Assembly: GCA_031258195.1 (NCBI GenBank)
Contig: JAIRNF010000009.1
Span: 1 to 64,000, forward strand
Source: Prevotellaceae bacterium
Lineage (GTDB): Bacteria > Bacteroidota > Bacteroidia > Bacteroidales > UBA932
Reading direction: 5' to 3'
Length of the DNA stretch: 64,000 bases
Below the pieces are notes generated by a model. It had not been told where the DNA came from and did no database searches. It was given only the letters and a program-made list of their open reading frames with translations. This document shows, one piece after another, positions 1 to 64,000 of the stretch (position 1 is the first letter of the stretch; each line of letters opens with the position of its first letter). The position numbers and the translations under genes are program-made.

Positions 1-52
1 CCAACTCCAGTAAGCCCGATTTGTTCTTGATGATCTTCTGTTGTGTCGTCAT
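1..52 (-). CDS. N-terminus of a transposase-like protein (possibly IS481 family), truncated by the window edge
   Basis: Reverse strand reads MTTQQKIIKNKSGLLEL... from an ATG at 52; this resembles the N-termini of Bacteroidota IS481-type integrases. Only 17 aa visible. Confidence 0.4.
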   Translation of the reverse strand, partial: MTTQQKIIKNKSGLLEL

Positions 53-190
53 AACTTAATCTTTTTCAGTTAGTGAATTTATAAACTTTTATTCCTAACT
101 GTCAGATTAAGTCGTGACTATTACAGCTAAGTAGCGATAGAGCATCGTTCTGTAACGGTGGATTCTATGCTGTTGTGGTGGATATCTGGC

Positions 191-241
191 GAAATCATAA
201 AGGCGAGAGGGGAAAATTTCCCCTCTCGCCTTTATGATTTC
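191..241. terminator. Perfect 25-bp-arm palindrome, probable bidirectional terminator
   Basis: gaaatcataaaggcgagaggggaaa-a-tttcccctctcgcctttatgatttc, perfect inverted repeat with a 1-nt centre. Confidence 0.7.
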
Positions 242-261
242 AACACCTATTGCGCCGACCT

Positions 262-714
262 TCATTCGTTATAATCTTCTATAATCTCAACTATATCTTC
301 ACGCTTATATTCTTTGTCTTCTATCTTCTTTACCAGCTCAGGGTAGTCGCCAAAATATTCTGCTGCAACTTTTCTGAATTGCGCTTCCATTCCCACTCCC
401 CCTTCTATAAATAAGAGAGTGGCTTCACTTTCTCCCGGACGCATACAGTAACGAATGGGAAGCGGATTGCCTTTATAAGACTGCTTTTGATGCCCCATTC
501 CATATGTGTAAGTAGGTCTGTAAACCCCGCCATGTTCTTTTTTAAGAACAACTCTTAGCAGCTGTGCTTTAGCCTTTTTTTATTTACCAAGTTAGACGTT
601 TGCACACTCTCATACTCTGTAAGCTCCGGCTCATCAAAGTCGAATGATACCGATACTATTTCTTCCGCATCATTTTTTTGTACCAATAATATCGGCACCC
701 TTTTCGCTATTTCT
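262..714 (-). pseudogene. Hypothetical protein (C-terminal part DUF3592-like), frameshifted remnant
   Basis: Reverse-strand reading ...EEIAKRVPILLVQKNDAEEIVSVSFDFDEPELTEYESVQTSNLVNKK is separated by a 1-base frameshift at a T7/A7 run (575-581) from KAQLLRVVLKKEHGGVYRPTYTYGMGHQKQSYKGNPLPIRYCMRPGESEATLLF... Confidence 0.5.
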
Positions 715-725
715 TCTTATGCTAG

Positions 726-1553
726 CTAATCTGTAAATGAGAAGCGTACAAAACCGACAACTTTTACTTCAGGATCAACGCTCTTAAGGTAATCTGCAAC
801 GCTTTGCTTTTGCTCCTTAATAAATGCTTGGTCCATAAGTGTAGATTCTTTAAAGAACTTATTAAGCATACCTTGTGCGATTTTTTCGATCATATTCTCC
901 GGCTTACCTTCTTGGGTTGCCTTTTCACGACCAAATTGCAACTCTTTATCAATAACTGATTGAGGGCACTCCTCTTTGGTTACAGATACAGGGTTCATAG
1001 CAGCAACCTGCATAGCGATATCCTTAGCCGCTTCAACAGGGATAACCTTATTAAAGCCAACCAGCGTTCCCAACTTACTATTCATGTGGATGTAAGGAAC
1101 AATATATGGAGCTTCAAGCTTACCATAGAAGCTGATCTGGTGTTTTTCGCCGGTTTTTCCGGTTTCCTGAGTCATAATTTCCTCAACGGTGCTACCTTGT
1201 ACCTTTATACCTTTTAAAGCATCGCTATCTGCGGGAAGCACGTCTAATGCGGCATTAGCAATGTGCTGAGACATACCTTTAAATCCATCGGTCTTAGCAA
1301 CGAAATCGGTTTCTGTTCCAAGAGCAACTACAATACCCTTAGTATTATCATCTGATACGATAGCTGTAACTATACCTTCTGTAGTATCACGGTCGGCACG
1401 TTTTGCCGCGACAAGCTTGCCCTTTTCGCGGATAATTTCTTGAGCGCGTTCGTAATCGCCGTTAGCTTCAACTAAAGCGTTCTTACAATCCATCATACCG
1501 GCACCGGTCATTGCGCGTAGCTTAGCTACATCAGCGGCTTTTATATCTGCCAT
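726..1553 (-). CDS. tsf: Elongation factor Ts
   Basis: ORF MADIKAADVAKLRAMTGAGMMDCKNALVEANGDYERAQEIIREKG...; adjacent to rpsB. Confidence 0.98.
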   Translation of the reverse strand: MADIKAADVAKLRAMTGAGMMDCKNALVEANGDYERAQEIIREKGKLVAAKRADRDTTEGIVTAIVSDDNTKGIVVALGTETDFVAKTDGFKGMSQHIANAALDVLPADSDALKGIKVQGSTVEEIMTQETGKTGEKHQISFYGKLEAPYIVPYIHMNSKLGTLVGFNKVIPVEAAKDIAMQVAAMNPVSVTKEECPQSVIDKELQFGREKATQEGKPENMIEKIAQGMLNKFFKESTLMDQAFIKEQKQSVADYLKSVDPEVKVVGFVRFSFTD

Positions 1554-1759
1554 AACTTATATCTCCTTTATTTATTTTGTAATTCGTGATTCGTAAAACG
1601 TAAATTATTAATCGCGACCTATAAAGCGAAAAAGATTTTTTAATCTTATTTTTCTTCCGATTAACTATTAACGTCTAACCATTAACATTTAAAAAATGCG
1701 ATACGCGCACATCGATTAGTAATCGCTATACACATATCGCATGTATTCTATTTCTACGA

Positions 1760-2584
1760 CTACTCTTGTGGAGTGCTTTCTTCTTCTTTTACTTCTTTCT
1801 CTTTTCTCGGCGCGTTCTTTCTTGCACGAAGCTTCTTAGGCGCATCGCCTTCTCCATCTTGACGTGGAGCAGCATCTGTTTCTTTCTCCTTAACTAACTT
1901 ACGCTCTTCCAAACCTTCTTGAACCGCTTTAGCAATAACGTCAACAATTAACGAGATTGACTTGGCAGCGTCGTCGTTTGCCGGAATTACATAATCAATA
2001 GGTGTTGGATCGCAGCAGGTATCAACCATTGCAATTACCGGAATGTTAAGACGCTTTGCTTCTTTTACGGCATTAGCTTCTTTCTGTATGTCGATAACAA
2101 AAAGGGCAGCAGGTAAGCGAGAAAGATCGGCGATAGAGCCTAGGTTCTTCTCCAACTTAGCGCGTTGACGGGCAACCTGAAGTCTTTCGCGTTTCGAAAG
2201 TGTTTCTATTGTACCGTCTGTACCCATCTTATCGATGGTATTCATTTTTTTAACAGCCTTACGGATGGTTGGGAAGTTGGTAAGCATACCACCGGGCCAA
2301 CGCTCGGTAACGTAGGGCATATTAATATTCTTTATTTTTTCGGCAACAATTTCTTTTGCTTGTTTCTTAGTGGCAACAAACAAAATCTTGCGACCGGAAC
2401 GAGCAATCTGCTTAGCAATGTTAGCAGCCTCGTCTATTTTTACCGCTGTCTTGTGCAGGTCGATAATATGAATCCCGTTCTTCTCCATAAAGATGTAGGG
2501 AGCCATTTTGGGATTCCACTTACGTTTTAGGTGACCGAAGTGAACGCCTGCATCAAGTAGTTCTTGGAAATTTGTTCTTGACAT
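1760..2584 (-). CDS. rpsB: 30S ribosomal protein S2
   Basis: MSRTNFQELLDAGVHFGHLKRKWNPKMAPYIF... Confidence 0.98.
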   Translation of the reverse strand: MSRTNFQELLDAGVHFGHLKRKWNPKMAPYIFMEKNGIHIIDLHKTAVKIDEAANIAKQIARSGRKILFVATKKQAKEIVAEKIKNINMPYVTERWPGGMLTNFPTIRKAVKKMNTIDKMGTDGTIETLSKRERLQVARQRAKLEKNLGSIADLSRLPAALFVIDIQKEANAVKEAKRLNIPVIAMVDTCCDPTPIDYVIPANDDAAKSISLIVDVIAKAVQEGLEERKLVKEKETDAAPRQDGEGDAPKKLRARKNAPRKEKEVKEEESTPQE

Positions 2585-2751
2585 ATAGCTGTCTTTTTTA
2601 ATTCAATTTTTAAACTTTTTTGTTTCTCTTTCCATCAGGTGTCCCGTAGTAGCCTTGCTAGTCGGAACATCTTTTCCGCAGCCGGAGAATTTACGGTAGG
2701 GCATAAAACCATCCGTATAATTTGCCCCAGGCTGTGCAAAAAGCAACGTGC

Positions 2752-3141
2752 TTAACGTTTGCTGAACTGGAACCTTCTGCGAGCGCCAGGTTGTCCTGGT
2801 TTTTTACGCTCAACTTCGCGAGGATCACGAGTCATCAGTCCGTTTTTCTTAAGAATAGGTCTATTCGCCTCTGCATCTACTTTACAAAGAGCACGTGCAA
2901 TAGCCAGACGTAGGGCTTCTGCCTGTCCGGTTATACCACCGCCATCAAGGTTAACCTTAATGTCGTATTTTTCGTTGTTGTTGGTTAACATCAACGGTTG
3001 GGTTACCACGTACTGTAACAGCTTATAGGGGAAATACTCTTCAAGGCTACGCTTGTTAATTGTAATGTTGCCTTTACCTGCGCTTAAGTAAATACGAGCT
3101 ACCGCTGCTTTTCTTCTTCCAAGTGCGTTAATTACTTCCAT
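2752..3141 (-). CDS. rpsI: 30S ribosomal protein S9
   Basis: C-terminal ...RDPREVERKKPGQPGARRRFQFSKR. Confidence 0.98.
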   Translation of the reverse strand: MEVINALGRRKAAVARIYLSAGKGNITINKRSLEEYFPYKLLQYVVTQPLMLTNNNEKYDIKVNLDGGGITGQAEALRLAIARALCKVDAEANRPILKKNGLMTRDPREVERKKPGQPGARRRFQFSKR

Positions 3142-3147
3142 GCGTTG

Positions 3148-3603
3148 TTACAAAATTTCTGTTACGTTAATTTCTTTAGGCTTTTGTGCTTCATGCGGAT
3201 GCTCGCTTCCTTCGTAAACAAACAGGTTACGGAAGAGCTGGCTGCCAAGCCTGTTTTTAGGTAGCATACCGCGAATAGCTTCTTCTACTACAGCGTTAGG
3301 TTTGCGCTTCAGCAATTCTGCCGGAGTTGCAAAACGTTGTCCGCCGGGATACCCTGTATGACGAACATATACCTTGTCCGTCAACTTCTTACCCGTCAAG
3401 CGCACTTTTGCAGCGTTAACGATAATAACGTTATCGCCACAATCTACGTGAGGGGTGTAGTTGGTTTTGTACTTGCCTCGCAGTATCATAGCCGCACGCG
3501 ATGCAAGACGACCCAAAACCACGTTTGTCGCGTCAATAACAACCCACTCTTTGTTAGCGGTTGCTTTATTAGCCGAGACCGTTTTGTAGCTTAATGTGTC
3601 CAC
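3148..3603 (-). CDS. rplM: 50S ribosomal protein L13
   Basis: WVVIDATNVVLGRLASRAAMILRGKYK...; next to rpsI. Confidence 0.98.
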   Translation of the reverse strand: MDTLSYKTVSANKATANKEWVVIDATNVVLGRLASRAAMILRGKYKTNYTPHVDCGDNVIIVNAAKVRLTGKKLTDKVYVRHTGYPGGQRFATPAELLKRKPNAVVEEAIRGMLPKNRLGSQLFRNLFVYEGSEHPHEAQKPKEINVTEIL

Positions 3604-3985
3604 TTACGTTTTGATTGTTAGATTAATACCTTATAAATTTGATCCAAACCCTTTTAAGGGCTGCAAAGATAGCTATTTTTTCCGATTTACACACAATAAC
3701 AAGAAATACCCTAAGCATATACCAATACCGACAAACTACAACAAGCTAGTAATCGGATATTTAGTCCATTTTTATATTCAGAAAACAAGATTATAAAAAG
3801 AACCGCTAGTTCATTGCTAAAGATTAATACCATTAAATGTTATTATTTTCTTATTATTTGCTATATAATATTTTATATTTATTAAATTTGTATTGATTAC
3901 AATGTGCAGTTATCATTTTTTAGGCTAGCCCAAAGGGTGGCTTTATTTTTTAATCACAACATAAAACTAATAAAACCCTTTTTCC

Positions 3986-5264
3986 ATGGTAGTCTCGCAA
4001 TATACCCACCTGTGTAAAAGCAATGATGCTTTTATTGTTTACAACTCAATGTCGAACGCCTTACTTACGGTTGATCAAGAAATTTATGATCGACTGGATA
4101 ACGCCAGACAGCATAGTACAATGCTTGCTAAAAATACTTTTGATAATGATGATTGAGATTTACTAGAAAGTAAAAGTATTATTATAGAGAATAGCTACGA
4201 CGAATGGCTTAAGTACAAAGCCGCTATTATGCCTATGCGGAGCGTGCAACATAAACTAGACCTAACCATTGCTACTACGCTAGATTGTAACTACAGCCGC
4301 TTTTACTGCTTCGAGAAAAAACAGAAAGCTTACATTACCGAAAAAGTGGTCAACAATATTATATCGCGAATCAACCAAAAGCAAGGTTTAAAGCATTTGC
4401 ATATAACTTGGTTTGGAGGCGAACCACTTATGGCATACGATAAAATCGAATACTTCAATTCGAAACTAAACCTACCTAGTTCGGTATATTACACCACAAA
4501 CCTTATTACTAACGGATATTACCTTACCAAGGATGTTATTCTATCACTAAGAAAAAATAAAATAGATGCCATACGGCTTACTTTAGACGGACTGAAAGAC
4601 AGCCATAATAAACGCAGGCGGTGCAAAGAAACAAAAGATACGTTTACAGCCGTATTCAATAACATTGATACGTTTATGGAGCATGAAAAAAGATATTATG
4701 CTTACCATACGTGTAAACTTAGACGAAAAAAACAAGCACGAGTTTATCGAGTTGTCTAACTTTATTTATCGCCGCTATCCCGAGGCTAAGAACATTCGGG
4801 TTGCCCCTGCGTTTTTTACCGACTCCGGTCCGAACGATTGCAGAACTTGTAATCTAGATCGTAACGCTTTAGCCCGATTTATGCAAAACCTTTCGAAGCA
4901 AACCGGAGATCTCTCACAAATATACTCTACCAATAGGTTTAACGAGTGTGCTGCTCGTAACCCTAATATCTTAGTTGTTGCTCCTAACGGAGGACTATCG
5001 AAATGTCTTGAAACGGTTGGAGACCCCAACTACGAGTTTGGAGAGCTGACAAACCAGACCGTTCTAAACAGATACCTGTATGGAGCAGACCCCATGGGGG
5101 ACGATGATTGTAAAAGTTGTTCTTTTTTACCCATCTGTTTTGGAGGATGCCCTCACAAACGCATGGAAAATAAACTGAACAATACAAAATTCGAGCTATG
5201 TTCTAGCTTTAAGGACAATATAGACAGCTATCTCATTCAGTATGTATCAATGGTTAATAAATAA
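3986..5264 (+). pseudogene. Radical SAM/SPASM peptide maturase, inactivated
   Basis: N-terminal frame from ATG 3986 (MVVSQYTHLCKSNDAFIVYNSMSNALLTVDQEIYDRL...) has an in-frame TGA at 4154-4156, continues into ...DLTIATTLDCNYSRFYCFEKK...HITWFGGEPL..., frameshifts at the A6 run 4686-4691, and resumes as a SPASM C-terminus (...CKSCSFLPICFGGCPHKRM...C). The CX3CX2C motif reads C-NYS-R-FY-C. Confidence 0.8.
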
Positions 5265-5548
5265 ACCATTGCAAAACCGATACCGTAAATAGAAGGCTCG
5301 CCACCTACACAAAGAGCTGCATTTTGCAGCCGACATACCGACAAATCTGACTTTTTCTGATTTAGCTTAATGCAAACAAATACCACAAAAGCGCCCTAAG
5401 GATACACATTGTACTTACTCCGAAATATCAACATAAAAATTGTTGTGTGTTCGGCATGTCTTTAAGCCCGCCCTTGGCTTAAGGTTGTGTGAAAGAAAGA
5501 GCGGCTACCGCAAAGCTTTACGAGTAGGTTCTTATATTATATTATGCC

Positions 5549-5800
5549 ATGAAAACAAAAATTAAAGTAATTGTTGAAGGACGTATGACGGACAACGAAA
5601 TGCAAAGAATTGCAGGTGGAAGTCTTTGTCCTGTTCAACCTGGAGGTGGCATTGCGTACATAGACACGTACACTTCACCAGACTTTGGTGATATTAGTAC
5701 TTGCCTCCAAATATTGTTAATCCCAGCGATCCTTGCCCGGTTGGCTACCTTAATCTGCCATATTGCTCTCCATCCCCAGTACCTTAGATTTGCAGCGTAA
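5549..5800 (+). CDS. Candidate RiPP precursor peptide with GG-type leader (C-terminal extent uncertain)
   Basis: MKTKIKVIVEGRMTDNEMQRIAGG|SLCPVQPGGGIAYIDTYTSPDFGDISTC...; LSDNEM..I.GG-like double-glycine leader, Cys-containing core, about 280 bp downstream of a SPASM maturase remnant. Confidence 0.5.
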   Translation: MKTKIKVIVEGRMTDNEMQRIAGGSLCPVQPGGGIAYIDTYTSPDFGDISTCLQILLIPAILARLATLICHIALHPQYLRFAA

Positions 5801-5847
5801 AAAGAGAATAGTAATTTTGAGAACAAACGGTAACTTAAAAAGAAAGG

Positions 5848-5983
5848 AAACCATTTAGTAAACTATATCCCCTGTAAAGGCATGGAAGCTTATTCCCCTA
5901 TTCAGACTAAATGGTTTTCGTTGACGTAACGACCTGTATAAGAATTTCAACTTGCTTGATTAAGGTTTTTAGGATTACGTCAA
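5848..5983 (+). ncRNA. Candidate IS110 bridge RNA region (two tandem stem-loops)
   Basis: Stem 1: aaaccatttagt (5848-5859) / actaaatggttt (5906-5917), 12 bp perfect. Stem 2: ttgacgtaa (5921-5929) / ttacgtcaa (5975-5983), 9 bp perfect. Both lie in noncoding DNA directly 5' of the IS110 transposase. Inference only. Confidence 0.45.
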
Positions 5984-6016
5984 ATCCCTTTCTTTTTGAT
6001 CTCTAAAAACAAAGTT

Positions 6017-7021
6017 ATGAAAAAGTTCGTAGTTGGAGTTGATGCGAGCAAAGAAAAGCTGGACTGCTGCCTGCTTGATTCAGGAGCTGTTGCCGCGGAA
6101 GAGCAGCTGGAAAACAGCGTATCCGGCGTTAGCCGCTGGCTAAAAGCGGTTCAACAAGCGTACGGCACGGCCGAGCTGCTGGTTTGCGCTGAGCACGGGC
6201 TGTACACCTATCCGCTGTGCCGCGCCTGTGAAGAGCAGGGTGTGGTTCTTTGGCTGGAAAATCCCGCGCAAATCAAGCACTGCTCGGGAGTTCAACGCGG
6301 CAAGAGCGATCGGCTGGATGCCCGTAAAATCGCCCTGTACGCCGCCCGCTTTAGCGATCGGGCTCGGCCGTTCTCGCTGCCGGAGAAGAGCATACAAACC
6401 ATCAGGCGGCCGCTGAGCGAGCGCGATATGTACGTGACCGACAGGGCGAAGTACCGTGCCCAGCTGAGCGATCAGCAGCGGTTTATGAGTAAAGAAGACT
6501 ACAAGGACAAGAGCAAGTGCCTAAAGGCCCTGGTAAAGAAGCTGGATAGGGCTATCGTAACGGTAGAGGTGCTGCTGGATGCTGCTATTGAGGAGAACGA
6601 ACAGCTGTCACACCAGCGCAAACTGCTGTGCTCCGTAGTTGGGGTAGGCGAAAAGACAGCGGTCAAGATGATCGCAGCCACAAATGCCTTCAAGGACTTC
6701 GATGACCCGCATAAGTTCTGCTGCCATGCCGGGGTGGCGCCGTTTGCTTACTGCTCCGGTAGCAGCGTACGCTCTCAGTGGAAGGTCTCTCACAGAGCCG
6801 ACAAAAGCATTAAAGCCTTGCCGCGTATGGCCGCTCTAGCCGCAGCCACTAAAACAAAGGGCGAGCTACATGAATACTACTGCGGAAAGGTAAAAGAAGG
6901 TAAAAACAAGATGTCTGTCTTAAATGCGGTAAGAGCAAAATTAGTACACCGAATGTTTGCCGTTATTAGAAATAATAAAATGTACCAAAATAGCTATAGC
7001 AACCAGTTGGTTTTATCATAA
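6017..7021 (+). CDS. IS110-family transposase (DEDD recombinase)
   Basis: MKKFVVGVDASKEKLDCCLLDSG..., ...AEHGLYTYPL..., ...RGKSDRLDARKIALYAARF..., ...LLCSVVGVGEKTAVKMIAATNAFKDFDDPHKFCCHAGVAPFAYCSGSSV...: N-terminal DEDD and C-terminal Transposase_20-like parts present, no frameshift. ORF track start is 5996; 6017 preferred. Confidence 0.92.
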   Translation: MKKFVVGVDASKEKLDCCLLDSGAVAAEEQLENSVSGVSRWLKAVQQAYGTAELLVCAEHGLYTYPLCRACEEQGVVLWLENPAQIKHCSGVQRGKSDRLDARKIALYAARFSDRARPFSLPEKSIQTIRRPLSERDMYVTDRAKYRAQLSDQQRFMSKEDYKDKSKCLKALVKKLDRAIVTVEVLLDAAIEENEQLSHQRKLLCSVVGVGEKTAVKMIAATNAFKDFDDPHKFCCHAGVAPFAYCSGSSVRSQWKVSHRADKSIKALPRMAALAAATKTKGELHEYYCGKVKEGKNKMSVLNAVRAKLVHRMFAVIRNNKMYQNSYSNQLVLS

Positions 7022-7081
7022 GAATAGGGATGCCTTCAGCCCATCTATACTCACCGCCACTTAGTTGGTATTAGTAAAAAA

Positions 7082-7115
7082 GACCCGCAGCAAAATTTGC
7101 TGCGGGTCTTTTTTT
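7082..7115 (+). terminator. Rho-independent terminator downstream of the IS110 transposase
   Basis: gacccgcagcaaa-a-tttgctgcgggtc followed by T7. Confidence 0.85.
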
Positions 7116-7186
7116 AAGTTATTGCAACTTCTTCTTATATATTGCAAATATAAAGTAGCTAACCTTTTTACAAAATACTATAACTA

Positions 7187-8386
7187 TGAAAAAACATTTG
7201 CTTATACTTTTTTAGCCGCAGCTATCTCTGTCTTTGCATATAGCCCGCAAAGGAAAACCTACTGTAACATCCGGCTACCAAGCTTGCAAAAGTTATTACC
7301 GGAGCCGAACGGTTGGATGTTTACCTGCCATGCTGGAAGGTAAAAAAGTGGGCATAATGGCTAACCAGACAACCATTGTTGGCGACAAGCATTTAGTTGA
7401 TGTGCTTCTAGAAAAAGGTGTTGATCTGAAGTTTGCCTTTATCCCCGAGCATGGTTTTCGTGGGACCATTGAGTGTGGCGAAGATGTACATAACGATGTA
7501 GATGTACAAACAGGCTTACCGCTATACTCGCTATACGGAGAAAATCATCAGGCTGATTCGTTGGTAAGCTCTGTTGATATTATGATTTTCGATATACAGG
7601 ATGTAGGCGATCGCTTTTACACCTATGTTGTAGGTATGCACAATGTAATGCCGCTATGTGCTAACAATAAACCGCCCGGTAATGATACTCGACCGTCCCA
7701 ACCCTAACGGTGAGCAGGTTGACGGTACTGTTCGCAAAGACGATATGTTTAAATCGGATATCAGCTTTCATAAGGTTGCCATGATTCACGGACTTACCAT
7801 TGGCGAGCTGGCTCAGATGATTAACGACGAAGGCTGGCTTGATGGAAGTGTACAGTGCGACCTCACCGTAATTCCGCTAGAAAACTATACGCATAAAACA
7901 AAATACGAACTGCCTGTAATTCCCTCGCCTAGCCTGCCCAACTACCAATCGGTTCGGCTGTTTTCACTGCTATGCCTTTTCGAAGCAACAGACTGCAGCA
8001 TAGGTCGCGGTACAGATTTTCCGTTTCAGGTAATCGGCTATCCCGATCCCTCGTTTGGCGATTTTACGTTTACTCCCGGCGTTCGTACCGATATGGCTGC
8101 GCATGTAGAGCGGCAGGGCAATCTATGCTACGACGTAGATTTACGAGGACTTAACGCCGATAGCATTCGCTTTACGTTAAAGTACGTGCTCGATTTCTAC
8201 AACAAAGCACCCGATAAGTTCTTTGCCCGTCCCGATTTCTTCAATAAGTTAGCCGGAAATGCCGAACTACAGGAGCAAATCAAGGCAGGGTGGACAGAGG
8301 AACAAATTCGCGACAGCTGAAAAGATGAGCTGACAGCATATAAAGCCATGCGCAAGAAATACCTGCTGTACGAAGATTTTGAGTAA
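7187..8386 (+). pseudogene. DUF1343-family protein (exo-beta-N-acetylmuramidase NamZ-like), multiply disrupted
   Basis: MLEGKKVGIMANQTTIVGDKHLVDVLLEKGVDLKFAFIPEHGFRGTIECGEDVH...FDIQDVGDRFYTYVVGMH / ...PVMILDRPNPNGEQVDG...LFEATDCSIGRGTDFPFQVIGYP. Frameshifts near the signal peptide T6 run, near 7320, near 7670-7680, and an in-frame TGA at 8318-8320 (RDS*KDELTAYKAMRKKYLLYEDFE). Confidence 0.85.
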
Positions 8387-8684
8387 GCTCCTTACTACGT
8401 CCAACATGACGTAAAAATATTGAATACTTTACGAACTAATACCGACAATACTCAAAGAATTTTAAGCTCGACTAATTTTTTCAAGAAAGAGCGGACGCAC
8501 TCTCTCTTGTTTAGCTTAGCTTATTCTTTATAGGGTTACGTTGTATGTTTTCTCAGGTAACATACTTTGGGCATTAAAGTAGCGTTTCTATTTTGTCAAA
8601 GAACTTTTTTCTCAGCCAAACTTTTCAAAAAAGAATGCGTACTCTCTTTAGTTTAGTTTTATTTAGTTTATCTTTAGTAGCCTA

Positions 8685-8738
8685 AACCTAGCGCCAACCT
8701 CGGCAGTAACCTCAGCCCTAACCTCGTTCTTAACCTTT
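8685..8738. repeat. Imperfect 12-bp tandem repeat (aacctcNNNNNN)
   Basis: aacctagcgcc / aacctcggcagt / aacctcagccct / aacctcgttctt / aaccttt. Confidence 0.6.
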
Positions 8739-9127
8739 GGAAAAATTCCCAAAGTTGCGGATGAGATGCTGTTCGTTAGCAGCAAAAAACGTATCCACCA
8801 ACACAAGGTTTTTAAAGAAATGCCTAAAATCTGTTACGATTTTTAGCATGTTGCATAGATTGATTCTGCCGGTAACAAAATTGCGTATCTCCACATATGT
8901 AGAAATAGCTGCCGTCTTTGTTTTAACTGGATGAATGGTCTCCTTGCAAGAACCTTTATTTAGCCTACGTTTCATTTAGCAAAAGTAGCAGAAAGCATGG
9001 CTAAACAGGCAGGATTACCACGTAAGTTTTTGACACGGTTTTGACGGACGAGTGGAAAATTGGAAGTTGAGAACTGAAAACTACATATTTTACTAATTTA
9101 TAATCGGCGCAAGCGGGGCTACCTTGT

Positions 9128-9210
9128 TGTCATGTCGAACGAAGGGAGATATCCACTAAGAAGGGAGCAATACGCTGAATGGAGAGATGTCTCACTACGT
9201 TCGACATGGC
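9128..9210. repeat. Imperfect palindromic intergenic element (gtcatgtcgaacgaagggagat ... atgtctcactacgttcgacatggc)
   Basis: Inverted arms visible; related to the elements at 10442-10523 and 49799-49840. Confidence 0.6.
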
Positions 9211-9217
9211 GATATAT

Positions 9218-10408
9218 TTACACCACCTTTCCTTTTTCGTAAACTTTTTGTGAGATATAGTAGTAAGGTATTGCTATAAGGCTTAAACATCCGCCAACAA
9301 GGCAAGCCGTTGCCAAATTAGAGAACGATGCTATAAAGCCGCCCAGCAACATACCTGTGCCAATACCAACATCAAAAGAAGTAAGGTAGGTTGAGTTAGC
9401 CGTTCCGCGCTGGTTATGATGCGCCATATTTACGAATAAGGTTTGAAATACCGGAACCATAGAGCCGAAAGCAATTCCGCAAAGCAATGCCATACCGCAA
9501 AAAGCAACAATATTATGCGCCAGCGAAAATACGACCAGCGCAGCTGTCAGCAAACACTGCGAAAATAATGATACAGCGTGTATATAGCCCTTTATCAACA
9601 TACCTACCTGCAATAAGTCGAGATGTGCCAATACCTATAGCCATAAATAAGAACAGCATTCCCGTATTCTGTATATCAATTTCTTTGCCGTAAAGTACGC
9701 CATAAGAGACAAACATGCCGTACGATACGGCACATAGCATAAGGTTGAGCCCAATGGGTAACGCCTTAACCAAAATAAAACGGTCGAGAGAAATTACCTA
9801 CTCTTCTACAACCTTCGGTCGTGGTCTGGTTTTAATAAATGACGCTACAACCAACGAGGCAAATCCACAGAACAAACAACACCCAATCAGCACATAGTAT
9901 CCCCACCTATCGCACACCTCTGCGGCAACCCATGGCGCAAGTGCCATAGAAAGGTTTGCAAAGAGACCGTAGTAACCAATTCCCTGCTCACGTTTAACCG
10001 ACGGGATAACATCAATGGCAACCAGTATTAGACGACACAGAGGTTAAGCCCCACGTTAAGCCGTGTAAAAAAACGAAGTACAACAAACGCAATAACGGTT
10101 GATACCAGCATATATCCGCCAAACAACGAGGCATATATCAGCAGGCTGGCTATCAGCAGATGTTTGCGAGAGTATCTATCAACCAAATAGCCTGAAAATA
10201 GTCGTACGCATAAAGCAGCAATGGTATATGCCGAAAATACAACGCCAACTTTAGACTCGAGTATGCCCAACGTCTTTGTAAGGTATATCGGTAGCGTTGG
10301 CATCAGCAGATAAAATGCAAACGACATTAAAAAAATATGAAGAGCACGATAGAACGAAGCTCTTCGACCAAATCCGGCTTTCCATTTTAGTATTACTGCT
10401 CAACTCAT
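9218..10408 (-). pseudogene. Major facilitator superfamily transporter, disrupted
   Basis: MFS-like segments in three frames (MSFAFYLLMPTLPIYLTKTLGILESKVGVVFSAYTIAALCVRLFSGYLVDRYSRK...; ...KALPIGLNLMLCAVSYGMFVSYGVLYGKEI...; ...AHNIVAFCGMALLCGIAFGSMVPVFQTLFV...). In-frame TGA at codon 3 of the likely original start (10400-10402). Confidence 0.85.
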
Positions 10409-10441
10409 TAAATAATTAATGTCCTGTTACCTCACCCCATC

Positions 10442-10523
10442 CGTCATTTCGAGCGAAGCGAGAAATCTGCTGGATAAGAACTACTTGCTGACAAACAAAT
10501 TTCTCGCTTCGCTCGAAATGACG
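10442..10523. repeat. Palindromic intergenic element, 25-bp perfect arms
   Basis: cgtcatttcgagcgaagcgagaaat (10442-10466) ... atttctcgcttcgctcgaaatgacg (10499-10523). Confidence 0.9.
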
Positions 10524-10770
10524 CAAATATGTCACATATCCTTGTGACTAACGATTTATGCGTAGCTCTCTCAACCTTTTACGCTTGATAACGTTATTTC
10601 AAAATAAACTACAAATATCTAACTTGTTTGTTCATGTTGTTCTCTCCGCCTGTTGATTATCAGCCAATAATTCGTAAGCCCCTATCCGCTAGAATGATTA
10701 GATTTATGTGTCAAACCAAGGTACTTCGAAAAAAACCTTACTACAGGTAAGCGGATTACAAAAAAAAGAT

Positions 10771-10778
10771 TACCTTTG
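10771..10778 (+). promoter_or_regulatory. Bacteroidota-type -7 element (TAnnTTTG) upstream of rpsO
   Basis: TACCTTTG 35 bp upstream of the rpsO ATG at 10813; -33 element not clear. Confidence 0.5.
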
Positions 10779-10812
10779 CGGGCAGTTTAACAAAAAAATT
10801 TTATTTGCTTTT

Positions 10813-11085
10813 ATGAACTATCTTACATCAGAACAAAAGCAAGAAATTTTCAAAGGATACGGAAAGTCTAATACGGACACTGGTTCTCCAGAGAGCCAGA
10901 TCGCCCTATTTTCCCACCGTATCAGCCATCTTACCGAGCACTTAAAAGAGCACAAGAAGGATTACAACACCGAACGCTCTCTTTTAAGACTGGTAGGTAA
11001 ACGCCGCAGGTTATTAGATTACCTGAAGCGGGTTGATATAGAAAGATATAGGTCGATAGTAAAGGCTCTAAACCTTAGAAAATAA
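10813..11085 (+). CDS. rpsO: 30S ribosomal protein S15
   Basis: [51 protein letters not shown]...; ORF-track start 10708 is likely too far upstream. Confidence 0.97.
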
Positions 11086-11090
11086 AGCGA

Positions 11091-11130
11091 CAAGAGAGGC
11101 AATTGTGTAATTGCCTCTCTTGTTATTTCT
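11091..11130 (+). terminator. Rho-independent-like terminator of rpsO
   Basis: caagagaggcaatt-gtgt-aattgcctctcttg, 14-bp perfect arms, then ttattt. Confidence 0.75.
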
Positions 11131-11189
11131 CTACCCTAAAAGGTAGGGTAGGCAGCGGCAAAAGACGAAAAAAAAGAAAACGAAAAAAC

Positions 11190-13400
11190 ATGAACATTGT
11201 AAAAAAGACAATTGAACTTAACGACGGACGCATTATTGAAATCGAAACCGGTAAGCTGGCTAAACAAGCCGATGGTTCGGTAGTTGTTAAGATGGGCGAT
11301 ACTATGCTCTTAGCAGCAGTTACCGCCGCAACAGAGGCAAAACCAGATGTAGATTTTATGCCTCTACAGGTAGAATACAAAGAGAAATATGCGGCAGCGG
11401 GTCGTTACCCGGGCGGTTTCTTAAAGCGTGAGGCACGTCCTACCGATTCCGAAATTTTAGTATCGCGGCTTATAGACCGTGCGTTACGCCCACTTTTTCC
11501 GGATGACTTCCATGCCGATGTATTTGTTACGGTTAACCTAATTTCGGCAGATAAAGATATTATGCCCGATGCGCTTGCAGGTCTTGCGGCATCTGCGGCT
11601 TTAGCGGTTTCGGACATCCCGTTTAACGGACCGATTTCCGAAGTACGTGTTGCCCGTGTAAACGGCGAGTTTATCGTTAACCCCACCTTCACCCAAAATG
11701 CACAGGCAGATATCGATATCATGGTGGGTGCTACCTACGATAATATTTTGATGGTAGAGGGCGAAATGAAAGAAGTTTCGGAAGCAGAAATGCTAGATGC
11801 CATTAAGTTTGCCCATGCCGAAATACAAAAGCATTGCAAAGTGCAGATGGAGCTAGCCGAAGCTGTTGGTAAAACGCAAAAACGCACATATTGCCACGAA
11901 GAGAACGATGAAGAACTACGCGCTAGAGTTTGCGAGTACTGCTACGATAAATGCTACGCTATTGCTAAAAGCGGTACAGCAAAGCACGAACGCGGAGATG
12001 CGTTTGCGTCGTTAAAAGAAGAATTTTTAGAAACTCTTACCGAAGAAGAGCGAGATGATAAGGCAGCGCTTGTAAGCCGCTACTACCACGATGTGGAGAA
12101 AGAAGCCATGCGCAACATGATTCTTGATGAAGGTGTTCGTCTTGATGGTCGCGGTACAAAAGATATTCGCCCCATTTGGTGTGAGGTTGACTACCTGCCT
12201 GCCGCACACGGTTCGGCAGTCTTTACCCGTGGCGAAACCCAATCGCTTACCACTGTTACGCTTGGTACAAAGATGGACGAGAAAGAAATTGACGAGGTAC
12301 TTGTACAAGGCTCGCATCAGTTCGTACTTCACTATAACTTCCCCCCCTTCTCAACAGGAGAAGCAAAACCGGCAAGAGGAACCAGCCGCCGCGAAATTGG
12401 ACATGGTAACCTTGCATTCCGTGCATTAAAGCCAATGGTTCCGGTTGGAGAGCAAAACCCATATGCTGTACGTGTAGTGTCGGATATTTTAGAAAGTAAC
12501 GGCTCGTCGTCAATGGCTACCGTTTGCGCGGGTACACTTGCATTGATGGATGCCGGTATTCAACTTAAAAAGCCTGTTTCGGGTATCGCAATGGGGCTGA
12601 TTACCGATAGCAAAGCAAATAAGTTTGCAGTACTATCTGATATTCTAGGTGACGAAGACCATTTAGGAGATATGGACTTTAAGGTTACAGGTACTAAAGA
12701 CGGTATTACTGCAACCCAGATGGATATTAAGGTTGACGGGCTTCCTTACGAAGTTCTTGCGCAAGCATTAGAACAAGCTCGTGAAGGTCGTTTACATATT
12801 CTTGGTAAAATGCTAGAGACTATGAGCGAACCGCGTCCAGACCTTAAACCGTACGTACCACGTGTAGAGCAAGTAGTTATACCTGGAGAAAACATTGGTG
12901 CTGTTATAGGACCGGGCGGAAAGATTATTCAGGAAATGCAGAAGAGTACAGGTACTACGATTACCATTACAGAAAAGGAGGGTAAGGGTTTTGTAGATGT
13001 ATTCGGACCGGATAAAGAGTCGATAGAAGAGGCAATAAACCGTATAAAGATTATCGTTTTTGGACCGGAAGTAGGGGCAACATTCCTCGGAACCGTTCGC
13101 TCCATACAGCCTTACGGTGCCTTTGTAGAGATTGTTCCGGGCAAGGATGGGCTACTGCATATATCGGAGTACGATTGGGCAAGAATCGACTCGTTAGATG
13201 GCATTCTTAAGGAAGGCGACAAGATAGAGGTTAAGCTGCTGGAAATTGACGAAAAGACCGGCAAGTTGCGCTTATCTCGCAGAGCACTACTCCCTAAACC
13301 AGAAGGTTATGTAGAGCCTGAACGTCCGCCACGCCCCCCTCGCAGCGATGATAATCGTAAAAGAGGGGATCGAGACCGTAAGCCCAGACGCGATAAATAA
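11190..13400 (+). CDS. pnp: Polyribonucleotide nucleotidyltransferase
   Basis: [44 protein letters not shown]...; KH and S1 regions ([47 protein letters not shown]). Confidence 0.97.
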
Positions 13401-13416
13401 TATGGTATAACCTGCA

Positions 13417-13456
13417 AATAAGCTTAAGCATTAAAACGCTTAGGCTTATTTTTTTT
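13417..13456 (+). terminator. Terminator downstream of pnp
   Basis: aataagcttaagc-attaaaac-gcttaggcttatt followed by T-run. Confidence 0.65.
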
Positions 13457-13468
13457 AAATCATAGGAT

Positions 13469-14140
13469 ATGAAAGACTATGAAAGAGTTATTTACGGCTT
13501 AGCCATTACAGCTGCAATATACTTTATTGCAATTTTTTCTACCAATTGGATTCGTTTTTCGGGAGGATTTACCCCTGGATCGTTTGTTACTCACTCAGTA
13601 ATGTTGTTGCTATCAATAGCTGCAATAGTAATATTTAAAAAGAGCGTAGACTTTAATATTTCTATGCCAAAACTAAAAAATATTATTATGCCAATTATTG
13701 TGGGTGTAGCAATAACATTTTTATCCGGTATCCTTATGTCGATAATAACAAAGATGCTAGGTCAAGAAGTCGAGGCACACCCATCTTTATTGACAATGGG
13801 TCCGCTACAAGTATTTCTCTTTGTATTTATTTATGCAAGCATTGCCGAGGAATTCTTATTTAGGGGCTTCCTACTCAATATTTTAAAGCCTTTAAGTAAA
13901 TATAAAGTCTCCATTTTTAGCATACCTGTTATAATAAGCGCTCTGACATTTGGTTTAGGTCATCTTGTTTTAATTAGCGCGGATGTGAGCGGATTATTTA
14001 TTATGAGAATATTAGTGTTTACAACCGCAATGGGACTAGCTGCCGGATACTACCAAGAAAAGTATAAGAATATTTCTTATGCCATAGTAGTACATATGGC
14101 AGGAAATTTATTTGGACTAGTAAGCACTTTTCTTATATAA
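13469..14140 (+). CDS. CPBP family intramembrane metalloprotease (CAAX/Abi-like)
   Basis: Multi-TM; motif EEFLFRGFLLN, later FGLGHLVL. Confidence 0.85.
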   Translation: MKDYERVIYGLAITAAIYFIAIFSTNWIRFSGGFTPGSFVTHSVMLLLSIAAIVIFKKSVDFNISMPKLKNIIMPIIVGVAITFLSGILMSIITKMLGQEVEAHPSLLTMGPLQVFLFVFIYASIAEEFLFRGFLLNILKPLSKYKVSIFSIPVIISALTFGLGHLVLISADVSGLFIMRILVFTTAMGLAAGYYQEKYKNISYAIVVHMAGNLFGLVSTFLI

Positions 14141-14203
14141 CTTTTCTGAATATTCCCCCAAAATACTATATAATAATAAATACGGGAAAGGGCATTAATA
14201 AAG

Positions 14204-14235
14204 AAAGGGCATTCAAAAATAAATGCCCTTTTACT
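14204..14235. terminator. Hairpin terminator between convergent CPBP protease and lpxA genes
   Basis: aaagggcatt...aatgcccttttac. Confidence 0.6.
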
Positions 14236-14249
14236 TTAAATTTTCATTT

Positions 14250-15041
14250 CTACAGCTCTTCTAAATTTGCTGTACTTTTAATAATACCTCTTTTCGATGT
14301 ACGGATAAATTCTAAAATAATATCGCGCTCTTCTGTTTGGGGCATTTCTGCCTCTATTTTAGTACAGGCATCGGTAATATTAAGACCGCCAAAATATATT
14401 ATGCGGTAGATGTCGTGCATCTCGTTAATTTTTTCGTTGGTAAAACCTCTACGGCGTAAACCTATACGATTTACTCCGCCATACGATAGCGGATGATGCC
14501 CTGCAATAACGTAAGGCGGAACATCTTTACCTACTAACGAGCCCCCAGATAACATAGCGTGGGTGCCAATACGTGTAAACTGATGCATGCCGGTTTGTCC
14601 TCCAAGAATAGCCCAATCCTGAATTACAGATTCTCCGGCAACTCCCGTATAAGAAGCCAAGATAACGTTGTTACCAATAACGCTGTCGTGTGCAACGTGT
14701 ACATACGACATTAAAAGGCAATTATTGCCAATAATCGTTTTGTACTTTCCGCTGGCAGCTGTCCCTCTGTTAATGGTTACGCATTCTCTGATGGTTACGT
14801 TGTCTCCTATTATTACGTATGTTTCTTCTCCCTGAAATTTCAGATCTTGAGGTTCTGCCCCAACAACTGCTCCGGGATATATCTTACAGTTCTTGCCAAT
14901 CTTTACGTTCTCCATAATGGTAACGTTAGGACCAATCCAAGCACCCTCTCCTATTTCAACATTTTTTGCAATGGTTGTAAAGGGACAAACAACGATATCT
15001 TTTGCCAACTTTGCTTCCGGGTGTATTTGTGTAAGTTCCAT
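14250..15041 (-). CDS. lpxA: UDP-N-acetylglucosamine acyltransferase
   Basis: Left-handed beta-helix hexapeptide repeats; GGVNRIGLRRRGF. Confidence 0.96.
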   Translation of the reverse strand: MELTQIHPEAKLAKDIVVCPFTTIAKNVEIGEGAWIGPNVTIMENVKIGKNCKIYPGAVVGAEPQDLKFQGEETYVIIGDNVTIRECVTINRGTAASGKYKTIIGNNCLLMSYVHVAHDSVIGNNVILASYTGVAGESVIQDWAILGGQTGMHQFTRIGTHAMLSGGSLVGKDVPPYVIAGHHPLSYGGVNRIGLRRRGFTNEKINEMHDIYRIIYFGGLNITDACTKIEAEMPQTEERDIILEFIRTSKRGIIKSTANLEEL

Positions 15042-15061
15042 ATATGTATTAATGGTTGTGT

Positions 15062-16468
15062 TTACTGTTTGTTTTTAATTATTTGAGCCATAAGCTCTGC
15101 TTCTGTTGCTAAGGTATCTCCAACATACGCTTTTCCTGCCATCATAACCATACTGCGACGAATAGGTTCGGTAAGCTCCAGCTTAAAGATAAGCGTATCT
15201 CCCGGAACAATTTTACGTTTAAAACGAACTTTATCTATCTTAACAAAATAGGTTGAATAGTTTTCGGGGTCGGGAACGCTTGCCAAAGCAAGAAGACCTC
15301 CTACCTGCGCCATTGCTTCAATAATAAGCACGCCGGGCATTACAGGTTCTTCGGGAAAATGACCGACAAAGAACGGCTCGTTCATCGTAACATTTTTCAC
15401 ACCCACTACGCTTGTATCCGTTCTATCGATAATCTTATCAACCAGTAAGAATGGCGGGCGGTGTGGAAGTATTTTTCTTATCCCGTTTATGTCGATTAGC
15501 GGCTCTTTATTCGGGTCGTACTCCGGAGCATCGGGTTTCATAATAGCTTTTTTAGCCATCTTACGTATAACCTTAGCTATCTCGGTATTTACAAAGTGTC
15601 CCGGTTTGTTAGCAATAATTTTTCCTTTAATCGGATAGCCAACCAGCCCTAAATCGCCAACCATATCCAGCAGCTTATGGCGCGCAGGTTCGTTAGGAAA
15701 GCGCAGCTCCAGGTTATTTAGATAGCCACCTTCCGGTATCATTTTAATAGAAGACTTATTGAATAAGGTTGCTAAATGCTTAAGCTCTTCTTCTGGAACT
15801 TCATTTTCTACAACAACAACGGCATTTTCCAGATCGCCACCTTTAATGAGGTTATTCTTAAGTAAAAGTTCGACTTCGTGAAGAAATACAAACGTACGGC
15901 AAGGTGCTATTTCTTCTGCAAAATCTTCGATCTTCGAAAGGCGTGCATACTGATTTCCTAATACCTTAGAGTTGAAGTCTATCATTGTTTCGATGCTGAA
16001 ATGATCGTCGGGAAGAACGATTATTTCTTTTCCGCTCTCCTCATCTTTATAAACAATCTTTTCTTTAACTTCGAAATACCACCTATCCTCGTCTTGCTGC
16101 TCAACGCCTACTTCCTGAATAGCCTCTACGTATGCGCGTGCGCTACCGTCCATAATGGGTACTTCGGGAGCGTTAACCGCAATCAAAGCATTATCAATAC
16201 CCATACCGAACATGCTTGCCATAACATGCTCTAATGTACTAATTTTTGCTCCGTTTTTTTCTAAGGTGGTGCCGCGAGACGTTGCCGTAACATAATCTGC
16301 AATGGCATCTATAATTGGCTGATCCGGAAGATCAACTCGCTGAAATTTTATTCCGTGGTTAACGGGTGCAGGGTTTATAGTCATCTCTACCTGCAGACCT
16401 GTGTGTAAGCCTTTGCCTTTAAACGTAATTGGTTGCTTTAAAGTCTGTTGTTTTACTTGCATTACCAA
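15062..16468 (-). CDS. lpxC/fabZ: Bifunctional UDP-3-O-acyl-N-acetylglucosamine deacetylase / 3-hydroxyacyl-ACP dehydratase (LpxC-FabZ fusion)
   Basis: N-terminal LpxC (KQPITFKGKGLHTGLQV...), C-terminal FabZ (ILPHRPPFLLVDKI...HFPEEPVMPGVLIIEAMAQ). The fusion is known in Bacteroidota. Confidence 0.96.
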   Translation of the reverse strand: MVMQVKQQTLKQPITFKGKGLHTGLQVEMTINPAPVNHGIKFQRVDLPDQPIIDAIADYVTATSRGTTLEKNGAKISTLEHVMASMFGMGIDNALIAVNAPEVPIMDGSARAYVEAIQEVGVEQQDEDRWYFEVKEKIVYKDEESGKEIIVLPDDHFSIETMIDFNSKVLGNQYARLSKIEDFAEEIAPCRTFVFLHEVELLLKNNLIKGGDLENAVVVVENEVPEEELKHLATLFNKSSIKMIPEGGYLNNLELRFPNEPARHKLLDMVGDLGLVGYPIKGKIIANKPGHFVNTEIAKVIRKMAKKAIMKPDAPEYDPNKEPLIDINGIRKILPHRPPFLLVDKIIDRTDTSVVGVKNVTMNEPFFVGHFPEEPVMPGVLIIEAMAQVGGLLALASVPDPENYSTYFVKIDKVRFKRKIVPGDTLIFKLELTEPIRRSMVMMAGKAYVGDTLATEAELMAQIIKNKQ

Positions 16469-16501
16469 GGTTATGAGGTTAATTTAAAGATGCAAAGATA
16501 G

Positions 16502-16535
16502 AAAAAAAAACCAAGCTCTTGATAGAAGCCTGGTT
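16502..16535 (-). terminator. Terminator hairpin between lpxD and lpxC-fabZ
   Basis: Reverse strand aaccaggct...agcttggtt (9 bp with one GU) followed by T8. Confidence 0.65.
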
Positions 16536-16551
16536 ACAGATGTAGCTAATT

Positions 16552-17601
16552 CTATTTAGCGGACTTATTATCATTTAATTGAGTCAGCTGCTTCTTCAGC
16601 TCAAATACATCGTTTCTCAGCTCGCTAAGATTCTTAAATATTGCATATGAACGTTGGTAAACAGTCAAGTCAATACCGGGAGACCCCCTAAGAGTTTTCC
16701 CATCTTTTACGTTACCAATTATACCTGTTTGAGCTGCTGCTATAACTCTGTCGCCAATAACGTTGTGACCGCCAAAACCAGCCTGACCTCCAATCATACA
16801 GTATTTTCCAACCTTTGTAGAGCCCGCAACTCCAACCTGTGCTGCCATTACGGTGCTTTCATCGATAAATACATTATGCGCAACCTGTATTAAATTATCA
16901 AGCTTCACGCCTTTTTTGATAATTGTAGAGCCCATAGTAGCCCGATCAATAGCGGTATTTGCACCTATTTCAACATCATCTTCGATAACAACATTACCAA
17001 GCTGCGGAATTTTTTTATATCCACCATCAGGCAGCGGAGCAAACCCAAAGCCATCCGATCCAAGAACAGCACCGGCATGCAGTATACAGTTTGCGCCTAT
17101 AACGCAATCGTGATAAATTTTTACGCCCGAATAAAGAATCGTTCCATCGCCAATAGTAACACCATCGCCAATGTAAACATGGGGGTATATTTTAACATTA
17201 TTGCCTATTTTTACTTTTTTCCCAATGTATGCAAATGCCCCAACATATACCTTTTTGCCCAGCTTTGCACTCCACGATATCTTTGCCCGCCACGATCGAC
17301 CTTTTTTATTATCTTTTTTTGATTTTTGAAACAACTCGAGCAAAGAAGCAATTCCTTCGTAAGCATCTTCTACACGAATAAGTGTACACTCAACAGGCTT
17401 TTTCAGCTCGTAATTTTTATTGACAAGCACAATTGATGCTTTTGTAGTGTACAAATAGTGTTCGTACTTAGGATTTGCTAAAAAACAAAGCTGTCCGGGT
17501 TTACCTTGTTCTATACGGGCAAATGAGGTTACGGCAATTTCGGGATTACCTTCGACTTCGCCACCCAGATATTCGGCAATTACGCTTGCAGTATATTCCA
17601 T
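16552..17601 (-). CDS. lpxD: UDP-3-O-(3-hydroxymyristoyl)glucosamine N-acyltransferase
   Basis: MEYTASVIAEYLGGEVEGNPEIAVTSFARIEQGKPGQLCFLANPKYEHYLY...GSDGFGFAP... Confidence 0.96.
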   Translation of the reverse strand: MEYTASVIAEYLGGEVEGNPEIAVTSFARIEQGKPGQLCFLANPKYEHYLYTTKASIVLVNKNYELKKPVECTLIRVEDAYEGIASLLELFQKSKKDNKKGRSWRAKISWSAKLGKKVYVGAFAYIGKKVKIGNNVKIYPHVYIGDGVTIGDGTILYSGVKIYHDCVIGANCILHAGAVLGSDGFGFAPLPDGGYKKIPQLGNVVIEDDVEIGANTAIDRATMGSTIIKKGVKLDNLIQVAHNVFIDESTVMAAQVGVAGSTKVGKYCMIGGQAGFGGHNVIGDRVIAAAQTGIIGNVKDGKTLRGSPGIDLTVYQRSYAIFKNLSELRNDVFELKKQLTQLNDNKSAK

Positions 17602-17707
17602 ATGAGTTTTCTTTAAACTACAAAAATATACAAAAACTAATAGCAGATATCTATCAACTATTAACTATTTGTTTTATTTTTGTTTACAATTTAAAACTTT
17701 TCTCGCT

Positions 17708-18730
17708 ATGGCACAAAATAAGTTGATTACCTTATCTGAATTTATTCTTCAACGTCAAGCAGAATTTCCTTATGCTAAAGGAGAGTTAACAAGACTTCTC
17801 CACCACTTAGGTGTTGCTGCTAAATTCGTACACAAAAAGGTGAGTAAAGCGGGACTGGTTGACATACTAGGCTCGTCAGGAAATACAAATGTGCAAGGCG
17901 AAGATCAAAAGAAGCTGGATGCTTTTGCACACTTAGAGTTTGCCGAAATGATGCTGGCTAGCGAAGAATGCTGCGGCATTGCGTCTGAAGAAAGTGATGG
18001 CATAATCTGTTCCGATAATCCACAAGCAAAAGGAGCCGGATATGTACTTTGTATAGATCCGCTGGATGGCTCGTCGAATATAGATGTAAACGTTTCTGTA
18101 GGTACAATATTTTCTATTTACCGCCGTATTAGTCCTCGCGGGCAAGATCCTGTTCTCGAAGATTTTTTACAATCGGGCGCGCGACAAGTAGCGGCAGGTT
18201 ATATTATTTACGGTTCTTCTACGATGCTTGTTTACACAACAGGTGCCGGTGTTTACGGATTTACGCTCGACCCTTCTATCGGTGAGTTTTGTCTATCAAA
18301 TCTAAGTATGAAAACGCCAAAAACCGGCAATATTTACTCTGTTAACCAAGGCTATTTTACACGCTTCCCTCAAGGGATTAAGGAGTATATAAAGTATTGC
18401 GAAGAAAAAGATGACGCGACAAACAGACCGTATAGCTTAAGATATATTGGCAGCCTTGTTGCCGATTTTCATCGTAATATGCTTAAAGGTGGCATTTACT
18501 TATACCCTCCAACCGCTGCGAATCCAAACGGTAAGCTACGGCTGTTATACGAATGCAACCCAATAGCTTTTTTGGCAGAGCAATCAGGCGGAAAGGCTTC
18601 TACAGGTTACGAACGGGTGCTATCAATAAAGCCAGCCGAAATACATCAGCGTATTCCGTTTGTTGTGGGTTCTGCCGAAATGGTAACAAAGGCGGAAGAG
18701 TTCTTAAAAATGCATCCAGATAAAGACTAG
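17708..18730 (+). CDS. fbp: Fructose-1,6-bisphosphatase class I
   Basis: ...[29 protein letters not shown]...; start at MAQNKLITL preferred. Confidence 0.95.
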
Positions 18731-18737
18731 AAAATTA

Positions 18738-19543
18738 CTAATAATAGGCTTCTTCTATAGGATTAACTAGCAGGGCTTCTCCATCTGCCCATTTTATCCA
18801 GCCTTCTTTAGGGAAAATATCTTCTTCTTCCCAGTAGGAATTTTGTGTCTCAACTTTAGCCCACTCCCCCACAAGTTCTTTTATGGTAAAAACTCCATAG
18901 TATTTTGAGGAGTAGATGAGCGAACCATTGGGCGCATCATATACCTGAGGGCTATCTAAATAAGCATGCCATATCCGCTTAAAGTACTCATCCCATAGCT
19001 CTCGAAGAAACCAAGGATGATCGGATGAGCCGCTATTATGATCCATTACCCAATACTGCTCTCCCTTACTATATAGCGTATGATGCTCGTCCAGCTTAAT
19101 TACAGCTACTTCAAATGTATCTTCATCCGGTACCACCTCAAAACCATCATCCGCTAATGCCGTCATTCTAAAAACCAGCTGTGGCGCAAAATATACAAGC
19201 CCACAATTATATTATCTTTTGCTTCGCTGTCTGTATCTCCCCTATAAAACTTCATAGGATTCATTACCTTTTGACTTGTCCCTGTTACTAAAAAACTTCC
19301 TTTATCTTCGCCAGATTCATGTCTAGAAAAAAGAAGAGAGTCGAAAGGAACCGTATCCTCTACTGTTCTATATAATGGGATAGTCTTATTCAGGCTTACC
19401 TGCAAACGACCTATCCCAATTGTCTTATCAATTTTAATACCGCTATTTTCTTTGTTATCCATAACTACTTTTTTCTGTTCAACTTCACATGACACAAGCA
19501 TTATTACGGCAAATAAAAAGAATGTTATGGCTCTCATAAGCAT
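18738..19543 (-). pseudogene. Secreted hypothetical protein, frameshifted paralog of the 19619-20386 gene
   Basis: N-terminal ORF 19163-19543 and C-terminal ORF 18738-19166 together align with the intact neighbour (KTIGIGRLQVSLNKTIPLYRTVEDT vs DRTVGIGRLQISLNDSIPFYKSVEDI; ...NPIEEAYY vs ...TPLEEVYY); break around 19190-19205. Confidence 0.75.
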
Positions 19544-19618
19544 AAGGTTAATTATAAACTATAAAAGGACTAGCAACATTTATGCCAATCCTTTTTACCT
19601 GTGTTGTACTTTATACGG

Positions 19619-20386
19619 CTAATAGTAAACTTCTTCTAAAGGAGTAACTAAAATATTTTTACCATCGGTCCATCTTAGCCAAGCCTCATCGCGGACACCA
19701 TCTGGCTGCTCACCAGTAAGGCGTACTTTTACCCATTCGCCTATGGTATATACTACTTGAAACGATAGTTTTCCGTCTGGAGATATAAGAAGACTGCCAT
19801 TGGGATTATCGTAAAGCTGAGGATTGGTAATTTGTATAGCCGTAAGACGCTTTAAATAGTTAGCCCACGATTCGTATAGAAACCATGCGGGATCAGCGGC
19901 TTCGCGGCTATGGTTTAGCGACCAGTATGGCGCTCCGTTAGTATAAAGCGTATGGTTTTTATCTTTCTTAATTATGCAGGTCTCAAACGTATTCTCATTA
20001 AGTACTACTTCAAAACCACCTTTAATCAAGTTAATAACTCTAAGCACTAACACCGGATGGTAATATGCCCGACCTGCTTCAACGTTTGCCGCCGCTTCAT
20101 TATAAGAGTTGCCGGGATAAAAAATAAATGGCACAATATCAAACTTGGATAGCGTTGACATTGTAAACCTGCCCTTATCTATGCCGTCTGTAATTTTAGT
20201 AAAGCAAAGCGTGTCAATGGCTCTAATATCTTCAACCGATTTATAAAACGGTATCGAATCGTTTAAACTAATCTGCAAACGACCTATACCAACTGTACGA
20301 TCTACTGTTTGAAGCGATTTTGCTTGTGCCCAAACACCACTTGCCGTAGCTAACAAAAAAACGATTAGCAGTAATCTTAGCTTCAT
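19619..20386 (-). CDS. Secreted hypothetical protein
   Basis: 255 aa with signal peptide; paralog of the adjacent broken ORF. Confidence 0.8.
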   Translation of the reverse strand: MKLRLLLIVFLLATASGVWAQAKSLQTVDRTVGIGRLQISLNDSIPFYKSVEDIRAIDTLCFTKITDGIDKGRFTMSTLSKFDIVPFIFYPGNSYNEAAANVEAGRAYYHPVLVLRVINLIKGGFEVVLNENTFETCIIKKDKNHTLYTNGAPYWSLNHSREAADPAWFLYESWANYLKRLTAIQITNPQLYDNPNGSLLISPDGKLSFQVVYTIGEWVKVRLTGEQPDGVRDEAWLRWTDGKNILVTPLEEVYY

Positions 20387-20476
20387 AGAATTAAGTTTTG
20401 GTTAGGCAAAGATATAAGAAAATAACAAAGGCCTGACAAATGAATGCCAAGCCTTTATGGTTAATTAGCTATTTGA

Positions 20477-21793
<1,317 letters not shown>

Positions 21794-21942
21794 TTAATTG
21801 TTAAACTTCTATCCTTAGGTTTTGTTCATAAATAAAGGAGGATAAAACAAATTCTCCCATGTTACAAAAGTAGTAAAAATAACCGTATCAATGCTGTTTG
21901 TCTCAGCACTTCTATGTGCTACTTTTGCTGGTTAGCTACACC

Positions 21943-21990
21943 TAAAACGTAAAAGGGAAAGGCTTTAAAGCCTTTCCCTTTTACGTTTTA
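21943..21990. terminator. Perfect 24-bp-arm palindrome, terminator between rplQ and eno
   Basis: taaaacgtaaaagggaaaggcttt|aaagcctttcccttttacgtttta. Confidence 0.85.
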
Positions 21991-22013
21991 TCGGAAAATA
22001 GTATATATTTTTC

Positions 22014-22589
22014 TTATTCTTCAGCAGGCGTTTCGGTAACCTCTGCTGTAGGTGCTTCTGGTTGTTGTTCTTCAACCTTTGCTTCCACTTCTTCTACCTT
22101 TGCCTCAGCAGCTTTTGCTTTCTTTGCTGTGGTTTTAGGCTCTGCCGAATCATCGGTTTTCTTAGCCGCGCGGCTACGACGGGTTGTTTTCTTAACCTCT
22201 TTCTTAGGTGTAGCAGATGCCAACATTGCCTCGTTGAAATCTACCAACTCCATCATTGCCATTTCGGCAGCATCGCCTTGACGAAATCCGATCTTAAGGA
22301 TACGGGTATATCCGCCCGGACGATCGGCAATCTTAGGTGCTACGTTACGGAATAATTCGGTAACCGCATATTTATCTTTTAAATGGCTGAACACCATACG
22401 GCGAGAATGGGTAGTATCGTCCTTCGACTTGGTAATCAAAGGCTCAACATAGGTTCTCAGCACTTTTGCTCTAGCCAAAGTGGTTTCGATACGCTTGTGC
22501 ATAATAAGCGAACTTGCCATGTTAGCCAACATTGCTTTACGGTGTCCCGCTTGTCTTCCCAGATGGTTGTTTTTATTATTATGTCTCAT
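22014..22589 (-). CDS. rplQ: 50S ribosomal protein L17 (with Lys/Ala/Glu-rich C-terminal extension)
   Basis: [42 protein letters not shown]... Confidence 0.97.
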
Positions 22590-22597
22590 AGCCTTTG

Positions 22598-23590
22598 CTA
22601 CTCTTTGTCTAGTTTATATTTAGATACATCCATTCCGAATGAAAGGTTGTTTGCTTCCAACAAATCATCCAATTCTGATAGCGATTTCTTACCAAAGTTT
22701 CTGAACTTTAGAAGGTCGTTCTTGCTGAACTTAACCAGCTCGCCAAGCGTTTCAACCTCTGCCGCCTTCAAGCAGTTTAATGCTCTAACAGAAAGGTCTA
22801 AGTCAACAAGGCGTTGCTTAAGTAGCTGGCGCATGTGTAGCGATTCTTCGTCGAACTCTTCGCTAACTACCTTTTCGCCTACATCAACCGTAATCTTTTC
22901 GTCTGAGAATAGCATGAAGTGGTAGATAAGAATCTTAGCCGCCTCTTTCAGCGCATCTTTCGGATGAATTGAGTTATCGGTAGTTATTTCAAGCGTTAGC
23001 TTTTCGTAGTCGGTCTTCTGCTCTACACGGTAGTTATCTACTGCAAACTTTACGTTCTTAATAGGCGTAAAGATCGCATCAATAGGAATAACGCCTATTT
23101 CAGCATCAGCAGGTTTGTTCTCTTCCGCAGGAACGTAGCCTCTACCCTTACCAATTGTAAACTCAATCTGAAGCTTAACGTTCGGCTCCATCCGGCATAT
23201 TACCAAATCGGAGTTAAGTACCTTGAAGGCAGAAAGCGATCCTGAAAGGAAACCCGCTTTAAACTCGTTCTGACCGGTTACTGTTACACTTACTTTTTCG
23301 GCATCAACACCTTCTACAATCTGCTTCAGCCTTATTTGTTTCAGGTTAAGAATGATATCTACCATATTCTCGATAACGCCGGGAATAGTGGCAAACTCAT
23401 GATCAACACCTGTAATTTTTACCGAGGTAATCGCATAACCTTCCAAGGAGGAAAGCAGAATACGCCTCAGCGCGTTCCCGACAGTAATACCGTAACCCGG
23501 TTCTAACGGTCGGAACTCGAAACGCCCGAAAGAGTCGGTCGAGTCAAGCATTATCACCTTGTCAGGTTTTTGGAATGCTAGTATTGCCAT
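22598..23590 (-). CDS. rpoA: DNA-directed RNA polymerase subunit alpha
   Basis: ...[32 protein letters not shown]... Confidence 0.98.
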
Positions 23591-23663
23591 AGTTTTATTA
23601 TTAATTGAATACTTCGGTTCTTTTTTTAAACATAGATATCTTCGGTTAGGTACTCTTTACTCA

Positions 23664-24272
23664 TTACTTTGAGTACAACTCCACTATCAGCTGCTCGTTG
23701 ATAGTTTCGGGAATCTCTGTTTTTTCAGGGCGGTTGATAAACTTACCGGTAAGGTTTGCTCCATCCCACTCTAACCAAGAATACTTGCTGATAGAACCTT
23801 TTCCTACAGCGTCTTGAATAACTTCTAATGCTTTAGATTTTTCGCGAACACCAATAACATCGCCCGGCTTAACGCTGTACGACGGAACGTTTGTAACGTT
23901 TCCGTTAACAATGATATGACGGTGAGATACCAGCTGACGTGCAGCTGCTCTGGTAGGCGCTATACCAAGACGATATACCAGATTATCTAAACGACTTTCG
24001 AGAAGAATAATCAGGTTTTCACCTTTACGTCCTTTCATGCGCGAAGCTTGCTCGAATAGGTTACGGAACTGACGCTCTAGTAAGCCGTAGGTATATTTTA
24101 CTTTCTGCTTTTCTTGCAGTTGAGTACCATACTCAGAAACTTTTTTTCTTTTTTTAGCCAAACCATGCTGTCCCGGAGGATAGTTTTTCTTTTCGAAATG
24201 CTTATCTGGTCCGAAGATCGGCTCGCCGAACTTACGCGCAATTTTGCTGGTTGGTCCTGTATATCTTGCCAT
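23664..24272 (-). CDS. rpsD: 30S ribosomal protein S4
   Basis: [21 protein letters not shown]... Confidence 0.98.
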
Positions 24273-24303
24273 TTCTCTTAATTTGAATGATTAACAACGT
24301 AGG

Positions 24304-24693
24304 TTATACTCTTCTTCTTCCCTTAGGGCGACAGCCGTTGTGAGGAAGTGGAGTAACGTCAACTATTTCGGTAACCTCTATTCCGCGTGAGTGAATGCTA
24401 CGGATGGCTGATTCTCTTCCCGATCCAGGACCTTTTACGTAAACTTTTACTTTACGTAAGCCTAAATCGTAAGCTACTTTAGCGCAATCTTCGGCAGCAG
24501 TCTGAGCGGCGTAAGGAGTATTCTTTTTAGAACCTCTGAAACCCATCTTTCCTGCCGATGACCAACTAATAACCTGACCATCGTTGTTCGTCAAAGAAAT
24601 AATAATATTATTGAAGGTTGAGTGAATGTGAGCTTGCCCTACAGCCTCAATTTTTACAACTCTTTTTTTAGTTGTTCCCGGTTTCTTTGCCAT
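24304..24693 (-). CDS. rpsK: 30S ribosomal protein S11
   Basis: [43 protein letters not shown]... Confidence 0.98.
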
Positions 24694-24702
24694 TGTTACT
24701 TA

Positions 24703-25080
24703 CTATTTAGTTGCTTTTTTCTTATTTGCTACAGTTTTCTTTCTACCTTTTCGGGTACGAGCGTTATTCTTAGTACTCTGTCCACGTACAGGAAGACTGA
24801 TACGATGACGGATTCCCCTGTAGCATCCAATGTCCATTAAACGCTTAATGTTTAGCTGGACCATTGAGCGCAACTCTCCCTCAATTTTGTAGTTCTCGCC
24901 AATAATGCTACGAATAGCAGCAATTTGGTCGTCGTTCCAATCCTTAACTTTTATATCGAAATCGATACTTGCTTGGCTAAGGATTGAGCGTGATGTGCTT
25001 CTACCTATTCCGTAGATATAGGTAAGCCCTATCTCGCCTCTTTTATTCTTTGGTAAATCAACACCAGCAATACGTGCCAT
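24703..25080 (-). CDS. rpsM: 30S ribosomal protein S13
   Basis: [30 protein letters not shown]... Confidence 0.98.
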
Positions 25081-25108
25081 ATTATTATTTTAATGTGTTT
25101 TTACTGAA

Positions 25109-25225
25109 TTATCCTTGGCGCATTTTAAACTTAGGGTTCTTTTTGCAGATAACGTATAAACGACCTTTGCGTTTTACGATTTTGCAATCTTCACTGCGCT
25201 TTTTAATAGATGCTCTAACTTTCAT
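25109..25225 (-). CDS. rpmJ: 50S ribosomal protein L36 (not in the ORF track)
   Basis: Reverse-strand translation [38 protein letters not shown], between infA and rpsM. Confidence 0.95.
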
Positions 25226-25274
25226 TTTTGTTGTATTTGTTTGTCAGCCCAAAAAGGTCTAACCATTAAACAAT

Positions 25275-25493
25275 TTACCTATACCTAAAGGTTATACGGC
25301 CTTTTGTTAAGTCGTATGGAGACATCTCTACCTTTACCTTATCGCCCGGCAAAATTTTAATGTAGTGCATTCTCATTTTACCGGAGATATGGGCAATAAT
25401 AGTATGTCCGTTATCCAATTCTACACGAAACATTGCATTCGACAACGCCTCTACGATAACTCCGTCTTTTTCTATGGCCGATTGTTTTGCCAT
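25275..25493 (-). CDS. infA: Translation initiation factor IF-1
   Basis: [72 protein letters not shown]. Confidence 0.98.
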
Positions 25494-25511
25494 TCGGTTC
25501 TAATAAATTAC

Positions 25512-26291
25512 TTAAACTTTTTGTTGTAATACTTCTTCAACATACTTAAAAGTGGAAAGCACATCGGCTTTACCGTCTTTTACAGCAACTGTTAGCTCGT
25601 AATGAGCCGACATTTTTTTATCGACCGTACGTATCGTCCAACCATCGTTTCCCATGTAGATTTCTTTCTTACCCAAGTTAATCATAGGCTCGATACAGAT
25701 AACCATACCGTTAACCAGCTTCGTACCTTTTCCACGTTTACCGTAATTCGGTACATCCGGACGTTCGTGCATATCGTGACCGATTCCGTGACCGATCATC
25801 TCGCGAACTATCGAAAAACCGTGCGCTTCGGCATACGTTTGTACAGCATTTCCGATGTCGCCCATTCTGTTTCCTGCCTTTACCTGCTCAATACCTTTAA
25901 ATAGGCTCGTCTTTGTAACTTCTAGAAGTTTTGCAACTTCGGGAGAAATCTCCCCAACCGCGAAGGTATAAGCCGAGTCGCCATAAAAGCCGTGAAACCT
26001 GGTACCGCAATCTACCGAAATGATATCGCCTTCATCTAAGCGGTGATTAGAAGGGATACCGTGAACGACAACGCTATTTAAGGACGTACAAAGTGTATTG
26101 GGAAAACCGTTGTATCCCAGAAAACCCGGTTCGGCACCATGATCGCGAATGAACTCTTCTGCCACTTTATCGAGTTCAAGCGTAGTAACTCCCGGTCTGA
26201 CATGTTTTGCAACTTCTGCCAGCGTTTTTGATACTATGAGCGCATTCTCCCGTAGTATCTCAATTTCTTCGTTCGTCTTTAAATTTGCCAC
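25512..26291 (-). CDS. map: Type I methionine aminopeptidase
   Basis: ...VVHGIPSNHRLDEGDIISVDCG..., ...GHGIGHDMHERPDVPNYG... Confidence 0.97.
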   Translation of the reverse strand: MANLKTNEEIEILRENALIVSKTLAEVAKHVRPGVTTLELDKVAEEFIRDHGAEPGFLGYNGFPNTLCTSLNSVVVHGIPSNHRLDEGDIISVDCGTRFHGFYGDSAYTFAVGEISPEVAKLLEVTKTSLFKGIEQVKAGNRMGDIGNAVQTYAEAHGFSIVREMIGHGIGHDMHERPDVPNYGKRGKGTKLVNGMVICIEPMINLGKKEIYMGNDGWTIRTVDKKMSAHYELTVAVKDGKADVLSTFKYVEEVLQQKV

Positions 26292-26325
26292 TAAGTAAAG
26301 AACTTAATAATCTATATAACGTAGG

Positions 26326-27648
26326 CTATGAGCCTGAACGTCCTTTTATTCGTCCGGTTTTCATCAAACCATCGTAGTGTCTCATCAAAAGATGGCTCTC
26401 GATTTGCTTCAACGTATCAAGTACAACACCTACCATAATCAATAGCGAAGTACCTCCAAAGAACTGTGCAAACTGAGGGTTAACGCCCAAAAACTTCTGT
26501 GCTAAAGCAGGCAGGATTGCTACTATAGCCAAAAAGATTGAACCGGGCAGCGTAATTCTAGACATGATAGAGTCTATATACTCAGCCGTTTTCTTACCGG
26601 GCTTAACACCGGGGATGAAACCTCCGTTCTTCTTCATTTCATCTGCCATGTTGGTTGGGTTAACCGTCACGGCAGTGTAGAAGTATGTAAATACAATAAC
26701 TAAAAATGCAAATGTAAAGTTATACCAAAATCCGGTAAAATCGCTAAATGCTATTGCAAAGCTGCTGGTTGCATCAAATCCTGATAGTAACATCGGGATG
26801 AACATTAACGCCTGAGCAAAGATAATAGGCATAACTCCCGCAGAGTTAATCTTTAGCGGAAGATACTGACGCACACCGCCATACTGCTTATTACCTACAA
26901 TACGCTTTGCATACTGTACAGGAACTTTACGAACGCCCTGTACCAACGCTATGGTTGCCATAAAGATAACAAACATCACAACCATTTCTACGATAAACAT
27001 CAGGATACCTCCTGTAGTTTCGCTGAAGCGCGATACAAACTCCGAGAAAAGAGCAAATGGTAAACGGGCAATAATACCTACCATGATGATAAGCGATATA
27101 CCGTTACCTAGCCCTCTATCGGTAATGCGTTCTCCTAACCACATGATGAACATGGTACCGCCAAGAAGAAGAATGGTTGATGTAACGTTAAACAATGTTC
27201 CGCTAACTAAAAACGCGCTTGGTAGTATTTGGTTATGTAAGTTTGCCAAATATGCCGGTCCTTGAAGTAAAAGGATACCAATAGTTAGGTAGCGTGTGTA
27301 CTGGTTAATCTTACGACGTCCGCTCTCTCCCTCACGCTGTAGGCGTTGGAAGTAGGGCACCATAATTCCCAGCAGCTGTATCACGATTGATGCCGAAATG
27401 TATGGCATAACACCTAACGCAAAGATAGAAGCGTTACCAAATGCACCCCCCGAGAACATATTCAGCAGTCCTAGCAGACCTGAAGATGCCTGATCTTGCA
27501 ATCCGCTAAGCGCAGTTGCATCGATACCGGGAAGCACTACAAAACTTCCGATACGGAAAATAATCAATATCAAGAAGGTATAGATAATCCGGTTACGGAG
27601 CTCCTCTATCTTAAAAATATTCTTTAAGGTTTCTATGAACCGTTTCAT
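26326..27648 (-). CDS. secY: Preprotein translocase subunit SecY
   Basis: MKRFIETLKNIFKIEELRNRIIYTFLILIIFRIGSFVVLPGID... Confidence 0.98.
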   Translation of the reverse strand: MKRFIETLKNIFKIEELRNRIIYTFLILIIFRIGSFVVLPGIDATALSGLQDQASSGLLGLLNMFSGGAFGNASIFALGVMPYISASIVIQLLGIMVPYFQRLQREGESGRRKINQYTRYLTIGILLLQGPAYLANLHNQILPSAFLVSGTLFNVTSTILLLGGTMFIMWLGERITDRGLGNGISLIIMVGIIARLPFALFSEFVSRFSETTGGILMFIVEMVVMFVIFMATIALVQGVRKVPVQYAKRIVGNKQYGGVRQYLPLKINSAGVMPIIFAQALMFIPMLLSGFDATSSFAIAFSDFTGFWYNFTFAFLVIVFTYFYTAVTVNPTNMADEMKKNGGFIPGVKPGKKTAEYIDSIMSRITLPGSIFLAIVAILPALAQKFLGVNPQFAQFFGGTSLLIMVGVVLDTLKQIESHLLMRHYDGLMKTGRIKGRSGS

Positions 27649-27651
27649 AGG

Positions 27652-28098
27652 CTATAGTTTTGTGGCTGTTCCCTGCTGTGCTTCAATAGCGGCTACTGCC
27701 GATTTTGAAAAAGCATGAGCGGTTACGTCTAGCTTAATGGTTAGCTCGCCGTTGCCAAGGATTTTTACTAGGTGATTTTTAGAAACAAGACCTGCATTCA
27801 TCATAGTATCGATGGTGATTTCAGATACGCTTAACTTTTCGGCTAATGCCTGAAGCGTTGAGATGTTGATCGCCTTGTACTCTTTTCGGTTCATGTTGGT
27901 GAATCCGAACTTTGGTAAACGACGCTGTAACGGCATCTGTCCACCTTCAAATCCAGGTTTACGAGAGTAACCCGAACGAGACTGAGCACCTTTGTGCCCT
28001 TTGGTAGATGTACCTCCTCGTCCAGAACCTTGACCGCGGCCAATTCTCTTATCCTTATGTGTTGAACCCTTTGCGGGTTTTAAATTACTTAACTGCAT
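27652..28098 (-). CDS. rplO: 50S ribosomal protein L15
   Basis: MQLSNLKPAKGSTHKDKRIGRGQGSGRGGTSTKGHKGAQSRSG... Confidence 0.98.
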   Translation of the reverse strand: MQLSNLKPAKGSTHKDKRIGRGQGSGRGGTSTKGHKGAQSRSGYSRKPGFEGGQMPLQRRLPKFGFTNMNRKEYKAINISTLQALAEKLSVSEITIDTMMNAGLVSKNHLVKILGNGELTIKLDVTAHAFSKSAVAAIEAQQGTATKL

Positions 28099-28119
28099 GG
28101 TTGTAGTTTTATCGGGTTA

Positions 28120-28302
28120 CTACTTTACTTCTTCTACTTTCACCAGGTGTCTTACCTTAGCAATCATGCCAAGTACAACAGGTGTACCTTCGCGCTCAAC
28201 GCTATGATTTATTCTACGGATACCCAATGATTCTAGGGTCGCACGTTGACGTTGGGTTGAGCCGATTTTACTTTTTACTTGTGTAATTCTGTATGTTGCC
28301 AT
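28120..28302 (-). CDS. rpmD: 50S ribosomal protein L30
   Basis: MATYRITQVKSKIGSTQRQRATLESLGIRRINHSVE... Confidence 0.97.
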   Translation of the reverse strand: MATYRITQVKSKIGSTQRQRATLESLGIRRINHSVEREGTPVVLGMIAKVRHLVKVEEVK

Positions 28303-28313
28303 TGCAAAATCTC

Positions 28314-28835
28314 CTATCCTTTAAACACGTTGTTCATTGATATACCGCGAACATCCGCAATGGTGTAAGCGTCTCTAAGCTCCAGTAAAGCGTTAACCGT
28401 AGCCTTCACCAAGTTGTGAGGGTTAGATGAGCCTTTTGATTTTGCTAACACGTCGGTAATTCCAACACTTTCGAACACAGCACGCATCGCACCTCCTGCC
28501 TTTACCCCGGAACCGGGTGCGGCGGGTTTCATGAATACTCTTGCACCGCCAAACTTAGCGATTTGTTCGTGAGGAATAGTTCCGTTATGCACGGGTACTT
28601 TAACCAAATTCTTCTTAGCATCCTCAATTCCTTTAGAGATAGCTGAGGTTACTTCGCCTGCCTTACCAAGTCCATATCCAACAATGCCGTTTTCGTTTCC
28701 TACTACAACAATTGCCGCGAAACTAAAGTGGCGTCCCCCTTTAGTTACTTTGGTAACACGCTGAATTGCTACTAACCTGTCTTTAAGCTCTAGGTCGGTA
28801 GTCTTCACCTTACGTATGTTTGAATTTTGTGCCAT
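28314..28835 (-). CDS. rpsE: 30S ribosomal protein S5
   Basis: ...[40 protein letters not shown]... Confidence 0.98.
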
Positions 28836-28843
28836 ATTCTCTA

Positions 28844-29206
28844 TTAGAATTTAAGACCAGCTTCTCTGGCTGATTCTGCTAAACTTTTCACTCTACCATG
28901 GTATAGATATCCGTTACGGTCGAATACTACTGCCGAAATGCCTTTTTCTTGCGCTTTTTCTGCAGCTAGCTTGCCAACCATTTTGGCAACTTCTAAACCT
29001 GATTTTCCTTTTACTTGCTCAGCTACCGCCTTATCGCGCGATGAAGCTGATGCTAGAGTCTGACCTGCTACGTCATCGATAAACTGAACGTAAATCTGCT
29101 TGTTGCTTCTATACACAGACATGCGAGGTCTTTCGGCTGTACCGCTAACAACTTTAGCAACACGGTATTTAATACGTTGTCTTCTTTCTATTTTTGTAAG
29201 TGCCAT
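28844..29206 (-). CDS. rplR: 50S ribosomal protein L18
   Basis: [45 protein letters not shown]... Confidence 0.98.
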
Positions 29207-29221
29207 AGTCTCAACCTCCCG

Positions 29222-29779
29222 TTATTTTGCGTTAGCAGACTTACCAGCTTTTCTGCGAAGCTGCTCGCCCATAAACTTAATACCTTTACCCTTGTATGGT
29301 TCCGGCTTACGAAGTGAGCGGATCTTTGCAGCAACCTGTCCAAGCAGCTGCTTGTCGTGGCTGGTTAATGTTAGTTTGGGGTTACCTTTTTTTTCGGTAA
29401 CTGCGGTAGCCTTTACTTCAGGGGGCAGCTCGAAGTGGATATCGTGCGAGTAACCAAGGCTAAACTCTAGCATTTGACCTTTAGCTTCTACTTTATACCC
29501 AACACCTACCAACTCCTGCTGAATGGTATAGCCCGTAGATACGCCTACCACCATATTGTTCAATAGCGCGCGGTATAAGCCGTGCATAGAACGATGGCGG
29601 GGCTGATCTGTAGGACGTTCTACCTTAAGTTCTGTACCCTCAACGGTAATCTTAATATCAGGATCTACTGCCTGAGTAAGCTCACCGAGAGGCCCTTTAA
29701 CCTTGACCACGTTGTCTGAACCAACCGTAACGGTTACTCCAGCGGGAAGGTTTACAGGTAATTTTCCTATTCGTGACAT
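29222..29779 (-). CDS. rplF: 50S ribosomal protein L6
   Basis: MSRIGKLPVNLPAGVTVTV... Confidence 0.98.
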   Translation of the reverse strand: MSRIGKLPVNLPAGVTVTVGSDNVVKVKGPLGELTQAVDPDIKITVEGTELKVERPTDQPRHRSMHGLYRALLNNMVVGVSTGYTIQQELVGVGYKVEAKGQMLEFSLGYSHDIHFELPPEVKATAVTEKKGNPKLTLTSHDKQLLGQVAAKIRSLRKPEPYKGKGIKFMGEQLRRKAGKSANAK

Positions 29780-29817
29780 TCTATTCTTGTTATATACGTT
29801 AGTTTATACTAATTTTT

Positions 29818-30213
29818 CTAGTAAACGTAGCAAATTACTTCGCCACCAACATTTTGTTCGCGAGCTTCCTTATCTGTCATAACACCTCTTGAGGTTGACA
29901 TAATAGCTATACCCAGCCCGTTAAGAACGCGAGGCATATCCTGAACGCCGGTATATCTACGTAAACCGGGTGTACTGATACGCTTTAACGTTTTAATGGC
30001 AGGTTGCTTATTTTCGGGATGGTACTTTAATGCGATTTTGATAGTACCTTGAGGTCCTTCATCTATAAATTTATAGCTGAGGATGTAGCCCTTTTCGTGA
30101 AGGATTCTTGTGATCTCCTTCTTTATTTTTGAAGCGGGAATTTCAACTACTTTATGTCCTGCTTTTACCGCATTCCTTATTCGGGTAAGGAAATCTGCAA
30201 TTGGATCAGTCAT
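29818..30213 (-). CDS. rpsH: 30S ribosomal protein S8
   Basis: [34 protein letters not shown]... Confidence 0.98.
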
Positions 30214-30332
30214 TACGTTATTAATTTTTTAGTTTTATCGATACACGGTAGGGTGTGTAACCGATATCCAATACTATTTTACTGCACTATGTAAAAGTTC
30301 CGGCAGTACGGAACTGTATTTTTTTCTTCTCT

Positions 30333-30602
30333 CTACCAGCTTGCCTTGGTTACTCCTGGGATAAGACCTTTAGAAGCCATTTCTCTGAACTGGATACGGC
30401 TAATACCAAAGAGACGGATATATCCTTTAGGACGACCTGTGAGCGAGCAACGGTTATGCAGACGAATAGGGTTGGAATTTTTAGGAAACTTTGCTAAGCC
30501 TGCATAATCGCCTGCTTCTTTAAGCGCTTTACGCTTCTCTGCATATTTCGCAACCAACTTTGCACGCTTCACTTCACGTGCTTTCATCGACTCTTTTGCC
30601 AT
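30333..30602 (-). CDS. rpsN: 30S ribosomal protein S14
   Basis: [24 protein letters not shown]...[27 protein letters not shown]. Confidence 0.98.
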
Positions 30603-30605
30603 AAC

Positions 30606-31220
30606 TTATTCGTTCTTTTTTGCGTTTTTAAATGGTAGACCAAAGCCACGAAGTAGCGCATACGCTTCTTCGTCCTTTTCGGTTGAAGTTACAAAGGTAA
30701 TCTCCATTCCCATAATTTTAGTAATCTTATCGATATCAATTTCAGGGAAAATGATTTGTTCACGAATACCTAAACTGTAGTTTCCACGTCCGTCCAGCTT
30801 ATCGTTGATTCCTTGGAAGTCGCGGATACGAGGAAGCGCAATGGCTACCAAGCGATCTAGGAATTCGTACATTTTATCGCGACGAAGTGTAACCTTCGTT
30901 CCGATAGGCATACCTTTTCTCAGCTTGAAGTTAGAGATATCTTTCTTCGAGAATGTTTGGATAGCTTTCTGACCGGTAATTGTAGTAAGCTCGTTCTGAG
31001 CAATCTCAATCAGTTTCTTATCGGCAACAGCGCTACCAACACCTTGGTTTACGATAATCTTCTCCAGGCGGGGAACTTGCATTACATTTTTAAAGCCGAA
31101 CTCTTTCATAAGAGCCGGAGCAATCTCTTCAGTGTATTTCTTTTTTAGAGCAGGAATATATCCCTTTGGAACTGCAGCCTGAGCGCCTGCATCCTTAACT
31201 CCTTCACCTTTCTTTGCCAT
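30606..31220 (-). CDS. rplE: 50S ribosomal protein L5
   Basis: ...[38 protein letters not shown]... Confidence 0.98.
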
Positions 31221-31531
31221 TATTTAATTTCCTCGTTGGATTTTTTTGAGTAACGTACTAACTTACCCTTATCGTTCAACCTACGACCGATACGGATGGG
31301 CTTACCATCTTCTACCAGCTGTAGATTAGAGATATGGATAGGAGCTTCTTGCTTAACTATTCCGCCTTGCGTGTTTTTCGCGTTGGGCTTGGTGTGCTTG
31401 CTTACCATGTTAAGACCTTCAACAATGGCGCGCTGCTCTTTTACAAGAACGCGAAGCACCTTACCGGTTTTACCTCTATCTTCGCCGGTATTTACATATA
31501 CTGTATCGCCCTTTTTAATGTGTAGCTTCAT
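31220..31531 (-). CDS. rplX: 50S ribosomal protein L24
   Basis: [29 protein letters not shown]... Confidence 0.98.
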
Positions 31532-31552
31532 CTCTCTTTACAGTTTTATCGG

Positions 31553-31918
31553 TTACAACACTTCAGGGGCAAGTGATACAATTTTCATGTAGCCATCGCG
31601 CAACTCTCTGGCAACGGGTCCGAAAATACGTGTTCCACGAATTTCACCCTGTGCATTCAACAGTACGCAAGCGTTATCATCAAAGCGAATGTAAGAACCA
31701 TCGAAACGACGGATTTCTTTCTTCACTCTCACGATCACAGCTTTCGAAACTGTTCCTTTCTTCGCTTCACCTCCCGGTATAGCATTCTTGATGGTTACAA
31801 CGATTTTATCGCCTATAGAAGCGTAGCGTCTTTTTGTTCCACCAAGCACGCGGATGCAAAGAACTTCTTTTGCTCCGCTGTTATCAGCCACTAGTAATCT
31901 ACTTTCTTGTTGTATCAT
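31553..31918 (-). CDS. rplN: 50S ribosomal protein L14
   Basis: [44 protein letters not shown]... Confidence 0.98.
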
Positions 31919-31920
31919 GG

Positions 31921-32178
31921 CTATTTCACTTTTTCTAGGATTTCAACTAATCTCCAACGCTTAGTTTTACTAAGCGGACGAGTTTCCATTATTTTTACGG
32001 TATCGCCTTCGCTGCACTCATTCTTATCGTCATGAGCCACGAACTTTGTCGTTTTATTCACGAATTTACCGTACATAGGGTGTTTTACTTTACGCTTAAC
32101 GGCAACAACAATAGATTTCTCCATCTTATTGCTCACTACCACCCCTACTCTTTCTTTTCTTAGGTTCCTGATTTCCAT
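31921..32178 (-). CDS. rpsQ: 30S ribosomal protein S17
   Basis: [40 protein letters not shown]... Confidence 0.98.
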
Positions 32179-32184
32179 GAACGA

Positions 32185-32388
32185 TTATTTCTTTGTCTCG
32201 TTAATTTGTTTCTCGCGCAATACGGTAAGCATGCGAGCGATATCCTTACGTGCTGCCCTTATCTGACCCGAGTTTTCGATAGGCGAGATAGCATGATTCA
32301 TTTGCATGCGGTTAAGGTTAGCCCTTTCTGTTTCTATTCTTTCAATCAAATCTTTTGTTGAAAGTTCACGAATTTCTGCTGCTTTCAT
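32185..32388 (-). CDS. rpmC: 50S ribosomal protein L29
   Basis: MKAAEIRELSTKDLIERIETERANLNRMQMNHAISPIENSGQIRAARKDIARMLTVL... Confidence 0.97.
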   Translation of the reverse strand: MKAAEIRELSTKDLIERIETERANLNRMQMNHAISPIENSGQIRAARKDIARMLTVLREKQINETKK

Positions 32389-32401
32389 TTGTTATATAGA
32401 T

Positions 32402-32827
32402 TTAGATTGATTCATCAAAATCCCTTCTCACAATAAACTTTGTTGTGATAGGTAGTTTCTGCGCTCCAAGACGAAGCGCTTCTTTGGCTACTTCTAAAGG
32501 AACGCCTTCTGCTTCCATAATAATACGACCGGGAGAGATACAAGCAACAAACCCTTCGGGCGCTCCTTTACCTTTACCCATACGTACTTCGGCAGGCTTC
32601 TTGGTGATAGGTTTATCGGGGAATACTCTGATCCACAGCTGACCTTCACGTTTCATGTAACGAACGATAGCCTGACGGGCGGCTTCTATCTGCGAACCGG
32701 TCATCCAGCATTCTTCCATCGCTTTGATTCCGAATGAACCGAATGCAAGCTGGTTACCGCGTTGAGCATTACCTTTCATTTTGCCCTTTTGCTGCCTTCT
32801 ATATTTAGTTTTTTTCGGTTGTAACAT
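32402..32827 (-). CDS. rplP: 50S ribosomal protein L16
   Basis: [53 protein letters not shown]... Confidence 0.98.
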
Positions 32828-32854
32828 TTTCTTTCGTCTTTATCGAACCTATTA

Positions 32855-33613
32855 CTACTTTTTATCTTTTCTGGGACCACGAGGTCTTCTATCGTTATTA
32901 CGACCACCTCTGTCTCCTCTATCGTTACCCTGACCGCCTGAAGGACCGCTTAGCGCGGCAACTCCTACGTTAGGGGTAAGATCGCGTTTTCCGTAAACCA
33001 GTCCGTTACAAATCCATACCTTAATGCCAAGCAAACCTACTTTAGTAAGCGCTTCACCTAAAGCATAGTCGATATCTGCACGGAATGTGTGAAGAGGAAT
33101 ACGACCTTCTTTAAAGGTTTCGCTACGTGCCATTTCTGCACCGCCAAGACGACCTGAAATTTGCACCTTAATTCCTTCCGCACCCATACGCATAGTTGAA
33201 GCGATAGCCGTTTTAACTGCACGACGGTAAGAGATACGTCCCTCAACCTGACGGGCGATGTTATTGGCTACGATCATAGCATCCAACTCGGGACGCTTTA
33301 CTTCAAAAATGTTAATCTGAACATCTTTGCTGGTGATCTTCTTCAACTCTTCTTTCAGCTTATCTACTTCCTGTCCACCTTTACCAATAATGATACCGGG
33401 ACGAGCTGTATTTATAGTTACGGTAATAAGTTTAAGCGTTCTTTCGATAATTATTTTCGAAATACTTGCTTTTGCTAAACGAGCGTTGAGATACTTACGA
33501 ATCTTAGCGTCTTCGACAATCTTACCGGCGAAGTCTTTTCCGCCGAACCAGTTTGAATCCCATCCGCGAATGATTCCGAGCCTATTTGCTATCGGATTTA
33601 CTTTTTGTCCCAT
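32855..33613 (-). CDS. rpsC: 30S ribosomal protein S3
   Basis: [28 protein letters not shown]... Confidence 0.98.
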
Positions 33614-33616
33614 ATA

Positions 33617-34039
33617 CTAGTTCTCCTCTGCTACGTTTTCTTTTTTTGTACCTACAACGATAGTAACGTGGTTAGATCTTTTGCGAATTCTGTGTGCGCG
33701 TCCTTGTGGGGCAGGCTGAATTCTTTTAAGTGTTCTACCTTCGTTTACAAAAATCTGCGTAATATGTACATTACCGTTTTCAAGTTCTTTTTTCTCGCCT
33801 TCGTTCTTCACTTCCCAGTTAGCAATTGCTGACTTTAAAAGCTTTTCTAAACGAATAGACGTGTCTTTCTTACTATATTTTAGTACATCAAGAGCGTGGT
33901 TAACCTCCATTCCTCTAATCAAGTCAGCCATTAAGCGCATCTTGCGAGGAGAGGTAGGGCAGTCGTTAAGCTTAGCGTAAGCTACCTTAGCCCTTTCTTC
34001 TTTCAGCCTTTTGGCCATTTCTGTTTTTCTTGCACCCAT
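33617..34039 (-). CDS. rplV: 50S ribosomal protein L22
   Basis: ...[34 protein letters not shown]... Confidence 0.98.
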
Positions 34040-34066
34040 TATATTCGAAATATTTCGGTGTTACGA

Positions 34067-34333
34067 CTACTTTCTATTACCGCTATGCCCCTTGAACGTA
34101 CGGGTAGGAGCAAACTCTCCAAGCTTATGACCTACCATGTTCTCGGTAACGTAAACAGGAATAAACTTATTACCATTATGCACTGCAATTGTATGACCTA
34201 CGAAATCTGGCGAGATCATGGTTGCGCGAGACCAAGTTTTGATAACCGTTTTCTTGTTAGCCTCGTTTTGTGCAAGTATTTTCTTTTCTAACTTAGGTTC
34301 TATATATGGACCTTTTTTCAGCGAACGACTCAT
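34067..34333 (-). CDS. rpsS: 30S ribosomal protein S19
   Basis: [84 protein letters not shown]. Confidence 0.98.
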
Positions 34334-34354
34334 AGTAATTCTGTTTTAATCAAA

Positions 34355-35179
34355 TTATTTCTTTCTTCTCTCGATGATGAACTTGTTAGAGTTCTTCTTC
34401 GGATTACGAGTCTTATAACCCTTAGCAGGAATACCCTTACGCGAACGTGGGTGACCTCCAGACGCGCGTCCTTCACCACCACCCATCGGGTGATCTACTG
34501 GGTTCATCACTACACCTCTTACTCTTGGGCGACGACCTAACCAGCGTTTTCTACCGGCTTTTCCGTGCGACTCAAGAATATGGTCGGGGTTAGAAACCGA
34601 ACCTATGGTTGCTCTACATGTCGTTAACACCATACGAGATTCGCCTGAGGGAAGCTTAATAACGGCAAACTTACCTTCGCGTGCAAGAAGCTGAGCGTAT
34701 GCTCCGGCGCTGCGTGCCATAACTGCTCCTTGTCCCGGCTGAAGTTCGATATTGTGAATAACTGTTCCAAGGGGAATTTCGGCGAGAAGAAGCGTATTTC
34801 CAACTTCGGGAGCAACTCCTTTGCCAGATGCGATCTCTTGTCCTACTTTTAACCCGTGGGGAGCTACGATATAGCGTTTTTCGCCATCGGTGTATGCTAC
34901 AAGAGCGATGCGTGCGCTACGGTTAGGATCGTACTCAATGGTCCTAACGCGAGCGGTCATGCTGTCCTTGTCTCTCTTAAAATCTATAATGCGGTATTTT
35001 TTCTTATGACCGCCACCCATATAGCGCATGGTCATCTTCCCATCTTTATTACGTCCGCCGGACCTTTTTAATGATGTGAGTAATGACTTCTCTGGTTTCG
35101 TTGCGGTAATATCCTCAAACGAACCAATGACTTTATGTCTTGTACCGGGTGTTATCGGTTTAAACTTTCTTACTCCCAT
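34355..35179 (-). CDS. rplB: 50S ribosomal protein L2
   Basis: [25 protein letters not shown]... Confidence 0.98.
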
Positions 35180-35184
35180 GGCTC

Positions 35185-35478
35185 TTAGATGTTGCTATAA
35201 AAATCAATTGTGTCATTCGCTTTCAGGGTAACGAAGGCTTTCTTGTAGTGGTTTGTTCTACCGGTTAGCAGACCAGACTTTGTAAAGCGGCTTTTTCTCT
35301 TACCGACGTAACTGGCAGTATTAACAGCCTCAACCGTTACGTTGTATAGCTCTTCTACAGCCTTCTTAATCTCTAACTTATTAGCCCTGAGGTTGACAAT
35401 AAAACCGTAACGATTCAACTTATCGCCCTGAATCGTCATTTTTTCGGTTACTATAGGCTTAATAATCACATTCATCAC
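35185..35478 (-). CDS. rplW: 50S ribosomal protein L23
   Basis: [28 protein letters not shown]... Confidence 0.98.
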
Positions 35479-35487
35479 TTATTCTTA

Positions 35488-36126
35488 TTACTCGTTACCA
35501 ATACCAAAAACGCCATGCAATACCTCTACTGATTTTTCAGTAAGAATGAGGCTTGATGCGTTCACAATATCGTAAGTGGTTAAGTCCGAAGCAACTACCG
35601 TTTTAACATTCGGTAAATTTCGGGACGACAAATATACGTTTTTATTTGCTTCCGGAAGCACCATAAGCAATTTTTTATCAGCAACTTTCAGATTTTTGCT
35701 GATATTGATAATTTCTTTGGTCTTTGGAGCATCCATTTCTAACGACTCTAAAACAATAAGTCCTTCGTTCTTTGCCTTGTAAGTAAGAGCGCTTTTACGG
35801 GCTAATTGTTTAAGCTTCTTATTCAGTTTAAAGCTGTAATCGCGGGGTCTTGGTCCGAATACGCGACCTCCACCAACATAAATGTTTGCCTTAATGCTAC
35901 CATGACGGGCACCGCCTGTACCTTTCTGACGGATAACTTTCTTGGTGCTGTAAGCAACTTCCCATTTTTCTTTTGTCTTATGGGTACCTTGGCGTTGGTT
36001 AGCCAGGTATTGCTTTACGTCAAGATAGATAGCATGGTCGTTCGGTTCAATGCCGAATATGGTATCGTCGAGCGTAACTGTTTTCGCCGACTTATTACCG
36101 TCTTTAGTATATACTGCTACTTCCAT
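35488..36126 (-). CDS. rplD: 50S ribosomal protein L4
   Basis: [25 protein letters not shown]...; the internal Met start (36126) avoids overlap with rplC; the track start is 36141. Confidence 0.96.
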
Positions 36127-36130
36127 CTCT

Positions 36131-36751
36131 CTAGTCTTCAATAATTATGTACGACCCTTTGGCTCCGGGTATAGAACCTTTTACCAACATTAGGTTGCTT
36201 TCAGGGATAAGCTTAAGTATTCTCAGGTTAAGCACTTTTACTCTTGCTCCGCCCATACGTCCGGGAAGCTTCTTTCCCTTAAATACGCGTGAGGGGTAAG
36301 ATGATGCACCTAACGAACCAAGTGCGCGAGCGCGGTTGTGCTGACCGTGGGTTTGACCACCTACACCTGCAAAACCATGGCGTTTTACTACACCCTGAAA
36401 TCCTTTACCCTTGGAGATGCCTGTAACATCAACCCAATCATTTTCTTCAAAATCAGCAACGGTAACAACGTCGCCCAACTTGAGCTCCCTGTCCCAGTCC
36501 ATAATGGTTTCAACCACTTTGTACTTAGGGGCAGTGTTAGCTTTCTTAAAATGCCCTATAAGAGCATTGCTGGTTTGCTTTTCTTTCTTATCGTCATAGG
36601 CAAGCTGAACGGCTTCGTAGCCGTCTATCTCGTTAGAGCGTACTTGCGTAACAACACATGGACCAGCCTCAATAACGGTGCAGGGGATGTTTTTTCCATC
36701 TGCATCGAAAACGGAAGTCATTCCGATTTTTTTTCCAATAATTCCTGGCAT
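36131..36751 (-). CDS. rplC: 50S ribosomal protein L3
   Basis: [39 protein letters not shown]... Confidence 0.98.
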
Positions 36752-36859
36752 GTTTAGTTTTACATTTCGATTAGAGACTAATAGATTTTTAGACTATTAG
36801 TCTTGTCCTCTATTAATACTAGTGCATAACCCCAGCAGAGGTCATCGACATCTTATTTA

Positions 36860-37165
36860 TCAAACTTTGATTTCTACTTCAACACCGCTAGGCAGCTCAA
36901 GTTTCATCAATGCGTCAACGGTTTTAGGTGTTGAGCTGTAGATATCAAGCAAACGCTTAAATGTGCAAAGTTGAAACTGCTCGCGCGATTTCTTGTTTAC
37001 GAAAGTTGAACGGTTAACAGTAAAAATCTTCTTTTGTGTAGGAAGAGGAATAGGTCCGCTAACAACGGCACCTGTTGCCTTTACTGTTTTCACAATCTTC
37101 TCGGCTGACTTGTCAACCAAAGAGTGATCATACGATTTTAATTTTATTCTAATTTTTTGGCTCAT
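36860..37165 (-). CDS. rpsJ: 30S ribosomal protein S10
   Basis: [43 protein letters not shown]...; ends with TGA. Confidence 0.98.
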
Positions 37166-37178
37166 GGTTGATTATTTT

Positions 37179-39299
37179 TTACTCGTCATCATCTACTTTC
37201 TTCTTTCCACTCGATTTTTCAATGATTTCCTTAGCAATATTTGCGGGAACTTCATCGTAGTGCGAAAACTCCATAGTGCTTGTGGCACGTCCTGAGCTTA
37301 ACGTACGTAGTACGGTAACGTAACCAAACTGCTCGGCAAGCGGAACTTTAGCCTTAACCACACGGGCGTTAGCCTTAGATTCCATACCGGTAATCTGACC
37401 ACGACGCTTATTTAAGTCGCCGATAACATCGCCCATGTACTCCTCAGGAGTAACAACTTCGAGCGACATGATAGGCTCCATAAGCACAGGGTTAGCCTTT
37501 GATGCTGCATGACGGAATGCCGCACGTGCGCAGATTTCGAATGACAGTGAATCAGAGTCAACCGCGTGGAACGAACCGTCCTTCAGCGTAACTTTCATAC
37601 TTTCAACTTCAAAGCCAGCCAACGGACCATTAACCATAGCAGCCTTGAATCCTTTTTCTACAGATGGTATATATTCTTTAGGGATGTTACCACCTTTAAC
37701 TACATCAACAAATTGTAGTCCAAGCGTTTCCTTATCGTCGGTAGGTCCGATCTCAACAATAATGTCGGCGAACTTACCGCGACCACCTGATTGCTTTTTA
37801 AATACTTCGCGATGCTCAACCTTGCCGCGTAACGCTTCTTTGTAGTTAACCTGGGGCGCACCCTGGTTAATTTCTACACCGAATTCGCGTTTCAAACGGT
37901 CAACGATAATTTCGAGGTGAAGTTCGCCCATTCCGCTGATAATTGTTTGCCCGCTATTTTCGTCAGATTTTACGGTAAAGGTTGGATCTTCTTCGGAAAG
38001 CTTACCAAGCGCAACACCTAACTTATCCAAATCTTTCTGAGTCTTGGGCTCAATAGCCAATCCGATAACCGGATCAGGAAAGGTCATAGACTCAAGTACA
38101 ATAGGATGCTTTTCTTCGCAAACGGTATCGCCCGTACGGAGGTCTTTAAAACCAACGCATGCGCAAATATCGCCGGCTTCTACAAACTCTATAGGGTTTT
38201 GCTTGTTAGAGTGCATTTGGTACAAACGTGCAACACGCTCTTTTTTACCGGAACGGGTATTAAGCACATACGAACCCGCATCTAGCTTTCCTGAGTAAGC
38301 ACGAATAAACGCCAAACGACCTACATATGGATCAGTAGCGATTTTAAATACCAAACCACAGAATGGTTGCGATGCATCGGGCTTACGTTCTTCTTCTTTT
38401 TCGCTAGAGGGGTTTGTTCCTATAATCGCTTCAACGTCAAGCGGACTAGGAAGGCAACAAACAACCGCATCTAGCAAGTATTGAACACCTTTATTCTTGA
38501 AAGACGAACCACACATAACAGGTACAACTGTCATTGCAATGGTTGCTGTTCTGAGGGTGTCAACAATTTCCTGTTCTGTTATTGAATCGGGATCGTCGAA
38601 GAACTTTTCGAGCAACTCGTCGTTATGTTCCGCAATGGCTTCGATAAGCCTACCGCGCCATTCGTCAACTTCCTCCTTCATATCGGCAGGAACTTCTTCA
38701 ACGGTAAAGTTGTCGCGAACATTCTTATCATCAAAATAGACAATAGCCTTATTGGTAATAAGATCGACAACTCCCTGGAAGTTTTCTTCTCTTCCTATCG
38801 GAAGAACTATCGGAATCGCATTAGCGCCCAACTTATCCTTAATTTCTTGTACAACGCCAAGAAAGTCGGCACCAATACGGTCCATTTTATTTACGTAACC
38901 AATTCGGGGAACTTTGTACTTGTCTGCCTGACGCCATACGGTCTCCGATTGGGGTTCTACACCTCCTACCGCGCAAAAGGTTGCAATAGCACCATCAAGT
39001 ACACGTAACGAGCGTTCTACCTCAACGGTAAAATCAACGTGACCCGGAGTGTCTATAATATTAATCTGGAAGGTCTTATCATCATAGTTCCAGAAAGTAG
39101 TGGTTGCAGCAGATGTAATGGTAATACCACGCTCTTGCTCCTGCACCATCCAGTCCATAGTAGCAGCGCCATCATGAACTTCGCCTAAGCGGTGAGTCTT
39201 TCCGGTGTAAAATAAAATACGCTCCGATGTGGTTGTTTTCCCCGCATCGATATGCGCCATGATTCCAATATTTCTCGTTAGCTTTAAATCTCTTGCCAT
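37179..39299 (-). CDS. fusA: Elongation factor G
   Basis: ...[44 protein letters not shown]... Confidence 0.98.
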
Positions 39300-39326
39300 T
39301 AAATCTCTGATTTCCTCCCCTGAATA

Positions 39327-39803
39327 TTAGAATCTAAAGTGAGCAAACGCCTTGTTTGCTTCTGCCATTCTGTGCATGTCTTCTTTACGCTTGTATGCAG
39401 CACCTTCGTTGTTGTATGCTGCCATAATTTCGCCAGCCAGATTTTCTGCCATTGAGCGACCCGAGCGTTTGCGTGCAAACAAAATCATGTTTTTCATACT
39501 GATAGAAATCTTCCGTTCGGGTCTCACTTCAATAGGAACTTGGAAGTTAGCACCACCTATACGACGACTCTTTACTTCTACCTGAGGCGTTACGTTTTCA
39601 ATAGCTTTTTTCCAAATTTCTAAAGGAGCCTGTTCTGAATCTTTCATCTTTTCGCCTACAATGTCTAACGCATCATAAAAAATGTTGTAGGCAATACTCT
39701 TCTTACCATCGTACATCAAGTTATTTACAAATCTTGTAACCATTACATCGCTGTACTTAGAGTCGGGAAGTAGAATCCTCTTTTTAGGCTTCGCTTTTCT
39801 CAT
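39327..39803 (-). CDS. rpsG: 30S ribosomal protein S7
   Basis: [41 protein letters not shown]... Confidence 0.98.
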
Positions 39804-39833
39804 TTGTTCTTAATCGTATTATAAATAAGTATA

Positions 39834-40214
39834 TTACTTCTTAACTTTAGGACGTTTAGTTCCGTATTTCGAACGACGCTGGTTACGACCTTCTACTCCC
39901 GAAGCATCTAGCGCTCCTCGCACAAGGTGATAACGAACTCCGGGAAGGTCTTTAACACGACCACCGCGTACAAGCACAATAGAGTGCTCCTGTAGGTTGT
40001 GTCCTTCTCCTGGGATATAAGCGTTCACTTCTTTACTGTTGGTTAAGCGAACTCTCGCCACCTTACGCATAGCCGAGTTTGGCTTCTTGGGCGTGGTGGT
40101 GTAAACGCGAACGCAAACACCACGGCGCTGCGGACAAGAGCCCAATGCGGGTGCCTTGCTGTTGTATGTGCTCAACTCGCGTCCTTTTCTTACTAGCTGT
40201 TGAATTGTTGGCAT
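39834..40214 (-). CDS. rpsL: 30S ribosomal protein S12
   Basis: [59 protein letters not shown]... Confidence 0.98.
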
Positions 40215-40546
40215 AAAGAATTATTCTTCTTTGTTTTACGTATAGTTTTTTGACAAAATGGGCTGCAAAGGTAGCGTAAGTTTTTCGATTTACAAACAGG
40301 TTTTCAACATTTTTTTCGTTTGGTTTCTTGGTAGTTAACGTTTACTCTTCAAAATTTTGTGTTAAATTATTCTTAATCATCGAGTTCCGGTATGATTTTA
40401 GAAAAATCATGCGAAGGTAATAAAATAAAGGAAAAGTGATTTTGGTGTTAAAATCAGATAGCTCAAAAATTTGGGATAAAGTGTAACTTTTAGAATCGGC
40501 TTTTCGTTATACATTTGAAAAACAAACAAAGCACCACTTCACCCGA

Positions 40547-41032
40547 ATGACCAAGAAGGAATATAATACATGTGTTGACGAATATGCGGATGGGGTCTAC
40601 CGTTTTATGTTAAGCAGCATAAAAGATGTGGAGAAAGCCAGGGATTTGGTACAAGATGCTTTCGAGAAGCTATGGCGCAAGCATGATGAGGTACAGCCGG
40701 AAAAAGGAAAATCGTTCTTATTTACAATAGCATACCATGCGATGATAGATATGGTGAGAAAAGAAAAACGAATGGGACAAATGAGCGAGGCAAATTTAAA
40801 TACCCTCTACCATACCAAGCAGTATTCCGATTTAAATGAAGTGCTGCACCAAGCAATACAACGGCTACCCACCGAGCAACGAATGGTTATCCTGCTCCGC
40901 GACTATGAGGGTTATAGCTACGGCGAAATAGGAGAAATTGCAGGACTAACAGAATCGCAGGTAAAGGTGTATATATTTAGAGGAAGGCAGTTTTTAAAAA
41001 GCTACATCGGATCGATAAGCACCGTTATATAA
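40547..41032 (+). CDS. ECF-type RNA polymerase sigma factor
   Basis: Sigma70 region 2 (DLVQDAFEKLWRKHDEVQPEKGKSFLFTIAYHAMIDMVRKEKR) and region 4 (LPTEQRMVILLRDYEGYSYGEIGEIAGLTESQVKVYIFRGR). Confidence 0.92.
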   Translation: MTKKEYNTCVDEYADGVYRFMLSSIKDVEKARDLVQDAFEKLWRKHDEVQPEKGKSFLFTIAYHAMIDMVRKEKRMGQMSEANLNTLYHTKQYSDLNEVLHQAIQRLPTEQRMVILLRDYEGYSYGEIGEIAGLTESQVKVYIFRGRQFLKSYIGSISTVI

Positions 41033-41068
41033 TAAAATAGAACACAGACAAAAGATATTATTTAAGGT

Positions 41069-41989
41069 ATGAACAACTCTTCGCATATAAACGACAGCGA
41101 TTTCCGCTTAATCCCTCGGGATGAAGGCTTCTCTTCTCCCGAAAAGCTGAAACGCTCTGAAATGGACGGGCTAGACGCCAGCCTATGGGAAGAGCTATGT
41201 ATCGCTGCTGCTGAAAATGAGCAGCAAAACGACACCTTAATGAATAACGAAGTATTCCGACGGGAGGTTGACAAATATAAATCGCTAAAGCTAAAGTCCG
41301 ACCAACAGGTGTTCTATCCAAACAAAAACTCGCTAAAGAAAAACTCGTTAAAAGCGGTATTGTGGATTAGCGTTGCAGCAGCCGTTATTGCTTTGCTTAT
41401 CGCATTACCCGCCATTTTGAGGAATAACAATTCTGACATCGTAAATCCTCAAATAGCGACAATACCCTATGCGCCGACAGGCATTCCTAAAGAACAGGAG
41501 AGCCCTGTATCCATGGTCGAAGATCTCGAAGAATTACAAAGCAACAAAGCTATTGCTCAGGCAACCGAAAAAGCAGCGGTTCAACCAAAAGAAAAAAGAG
41601 AAGAAGCAATTCCCAGCAACGCAATAGTAGAAAAAGAAGTGGAAACTATAGCCGCCATGCCGGAACAAAAACGAACAAACTTAGGATTAGCCAGTATAGA
41701 ACCTATTACATATACTGCAACTATTGAAACAGCAGAAGAGGTAAAGGCTACCATTATCCAAACCGATAACCAAAATGTCGTACTTTTTACTTCTGCCGAC
41801 GAGATTGAGCGCATAGAGGTAGAACGCCCCAGCTTTTTCGACAGATTAAGAGAAAAAAGCATCGTGAACTTTAACAAACTACGGGGCGAAGGAACGATGG
41901 TTGTGAGAGAGTACGACAGCAATGGTAAGCTGACATTATATGCTGTACAATCGAAAGCGCTGAGCTTTGAGAAGGATTATACCCAATAA
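41069..41989 (+). CDS. Single-TM protein, probable regulatory partner (anti-sigma-like) of the adjacent ECF sigma factor
   Basis: Cytoplasmic N-terminus, one TM segment (AVLWISVAAAVIALLIALPAIL), periplasmic tail; directly follows the sigma gene. Confidence 0.6.
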   Translation: MNNSSHINDSDFRLIPRDEGFSSPEKLKRSEMDGLDASLWEELCIAAAENEQQNDTLMNNEVFRREVDKYKSLKLKSDQQVFYPNKNSLKKNSLKAVLWISVAAAVIALLIALPAILRNNNSDIVNPQIATIPYAPTGIPKEQESPVSMVEDLEELQSNKAIAQATEKAAVQPKEKREEAIPSNAIVEKEVETIAAMPEQKRTNLGLASIEPITYTATIETAEEVKATIIQTDNQNVVLFTSADEIERIEVERPSFFDRLREKSIVNFNKLRGEGTMVVREYDSNGKLTLYAVQSKALSFEKDYTQ

Positions 41990-42063
41990 ATATACACACT
42001 TGTCGCGACCACGTGTAAAGCTATATAAAACGACTTAAAAATAGAAATACAATAACGATAACT

Positions 42064-42969
42064 ATGAAAACAACTTATTTAATTGTAACGCTAGCCGCCA
42101 TACTTATATTTACCAGCGCGCTAAAATCTCAAGAGAAACCGAATGTTGAGGCGAACTACACCAAATTATCGGAGCTTCAGGAACACTCATTAGCAGAAGT
42201 GGCTGCCAACCCCGATACCGTAATCGTAAACATTAACGACAGGCATAAAGTTGTGGTGGTGGAAAGGGATAGCCAAGGCAGAACAAAGGAGATTGTTTAC
42301 TATAAAAAAAACCGCAGTAGCTGGACTTCACGCTGTAATATCCTGTTCGAATTAGGATTTAATAACTACAGCGAAAAAAATCATTTTACAGGAAGCAGAG
42401 ATAAAACAAATATCGGATATAACGATCTACATACCTCGAAATCTATGAACATAGCGCTATATCCCATATTTAGGACATTCCGTATAACAAAGAACAACCT
42501 GCTGAACATTCAAACCGGATTAGGCATTGATTGGGGAAACTATCGTTTTGAGGATGGTTGGACAATAGCCCGACAAAACGGGATAACTGTTCCGTCTGAT
42601 AAGTATCGCCCAAACGGGGAGAATTTGCTATCGAAATCAAAGCTAACTACCGTATATCTAAACGTACCCTTTTTGCTTAAGCTGAACATTCCGGTTAGCG
42701 GAAGTTCTCGCAATCATTTTTACCTTAGTGCAGGTATTATTGGTGGAATCAAAATAGGCTCTCACACAAAAATAAAATACGAAGACGGAGGAAAAAAGGA
42801 AAAGGATAGAGGCTCTTTCAACCTTAATCTGTTACGCTACGACCTAACATTCCGCGCGGGTTACAAATGGATAGGCATTTACTTTAACTACCAGATGACA
42901 CCAATGTTCGAGAACGGAAAAGCGCATAAACTGTTCCCCTACTCTGTTGGTTTGTCGTTTAAAATATAG
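42064..42969 (+). CDS. Predicted outer-membrane beta-barrel protein
   Basis: Signal peptide, alternating amphipathic strands, C-terminal aromatic/hydrophobic strand (FPYSVGLSFKI); third gene of the sigma cluster. Confidence 0.65.
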   Translation: MKTTYLIVTLAAILIFTSALKSQEKPNVEANYTKLSELQEHSLAEVAANPDTVIVNINDRHKVVVVERDSQGRTKEIVYYKKNRSSWTSRCNILFELGFNNYSEKNHFTGSRDKTNIGYNDLHTSKSMNIALYPIFRTFRITKNNLLNIQTGLGIDWGNYRFEDGWTIARQNGITVPSDKYRPNGENLLSKSKLTTVYLNVPFLLKLNIPVSGSSRNHFYLSAGIIGGIKIGSHTKIKYEDGGKKEKDRGSFNLNLLRYDLTFRAGYKWIGIYFNYQMTPMFENGKAHKLFPYSVGLSFKI

Positions 42970-44313
42970 CTAACGCATTCTAATGCGCCACTCGTTGGGA
43001 TAAAGGTTATTGGTACGATTGCCGATATTTTTAAGCCAACCTAAAGGTGTGTTGTTGTGGCAAACAAGTACAAAACCTTTTTCTACATTACGAACAGAAA
43101 TAGCATCGCACCGTAAATACGTTAACGCAGTATCAAGGTTAACATTAATAGTAGAATAAATAGTTTTACTAAGTTGTGTACTTAAAGCTAAGCAAGGGGA
43201 GGGAATAAAATCTCTCCCCTTTATTTCTCCCAGTTCAATACCCGAGTGCAAAATATACAGGTTGGACTCGACTAACCTATAATCGCTAGCTTTATTTAGA
43301 GGTAAAGCTTTTACCTTATTACCAAACATAGAAAAGTGGTAAAGACTTTCATCTCTAATCAGCCTTTTTAGGTGGGGAAATTCTTTCGGGAGGTTCTTTG
43401 CCTGCTGGTTAGAATGCTTAATCAGCTTACTGTTTACTTCTTCACCCTTTATAAATGCTGAAAGGAAAAAGCCTTCGCTCTTGGTTTTATGCGGATAAAA
43501 ATGGTAACCGAAAATATCTTCCTCAACCTCTGCAATACCCCACTCTTTCTGCGTTACTATGCGCTCAGGCTGTAACTTAAATTCATCCTTCAGCCATCTT
43601 GCATTATCCTCGTTCTCTTTTCTATTATAGGTACAGGTACTATATATAAGCAAACCGCCCTGCTTTAACGCAAGCAAAACATCGGCTAGAATCTCACGCT
43701 GACGCTCTGCGCATAGCGTTACATTATTCTCCGACCACTCGCTTACTGAATCGGGATATTTACGGAACATCCCTTCGCCCGAGCATGGAGCATCCACCAG
43801 TATAACATCAAAAAAACCGCGCATATGGGCAAAATCTTTGGGAGCATTGTTGGTAACAATAGCATTTGGATATCCCCACTTACAAATATTTTCGTACAAG
43901 ATATTTGCCCTGCTTCGTATAATTTCGTTCGATACCAGCAGGCTGCTTTCCGGTAGTAACGAAAGTAAGTGCGTGGATTTCCCTCCGGGTGCAGCGCACA
44001 AATCCAACACGTTTAAATCTTCTTTCGTGTCTAATAGCTGATTTATTGCCCGCTCAACAAACATAGATGCCGCTTCTTGTACGTAATATGTACCGGCATG
44101 AAACAGAGGATCGAGCGTAAACGTTGGTCGCTCCCTAAGGTAATAGCCATGATTGCTCCAAGCAACCCTATTCTCAAAAGATATGCTAGTCGGTTTTGCA
44201 GGATTCAACCGAATGCTGGTTGGCGAATCGGCCTGCAAAGCATCGAAAAAGGCGGATGCTTCATCGCCAAGTATATCTTGCATTTGAGAAATAAAGGGTT
44301 GAGGAAAACTCAT
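42970..44313 (-). CDS. RsmF/NOL1-family rRNA (cytosine-C5)-methyltransferase
   Basis: ...VLDLCAAPGGKSTHLLSLL..., ...VDAPCSGEGMFRK..., ...YSTCTYNRKENE... Confidence 0.92.
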   Translation of the reverse strand: MSFPQPFISQMQDILGDEASAFFDALQADSPTSIRLNPAKPTSISFENRVAWSNHGYYLRERPTFTLDPLFHAGTYYVQEAASMFVERAINQLLDTKEDLNVLDLCAAPGGKSTHLLSLLPESSLLVSNEIIRSRANILYENICKWGYPNAIVTNNAPKDFAHMRGFFDVILVDAPCSGEGMFRKYPDSVSEWSENNVTLCAERQREILADVLLALKQGGLLIYSTCTYNRKENEDNARWLKDEFKLQPERIVTQKEWGIAEVEEDIFGYHFYPHKTKSEGFFLSAFIKGEEVNSKLIKHSNQQAKNLPKEFPHLKRLIRDESLYHFSMFGNKVKALPLNKASDYRLVESNLYILHSGIELGEIKGRDFIPSPCLALSTQLSKTIYSTINVNLDTALTYLRCDAISVRNVEKGFVLVCHNNTPLGWLKNIGNRTNNLYPNEWRIRMR

Positions 44314-44561
44314 CTCGAATAAGGATTAAAGAACAAAGATAAAAGACAGGAGCTGTTTAAAAAACTAAATTATTTAAAGATTTAAAGTTTCTAAAGACTT
44401 CGGACTACCTACATTTTTAAATCACTTAAATTAATAAGCCGGCTTATCGCAATACCATTAGCGAGTCTTTCGTTCTTATTCTTTTGTCGTTAATTTATTT
44501 TCTAAAAGTACAAAGTTGTGAAAAAACGTTGTATTTTTACCGATTGTATAAAACTATTTGA

Positions 44562-45158
44562 ATGATGAAAATTAAGAAATGTTTTTTGGTCTTATTTGTA
44601 GCTCTATGCTCTGCCTTCTTCACTTCTTGCGACTCAATAAGCAACGTCGCAGGCTTTATTAACTGCGAATATTCGCTTGGAGGCGTTAGCAACCCAACAG
44701 TAGGTGGAGTACAGCTTAACAATATTACCGATATCGATCAGATCAACCCTCTTAGCATGGTAAAGTTGGCGGCATCCATATCTCAGGGCTCGCTGCCTTT
44801 ATCGGCTACTGTAAACGTAAAGGCAACTAATCCGGGAAGAAGCTTGGCTCAGATAGAAAAATTAGAATGGGCTATCGATTTAGAGAACAAGCAAATTCTA
44901 CAGGGTGTGGTAGATCAACGCATTAGCGTAGCAGCAAACGGTGGCAGCACAATAGTTCCGTTCGTTTTACAAGTTGACCTGCTAAAGCTAATTAACGACG
45001 GTTCTCAGAACGATTTGCTAAATCTGGCGCTTAACCTTGTAAATGCGGGAGATGCTGATTCTAAAGTAGGCATACGCGTTAAGCCGACAATAATAGTTGG
45101 CAACCAGCCTGTATCTACAGGCTTTATCCATATCAGTAAAGCGATTAAATCAAACTAA
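44562..45158 (+). CDS. Hypothetical lipoprotein
   Basis: Lipobox-like N-terminus ...ALCSAFFTSCDSIS. Confidence 0.7.
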   Translation: MMKIKKCFLVLFVALCSAFFTSCDSISNVAGFINCEYSLGGVSNPTVGGVQLNNITDIDQINPLSMVKLAASISQGSLPLSATVNVKATNPGRSLAQIEKLEWAIDLENKQILQGVVDQRISVAANGGSTIVPFVLQVDLLKLINDGSQNDLLNLALNLVNAGDADSKVGIRVKPTIIVGNQPVSTGFIHISKAIKSN

Positions 45159-45219
45159 GATTTTTAATTTCTATATTACTAGAGTATAAGAAGCCCTTTT
45201 TGCTTCTTTAAAAAGCCTT

Positions 45220-46885
45220 ATGGAGAAATGGGTAGCTGTCGGATTTCTTGTTGTACTTTTGATTTCTGCTATTATAACCAAGAGAAGAACTATTATTTTT
45301 CATCTTCGGAATTTATTCAAGAAAACAAAGTCAACAAAAAATCCGAACAGCGACTATAATTTTGACTTAATTGGTCGTTATTATCATAATAGCATTGAAG
45401 AAAAAAAGTACTACCCTACTATCAACGATAGCATTGCGAATGATTTAGACATTGACGATGCATTCCGGCTAATAGACAGGACATCCTCAAAAATTGGACA
45501 ACAATTTCTCTATGCGGAAATAAGGACTATTGATAGTGTTGAGAAGCCGGAACAGTTTGATAGATTTACCGAACAGTTTCAGAAAGAAAAAGAGTTATCT
45601 GAATTTATTCGGCTACATTTAGAAAAACTGTCAGATAACAATGGGTACCTTCTCGAAAGGTTGATTCATGAACCGCTAATTAGCTATCCTCATATTAAGT
45701 TCGTTCGCCTACTTACTTTTTCTTTTGTTGTTATTTTAGGTCTCGGTATATTCTATCCTATCCTCCTGCTTTTTTTACTCCCAATATTCATTGTAAACCT
45801 TGTTCTTTACTATAGTAATAAATCAAACATAACTTACTACTCTTCGGCGGTTCAAAAGCTCTCAAAAACTTTACCGATTGCTAAAAAACTTTCAAAAAAC
45901 ACCGCCATAAATGAGCAATTCCCTGATTTGTTATTCATTGAGAATATAGAAAAGATAAGAAAAAAGCTATGGGTAGTAAACTCTGAGAGGTTGGAATCTA
46001 ACGATCTGATGTTACCTTTAGTAATCGCTTCTGATTTAATAAAAATTGCTTCTAACATAGAGCCGCTTTCTTTTAGCAACCTCATTAACCAGCTTGAAAC
46101 AAAGAAGGATGACATAGATAAGCTGTTTTGTTTTATTGGTGAAATAGATTCAGCCTTAAGTGTTTTCATACTAAGAACGGAAAACTTTCCTACATGTAAA
46201 CCGGTATTTACCTCTCAAAAAGAAATAAATATAGAAAATATTATTCATCCGTTAATTGATGATTGTGTCCCAAATTCACTTGCGCCGGATAACAAAAACT
46301 TGCTTCTAACCGGCTCTAATATGTCCGGCGAAACAACTTTTATTCGTACAATAAGTATAAACTCTATTTTAGCGCAAACCATTTATACCGTTTTTGCCGA
46401 AAGATACACCGCTCCTTTTCTTAAGATCTTTTCGTCCATTCGTATATCAGATGACATAAGACAAAAAACAAACTACTTTTTAAAAGAAGTACTTACAATA
46501 AAAGACTTTATTACAGCATTCCATAGCGAAAAACAATGCCTTTTTGTACTTGATGAAATTTTTAAAGGTACAAAATACTACCGAAAGAATTTCTGCAGGT
46601 AAAGCTATCTTACATTATTTGAACAATAAAAATCATCTAGTTATCGTCTCGACTCACGATATTGAGCTAACCGAATTACTTGAAAATAATGGCTATTCAT
46701 TATATCATTTTTGCGAGGAAATAGTAGATGGTAACCTGCTATTCAACTATCACCTGAAAGAGAGTAGGTTAAAAACAAGAAACGCTATAAAAATTCTAGA
46801 ACTATATAATTATCCGAACGAGATTATTAATGATGCGAAGAATACCGAAAATCTCTTAGACTTAAGGTTTCTCTTACCTTCTTAG
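45220..46885 (+). pseudogene. MutS-family ATPase-like protein, inactivated
   Basis: ...NLLLTGSNMSGETTFIRTISINSILAQT...SIRISDDI...LFVLDEIFKGT then frameshift in AAAA near 46574-46577; ERISAGKAILHYLNNKNHLVIVSTHDIELTELL continues in ORF 46544-46885. Walker A Lys replaced by Glu (GAA 46330-46332). Confidence 0.85.
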
Positions 46886-47201
46886 GCAGCTTTTGTACTA
46901 TTAAAGTATAAGAGTCATCAATCCATTCGAGAATAAGAGGCGGTGGAATAGTATTGTCTAACGCGACGGTATTCCACTGTGCCTTATTCATATGGTAGCC
47001 GGGTATTACCGCCGGATATCGTTCTCTTAGTTCAATCGCTTTATCAGGATCACATTTAAGCGTAATAAAATCTGTGTCTAGCGATATCAACAAAAACATT
47101 TTATTGCAAACCTTAAAGACTAGCGTAAATTCGTCAAAAGGCATGCTTTCGGTTACTTCTTTTTTTGCAAGGCAATATTCGCGAAGGGTTTCTACTATCA
47201 T
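46827..47201 (-). CDS. MmcQ/YjbR family protein
   Basis: Small protein ...CDPDKAIELRERYPAVIPGYHMNKAQWNTVALDNTIPPPLILEWIDDSYTLIV. Confidence 0.85.
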   Translation of the reverse strand: MIVETLREYCLAKKEVTESMPFDEFTLVFKVCNKMFLLISLDTDFITLKCDPDKAIELRERYPAVIPGYHMNKAQWNTVALDNTIPPPLILEWIDDSYTLIVQKLPKKVRETLSLRDFRYSSHH

Positions 47202-47557
47202 AGCTGCGGATAAAATGCGTTAGGTATATATTCAATTTCTATAAAGCCTTTATTTCGCACCAAAGATATAATATCGAACTGAACTTCCATATCCAGCCCG
47301 TACTTCTCGATATAGGCATTAGCCGCCCGGATAAGATTTTTTTGCTTTTGTCTATTTACGCTTTGGTATGGCTGCATTATACTGGTAGAAGATAAAGAGC
47401 GAACCTCTACGATATGAAGCATGCCATTTTTTACTGCAACAATATCTATTTCTTTTTGCCCCTGCTGCCAGTTAATATCTCTGATAGTAAAGCCTTGTTC
47501 TTTTAAATAATCGACAGCTTGCTGCTCTGCCTGCCTGCCAACCTCTCTGGTACTCAC
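47198..47557 (-). CDS. YraN/UPF0102 endonuclease-like protein
   Basis: GRQAEQQAVDYLKEQGFTIRDINWQQGQKEIDIVAVKNGMLHIVEVRSLSS... Confidence 0.9.
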   Translation of the reverse strand: MSTREVGRQAEQQAVDYLKEQGFTIRDINWQQGQKEIDIVAVKNGMLHIVEVRSLSSTSIMQPYQSVNRQKQKNLIRAANAYIEKYGLDMEVQFDIISLVRNKGFIEIEYIPNAFYPQL

Positions 47558-47636
47558 CTGTTATCTATATTTATAACGCAAGATACAAATCTATCCTAAC
47601 ATACGACGCAAACAGCTATTCCTCATGCTTTTTTTG

Positions 47637-47644
47637 TACTTTTG
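47637..47644 (+). promoter_or_regulatory. Bacteroidota-type -7 element (TAnnTTTG) upstream of metG
   Basis: TACTTTTG; about 110 bp upstream of the metG ATG; -33 element unclear. Confidence 0.35.
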
Positions 47645-47649
47645 TTGGT

Positions 47650-47720
47650 TTCAAAAGCCTCCCTTCCCTTAGAAGGGGAGTAACAAACCCTTCCATTTAG
47701 GAGGGTTGGGGAGAGCTGCC
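47650..47720. repeat. Paired short hairpins in the metG leader (cctcccttcccttagaaggggag ... aacccttccatttaggagggttggggag)
   Basis: Two successive imperfect inverted repeats; sequence style of interspersed Bacteroidota repeats. Confidence 0.5.
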
Positions 47721-47755
47721 TTTGGAACCTTGTTCAAAAATTATTAAGTAAGAAT

Positions 47756-49798
47756 ATGTCAACCAGTAAAAAGCGCCACCTAATTACCTCAGCACTTCCG
47801 TATGCTAACGGACCAGTCCATATCGGACATCTTGCGGGGGTTTACGTTCCTGCCGATATATATGTACGCTACCTCCGTTCTAAAGGAGAAGACGTAAAAT
47901 TCATTTGCGGATCGGATGAGCACGGCGTACCCATTACCATTAAAGCCCGCCAGTTGGGCGTAAGTCCGCAGGATGTAGTAGATAAATACCACGCCATTAT
48001 TAAGGATGCGTTTGCCCGCTTTGGAATCTCATTCGATATTTACTCTCGCACTTCATCAAAAATACATCACAAAACGGCTGCCGATTTCTTCCGCAAACTT
48101 TACGACGACGGAAAGTTTATCGAAAAAGAAACCGAGCAGTATTACGACGAAGAAGCAAAGCAGTTTCTAGCCGACCGCTACATCGTAGGTACCTGCCCGA
48201 AATGCGGAGCAGAAAACGCCTACGGCGACCAATGCGAAAAATGTGGCAGCACGCTAAGCCCTACAGAGCTGATAAATCCGCGCTCTGCAATCAGCGGAAG
48301 CAAACCTGTTATGAAAGCCACAAAGCATTGGTACCTGCCGCTCGATCAGTACGAGGGCTGGCTGCGCAAGTGGATACTGGAAGAACATACAGAGTGGAAG
48401 GTGAACGTTTACGGTCAGTGTAAATCTTGGCTTGACGGCGGTTTACTACCTCGTGCCGTAAGCCGTGATCTTGATTGGGGCGTGCCTGTTCCGGTAGAAG
48501 GTGCCGAAGGAAAAGTGCTATATGTTTGGTTCGATGCGCCTATAGGCTATATCTCTAATACCATAGAGTTGCTGCCAAACGAATGGGAAACATGGTGGAA
48601 AGATGAGAATACCCGCATGATTCATTTTATCGGAAAAGATAATATCGTATTCCACTGCATTGTATTCCCCGCAATGCTTAAGGCGCATGGAGGATATATT
48701 CTACCGGAGAACGTTCCTGCTAACGAGTTCCTAAATCTCGAAGGAGATAAGATATCAACCTCGCGCAACTGGGCGGTTTGGCTGCATGAATATCTTGATG
48801 AGTTCCCCGGGCAGGAGGATGTTTTACGCTATGTACTTTGCGCAAACGCCCCCGAAACAAAAGACAACGATTTTACGTGGAAAGATTTTCAGACACGCAA
48901 CAATAGCGAGTTAGTTGCGGTATTCGGCAACTTTGTAAACAGAGCAGTTGTTCTTACGCAAAAATACTTTGAGGGAAAAGTTCCGCCACGTGGAACAACA
49001 GACGGATACGATAACTCTGTGCTTGCCGAAATCCCCCTTATCAAACAGCGCATTGAGGAGAACTTGGATACATTCCACTTCCGCGAAGCATTAAAAGAGG
49101 CAATGAACCTTGCGCGACTTGGTAATAAATACTTAGCCGATACCGAACCTTGGAAGCTGGCAAAAATCGACATGAATAAGGTTGCCACCATTCTAAACAT
49201 ATCGTTACAGATTTGTGCAAACTTAGGTATCGCGCTTGAGCCGTTCTTACCGTTCAGTGCGGCTAAGCTAAACAGAATGCTGAATGTTGAAGCCAGACTA
49301 TGGGCTGACTTTGGCAGAACAGACTTGCTTACAAATAACTATCTGCTGGGCGAACCGGAGCTACTGTTTGCAAAAGTTGAAGATGCTGCAATTGAATCGC
49401 AGCTGAAGAAGCTGCGGGACACAAAAGAAGCAAATAGCGCAAATCAGCGACCAGCTGTAGCGCCGCAAAAGGCACCGGTTACGTTTGATGATTTCGGTAA
49501 AATGGATATTCGTACGGTTACGGTGCTAGAAGCAGAGCGTGTTCCAAAAACCGATAAGCTGCTAAAGTTAAAAGTTGATACAGGTGTTGATGTACGTACT
49601 ATTGTTTCGGGTATTGCAGAATTCTATAAACCCGAAGATATGATAGGTAAACAGGTATGCGTACTCATTAACCTTGAACCCCGCAAAATAAAGGGCATCG
49701 AATCGCAGGGTATGATACTGATGGCTAAAGATGCCAGCGGTAAAATGTGTCTGGTTCAGCCTTCGGAGGTAATGGTTAACGGTACAACAATTTCTTAA
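47756..49798 (+). CDS. metG: Methionyl-tRNA synthetase
   Basis: [36 protein letters not shown]...; C-terminal tRNA-binding domain. Confidence 0.98.
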
Positions 49799-49840
49799 CC
49801 CCCCGTCATTTCTCACTGCGTTCGAAATGACGGGGGGGGG
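49799..49840. terminator. Palindrome/terminator between convergent metG and phosphopantetheinyl transferase genes
   Basis: ccccccgtcatttc...gaaatgacgggggg plus extra G (G9 run at 49832-49840); related to the 10442-10523 repeat. Confidence 0.7.
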
Positions 49841-49881
49841 AGTGATAAAAAAGTGAAGCTGCAAAGCCCTTAAACATTTGC

Positions 49882-50529
49882 TTACATGGTATCGGAGGTT
49901 ACCCATACCAGCGCGTAACCATCGAATATTTTGTAGTCAAGTTCCAGTTCATATGTTGTACCACGTTGGCTTGTAAAAGTTGCTTCAAGCTCTCCATCCT
50001 CCTCGCGGGGAGTAAATTTTTCTACCTCAATCTGTTCGGAGAAGTCCACACCTCGTTCGCACATTAACTTATAGATGGCTTCTTTTGCACACCATATAAT
50101 CCCCAGCTGTGTTTGACGATATTTATCCGATAGATAATTCTTTTCCCTCTCAGAAAGCACCTTTGTTTCTACAGCCGTAAAATCTCTATCGAGCTGCTCG
50201 ATATCCACTCCCACGCTTTCGTTTTCGTGAATAAAAACGCAGGCATATTCTCCTGAATGAGAAATGCTGATTCCATAGTGGTTGTTCTTTAGGTAGGGGC
50301 TGTTATCCTCCTCATAACCTAAATATACTTTTTCATCGAACAAGGCGTTGAGCAATGCACGTACAGCATAACGCTCTATACGACGCTTTTCTAAGGGCGA
50401 CAGGTCGATGTCTTCCTGCTCTTCTTCGGGGACAGAAGCAATGCTTTTCAGCTCTTCTTCAGACTCGGTAATGTGCCAAATGGCAAGCGTACCACTGTCG
50501 TCAAACCTATCAATACTATGTAATGGCAT
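49882..50529 (-). CDS. 4'-phosphopantetheinyl transferase superfamily protein
   Basis: ...YGISISHSGEYACVFIHENESVGVDIEQLDRD...IIWCAKEAIYKLMCERGVDFSEQIEVEKF. Confidence 0.88.
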   Translation of the reverse strand: MPLHSIDRFDDSGTLAIWHITESEEELKSIASVPEEEQEDIDLSPLEKRRIERYAVRALLNALFDEKVYLGYEEDNSPYLKNNHYGISISHSGEYACVFIHENESVGVDIEQLDRDFTAVETKVLSEREKNYLSDKYRQTQLGIIWCAKEAIYKLMCERGVDFSEQIEVEKFTPREEDGELEATFTSQRGTTYELELDYKIFDGYALVWVTSDTM

Positions 50530-50649
50530 GGCTTTATTGATATATTGTTGTTATACGTTCAAAAAATTAAAATGATTTAAGAAATTCGAAAATCTAACCT
50601 CTTGTGCTATTCGAATCCTTAAAGCGCTCTACGGATTCCTATCTATTTT

Positions 50650-51243
50650 CTATTTAGAGTGCTTCCACTCCAATGTTTCCATTAAATACTTAATATCTTC
50701 TTCAAAATATTCGATAAGAGGATTCAGCGAATCTCTATTGGCCGAAGAATAGAAATACAAAGAACCTCTTAAGAAATTACGAATGCTATCGGTAACATAA
50801 AACTGAACGGGCGAAGCGGCATCGCCTTCAACTTCTATAAACATACCATAAACCTTTAAGCTATCGTTAATAAATATCCTATCCACAATGGCTTCTGCTT
50901 TTACGCTATGATCGTACGACAGTTTATGAGAATCTTCTATCAGCTCCGGAAGGTTATTGTTGATACGCTTGTAGCTAAGGTATATAGTAGCATTATAATG
51001 CGGAAAATTCAAGTTCATCCAGTACTGCTCTCCCGGTCTATCTAAAAACTCCACCTCGCCATACGTCGGGTACTCAAACTTATAGGGATAAGTGGTATCA
51101 AATGTTTGATAGCTTTTGTCCAACAAGCCTATACGAAAATACCCACGAGGCTTAGGGGCATATTTTTCTCCTTTACAAGAGCAGAATAATACCCCTACAA
51201 GCACTACTACCACAATACATATCTTTAGCCCGCTAATCTTCAT
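50650..51243 (-). CDS. gldD: GldD-like lipoprotein (gliding-motility-associated)
   Basis: CSCKGEKYAPKPRGYFRIGLLDKSYQTFDTTYPYKFEYPTYGEVE...; adjacent to gldE. Confidence 0.85.
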   Translation of the reverse strand: MKISGLKICIVVVVLVGVLFCSCKGEKYAPKPRGYFRIGLLDKSYQTFDTTYPYKFEYPTYGEVEFLDRPGEQYWMNLNFPHYNATIYLSYKRINNNLPELIEDSHKLSYDHSVKAEAIVDRIFINDSLKVYGMFIEVEGDAASPVQFYVTDSIRNFLRGSLYFYSSANRDSLNPLIEYFEEDIKYLMETLEWKHSK

Positions 51244-52537
51244 TTGTATTCAGTATTACTTTAATCTTTTTTACACGGCGGCTATCAATATCTACCACCC
51301 TAAACGTAAACCTATCCAGTTGAAATTCTTCGCCTATGGTAGGAAATCCACCTTTAAGATGAAGCACAAGACCTGCAAGCGTTTCAATATCTTCATCAAC
51401 ATTCTTAAGCGGCTCGTCGTCCACTCCCAAAATCCGGCAAAAATCACCAATGGTTGTTTTTCCGTCAAATACCATAGAACCGTCTTTCATGCGTACGACA
51501 ACATCTTCGTCGATATCCGTTTCGTCTGCAATTTCTCCGACTATTTCTTCCAAAATATCTTCTAGCGTAACAATACCGCTGGTTCCGCCGTACTCATCGA
51601 CTACTATAGCCATGTGGATTTTTTTCTGCTGAAACTCGTTAAGCAAATCGTTAATCAACTTTCTTTCGGGAACGAAGTATGCGGGGCGTATAAGATTTTG
51701 CCACCCGAAACTACTATTTTCGACACCCAGATAAGGCAGTAAATCTTTAATGTAAAGCACGCCTTTCATGCTATCCATGTTGTTTTCGAATACCGGGATA
51801 CGGGAGTAGTTCCAATCTACCACTTTCTCGTATAGTTCGGCAAAACTCAGGCTGATATCAACGGCAGAAACATCTACGCGGGGGCGCATTATTTCTTTAA
51901 CATCGGTATCTACCATACCTACAATTCCCTTAAGCAGGCGTTTATCCTCATCGGAACGGCTTTGAACGATGTTGATGGCATCAGATAAGTCGTCGATAGA
52001 GTTTTCGTGCTTCCCGCTCCGCTTTACTTTTGCTCCCATCCTACCTATTAAACTGCTAATCGGTTTTACAACTACCATCGCAACCGATAGAGGCACTGCT
52101 ACAAAACACGCAAAAGCAAGGCTACCATGAAAGGCAAGTATTTTAGGAATAACCTCTCCGAACAACAGTAAAATAATGCCTATAATAGCCGCCAGTACAA
52201 TAAGCCCGCCGACAGAGAGGGGATATTGAACAAGCGGAAGGGCAAGGTAAAACGACAAAAGGATAAACGAAACGTTTACCAGCGTATTAAGCAATAGTAT
52301 AGCGTTTAGCAACGAATCGGGCGTTTCTAGCAAACGCCGTACGCGTGCAAAGACCTTACTATTCCCCTCTTTAAGCTGTTTTGTATCGTTTTTAGTTAGA
52401 GAAAAATATGCAGTCTCTGCTCCGGATAGCAAAACTGATAGAATTAGTAAAATTGCTAGGATAAGAAAGCCCACTAAGTGAGCTGTAGTAAATGAGTCGA
52501 ATATAGGTAAAGGGTCGCTACTACTCGGAGGTTCCAA
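51233..52537 (-). CDS. gldE: GldE-like CBS/CorC-HlyC-domain membrane protein
   Basis: DUF21 TM region, CBS pair ([13 protein letters not shown]...; [25 protein letters not shown]). Confidence 0.85.
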
Positions 52538-52798
52538 TTTCTATAGTTTTAGTTATACTTAAAAGAATTTTTGCAAACCTTTCTTTTTAAATTTAATATG
52601 CAAATATATAAAAAGATTAGTTGTGCAATATTTTATTTGAGCTATATATTATATTAAGCAAAAATTAAAGCGAAAGAAAAGGCATAAGGCATCTAAAAGT
52701 TTAAGATTTAGGAATTTAAAACTTAAATGTCTTCACTTTCCATTTTCCACCCTTAGCTAAGCTAGCTTTTGTTCTTTCATTTTTAAAAACCATCCTAT

Positions 52799-54001
52799 CT
52801 AAAACGCTTTCAGTAAAATGTTTATATTTTGTGCCGTTGTTCCATGCTGCTTTGCAATATGTAAGTTGGTATGAATACCTTTAAGCAGATACGTGCCGTT
52901 ACATATTCCTGGCTCTTCTTTTAGCAGCTGAATTGCCGAACCTACCCGCACCAGCTTAAGCAGCACCGGCATAAGCATGTTGCTAATAGCTGCCGATGCT
53001 GTATGGGCGGCAAGCGATGTAATGTTAGAAACGCAGAAATGAATTACACCATGCTTTTCGTAAATGGGGCTTTCTAACGGCTGGCTGGAAGTGCTGCTGA
53101 AACACCCGCCTTTATCTGCCAATACATCTACAATAACCGCTCCTTTTTTCATCCTCATTATCATGTCGTCATCTATAGAAAACTGGTCGCCATCCATTGG
53201 ATCTACAGCACCGATAACTACATCTGCCGATTCTAAATGTTTAGAAAGGTTACCGGAGTATAGCATTCCGGTAATAGGTATTTGTCCTAATTCGCCCAGC
53301 CTATTAGGAGGCGTACCAAGCACCGTTACCGAAACACCCAAACTTGTTGCCGTTTTTGCAGCGGCATCCGCTATTGTTCCCGACCCCAGCACCAATACCT
53401 TAAGAGGTTCTATTCCAGGGACCTCACAAAGTAACAGCCCTTTTCCTCCATGCCATGTACTTAGCAGCTCTGCGGCAACAAGAATCGCCGTTTTACCGGC
53501 AATTTGCTCTAAGGTTTTTTGTATTGGAGCCAAACCGCTATCGTCTGTTATTCGTTCAAAAGCAATAGCTGTTATCTTTTTCTCTGCCATACTTTTCATG
53601 GTAGCGATAGCCTGTGGTGTATCGCAGTATATGTACGAGAAGAGAAGGCTATGTTCGTGCATAAGCCCAACTTCCAGCCTTTCCGGAAAAGCGACCTTAA
53701 CAATAACATCGCTACAGAAAACATCTATCGCACTGACAGAAATCTTTGCTCCGCTTTTAAGATATGCCTCGTTGGTATAGCCGGCAGCTTCGCCTGCTCC
53801 GTCCTGAACAATAACTTCAATGCCCAGCTTAACAAGAATTTCTACCGAATCGGGTGTTAACGATACGCGCTGCTCTTTATCTACTGACTCTTTCGGAACT
53901 CCAATACTAAAGTGCTTCTTAGAATGATGAACTTCTTCCATTTCCTCTAAAATCAGAGGATTCCCTTGCTCATCCAGATATGATTGATTTGTATTTTCCA
54001 T
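52799..54001 (-). CDS. ald: Alanine dehydrogenase family protein
   Basis: IGVPKESVDKEQRVSLTPDSVEILVKLGIEVIVQDGAGEAAGYTNEAYLKSGA...VLVLGSGTIADAAAKTATSLGVSVTVLG. Confidence 0.88.
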   Translation of the reverse strand: MENTNQSYLDEQGNPLILEEMEEVHHSKKHFSIGVPKESVDKEQRVSLTPDSVEILVKLGIEVIVQDGAGEAAGYTNEAYLKSGAKISVSAIDVFCSDVIVKVAFPERLEVGLMHEHSLLFSYIYCDTPQAIATMKSMAEKKITAIAFERITDDSGLAPIQKTLEQIAGKTAILVAAELLSTWHGGKGLLLCEVPGIEPLKVLVLGSGTIADAAAKTATSLGVSVTVLGTPPNRLGELGQIPITGMLYSGNLSKHLESADVVIGAVDPMDGDQFSIDDDMIMRMKKGAVIVDVLADKGGCFSSTSSQPLESPIYEKHGVIHFCVSNITSLAAHTASAAISNMLMPVLLKLVRVGSAIQLLKEEPGICNGTYLLKGIHTNLHIAKQHGTTAQNINILLKAF

Positions 54002-54176
54002 AGTCTTTATTGTAGATAAAGAACAAAAGTAAACGTGTTTGGTTTATTTCGCAATAAACCTGCTGTGTTAACAAGCAGCTATTTTATACGTTGATTCGTA
54101 AAAACATTTTCAAAGTTTCATAACTTTGTCAACTCGTTTTTAGCAAAAATAATTCCTAATCTTTAATTCTTAAGCA

Positions 54177-54983
54177 ATGAAATTAAAATCAATTTTTCTA
54201 TCATTAATCGCTCTCGGTTTTGTACTCTCAGCCGTTTCGTGTGGCGAATCTGGCGATAAAACTATTAAAAACGAAAAATTACACCCGTTTCTTCTTAGCG
54301 GAGTTTACACGCTTGGCGGGTATGGTGGTCCTTCCACACTTTTCTCTTACGTAGAACAGTATGCCACAGCACAACCCGGCTCAAGCAGCTTCCTAAAGCA
54401 AATGAGCGAAGCCTACGAAGAATACTTTGTTTTTCCCTATGGTACAGACAGTAAGAGAGAATATCAAAACGCACTGGAAGATTGGTGGGGTATAGAAAAT
54501 AAGGAAGAGTTTATGGAAACTCAAGAAGAACTTCTGACCAACTACCACCAAGCTTCGTATGAGAAAGTTCGCAAAGCACTTGACGAAAACGGTGGCGCTA
54601 GCGCAGACCTTACTGCTATAGACCTGAATAAATACGGGCTTGACGAAGAAGATGCCCTTGCCGATTTACGTTTTGTTAGGGACAACTACGGCAAATTCTC
54701 AAAGGCAGGGATAAAAGCATGGGATATTGTACGCTACGTTAATAACGTAAACTTTGCTCACGCCGCAGGTTACCTAAATGATAGCGAAGCTATGGAGATG
54801 GCTAAAAAGGCGTTAACAGAAGCACAAAAGTATTACGATAGCTGGACGGATTATTTTAACGACTACAACTTAGGCAGAGGCTTTTGGGGAGGCGATAACT
54901 CTGCTGAATTCGATAGAATAGTTTCAGGTATTTTAGATAAAGAAAATGTCTATAATATATATAACTATATGGGTATTAAGTAA
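54177..54983 (+). CDS. DUF1266-like putative lipoprotein
   Basis: Lipobox ALGFVLSAVSCGESGD; WWGIENKEEFMETQEELL..., AWDIVRYVNNVNFAHAAGYLNDSEAMEMAKKA. Confidence 0.7.
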   Translation: MKLKSIFLSLIALGFVLSAVSCGESGDKTIKNEKLHPFLLSGVYTLGGYGGPSTLFSYVEQYATAQPGSSSFLKQMSEAYEEYFVFPYGTDSKREYQNALEDWWGIENKEEFMETQEELLTNYHQASYEKVRKALDENGGASADLTAIDLNKYGLDEEDALADLRFVRDNYGKFSKAGIKAWDIVRYVNNVNFAHAAGYLNDSEAMEMAKKALTEAQKYYDSWTDYFNDYNLGRGFWGGDNSAEFDRIVSGILDKENVYNIYNYMGIK

Positions 54984-55054
54984 TCCCTATTAACAAGGGG
55001 TTGTAAACCAGAGCCCCTTATTGTTATTCCTCTCTTTGTTCGGAATGACTTTTA

Positions 55055-56083
55055 TTACTTAACCTCTTTCTTTTTTGCAGTAGATAGCATGCCACAGGCA
55101 GCCAAAATATCCATTCCCCTCGAAGCCCTAACTGTGGTAACTATCCCCTTCTTCATCAAATACTGCTGAAATCGGTTCATAGCATCATCTGTAGAAGAAC
55201 GTAAATTACTATCGGGTATCGGATGAAAACGGATTAAGTTTACTCTGCACTCTAAGCCTTTTAGCGGCTGTGCCAGCCGTTCGGCATGACGGGGCGTATC
55301 GTTATAGCCATCAAACATAATATACTCAAAGCTAACACGTCGTTGATGGGTAAAATCGTACTTCTTAATTAATGCGATAACATCTTCTATAGAATAAGCC
55401 TTTTGCATAGGCATTAACTCCTGCCGTTCGCCTGCAAAAGGATTATGTAAGCTGATGGCAAGATGACATTTACTCTCGTCTAAAAAACGCCGCAACCCCG
55501 GAATAATACCAATACTTGATACTGTAATACGCTTAGGACTCCAAGCATAACCCCAATCGGAAGTGAGAATTTCGAGGCTTTTAAGCACTTCGTCAATATT
55601 ATCGAAAGGCTCGCCCATACCCATATACACTACATTAGTTAACTGTTTACTTTCCGCCACGCTTGCCAGCTGATTAGCTATTTCGCCAGCTGTAAGATTA
55701 TACTGAAAACCCTGTCGGGCAGTCATACAGAACTTACACCCCATCTTACACCCGGCTTGCGACGAAACACATAAGGTAGCCCTATCATCGTCCGGAATCA
55801 TTACCGACTCTATAAAACAGTTGTTATTTACCGCGAACAAATATTTTTTTGTACCATCCGCCGATTGCTGAACATCAACAGGAGCAGAGAGCCCTACTTC
55901 GTACTTCTCGTCCAGCAAAGAGCGCCCCTTGACCGAAATATTAGTCATTCTTCCAATCTCAGCCTCTCCTTTTTTATATAACCAATCCGCCAACTGCTTA
56001 GCAGTAAAAGACGATAATCCTACTTCTTTAACTACAGCTTGTAGCTCTTGATATGTTTTGCCGAAAAGAGCCTCTTTTTTCAT
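55055..56083 (-). CDS. rlmN: Dual-specificity 23S rRNA/tRNA adenine-C2 methyltransferase (radical SAM)
   Basis: ...LCVSSQAGCKMGCKFCMTARQGFQYNLTAGEIANQL... Confidence 0.96.
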   Translation of the reverse strand: MKKEALFGKTYQELQAVVKEVGLSSFTAKQLADWLYKKGEAEIGRMTNISVKGRSLLDEKYEVGLSAPVDVQQSADGTKKYLFAVNNNCFIESVMIPDDDRATLCVSSQAGCKMGCKFCMTARQGFQYNLTAGEIANQLASVAESKQLTNVVYMGMGEPFDNIDEVLKSLEILTSDWGYAWSPKRITVSSIGIIPGLRRFLDESKCHLAISLHNPFAGERQELMPMQKAYSIEDVIALIKKYDFTHQRRVSFEYIMFDGYNDTPRHAERLAQPLKGLECRVNLIRFHPIPDSNLRSSTDDAMNRFQQYLMKKGIVTTVRASRGMDILAACGMLSTAKKKEVK

Positions 56084-56125
56084 TTTATGAGGTAGTATAA
56101 CCTTAAGCTATTGAAATTAACTTCA

Positions 56126-56133
56126 CAAAGATA
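56126..56133 (-). promoter_or_regulatory. -7 element TATCTTTG for rlmN (minus strand), with TTG about 20 bp upstream
   Basis: Reverse strand ttgtgaagaggaggagtattccctatctttg; matches the Bacteroidota -33/-7 pattern. Confidence 0.55.
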
Positions 56134-56185
56134 GGGAATACTCCTCCTCTTCACAATTAAATAGCATATCCGAAATATTTTAACT

Positions 56186-56193
56186 TATCTTTG
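56186..56193 (+). promoter_or_regulatory. -7 element TATCTTTG for ilvE
   Basis: TATCTTTG upstream of ilvE; divergent from the rlmN promoter. Confidence 0.5.
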
Positions 56194-56336
56194 CATGTTT
56201 TGTAAGCAAGCATATGCTACTTAGCATCAATTTAAAACAAGAAATATATTTATTATTGTAATATATCATATTGAAATAAGCATTACTTTAGCTTATCAAA
56301 AGTAAGTATGTTCTAACACAAAAAATAATAACAACA

Positions 56337-57350
56337 ATGGTAAATCTTGATTGGAGTAAGCTGCCTTTTGGCTATATCCCTACAAACTGTAATACCCGTT
56401 GCTACTATAAAGACGGGAAATGGGGCGATATAGAAGTTTCGACTTCAGAATATATCAATATGCATATGAGTGCTACCGGCTTACATTATGGTCAGCAAGC
56501 ATTTGAAGGTCTTAAGGCTTTCCGCGGAAAAGATGGGAAAGTAAGGGTTTTTAGATGGGAAGATAACTGGGAGCGTATCTGTTTCTCTTGCAAAGGCATT
56601 CTTATGCCTGAACTTCCAAAAGAAAAGTTTAAAGAAGCACTATTCAAAGTAATAAAAGAAAACGAAGAATTTATTCCACCTTACGGTACGGGTGCTTCGT
56701 TATACATACGTCCACTTGTTGTTGGTACAGGTGCAAAGATTGGTGTAAGCGCAGCGGAGGAATTCTTATTCCTTATTCTTGTAACTCCTGTAGGACCTTA
56801 CTTCCCACAAGGGTTTAAAGGAGTTGACATACAGATCGTTCGCGATGCCGACCGCGCGGCACCTCATGGAACAGGTCGTTATAAAATTGGTGGAAACTAC
56901 GCTGCCTCATTAGCATCCGGAGCCAGAGGTGCAAAAGAAGGCTACAAAACCGTTCTATATCTTGATGCTTGCGAAAAGCGTTATGTTGACGAGTGTGGTC
57001 CTGCAAACTTCTTTGGAATAAAAGGAAACTCATACGTTACGCCAGAGTCGAGTTCTATTCTTCGCTCCATTACTAACCTCAGCCTTTGTGCGCTTGCCGA
57101 AGATATGGGGCTGAAAGTTGAGCGTAGAAAAATTCCTGTAGAAGAGCTTGCAGAACTTGACGAAGCCGGAGCTTGCGGTACTGCTGCCGTTATTACCCCT
57201 ATTAAGAGCATACAAGACCGTGAAACAGGCAAGGTTTATACCTTTGCTAACGAACCGGGTCCAACCTCTACAAAGTTGTACAAAAGACTCCAAGGAATTC
57301 AGTACGGAGATGAAGCTGATAAATTTGGATGGACAACAGAAGTTATGTAA
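56337..57350 (+). CDS. ilvE: Branched-chain amino acid aminotransferase
   Basis: ...GLHYGQQAFEGLKAFRGKDGKVRVFRWEDNWER...ECGPANFFGIKG...EAGACGTAAVITPI. Confidence 0.95.
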   Translation: MVNLDWSKLPFGYIPTNCNTRCYYKDGKWGDIEVSTSEYINMHMSATGLHYGQQAFEGLKAFRGKDGKVRVFRWEDNWERICFSCKGILMPELPKEKFKEALFKVIKENEEFIPPYGTGASLYIRPLVVGTGAKIGVSAAEEFLFLILVTPVGPYFPQGFKGVDIQIVRDADRAAPHGTGRYKIGGNYAASLASGARGAKEGYKTVLYLDACEKRYVDECGPANFFGIKGNSYVTPESSSILRSITNLSLCALAEDMGLKVERRKIPVEELAELDEAGACGTAAVITPIKSIQDRETGKVYTFANEPGPTSTKLYKRLQGIQYGDEADKFGWTTEVM

Positions 57351-57379
57351 CCACTAGCTAAATCTATTTATACATAGCA

Positions 57380-57411
57380 AAAGAGACGTTCGTTTTTGAG
57401 CGTCTCTTTTC
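57380..57411 (+). terminator. Terminator of ilvE (possibly bidirectional)
   Basis: aaaagagacg-ttcgtttttgag-cgtctctttt. Confidence 0.7.
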
Positions 57412-57415
57412 ATTT

Positions 57416-58071
57416 TAGAATAACTGGGCTTTTATTCCAAACGAGAGCTTGAGATAATCTGAAGGTTTAAAGCGTCCATCCCTAAATGTCTCTCTAATAA
57501 GCAAATCGTTACTACTTATCTCATAATACGCGCTAACAGCACGGGCAAAAATCGCTTATGGGAAGGCATTGCTAACGTAAATCGTCGACCTAAATATATC
57601 GAAATCCTAAGCTTGGTGGAGAACCCATAATAACCGCTAGGGTAGTAATCGGGCTCCGTCCTCCAAAACTGATGTTCAAATATAGTTGTAAAATATATCC
57701 CAGTAACTAACGGCTCAAATGAGAAGTTTTTCTTGCCTATCGGTATTTTCCACGGAAAATAGTTCCGCTTTAGCGTCATAGCTATTTTTTCCTTATCGGT
57801 AGAATATTTTGGTAAAAATCCGAAAAAAATATTCGTCTCCCGCCGATTCTTTTTCCCATAATCCCAACCCGTACCAAAAGAAAGAAACCCCATAAGAACC
57901 GGCATACTGTATTTTAGTATGAGATGGTATTATTTTATTCCAAAAAGACTGATATTTCTCTACCCTTTTCTGATACGGATAAACATAGCAGCCCTCTTCA
58001 TCCGCCATTATTTGCGCCATGCCCACAACCGGCAGACTTAGCAAGAACATGCTAAAAATCAATCGCCCCAT
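57416..58071 (-). pseudogene. Secreted hypothetical protein (outer-membrane-like), frameshifted
   Basis: MGRLIFSMFLLSLPVVGMAQ...SFFWYGLG | WDYGKKNRRETNIFFGFLPKYSTDKEKIAMTLKRNYFPWKI... | AIFARAVSAYYEISSNDLLIRETFRDGRFKPSDYLKLSFGIKAQLF*: three frames needed. Confidence 0.7.
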
Positions 58072-58363
58072 AGGTATATGAATCTGGGGTAATAGTAAAC
58101 AGTAAATAGCTGTGTTTTTTATATCGGCACATCCGTAGTATAACATACCATCGTCAAAAAAATCATTTACCGCAAGTGTATGGGTGTGCGCATAGGTACA
58201 AAACTGTAGCTGTGGAAATTCTTTAATGAATTGATGAAAAACGTAGATTTTATTTGCAATTAATTATCAATAAATTGGATGCACCACTGCTATTGAGGAG
58301 GCCCATCCTTTCGATCGGAATGACATCAACTGTTAACTTTGATACACTATTTTATACTTTTTA

Positions 58364-58901
58364 TCAAGGCGTCCACTCCATTACGCCACCTGTAGAAAAC
58401 TCTTTACACCAGAATTTAAAATCGTTGTATGTTCTCACTCCATAGTCCATAACAGCTCTGTAGTATTCAACCCCCCATAGTTTTTTCATTTTCGGGCATC
58501 TCGTATTTCAGCCGTAGAATTGCTTCTCTTTCTTCCTGTGTAATCCGTTTATTTATCCGTTCCGCAACTTTTTCAAAATAGCCATCATACTCGGAACCTC
58601 TTCGAATATGTATCATATCCAACTTCCATAAGCTATTATCTGCTCTTTTGTACAAAACATGCCATTCTATACATTCCTCTTCGGTATTAATACCATTTCC
58701 ATACTCAATATGAGTAATAGCCATGTTTTCAGCAAGTCGTTCTATTACCGAAAAACTTTCCGATATCTTTAGCTCATCCGTATAAATATGAAGATCGATA
58801 TCTTGATTTGTCGTCAAGAGCCAGGTCTTCAACGACCCAACAAGGTTAACCGTTGCACCTATCGACTCCCACAAAGAAATAATCTTTGTTTCCTCTATCA
58901 C
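58364..58901 (-). pseudogene. Nucleotidyltransferase-like protein with a C-terminal frameshift at a G6 (C6 on +) tract
   Basis: VGSLKTWLLTTNQDIDLHIYTDE motif; ORF stops at ENEKTMGG*, while the other frame continues GVEYYRAVMDYGVRTYNDFKFWCKEFSTGGVMEWTP*. Confidence 0.6.
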
Positions 58902-58950
58902 TTCGTATGCCTTCTTCTGATTTTGTTCGGCAATGCGTAAAACTCTTTCA

Positions 58951-59712
58951 CTATTCTATCAGTTGATACTTTTCTACTGCAACCTTCCGGCTACAATGGT
59001 TAAAATGCCACCATTCGCTCGATATAGAAGTAAAACCCGCTTCTTTCATTACACTCCGTAGAAGTAAACGATTTGCCAGCTCTTGCTCCGTAATTTTACC
59101 TTCTGCTACTAATTCCTGCTCTTTATCGGTATGCGCCTCTTTTCCAAAATAATCGAAGGCCGTACCCATAGATAAAGGAACTCCGTTTTCATCTAGTATT
59201 GTTAAGTCCACTGCCGCACCGTAGTTATGTAAACCTCCTCCTTTTGCGGGATTAGCAACGTAATCATGCGACCAGCCATTCTTTTTGGCAACCTCCCACA
59301 TGCGCTTCTGAACTGACATCGGACGGGCTGCATCATACACTACAAAACGATACTCCGGGTGTTTTTCTTTTAGCAATTGGTGCGCTTTTACCAATTTTTC
59401 TGCCGCCTCAGGCAGTAAATAAGCCTCGGTTAAATCATCGTATAAGACTTCGCCAACAAAGTTATCTGATGTTGCATAAATCATCTCAACTTCAATGGTA
59501 GAGTCTAACCCTTGAATATTAACATAGCCCAGAGAGTCGAGCCTTTTTGCCGATTCACTTAAAATAACTTCTTGCTGCTGAGATTCCTCATTGGCAGCAG
59601 AAACAACCTCAACATTTTGCTGATCGGCAGCAACTTGAATAGAGCGGTTACCTCCGCCACAAGCGACAAGCAAACCTACTATCAAAAGAAGAAAAAGATA
59701 ACGAAAACGCAT
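58951..59712 (-). CDS. D-alanyl-D-alanine dipeptidase, M15D (VanX-like) lipoprotein
   Basis: ...VYDAARPMSVQKRMW..., ...GGLHNYGAAVDLTI..., ...SSEWWHFNH...; lipobox LLVACGGG. Confidence 0.92.
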   Translation of the reverse strand: MRFRYLFLLLIVGLLVACGGGNRSIQVAADQQNVEVVSAANEESQQQEVILSESAKRLDSLGYVNIQGLDSTIEVEMIYATSDNFVGEVLYDDLTEAYLLPEAAEKLVKAHQLLKEKHPEYRFVVYDAARPMSVQKRMWEVAKKNGWSHDYVANPAKGGGLHNYGAAVDLTILDENGVPLSMGTAFDYFGKEAHTDKEQELVAEGKITEQELANRLLLRSVMKEAGFTSISSEWWHFNHCSRKVAVEKYQLIE

Positions 59713-59756
59713 AATTTGTATGATTTAAGAACGAATTGAACAAAAATACAACTATT

Positions 59757-60659
59757 CTATGATTTCTTTATTAACTTTTTAAAAGGGCTGTCGGGCAGCT
59801 GAAGTAATAATAATGCGGCTGTAATTACGATAATACCAGCAATAGAAATAATATCGGGAGTTTCATCAGGTAACAATATCCAACTTAAAATACATCCGCT
59901 AACAGGTACTATAAATTTCCAGATATTAAGCTCCGACACCTTTACCCCTGGTCGTCGCAGTAAACCATACCACAACGAAAATGCGGCTGCCGGAATAAAT
60001 GCGAGCCATAGTAATGCTAAGTAAAATTCGATAGGGTACAATTTAATTTCCGGCTTTTCTACTATAAATGCTGCGATAAGCAACATTAACCCTCCGGTAA
60101 AGTTAGCAAATGAAGTTAGCGCGACTGGAGAGATATTATCCGATCTCCTTTTTACTATCATTATATTAGTATAGCTACCTATTATATTGCTGAGAAGCGA
60201 CAAGCCAATACCTGCGTAAAAAGATGGATTATCAGAAGTAATATCGCCTTTAGCAAGGCTGATAAAAATAACACCGGCTAGCCCAAGTATTATTGCCGTA
60301 ACCTTTCGCAATGTCATTTTATCATCGGCTAAGGTAATATGCGCCATTATTGCAACAAACAAAGGTCCCGCGCCTATAATAATTGCCGATGTCGCAGCAG
60401 GCACTTTATCAAGTCCCATAAAAAAAAGTCCATACTGTAAGAAAGTCTGGACAAATGCAAATAGCAACATAAACCGCCAATGCTTAAGCTGAGAACGAAG
60501 GCTAACCTTCTGTGCTAACATAACAGGTATAAGCATCAACCCTGCCAATGTAAACCGCATACCCGAGAGATATATTGGTCCTACATACTCAAACCCTATC
60601 TTAGCCCCGGCAAATGCCGATCCCCAGAGTAAACAGGCTGCTATGGCTCTTAACTTCAT
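59757..60659 (-). CDS. EamA/DMT-family transporter
   Basis: Ten hydrophobic segments, ACLLWGSAFAGAKIGFEYVGPIYLSGMRFTLAGL... Confidence 0.9.
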   Translation of the reverse strand: MKLRAIAACLLWGSAFAGAKIGFEYVGPIYLSGMRFTLAGLMLIPVMLAQKVSLRSQLKHWRFMLLFAFVQTFLQYGLFFMGLDKVPAATSAIIIGAGPLFVAIMAHITLADDKMTLRKVTAIILGLAGVIFISLAKGDITSDNPSFYAGIGLSLLSNIIGSYTNIMIVKRRSDNISPVALTSFANFTGGLMLLIAAFIVEKPEIKLYPIEFYLALLWLAFIPAAAFSLWYGLLRRPGVKVSELNIWKFIVPVSGCILSWILLPDETPDIISIAGIIVITAALLLLQLPDSPFKKLIKKS

Positions 60660-60744
60660 TCTGCAAAAAGATTTCGATATGTGAAATTATAGAAAGGAAA
60701 GTTTACAAGAAGGTAATAAGCCTCTTTTATATAATAAAATCAGG

Positions 60745-61188
60745 CTACTTAGCAAGCTTAATGCTTACAGCGTTCATACCCTTTTGCCCTCGCTCAAACT
60801 CAAAAAACACGATATCTCCTTCTTTTATCGCTTCTAAAGCATTACTTACATGAAAGAAGTATTTATCGGTAGTTGCCATATCTTTTATGAAACCGTAACC
60901 TTTTGACCGATTAAAATGCTCAACCCTTCCCTTCAAAATAGTATTTTCTTCTATTTCTTCTTTTTTAGGTGTTGCTATCACAATATTTTCGATATCTACC
61001 TCTTCTTTTTGTTCTGTATCAGGAGGAGTAGTGGTAATAACTCCATTTTCGTCAACATATGCAAGCATATCTTCAAACGAACTTTTACCGCTAGCTTTTC
61101 TTTCTTCCTTGCGCTGTTGCTTCTCCAATCGCTTAGATTGTTTCTTTTTTTCGTTGTCTTTTTTGTTGAATGATGCGGGTCTCGCCAT
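60745..61188 (-). CDS. Cold-shock-domain protein with charged N-terminal region
   Basis: ILKGRVEHFNRSKGYGFIKDMATTDKYFFHVSNALEAIKEGDIVFFEFERGQKGMNAVSIK. Confidence 0.9.
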   Translation of the reverse strand: MARPASFNKKDNEKKKQSKRLEKQQRKEERKASGKSSFEDMLAYVDENGVITTTPPDTEQKEEVDIENIVIATPKKEEIEENTILKGRVEHFNRSKGYGFIKDMATTDKYFFHVSNALEAIKEGDIVFFEFERGQKGMNAVSIKLAK

Positions 61189-61222
61189 GTAGTTTTATTT
61201 AAGTTTAAATTGTAATACTATG

Positions 61223-62347
61223 TTATACAGGTATTGGAATTGCGCTTAGCTTCTTGCCTGTCAACTTTTGGATATCAACGACCATTGAGTATTCTTCGTG
61301 CGAACAAAAGGTAAGCGCAGTGCCCGATTGTCCCGCCCTACCTGTACGACCGATTCGATGAACATATGTTTCGGCAACATCCGGCAAGTCGTAGTTAATT
61401 ACTAATTCCAGATCGCGAATATCTATGCCACGCGCGGCAATATCTGTTGCTATCATTACCCGTGTCCGTCCTGATTTAAAGTTGGATAAAGCCCGCTGCC
61501 TTAATGTTTGGGACTTATCGCCATGTATAGCTTCGCTTTTAATTCCGGCTTTAGATAGTATTCGTGCAATTTTATCTGCCCCATGTTTTGTTCTTGAGAA
61601 TACAAGAACAGATTTTTCAAAACCTTCTCTAAGTAATGTTATAAGTAAGTCTTTTTTTTGAGGCTTCTCAACATAATAAATACGCTGCTCAATAGTATCA
61701 ACCACAGAAGCAACCGGAGCGACCTCTACTCTCTTGGGATTATTAAGGATCGTACGTGATAAAGATACTATTTCTTTTGGCATGGTTGCTGAAAAGAACA
61801 GTGTCTGCTTTTTCCGAGGTAGCTTAGGTAACAACCGCTTTATATCGTGAATAAAACCCATATCCAGCATACGGTCGGCCTCATCAAGAACAAAATGCCT
61901 AACATGGTTAAGGTTTATAAACCCTTGATTCATCAGATCAAGTAAGCGTCCGGGAGTAGCAATTAAAATATCAACCCCGCGCCTAAGCTGGTCGGTTTGC
62001 TGTTTTTGCTTTACACCGCCAAATATTACACAATGACGTAAACTTGTATATTTTGAATAATCGTTAAAGCAATTATCTATCTGTATTGCCAGTTCTCGTG
62101 TCGGAGTGATGATTAGCGCTTTTATTTCTTTTCTCTTCGCACTTTCTTCGTTTTGAGAAAGCAGCTGTATTATAGGGATGGCAAACGCGGCTGTTTTACC
62201 TGTTCCGGTTTGGGCTGTACCCAACAAATCATATTGCTGAAGAGCTATCGGAATTGCCTTTTCTTGTATAGGAGTTGGAGTTGTGTATCCTTTTCTTGTA
62301 AGAGCCTTTAGCATAGGCTCTGAAATGTTTAGTTCTTTAAATGTCAT
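61223..62347 (-). CDS. rhlE: DEAD-box ATP-dependent RNA helicase
   Basis: GTAQTGTGKTAAFAIPIIQLL, VLDEADRMLDMGF, FSATMP, HRIGRTGRAG. Confidence 0.93.
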   Translation of the reverse strand: MTFKELNISEPMLKALTRKGYTTPTPIQEKAIPIALQQYDLLGTAQTGTGKTAAFAIPIIQLLSQNEESAKRKEIKALIITPTRELAIQIDNCFNDYSKYTSLRHCVIFGGVKQKQQTDQLRRGVDILIATPGRLLDLMNQGFINLNHVRHFVLDEADRMLDMGFIHDIKRLLPKLPRKKQTLFFSATMPKEIVSLSRTILNNPKRVEVAPVASVVDTIEQRIYYVEKPQKKDLLITLLREGFEKSVLVFSRTKHGADKIARILSKAGIKSEAIHGDKSQTLRQRALSNFKSGRTRVMIATDIAARGIDIRDLELVINYDLPDVAETYVHRIGRTGRAGQSGTALTFCSHEEYSMVVDIQKLTGKKLSAIPIPV

Positions 62348-62554
62348 AAAGTGTTAGCTGCCTTTTACAACAGCCGCATTAATTAGTAAAGTAACAAATA
62401 GCGGGGTAGAAACAAAAGGTCAGACCGACCACGAGATGTTATTATCAGCGCAAAGATACGAATAATAATCGGATATTCAATAAATCTAGCATAATCAACC
62501 ACATCCATCTCTGGCACATCACATATTTTACCCTATTTTGATACTATCCCTCAA

Positions 62555-62597
62555 AAATAAAGCCCCTGAAATAAATTATATTTCAGGGGTTTATTGT
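62555..62597. terminator. Hairpin terminator
   Basis: aataaagcccctgaaata...tatttcaggggtttatt. Confidence 0.65.
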
Positions 62598-63006
62598 ATT
62601 TTATTACTCTTAATAATTAATAATGGGTGCCGCCAGGAAAAGAACCTTAATTGTATCTCTATTAATAGTCAGCCTTTTATGTTTTCTTAAATTTGGAATC
62701 CCACACGTTTAGCACACGATTATTTTTCATCGTTCTGCTCGCTATTAGCATGATTTCTGTTGTAAAGGTAGGAAAAATATCTATAATAAAGAAAATTCCT
62801 TTCAAGATTTTATACCAAATGAGCGCTGTAATCGACTGATTAACAAACAGAATTGTTGTAGTCAGCATAATAAACTAATAAGAGCACAACACAATAAACT
62901 AATGGATACATGATGATACCGTCTCATCGACTATTTTGTTTATATCAGCTTTTAGTTTATCATCCATACTAAAATATTATTTTGTCTTTTCTCTGTTCCG
63001 AAACCG

Positions 63007-63036
63007 TCGGTTCCGAAATGCACATTTCGGAACCGA
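63007..63036. repeat. Perfect palindrome directly downstream of the AbiEii-like gene
   Basis: tcggttccgaaatg-ca-catttcggaaccga, 14-bp perfect arms, 2-nt centre. Confidence 0.8.
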
Positions 63037-63037
63037 G

Positions 63038-63826
63038 TTATTCTGTAAGTGAATCTACAAATTCTCCAAACCTTAAAATCTTCTCGCCATTTGCTTTGTT
63101 AAAAAGTAAGTGTTCAAAGTCTTTTTGCTTCTTCTTCAAATCGATTGTTTTCAGTAGTTCGGCGGTTGCTTGTTTGAACTCTTGTAAGTTATGTACTCCA
63201 CAACGCTTTGAAAGAAAATCGTAATCGGGTTTGGACTGCGCCAATAAAAACATCAGGTCGTAAAAATCACGTCCTTTTGCGCGGGCTAACATAGCGGCAA
63301 TTTTCATGCTGCATAATACGCCATCGGAAGGAACGGGGAACGGGAAAAAGAATCCGCAGCCTTTGATGTTTGTAATAACCGGAGGATAAACAATTCCTTG
63401 GTCTTGGCTTTCGACCTTTATCAAGAAACGTTCTTCCTTATGCCCGCTCAGCCCCAAATCGAATAGCAATTCCGGAAAATGGATATTACGTTGGAAAGCC
63501 GTTAGTTTCGGGTTTTCTTTATCCTTCGCTTCTACTCTCAACCCTGAACGTTCTAAAAATTGGATTACTCCGTTTGTCATTTCGATAAATTCGTCTTTCG
63601 ACAGGTCTTTACAGTCGAAATCTAAATCTTCGGAGAACCGGTCTATCCCTTTTACCAAACGTAAGTTTGTTTCGCCGATAAAAACCATCTTTTGGATGTT
63701 TGGAGTTGAAGAAAGGTAATCCAGAATCATCAACTGCAAATACTCTTTCAGCATATGTTTATCGAAACCCGAATTTTCACGGAATTGAACCGGAAAATAA
63801 TTCTTTATTTGTTCAATCTGTATCAT
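63038..63826 (-). CDS. Nucleotidyltransferase, AbiEii/AbiGii toxin family
   Basis: FIGETNLRLVKGIDRFSEDLDFDCKDLS..., AKGRDFYDLMFLLAQSKPDYDFLSKR. Confidence 0.88.
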   Translation of the reverse strand: MIQIEQIKNYFPVQFRENSGFDKHMLKEYLQLMILDYLSSTPNIQKMVFIGETNLRLVKGIDRFSEDLDFDCKDLSKDEFIEMTNGVIQFLERSGLRVEAKDKENPKLTAFQRNIHFPELLFDLGLSGHKEERFLIKVESQDQGIVYPPVITNIKGCGFFFPFPVPSDGVLCSMKIAAMLARAKGRDFYDLMFLLAQSKPDYDFLSKRCGVHNLQEFKQATAELLKTIDLKKKQKDFEHLLFNKANGEKILRFGEFVDSLTE

Positions 63827-64000
63827 AAATCGTAAGTTTTTAAAAGTAGTTTTACCCGATGATCAAGTGCCTTGTTTTGAAACTTGGCACAGTAGTCCAT
63901 TAATAAATCCTTATTTAAATCATCGTGTAGGTAATCTTCATCCAACCGTAGTTCTTCCAATTCTTGTTCACTATCGTAGAACGGATAAAGATACAGCAAA
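63823..64000 (-). CDS. C-terminus of an upstream partner gene (possible AbiEi-like antitoxin), truncated by the window edge
   Basis: Reverse-strand reading ...LYLYPFYDSEQELEELRLDEDYLHDDLNKDLLMDYCAKFQNKALDHRVKLLLKTYDL*; TGA overlaps the toxin ATG (ATGA). Confidence 0.6.
   Translation of the reverse strand, partial: LLYLYPFYDSEQELEELRLDEDYLHDDLNKDLLMDYCAKFQNKALDHRVKLLLKTYDL

What the first reader, a model, noticed from the sequence alone, without database searches (positions are those of the whole stretch)
5848..5983. Two tandem long-range stem-loops 5' of an intact IS110 transposase: candidate bridge RNA
Seen: a 12-bp perfect inverted repeat (aaaccatttagt 5848-5859 / actaaatggttt 5906-5917) encloses 46 nt, followed 3 nt later by a 9-bp perfect inverted repeat (ttgacgtaa 5921-5929 / ttacgtcaa 5975-5983) enclosing 45 nt. 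Each enclosed segment can form a short apical hairpin (ggaa-gctta-ttcc at 5884-5896; aactt...aaggtt around 5950-5966), leaving asymmetric internal loops. Established: IS110-group elements encode a bridge RNA in the noncoding 5' end, with two guide-containing internal loops (target-binding and donor-binding) in successive stem-loops. Inference: this is the bridge RNA of this IS110 element, with SL1 as target loop and SL2 as donor loop. Guide matches to the flanks were not established.
Basis: partly seen in the sequence, partly recalled or inferred. Interest (0 to 1): 0.6.

Follow-up and report, generated by a model that had tools for sequence, protein, structure and literature searches.

The report
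Bridge RNA of a Bacteroidales IS110
The two hairpins are the guide RNA of an intact IS110 jumping gene: their loops spell out both the site the element sits in and its own ends, and more distant relatives carry a row of interchangeable target loops, which does not appear to have been described.

Summary
Confirmed and extended. The 12-bp and 9-bp inverted repeats are exact and form the only such tandem pair in the window. The fold has z = -4.5. In 8 homologues both stems keep pairing through compensatory changes.

Homologues define the element: 5782-7026, core TA, left end CCTTAGATTTGC, right end CATAAGAATA. SL1 is the target-binding loop: its 5' side (ATCCCCTGTA) matches the left flank (ATCCCCAGTA) and its 3' side (CCCTA) pairs with the right flank (TAGGG). 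Across homologues, each loop fits its own insertion site better than other elements' sites (0 of 20,000 shuffles, both sides). SL2 is the donor-binding loop: ATAAGAAT equals the right end, TAAGGT pairs with the left end. The transposase keeps all five IS621 catalytic residues. This is a new member of a known kind (IS110 bridge RNA), with a three-way-junction layout.

Side result: in a more distant subfamily (transposase about 33-37% identical) elements carry 2 to 5 tandem target loops before one donor loop, and different loops match the insertion site in different elements (0 of 20,000 shuffles).

The parts
5782..7026 (+). whole IS110 element, 1245 bp with one copy of the core (the other core copy is 5780-5781)
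   Evidence: left end CCTTAG[AC]TTTGC and right end CAT[AT]AGAATA shared by homologues whose flanks differ; guides match both flanks
5772..5781 (+). left target ATCCCCAG plus core TA (host flank)
   Evidence: matches left target guide 5867-5876 at 9 of 10 positions
7027..7032 (+). right target GGGATG (host flank); with core it reads TAGGG
   Evidence: pairs with RTG 5896-5900
5789..5819 (+). candidate internal Bacteroidetes-type promoter TTTG-N19-TAATTTTG in the left end
   Evidence: one of 12 such matches in 128 kb of both strands; consensus from PMC7366714
5782..5793 (+). left-end terminal motif CCTTAGATTTGC: right half of the donor and candidate -7 box (TAGATTTG) of the circle-junction promoter
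   Evidence: conserved across groups A and B; TTG[GC]/TTTG at 19-20 bp upstream when the ends are abutted in 11 of 12 junctions
5837..5847 (+). closing helix, 5' arm
   Evidence: I4; an outer helix is in the MFE of 16 of 16 homologues, with an unrelated sequence (GGACATGG/CCATGTCC) in group B
5987..5997 (+). closing helix, 3' arm
5848..5859 (+). SL1 (target-binding loop) stem, 5' arm
   Evidence: 8 of 9 counted pairs show changes on both sides, 98.6% of cells paired
5906..5917 (+). SL1 stem, 3' arm
5867..5876 (+). left target guide ATCCCCTGTA
   Evidence: own-versus-other flank test 0 of 20,000
5896..5900 (+). right target guide CCCTA
   Evidence: short match in this copy (TAGGG)
5921..5929 (+). 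SL2 (donor-binding loop) stem, 5' arm
   Evidence: 97.2% of cells paired, 3 pairs with changes on both sides
5975..5983 (+). SL2 stem, 3' arm
5938..5945 (+). left donor guide ATAAGAAT
   Evidence: identical to right end 7018-7025; changes together with it in L003
5961..5966 (+). right donor guide TAAGGT
   Evidence: reverse complement of 5781-5786 ACCTTA; follows the left-end sequence across subfamilies
6017..7021 (+). IS110 transposase, 334 aa; D9, E59, D98, D101 and S247 align with IS621 D11, E60, D102, D105 and S241
   Evidence: Pfam PF01548 and PF02371; NCBIfam NF033542 144.4 against cut-off 140; IS621 8wt6 E 2.9e-21
7017..7026 (+). right end CATAAGAATA (left donor half), overlapping the stop codon, with core TA 7025-7026

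Best explanation
5837-5997 is the bridge RNA of the IS110 element at 5782-7026. Transcribed from the left end, it forms a three-way junction: a closing helix plus a target-binding hairpin (SL1) and a donor-binding hairpin (SL2). SL1 places ATCCCCTGTA against the bottom strand of the left target and CCCTA against the top strand of the right target. SL2 places ATAAGAAT and TAAGGT against the two halves of the abutted element ends in the excised circle. The DEDD-serine recombinase then exchanges strands at the TA core. Shown here: structure, covariation, ends, guide-site matches, conserved catalytic residues. Inferred from IS621 (PMC11208160, PMC11208158): transcription, circle intermediate, RNA binding by the protein, strand exchange.
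For: Inverted repeats unique in the window; fold z -4.5; covariation 0.468 against shuffled 0.216, 12 pairs changed on both sides, 0 of 500; same fold in 16 of 16 homologues. A covariance model built on group A also finds group B and extra copies at ends of this family. Own-flank matching by the SL1 guides 0 of 20,000 on left and right. Donor guides match element ends and follow them across subfamilies. Transposase IS110 by Pfam, NCBIfam and IS621 alignment, all five catalytic residues kept. Intact target sites for homologue L019 break at the predicted ends: left L085, right L076. In the window, joining the flanks with one core gives an open frame to a stop before a terminator hairpin.
Against: Window alone: the right guide matches only TAGGG, and with free positioning 388 of 126,569 other positions score as well as the real target, so the proof rests on the homologue set. 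Donor core pairing is imperfect (LDG continues TT, the donor reads TA). Within group A the closing helix is a purine/pyrimidine tract with only one compensatory pair; its support comes mainly from the unrelated sequence in group B. No Rfam hit. Only one full copy in this genome, so no within-genome target comparison. No expression data.
Confidence: 0.95

Rival explanations
1. The hairpins are a cis-regulatory 5' leader of the transposase (attenuator or translational block), not a guide RNA.
For: SL2 ends 33 nt before the ATG (6017), and the outer helix 3' arm lies just upstream of it.
Against: A leader would not match each copy's insertion site or follow the element ends. Relatives keep the architecture while the loop positions that face the target vary.
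Confidence: 0.03
2. Chance inverted repeats in AT-rich DNA, or relics of nested repeats.
For: Such repeats exist in AT-rich sequence; 9-bp ones occur nine times in 64 kb.
Against: Unique tandem arrangement, fold z -4.5, covariation 0 of 500 shuffles.
Confidence: 0.005
3. It is a bridge RNA, but the closing helix is incidental and the RNA works as two independent hairpins, as IS621 was modelled (with a separate 5' stem-loop).
For: In group A the helix is an A/G tract facing a C/T tract and 82.8% of cells pair. In IS621 the two loops seen in the structure come from two RNA molecules, TBL 3' end and DBL 5' end about 80 A apart (PMC11208158).
Against: All 16 homologues fold with an outer helix, and group B pairs there with unrelated sequence.
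Confidence: 0.2

Closest known systems
IS621 bridge RNA (E. coli IS110 group; PMC11208160, PMC11208158; PDB 8wt6)
   Same: RNA in the long left end upstream of the recombinase; target loop first, donor loop second; left guide matches the bottom strand, right guide the top strand; dinucleotide core; DEDD-serine catalytic residues; promoter formed at the abutted ends.
   Different: Core TA in this copy (donor TA, target NA in relatives) instead of CT; an extra helix closes both hairpins into a three-way junction, where IS621 has a separate 5' stem-loop; the promoter motif is Bacteroidetes-type (TTTG/TAnnTTTG); transposase only distantly related (phmmer E 2.9e-21).
seekRNA of IS1111/IS110 elements (PMC11187229)
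   Same: Noncoding region upstream of tnp, guides to both target strands in IS110 order, natural reprogramming between relatives.
   Different: Described as a 70-100-nt RNA with the target-matching regions; here the conserved unit is about 160 nt and includes donor guides.
TIGR-Tas guide arrays (PMC12045711)
   Same: Tandem dual-spacer hairpin units resemble the target-loop arrays found in distant relatives of this element.
   Different: Tas proteins are not transposases. That paper describes IS110 bridge RNAs as a single two-stem unit, which the window's RNA is but the array elements are not.

Membership tests
IS110 family (IS110 group) | DEDD RuvC-like domain plus serine Tnp domain | tested here: met
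   PF01548 and PF02371; NF033542 above cut-off; D9, E59, D98, D101, S247 align with IS621
IS110 family (IS110 group) | long noncoding left end, short right end (IS1111 is the reverse) | tested here: met
   left end 235 nt (5782-6016), right end 5 nt beyond the stop (7022-7026)
IS110 family (IS110 group) | no long terminal inverted repeats, no target duplication beyond the short core | tested here: met
   ends CCTTAGATTTGC and CATAAGAATA share only the core with the flanks; one core copy in the joined flanks keeps an open frame; intact sites for homologue L019
IS110 bridge RNA | two successive hairpins with internal loops, supported by covariation | tested here: met
IS110 bridge RNA | first loop complementary to target, left guide then right guide | tested here: met
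   0 of 20,000 shuffles for each side
IS110 bridge RNA | second loop complementary to the abutted element ends | tested here: met
   core position only partly complementary
IS110 bridge RNA | promoter reconstituted at the right end-left end junction | tested here: inconclusive
   TTG[GC] or TTTG, 19-20 bp, TAG[AC]TTTG across the junction in 11 of 12 elements; in the window TTGG, not a full TTTG
IS110 bridge RNA | RNA is expressed and bound by the recombinase | not testable with these tools
   no RNA data
IS110 bridge RNA | match to a published covariance model | tested here: inconclusive
   no Rfam 15 match; the published models themselves were not on hand

The most novel reading that the evidence does not exclude
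The window's element belongs to a Bacteroidales branch of IS110 in which the bridge RNA is modular. The window copy has one target loop; a related element (L037, 49% identical transposase) has two with the same specificity; a more distant subfamily has arrays of 2 to 5 target loops with different guides before one donor loop. Any loop of an array, not only the one next to the donor loop, can direct insertion, so one element carries several alternative addresses. This would be an IS110 counterpart of a guide array and would make the proposed link to TIGR arrays testable.
Probability: 0.7. Interest if true: 0.75.

Novelty: new member of a known kind. Interest (0 to 1): 0.5.

Why it matters
The window element is a fully anatomised bridge-RNA recombinase from Bacteroidales, with target and donor guides, core, ends and a candidate host-type promoter assigned, so it can be tested and reprogrammed directly in Bacteroides laboratory strains. 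The closing helix raises a clear structural question, because in IS621 the two loops used in one complex come from two RNA molecules. The arrays in distant relatives would show that an RNA-guided transposon can hold several target addresses at once.

Tried and rejected
Rfam at gathering and relaxed thresholds gave nothing useful: one weak rli60 match, E 2.8. Viral contigs and phage records gave no relatives. The group A+B MAFFT alignment (A1) misaligns the SL2 and outer-helix arms between groups, so covariation was counted on group A alone. The window's right target alone is too short to be significant, so I did not rest the claim on it. A regulatory-leader reading was considered and rejected because the loops track the insertion sites. 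I first read the mini-elements in L059/L060 as evidence of a second right end inside the donor loop; internal deletion is simpler, so this is left as an observation. L019 has flanks from two different genes, so its joined frame is not a true single empty site; only the break positions are used. The joined RiPP-like precursor frame in the window needs a one-base frameshift upstream, so it is weak support only.

Full report
What was checked first. In the whole window there is one perfect inverted repeat of at least 12 bp with a 35-60-nt loop, and one tandem pair of at least 9 bp; both are these. The strand folds at -46.2 kcal/mol against -28.9 for shuffles, z -4.52.

The gene next to it. The ORF 6017-7021 (334 aa) is an IS110 transposase by Pfam and by NCBIfam NF033542, 'IS110 family RNA-guided transposase', 144.4 bits against a cut-off of 140. 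Its nearest solved relatives are IS621 (8wt6, E 2.9e-21) and ISCro4. The IS621 residues D11, E60, D102, D105 and S241 correspond to D9, E59, D98, D101 and S247. The genome has one full copy.

Ends of the element. Their noncoding ends share CCTTAG[ACG]TTTGC on the left and CAT[AT]AGAA[TC]A on the right, beyond which the sequences differ. In the window these are 5782 and 7017-7026. The left end is therefore 235 nt and the right end 5 nt past the stop codon, the IS110-group layout. For homologue L019, an intact copy of the left target gene in the same genome (L085) and an intact right target in another genome (L076) break at the predicted positions. L019's two flanks come from different genes, so I use only the break positions.

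Structure across homologues. In the eight sequences of group A (the window and its seven closest homologues) the SL1 stem pairs in 98.6% of cells, with changes on both sides at 8 of 9 pairs. SL2 pairs in 97.2%, with three such pairs. The structure scores 0.468 for covariation against 0.216 in shuffles, 0 of 500 reaching it, and every slid register is far worse. The outer helix is weaker within group A (82.8%, one compensatory pair), but eight more distant elements (group B) form an outer helix of unrelated sequence, GGACATGG/CCATGTCC, and all 16 single-sequence folds contain one. A covariance model built on group A finds group B at E 1e-8 to 1e-11. The window copy belongs to the training set, so its own score is not evidence.

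Target guides. In the window SL1 reads ATCCCCTGTA on its 5' side, and the left flank ends ATCCCCAG-TA. Its 3' side holds CCCTA, complementary to TA-GGG of the right flank. For 14 elements with a left flank and 12 with a right flank, each SL1 fits its own flank better than other elements' flanks: mean 6.57 of 8 against 5.34 on the left and 5.12 of 6 against 4.19 on the right, 0 of 20,000 shuffles each. Relatedness between elements raises the off-diagonal scores, so the test is conservative. For the window copy alone the fit is only moderately unusual (388 of 126,569 positions as good when guide position is free), so the case rests on the set.

Donor guides. SL2 carries ATAAGAAT in its 5' internal loop, identical to the right end 7018-7025, and TAAGGT in its 3' loop, the reverse complement of ACCTTA at the left end. 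In L003 the right end reads CATTAGAATA and the loop TATTAGAAT. In distant subfamilies the left end changes to CGTTTAG or CTTTTAG and the right donor guide changes with it. The donor core is only partly matched.

Promoters. Abutting the ends puts TTTG or TTG[GC] 19-20 bp upstream of TAG[AC]TTTG in 11 of 12 elements; in the window it is TTGG. A full TTTG-N19-TAATTTTG lies inside the window's left end at 5789-5819, one of 12 such matches in 128 kb of both strands. The consensus is that of the Bacteroides primary sigma factor (PMC7366714). This mirrors the junction promoter of IS621 but is not tested by RNA data.

Conclusion on the finding. It is a bridge RNA in the sense of PMC11208160 and PMC11208158: every defining feature that gave a clear test result was met, and the circle-junction promoter and the match to published models stay inconclusive. 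Expression, binding and recombination were not testable. It differs from IS621 in core, promoter type and the closing helix. In IS621 the TBL and DBL of one complex come from two RNA molecules and sit about 80 A apart, so a junction that ties the two loops together is worth a structural test.

Where the relatives led. In a more distant subfamily (transposase about 33-37% identical to the window's) the left end holds more than one target loop before the single donor loop: one in L031 and L032; two in L023, L024, L026, L029, L030, L033, L095, L096 and L099; two intact ones and remnants in L088; at least four in L089/L028; five in L027. The units share a GTGAACTA...TATTAGA frame but differ in stems and guides. 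Scoring each loop against the element's own left flank, usually one loop fits and the others do not. It is the first loop in L023, L026, L033, L088, L095, L096 and L099; the second in L030 (9 of 9); the second of five in L027; the second of four in L089. L024 shows no clear match and L029 a weak one. Across 11 distinct elements the best loop scores 8.09 of 9 on its own left flank against 5.85 on others, 0 of 20,000 shuffles. The right flank is weaker: 27 of 20,000. L037, closer to the window at 49%, carries two target loops with the same guide, as after a recent duplication. PMC12045711 contrasts TIGR arrays with IS110 bridge RNAs as 'a single two-stem unit', and my searches of the held library turned up no description of tandem target loops; preprints and most subscription papers are not held. 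The simplest reading is that loops duplicate, diverge and serve as alternative addresses. That loops other than the matching one are functional is an inference. The window's own element has a single target loop.

Noticed in passing
L027 LE 911-1397; L089/L028; L030, L033, L023, L095, L099: IS110 elements of a distant subfamily carry arrays of 2 to 5 target-binding hairpins before one donor hairpin; different positions in the array match the current insertion site in different elements.
   Followed up: partly
L037 (and L038), - strand, 43 and 165 nt after the left end: Two target loops in tandem with the same left guide (T/CATGGAAA), as after a recent duplication.
   Followed up: partly
L023-L033 right ends, e.g. 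L029 just after the transposase: The right end of the array subfamily also holds target-like and donor-like hairpins (CAATCGGTTGAACTATC...CCGGATTG; GTTAGAGTAATAGAC...GTCTAGTCAAAGTAAT), suggesting a second bridge-RNA-like unit.
   Followed up: no
L060, L059, L072 (G047); L058/L068 (G112): Transposase-less miniature or internally deleted copies: left end plus target loop, in L060 bounded on both sides by sequence that matches its own guides. Possibly mobilised in trans, possibly deletions after insertion.
   Followed up: partly
L002 1504-1626 (own genome, contig 26): A 123-bp internal piece of the window element (5966-6088, 98% identical: half of SL2 plus the first 24 codons) sits inside unrelated sequence.
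   Followed up: no
window 4229-5781 and 7027-7071: The element sits in what looks like the 3' end of a small RiPP-like precursor gene with a GG leader (MKTKIKVIVEG...IAGGS) downstream of a frameshifted radical SAM/SPASM maturase; precursor and maturase both carry frameshifts, so the operon may be decaying or the assembly has indels.
   Followed up: partly
window 7076-7114: Perfect 19-bp terminator-like hairpin with a T run just right of the element.
   Followed up: no
L003 and L011 left ends: The left terminal motif is repeated in tandem (CCTTAGCTTTGC twice, 24 and 13 nt apart), as if one element had used another element's end as a target.
   Followed up: no
L050 1350-1440 and L060 flanks (G047); L009 and L010 right flanks: Several copies sit in or near repeated palindromic sequences (CGTCCCGTAGGGACGG; TCCCCGTAGGGGATTCATA), suggesting REP-like targets, as for IS621.
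   Followed up: no
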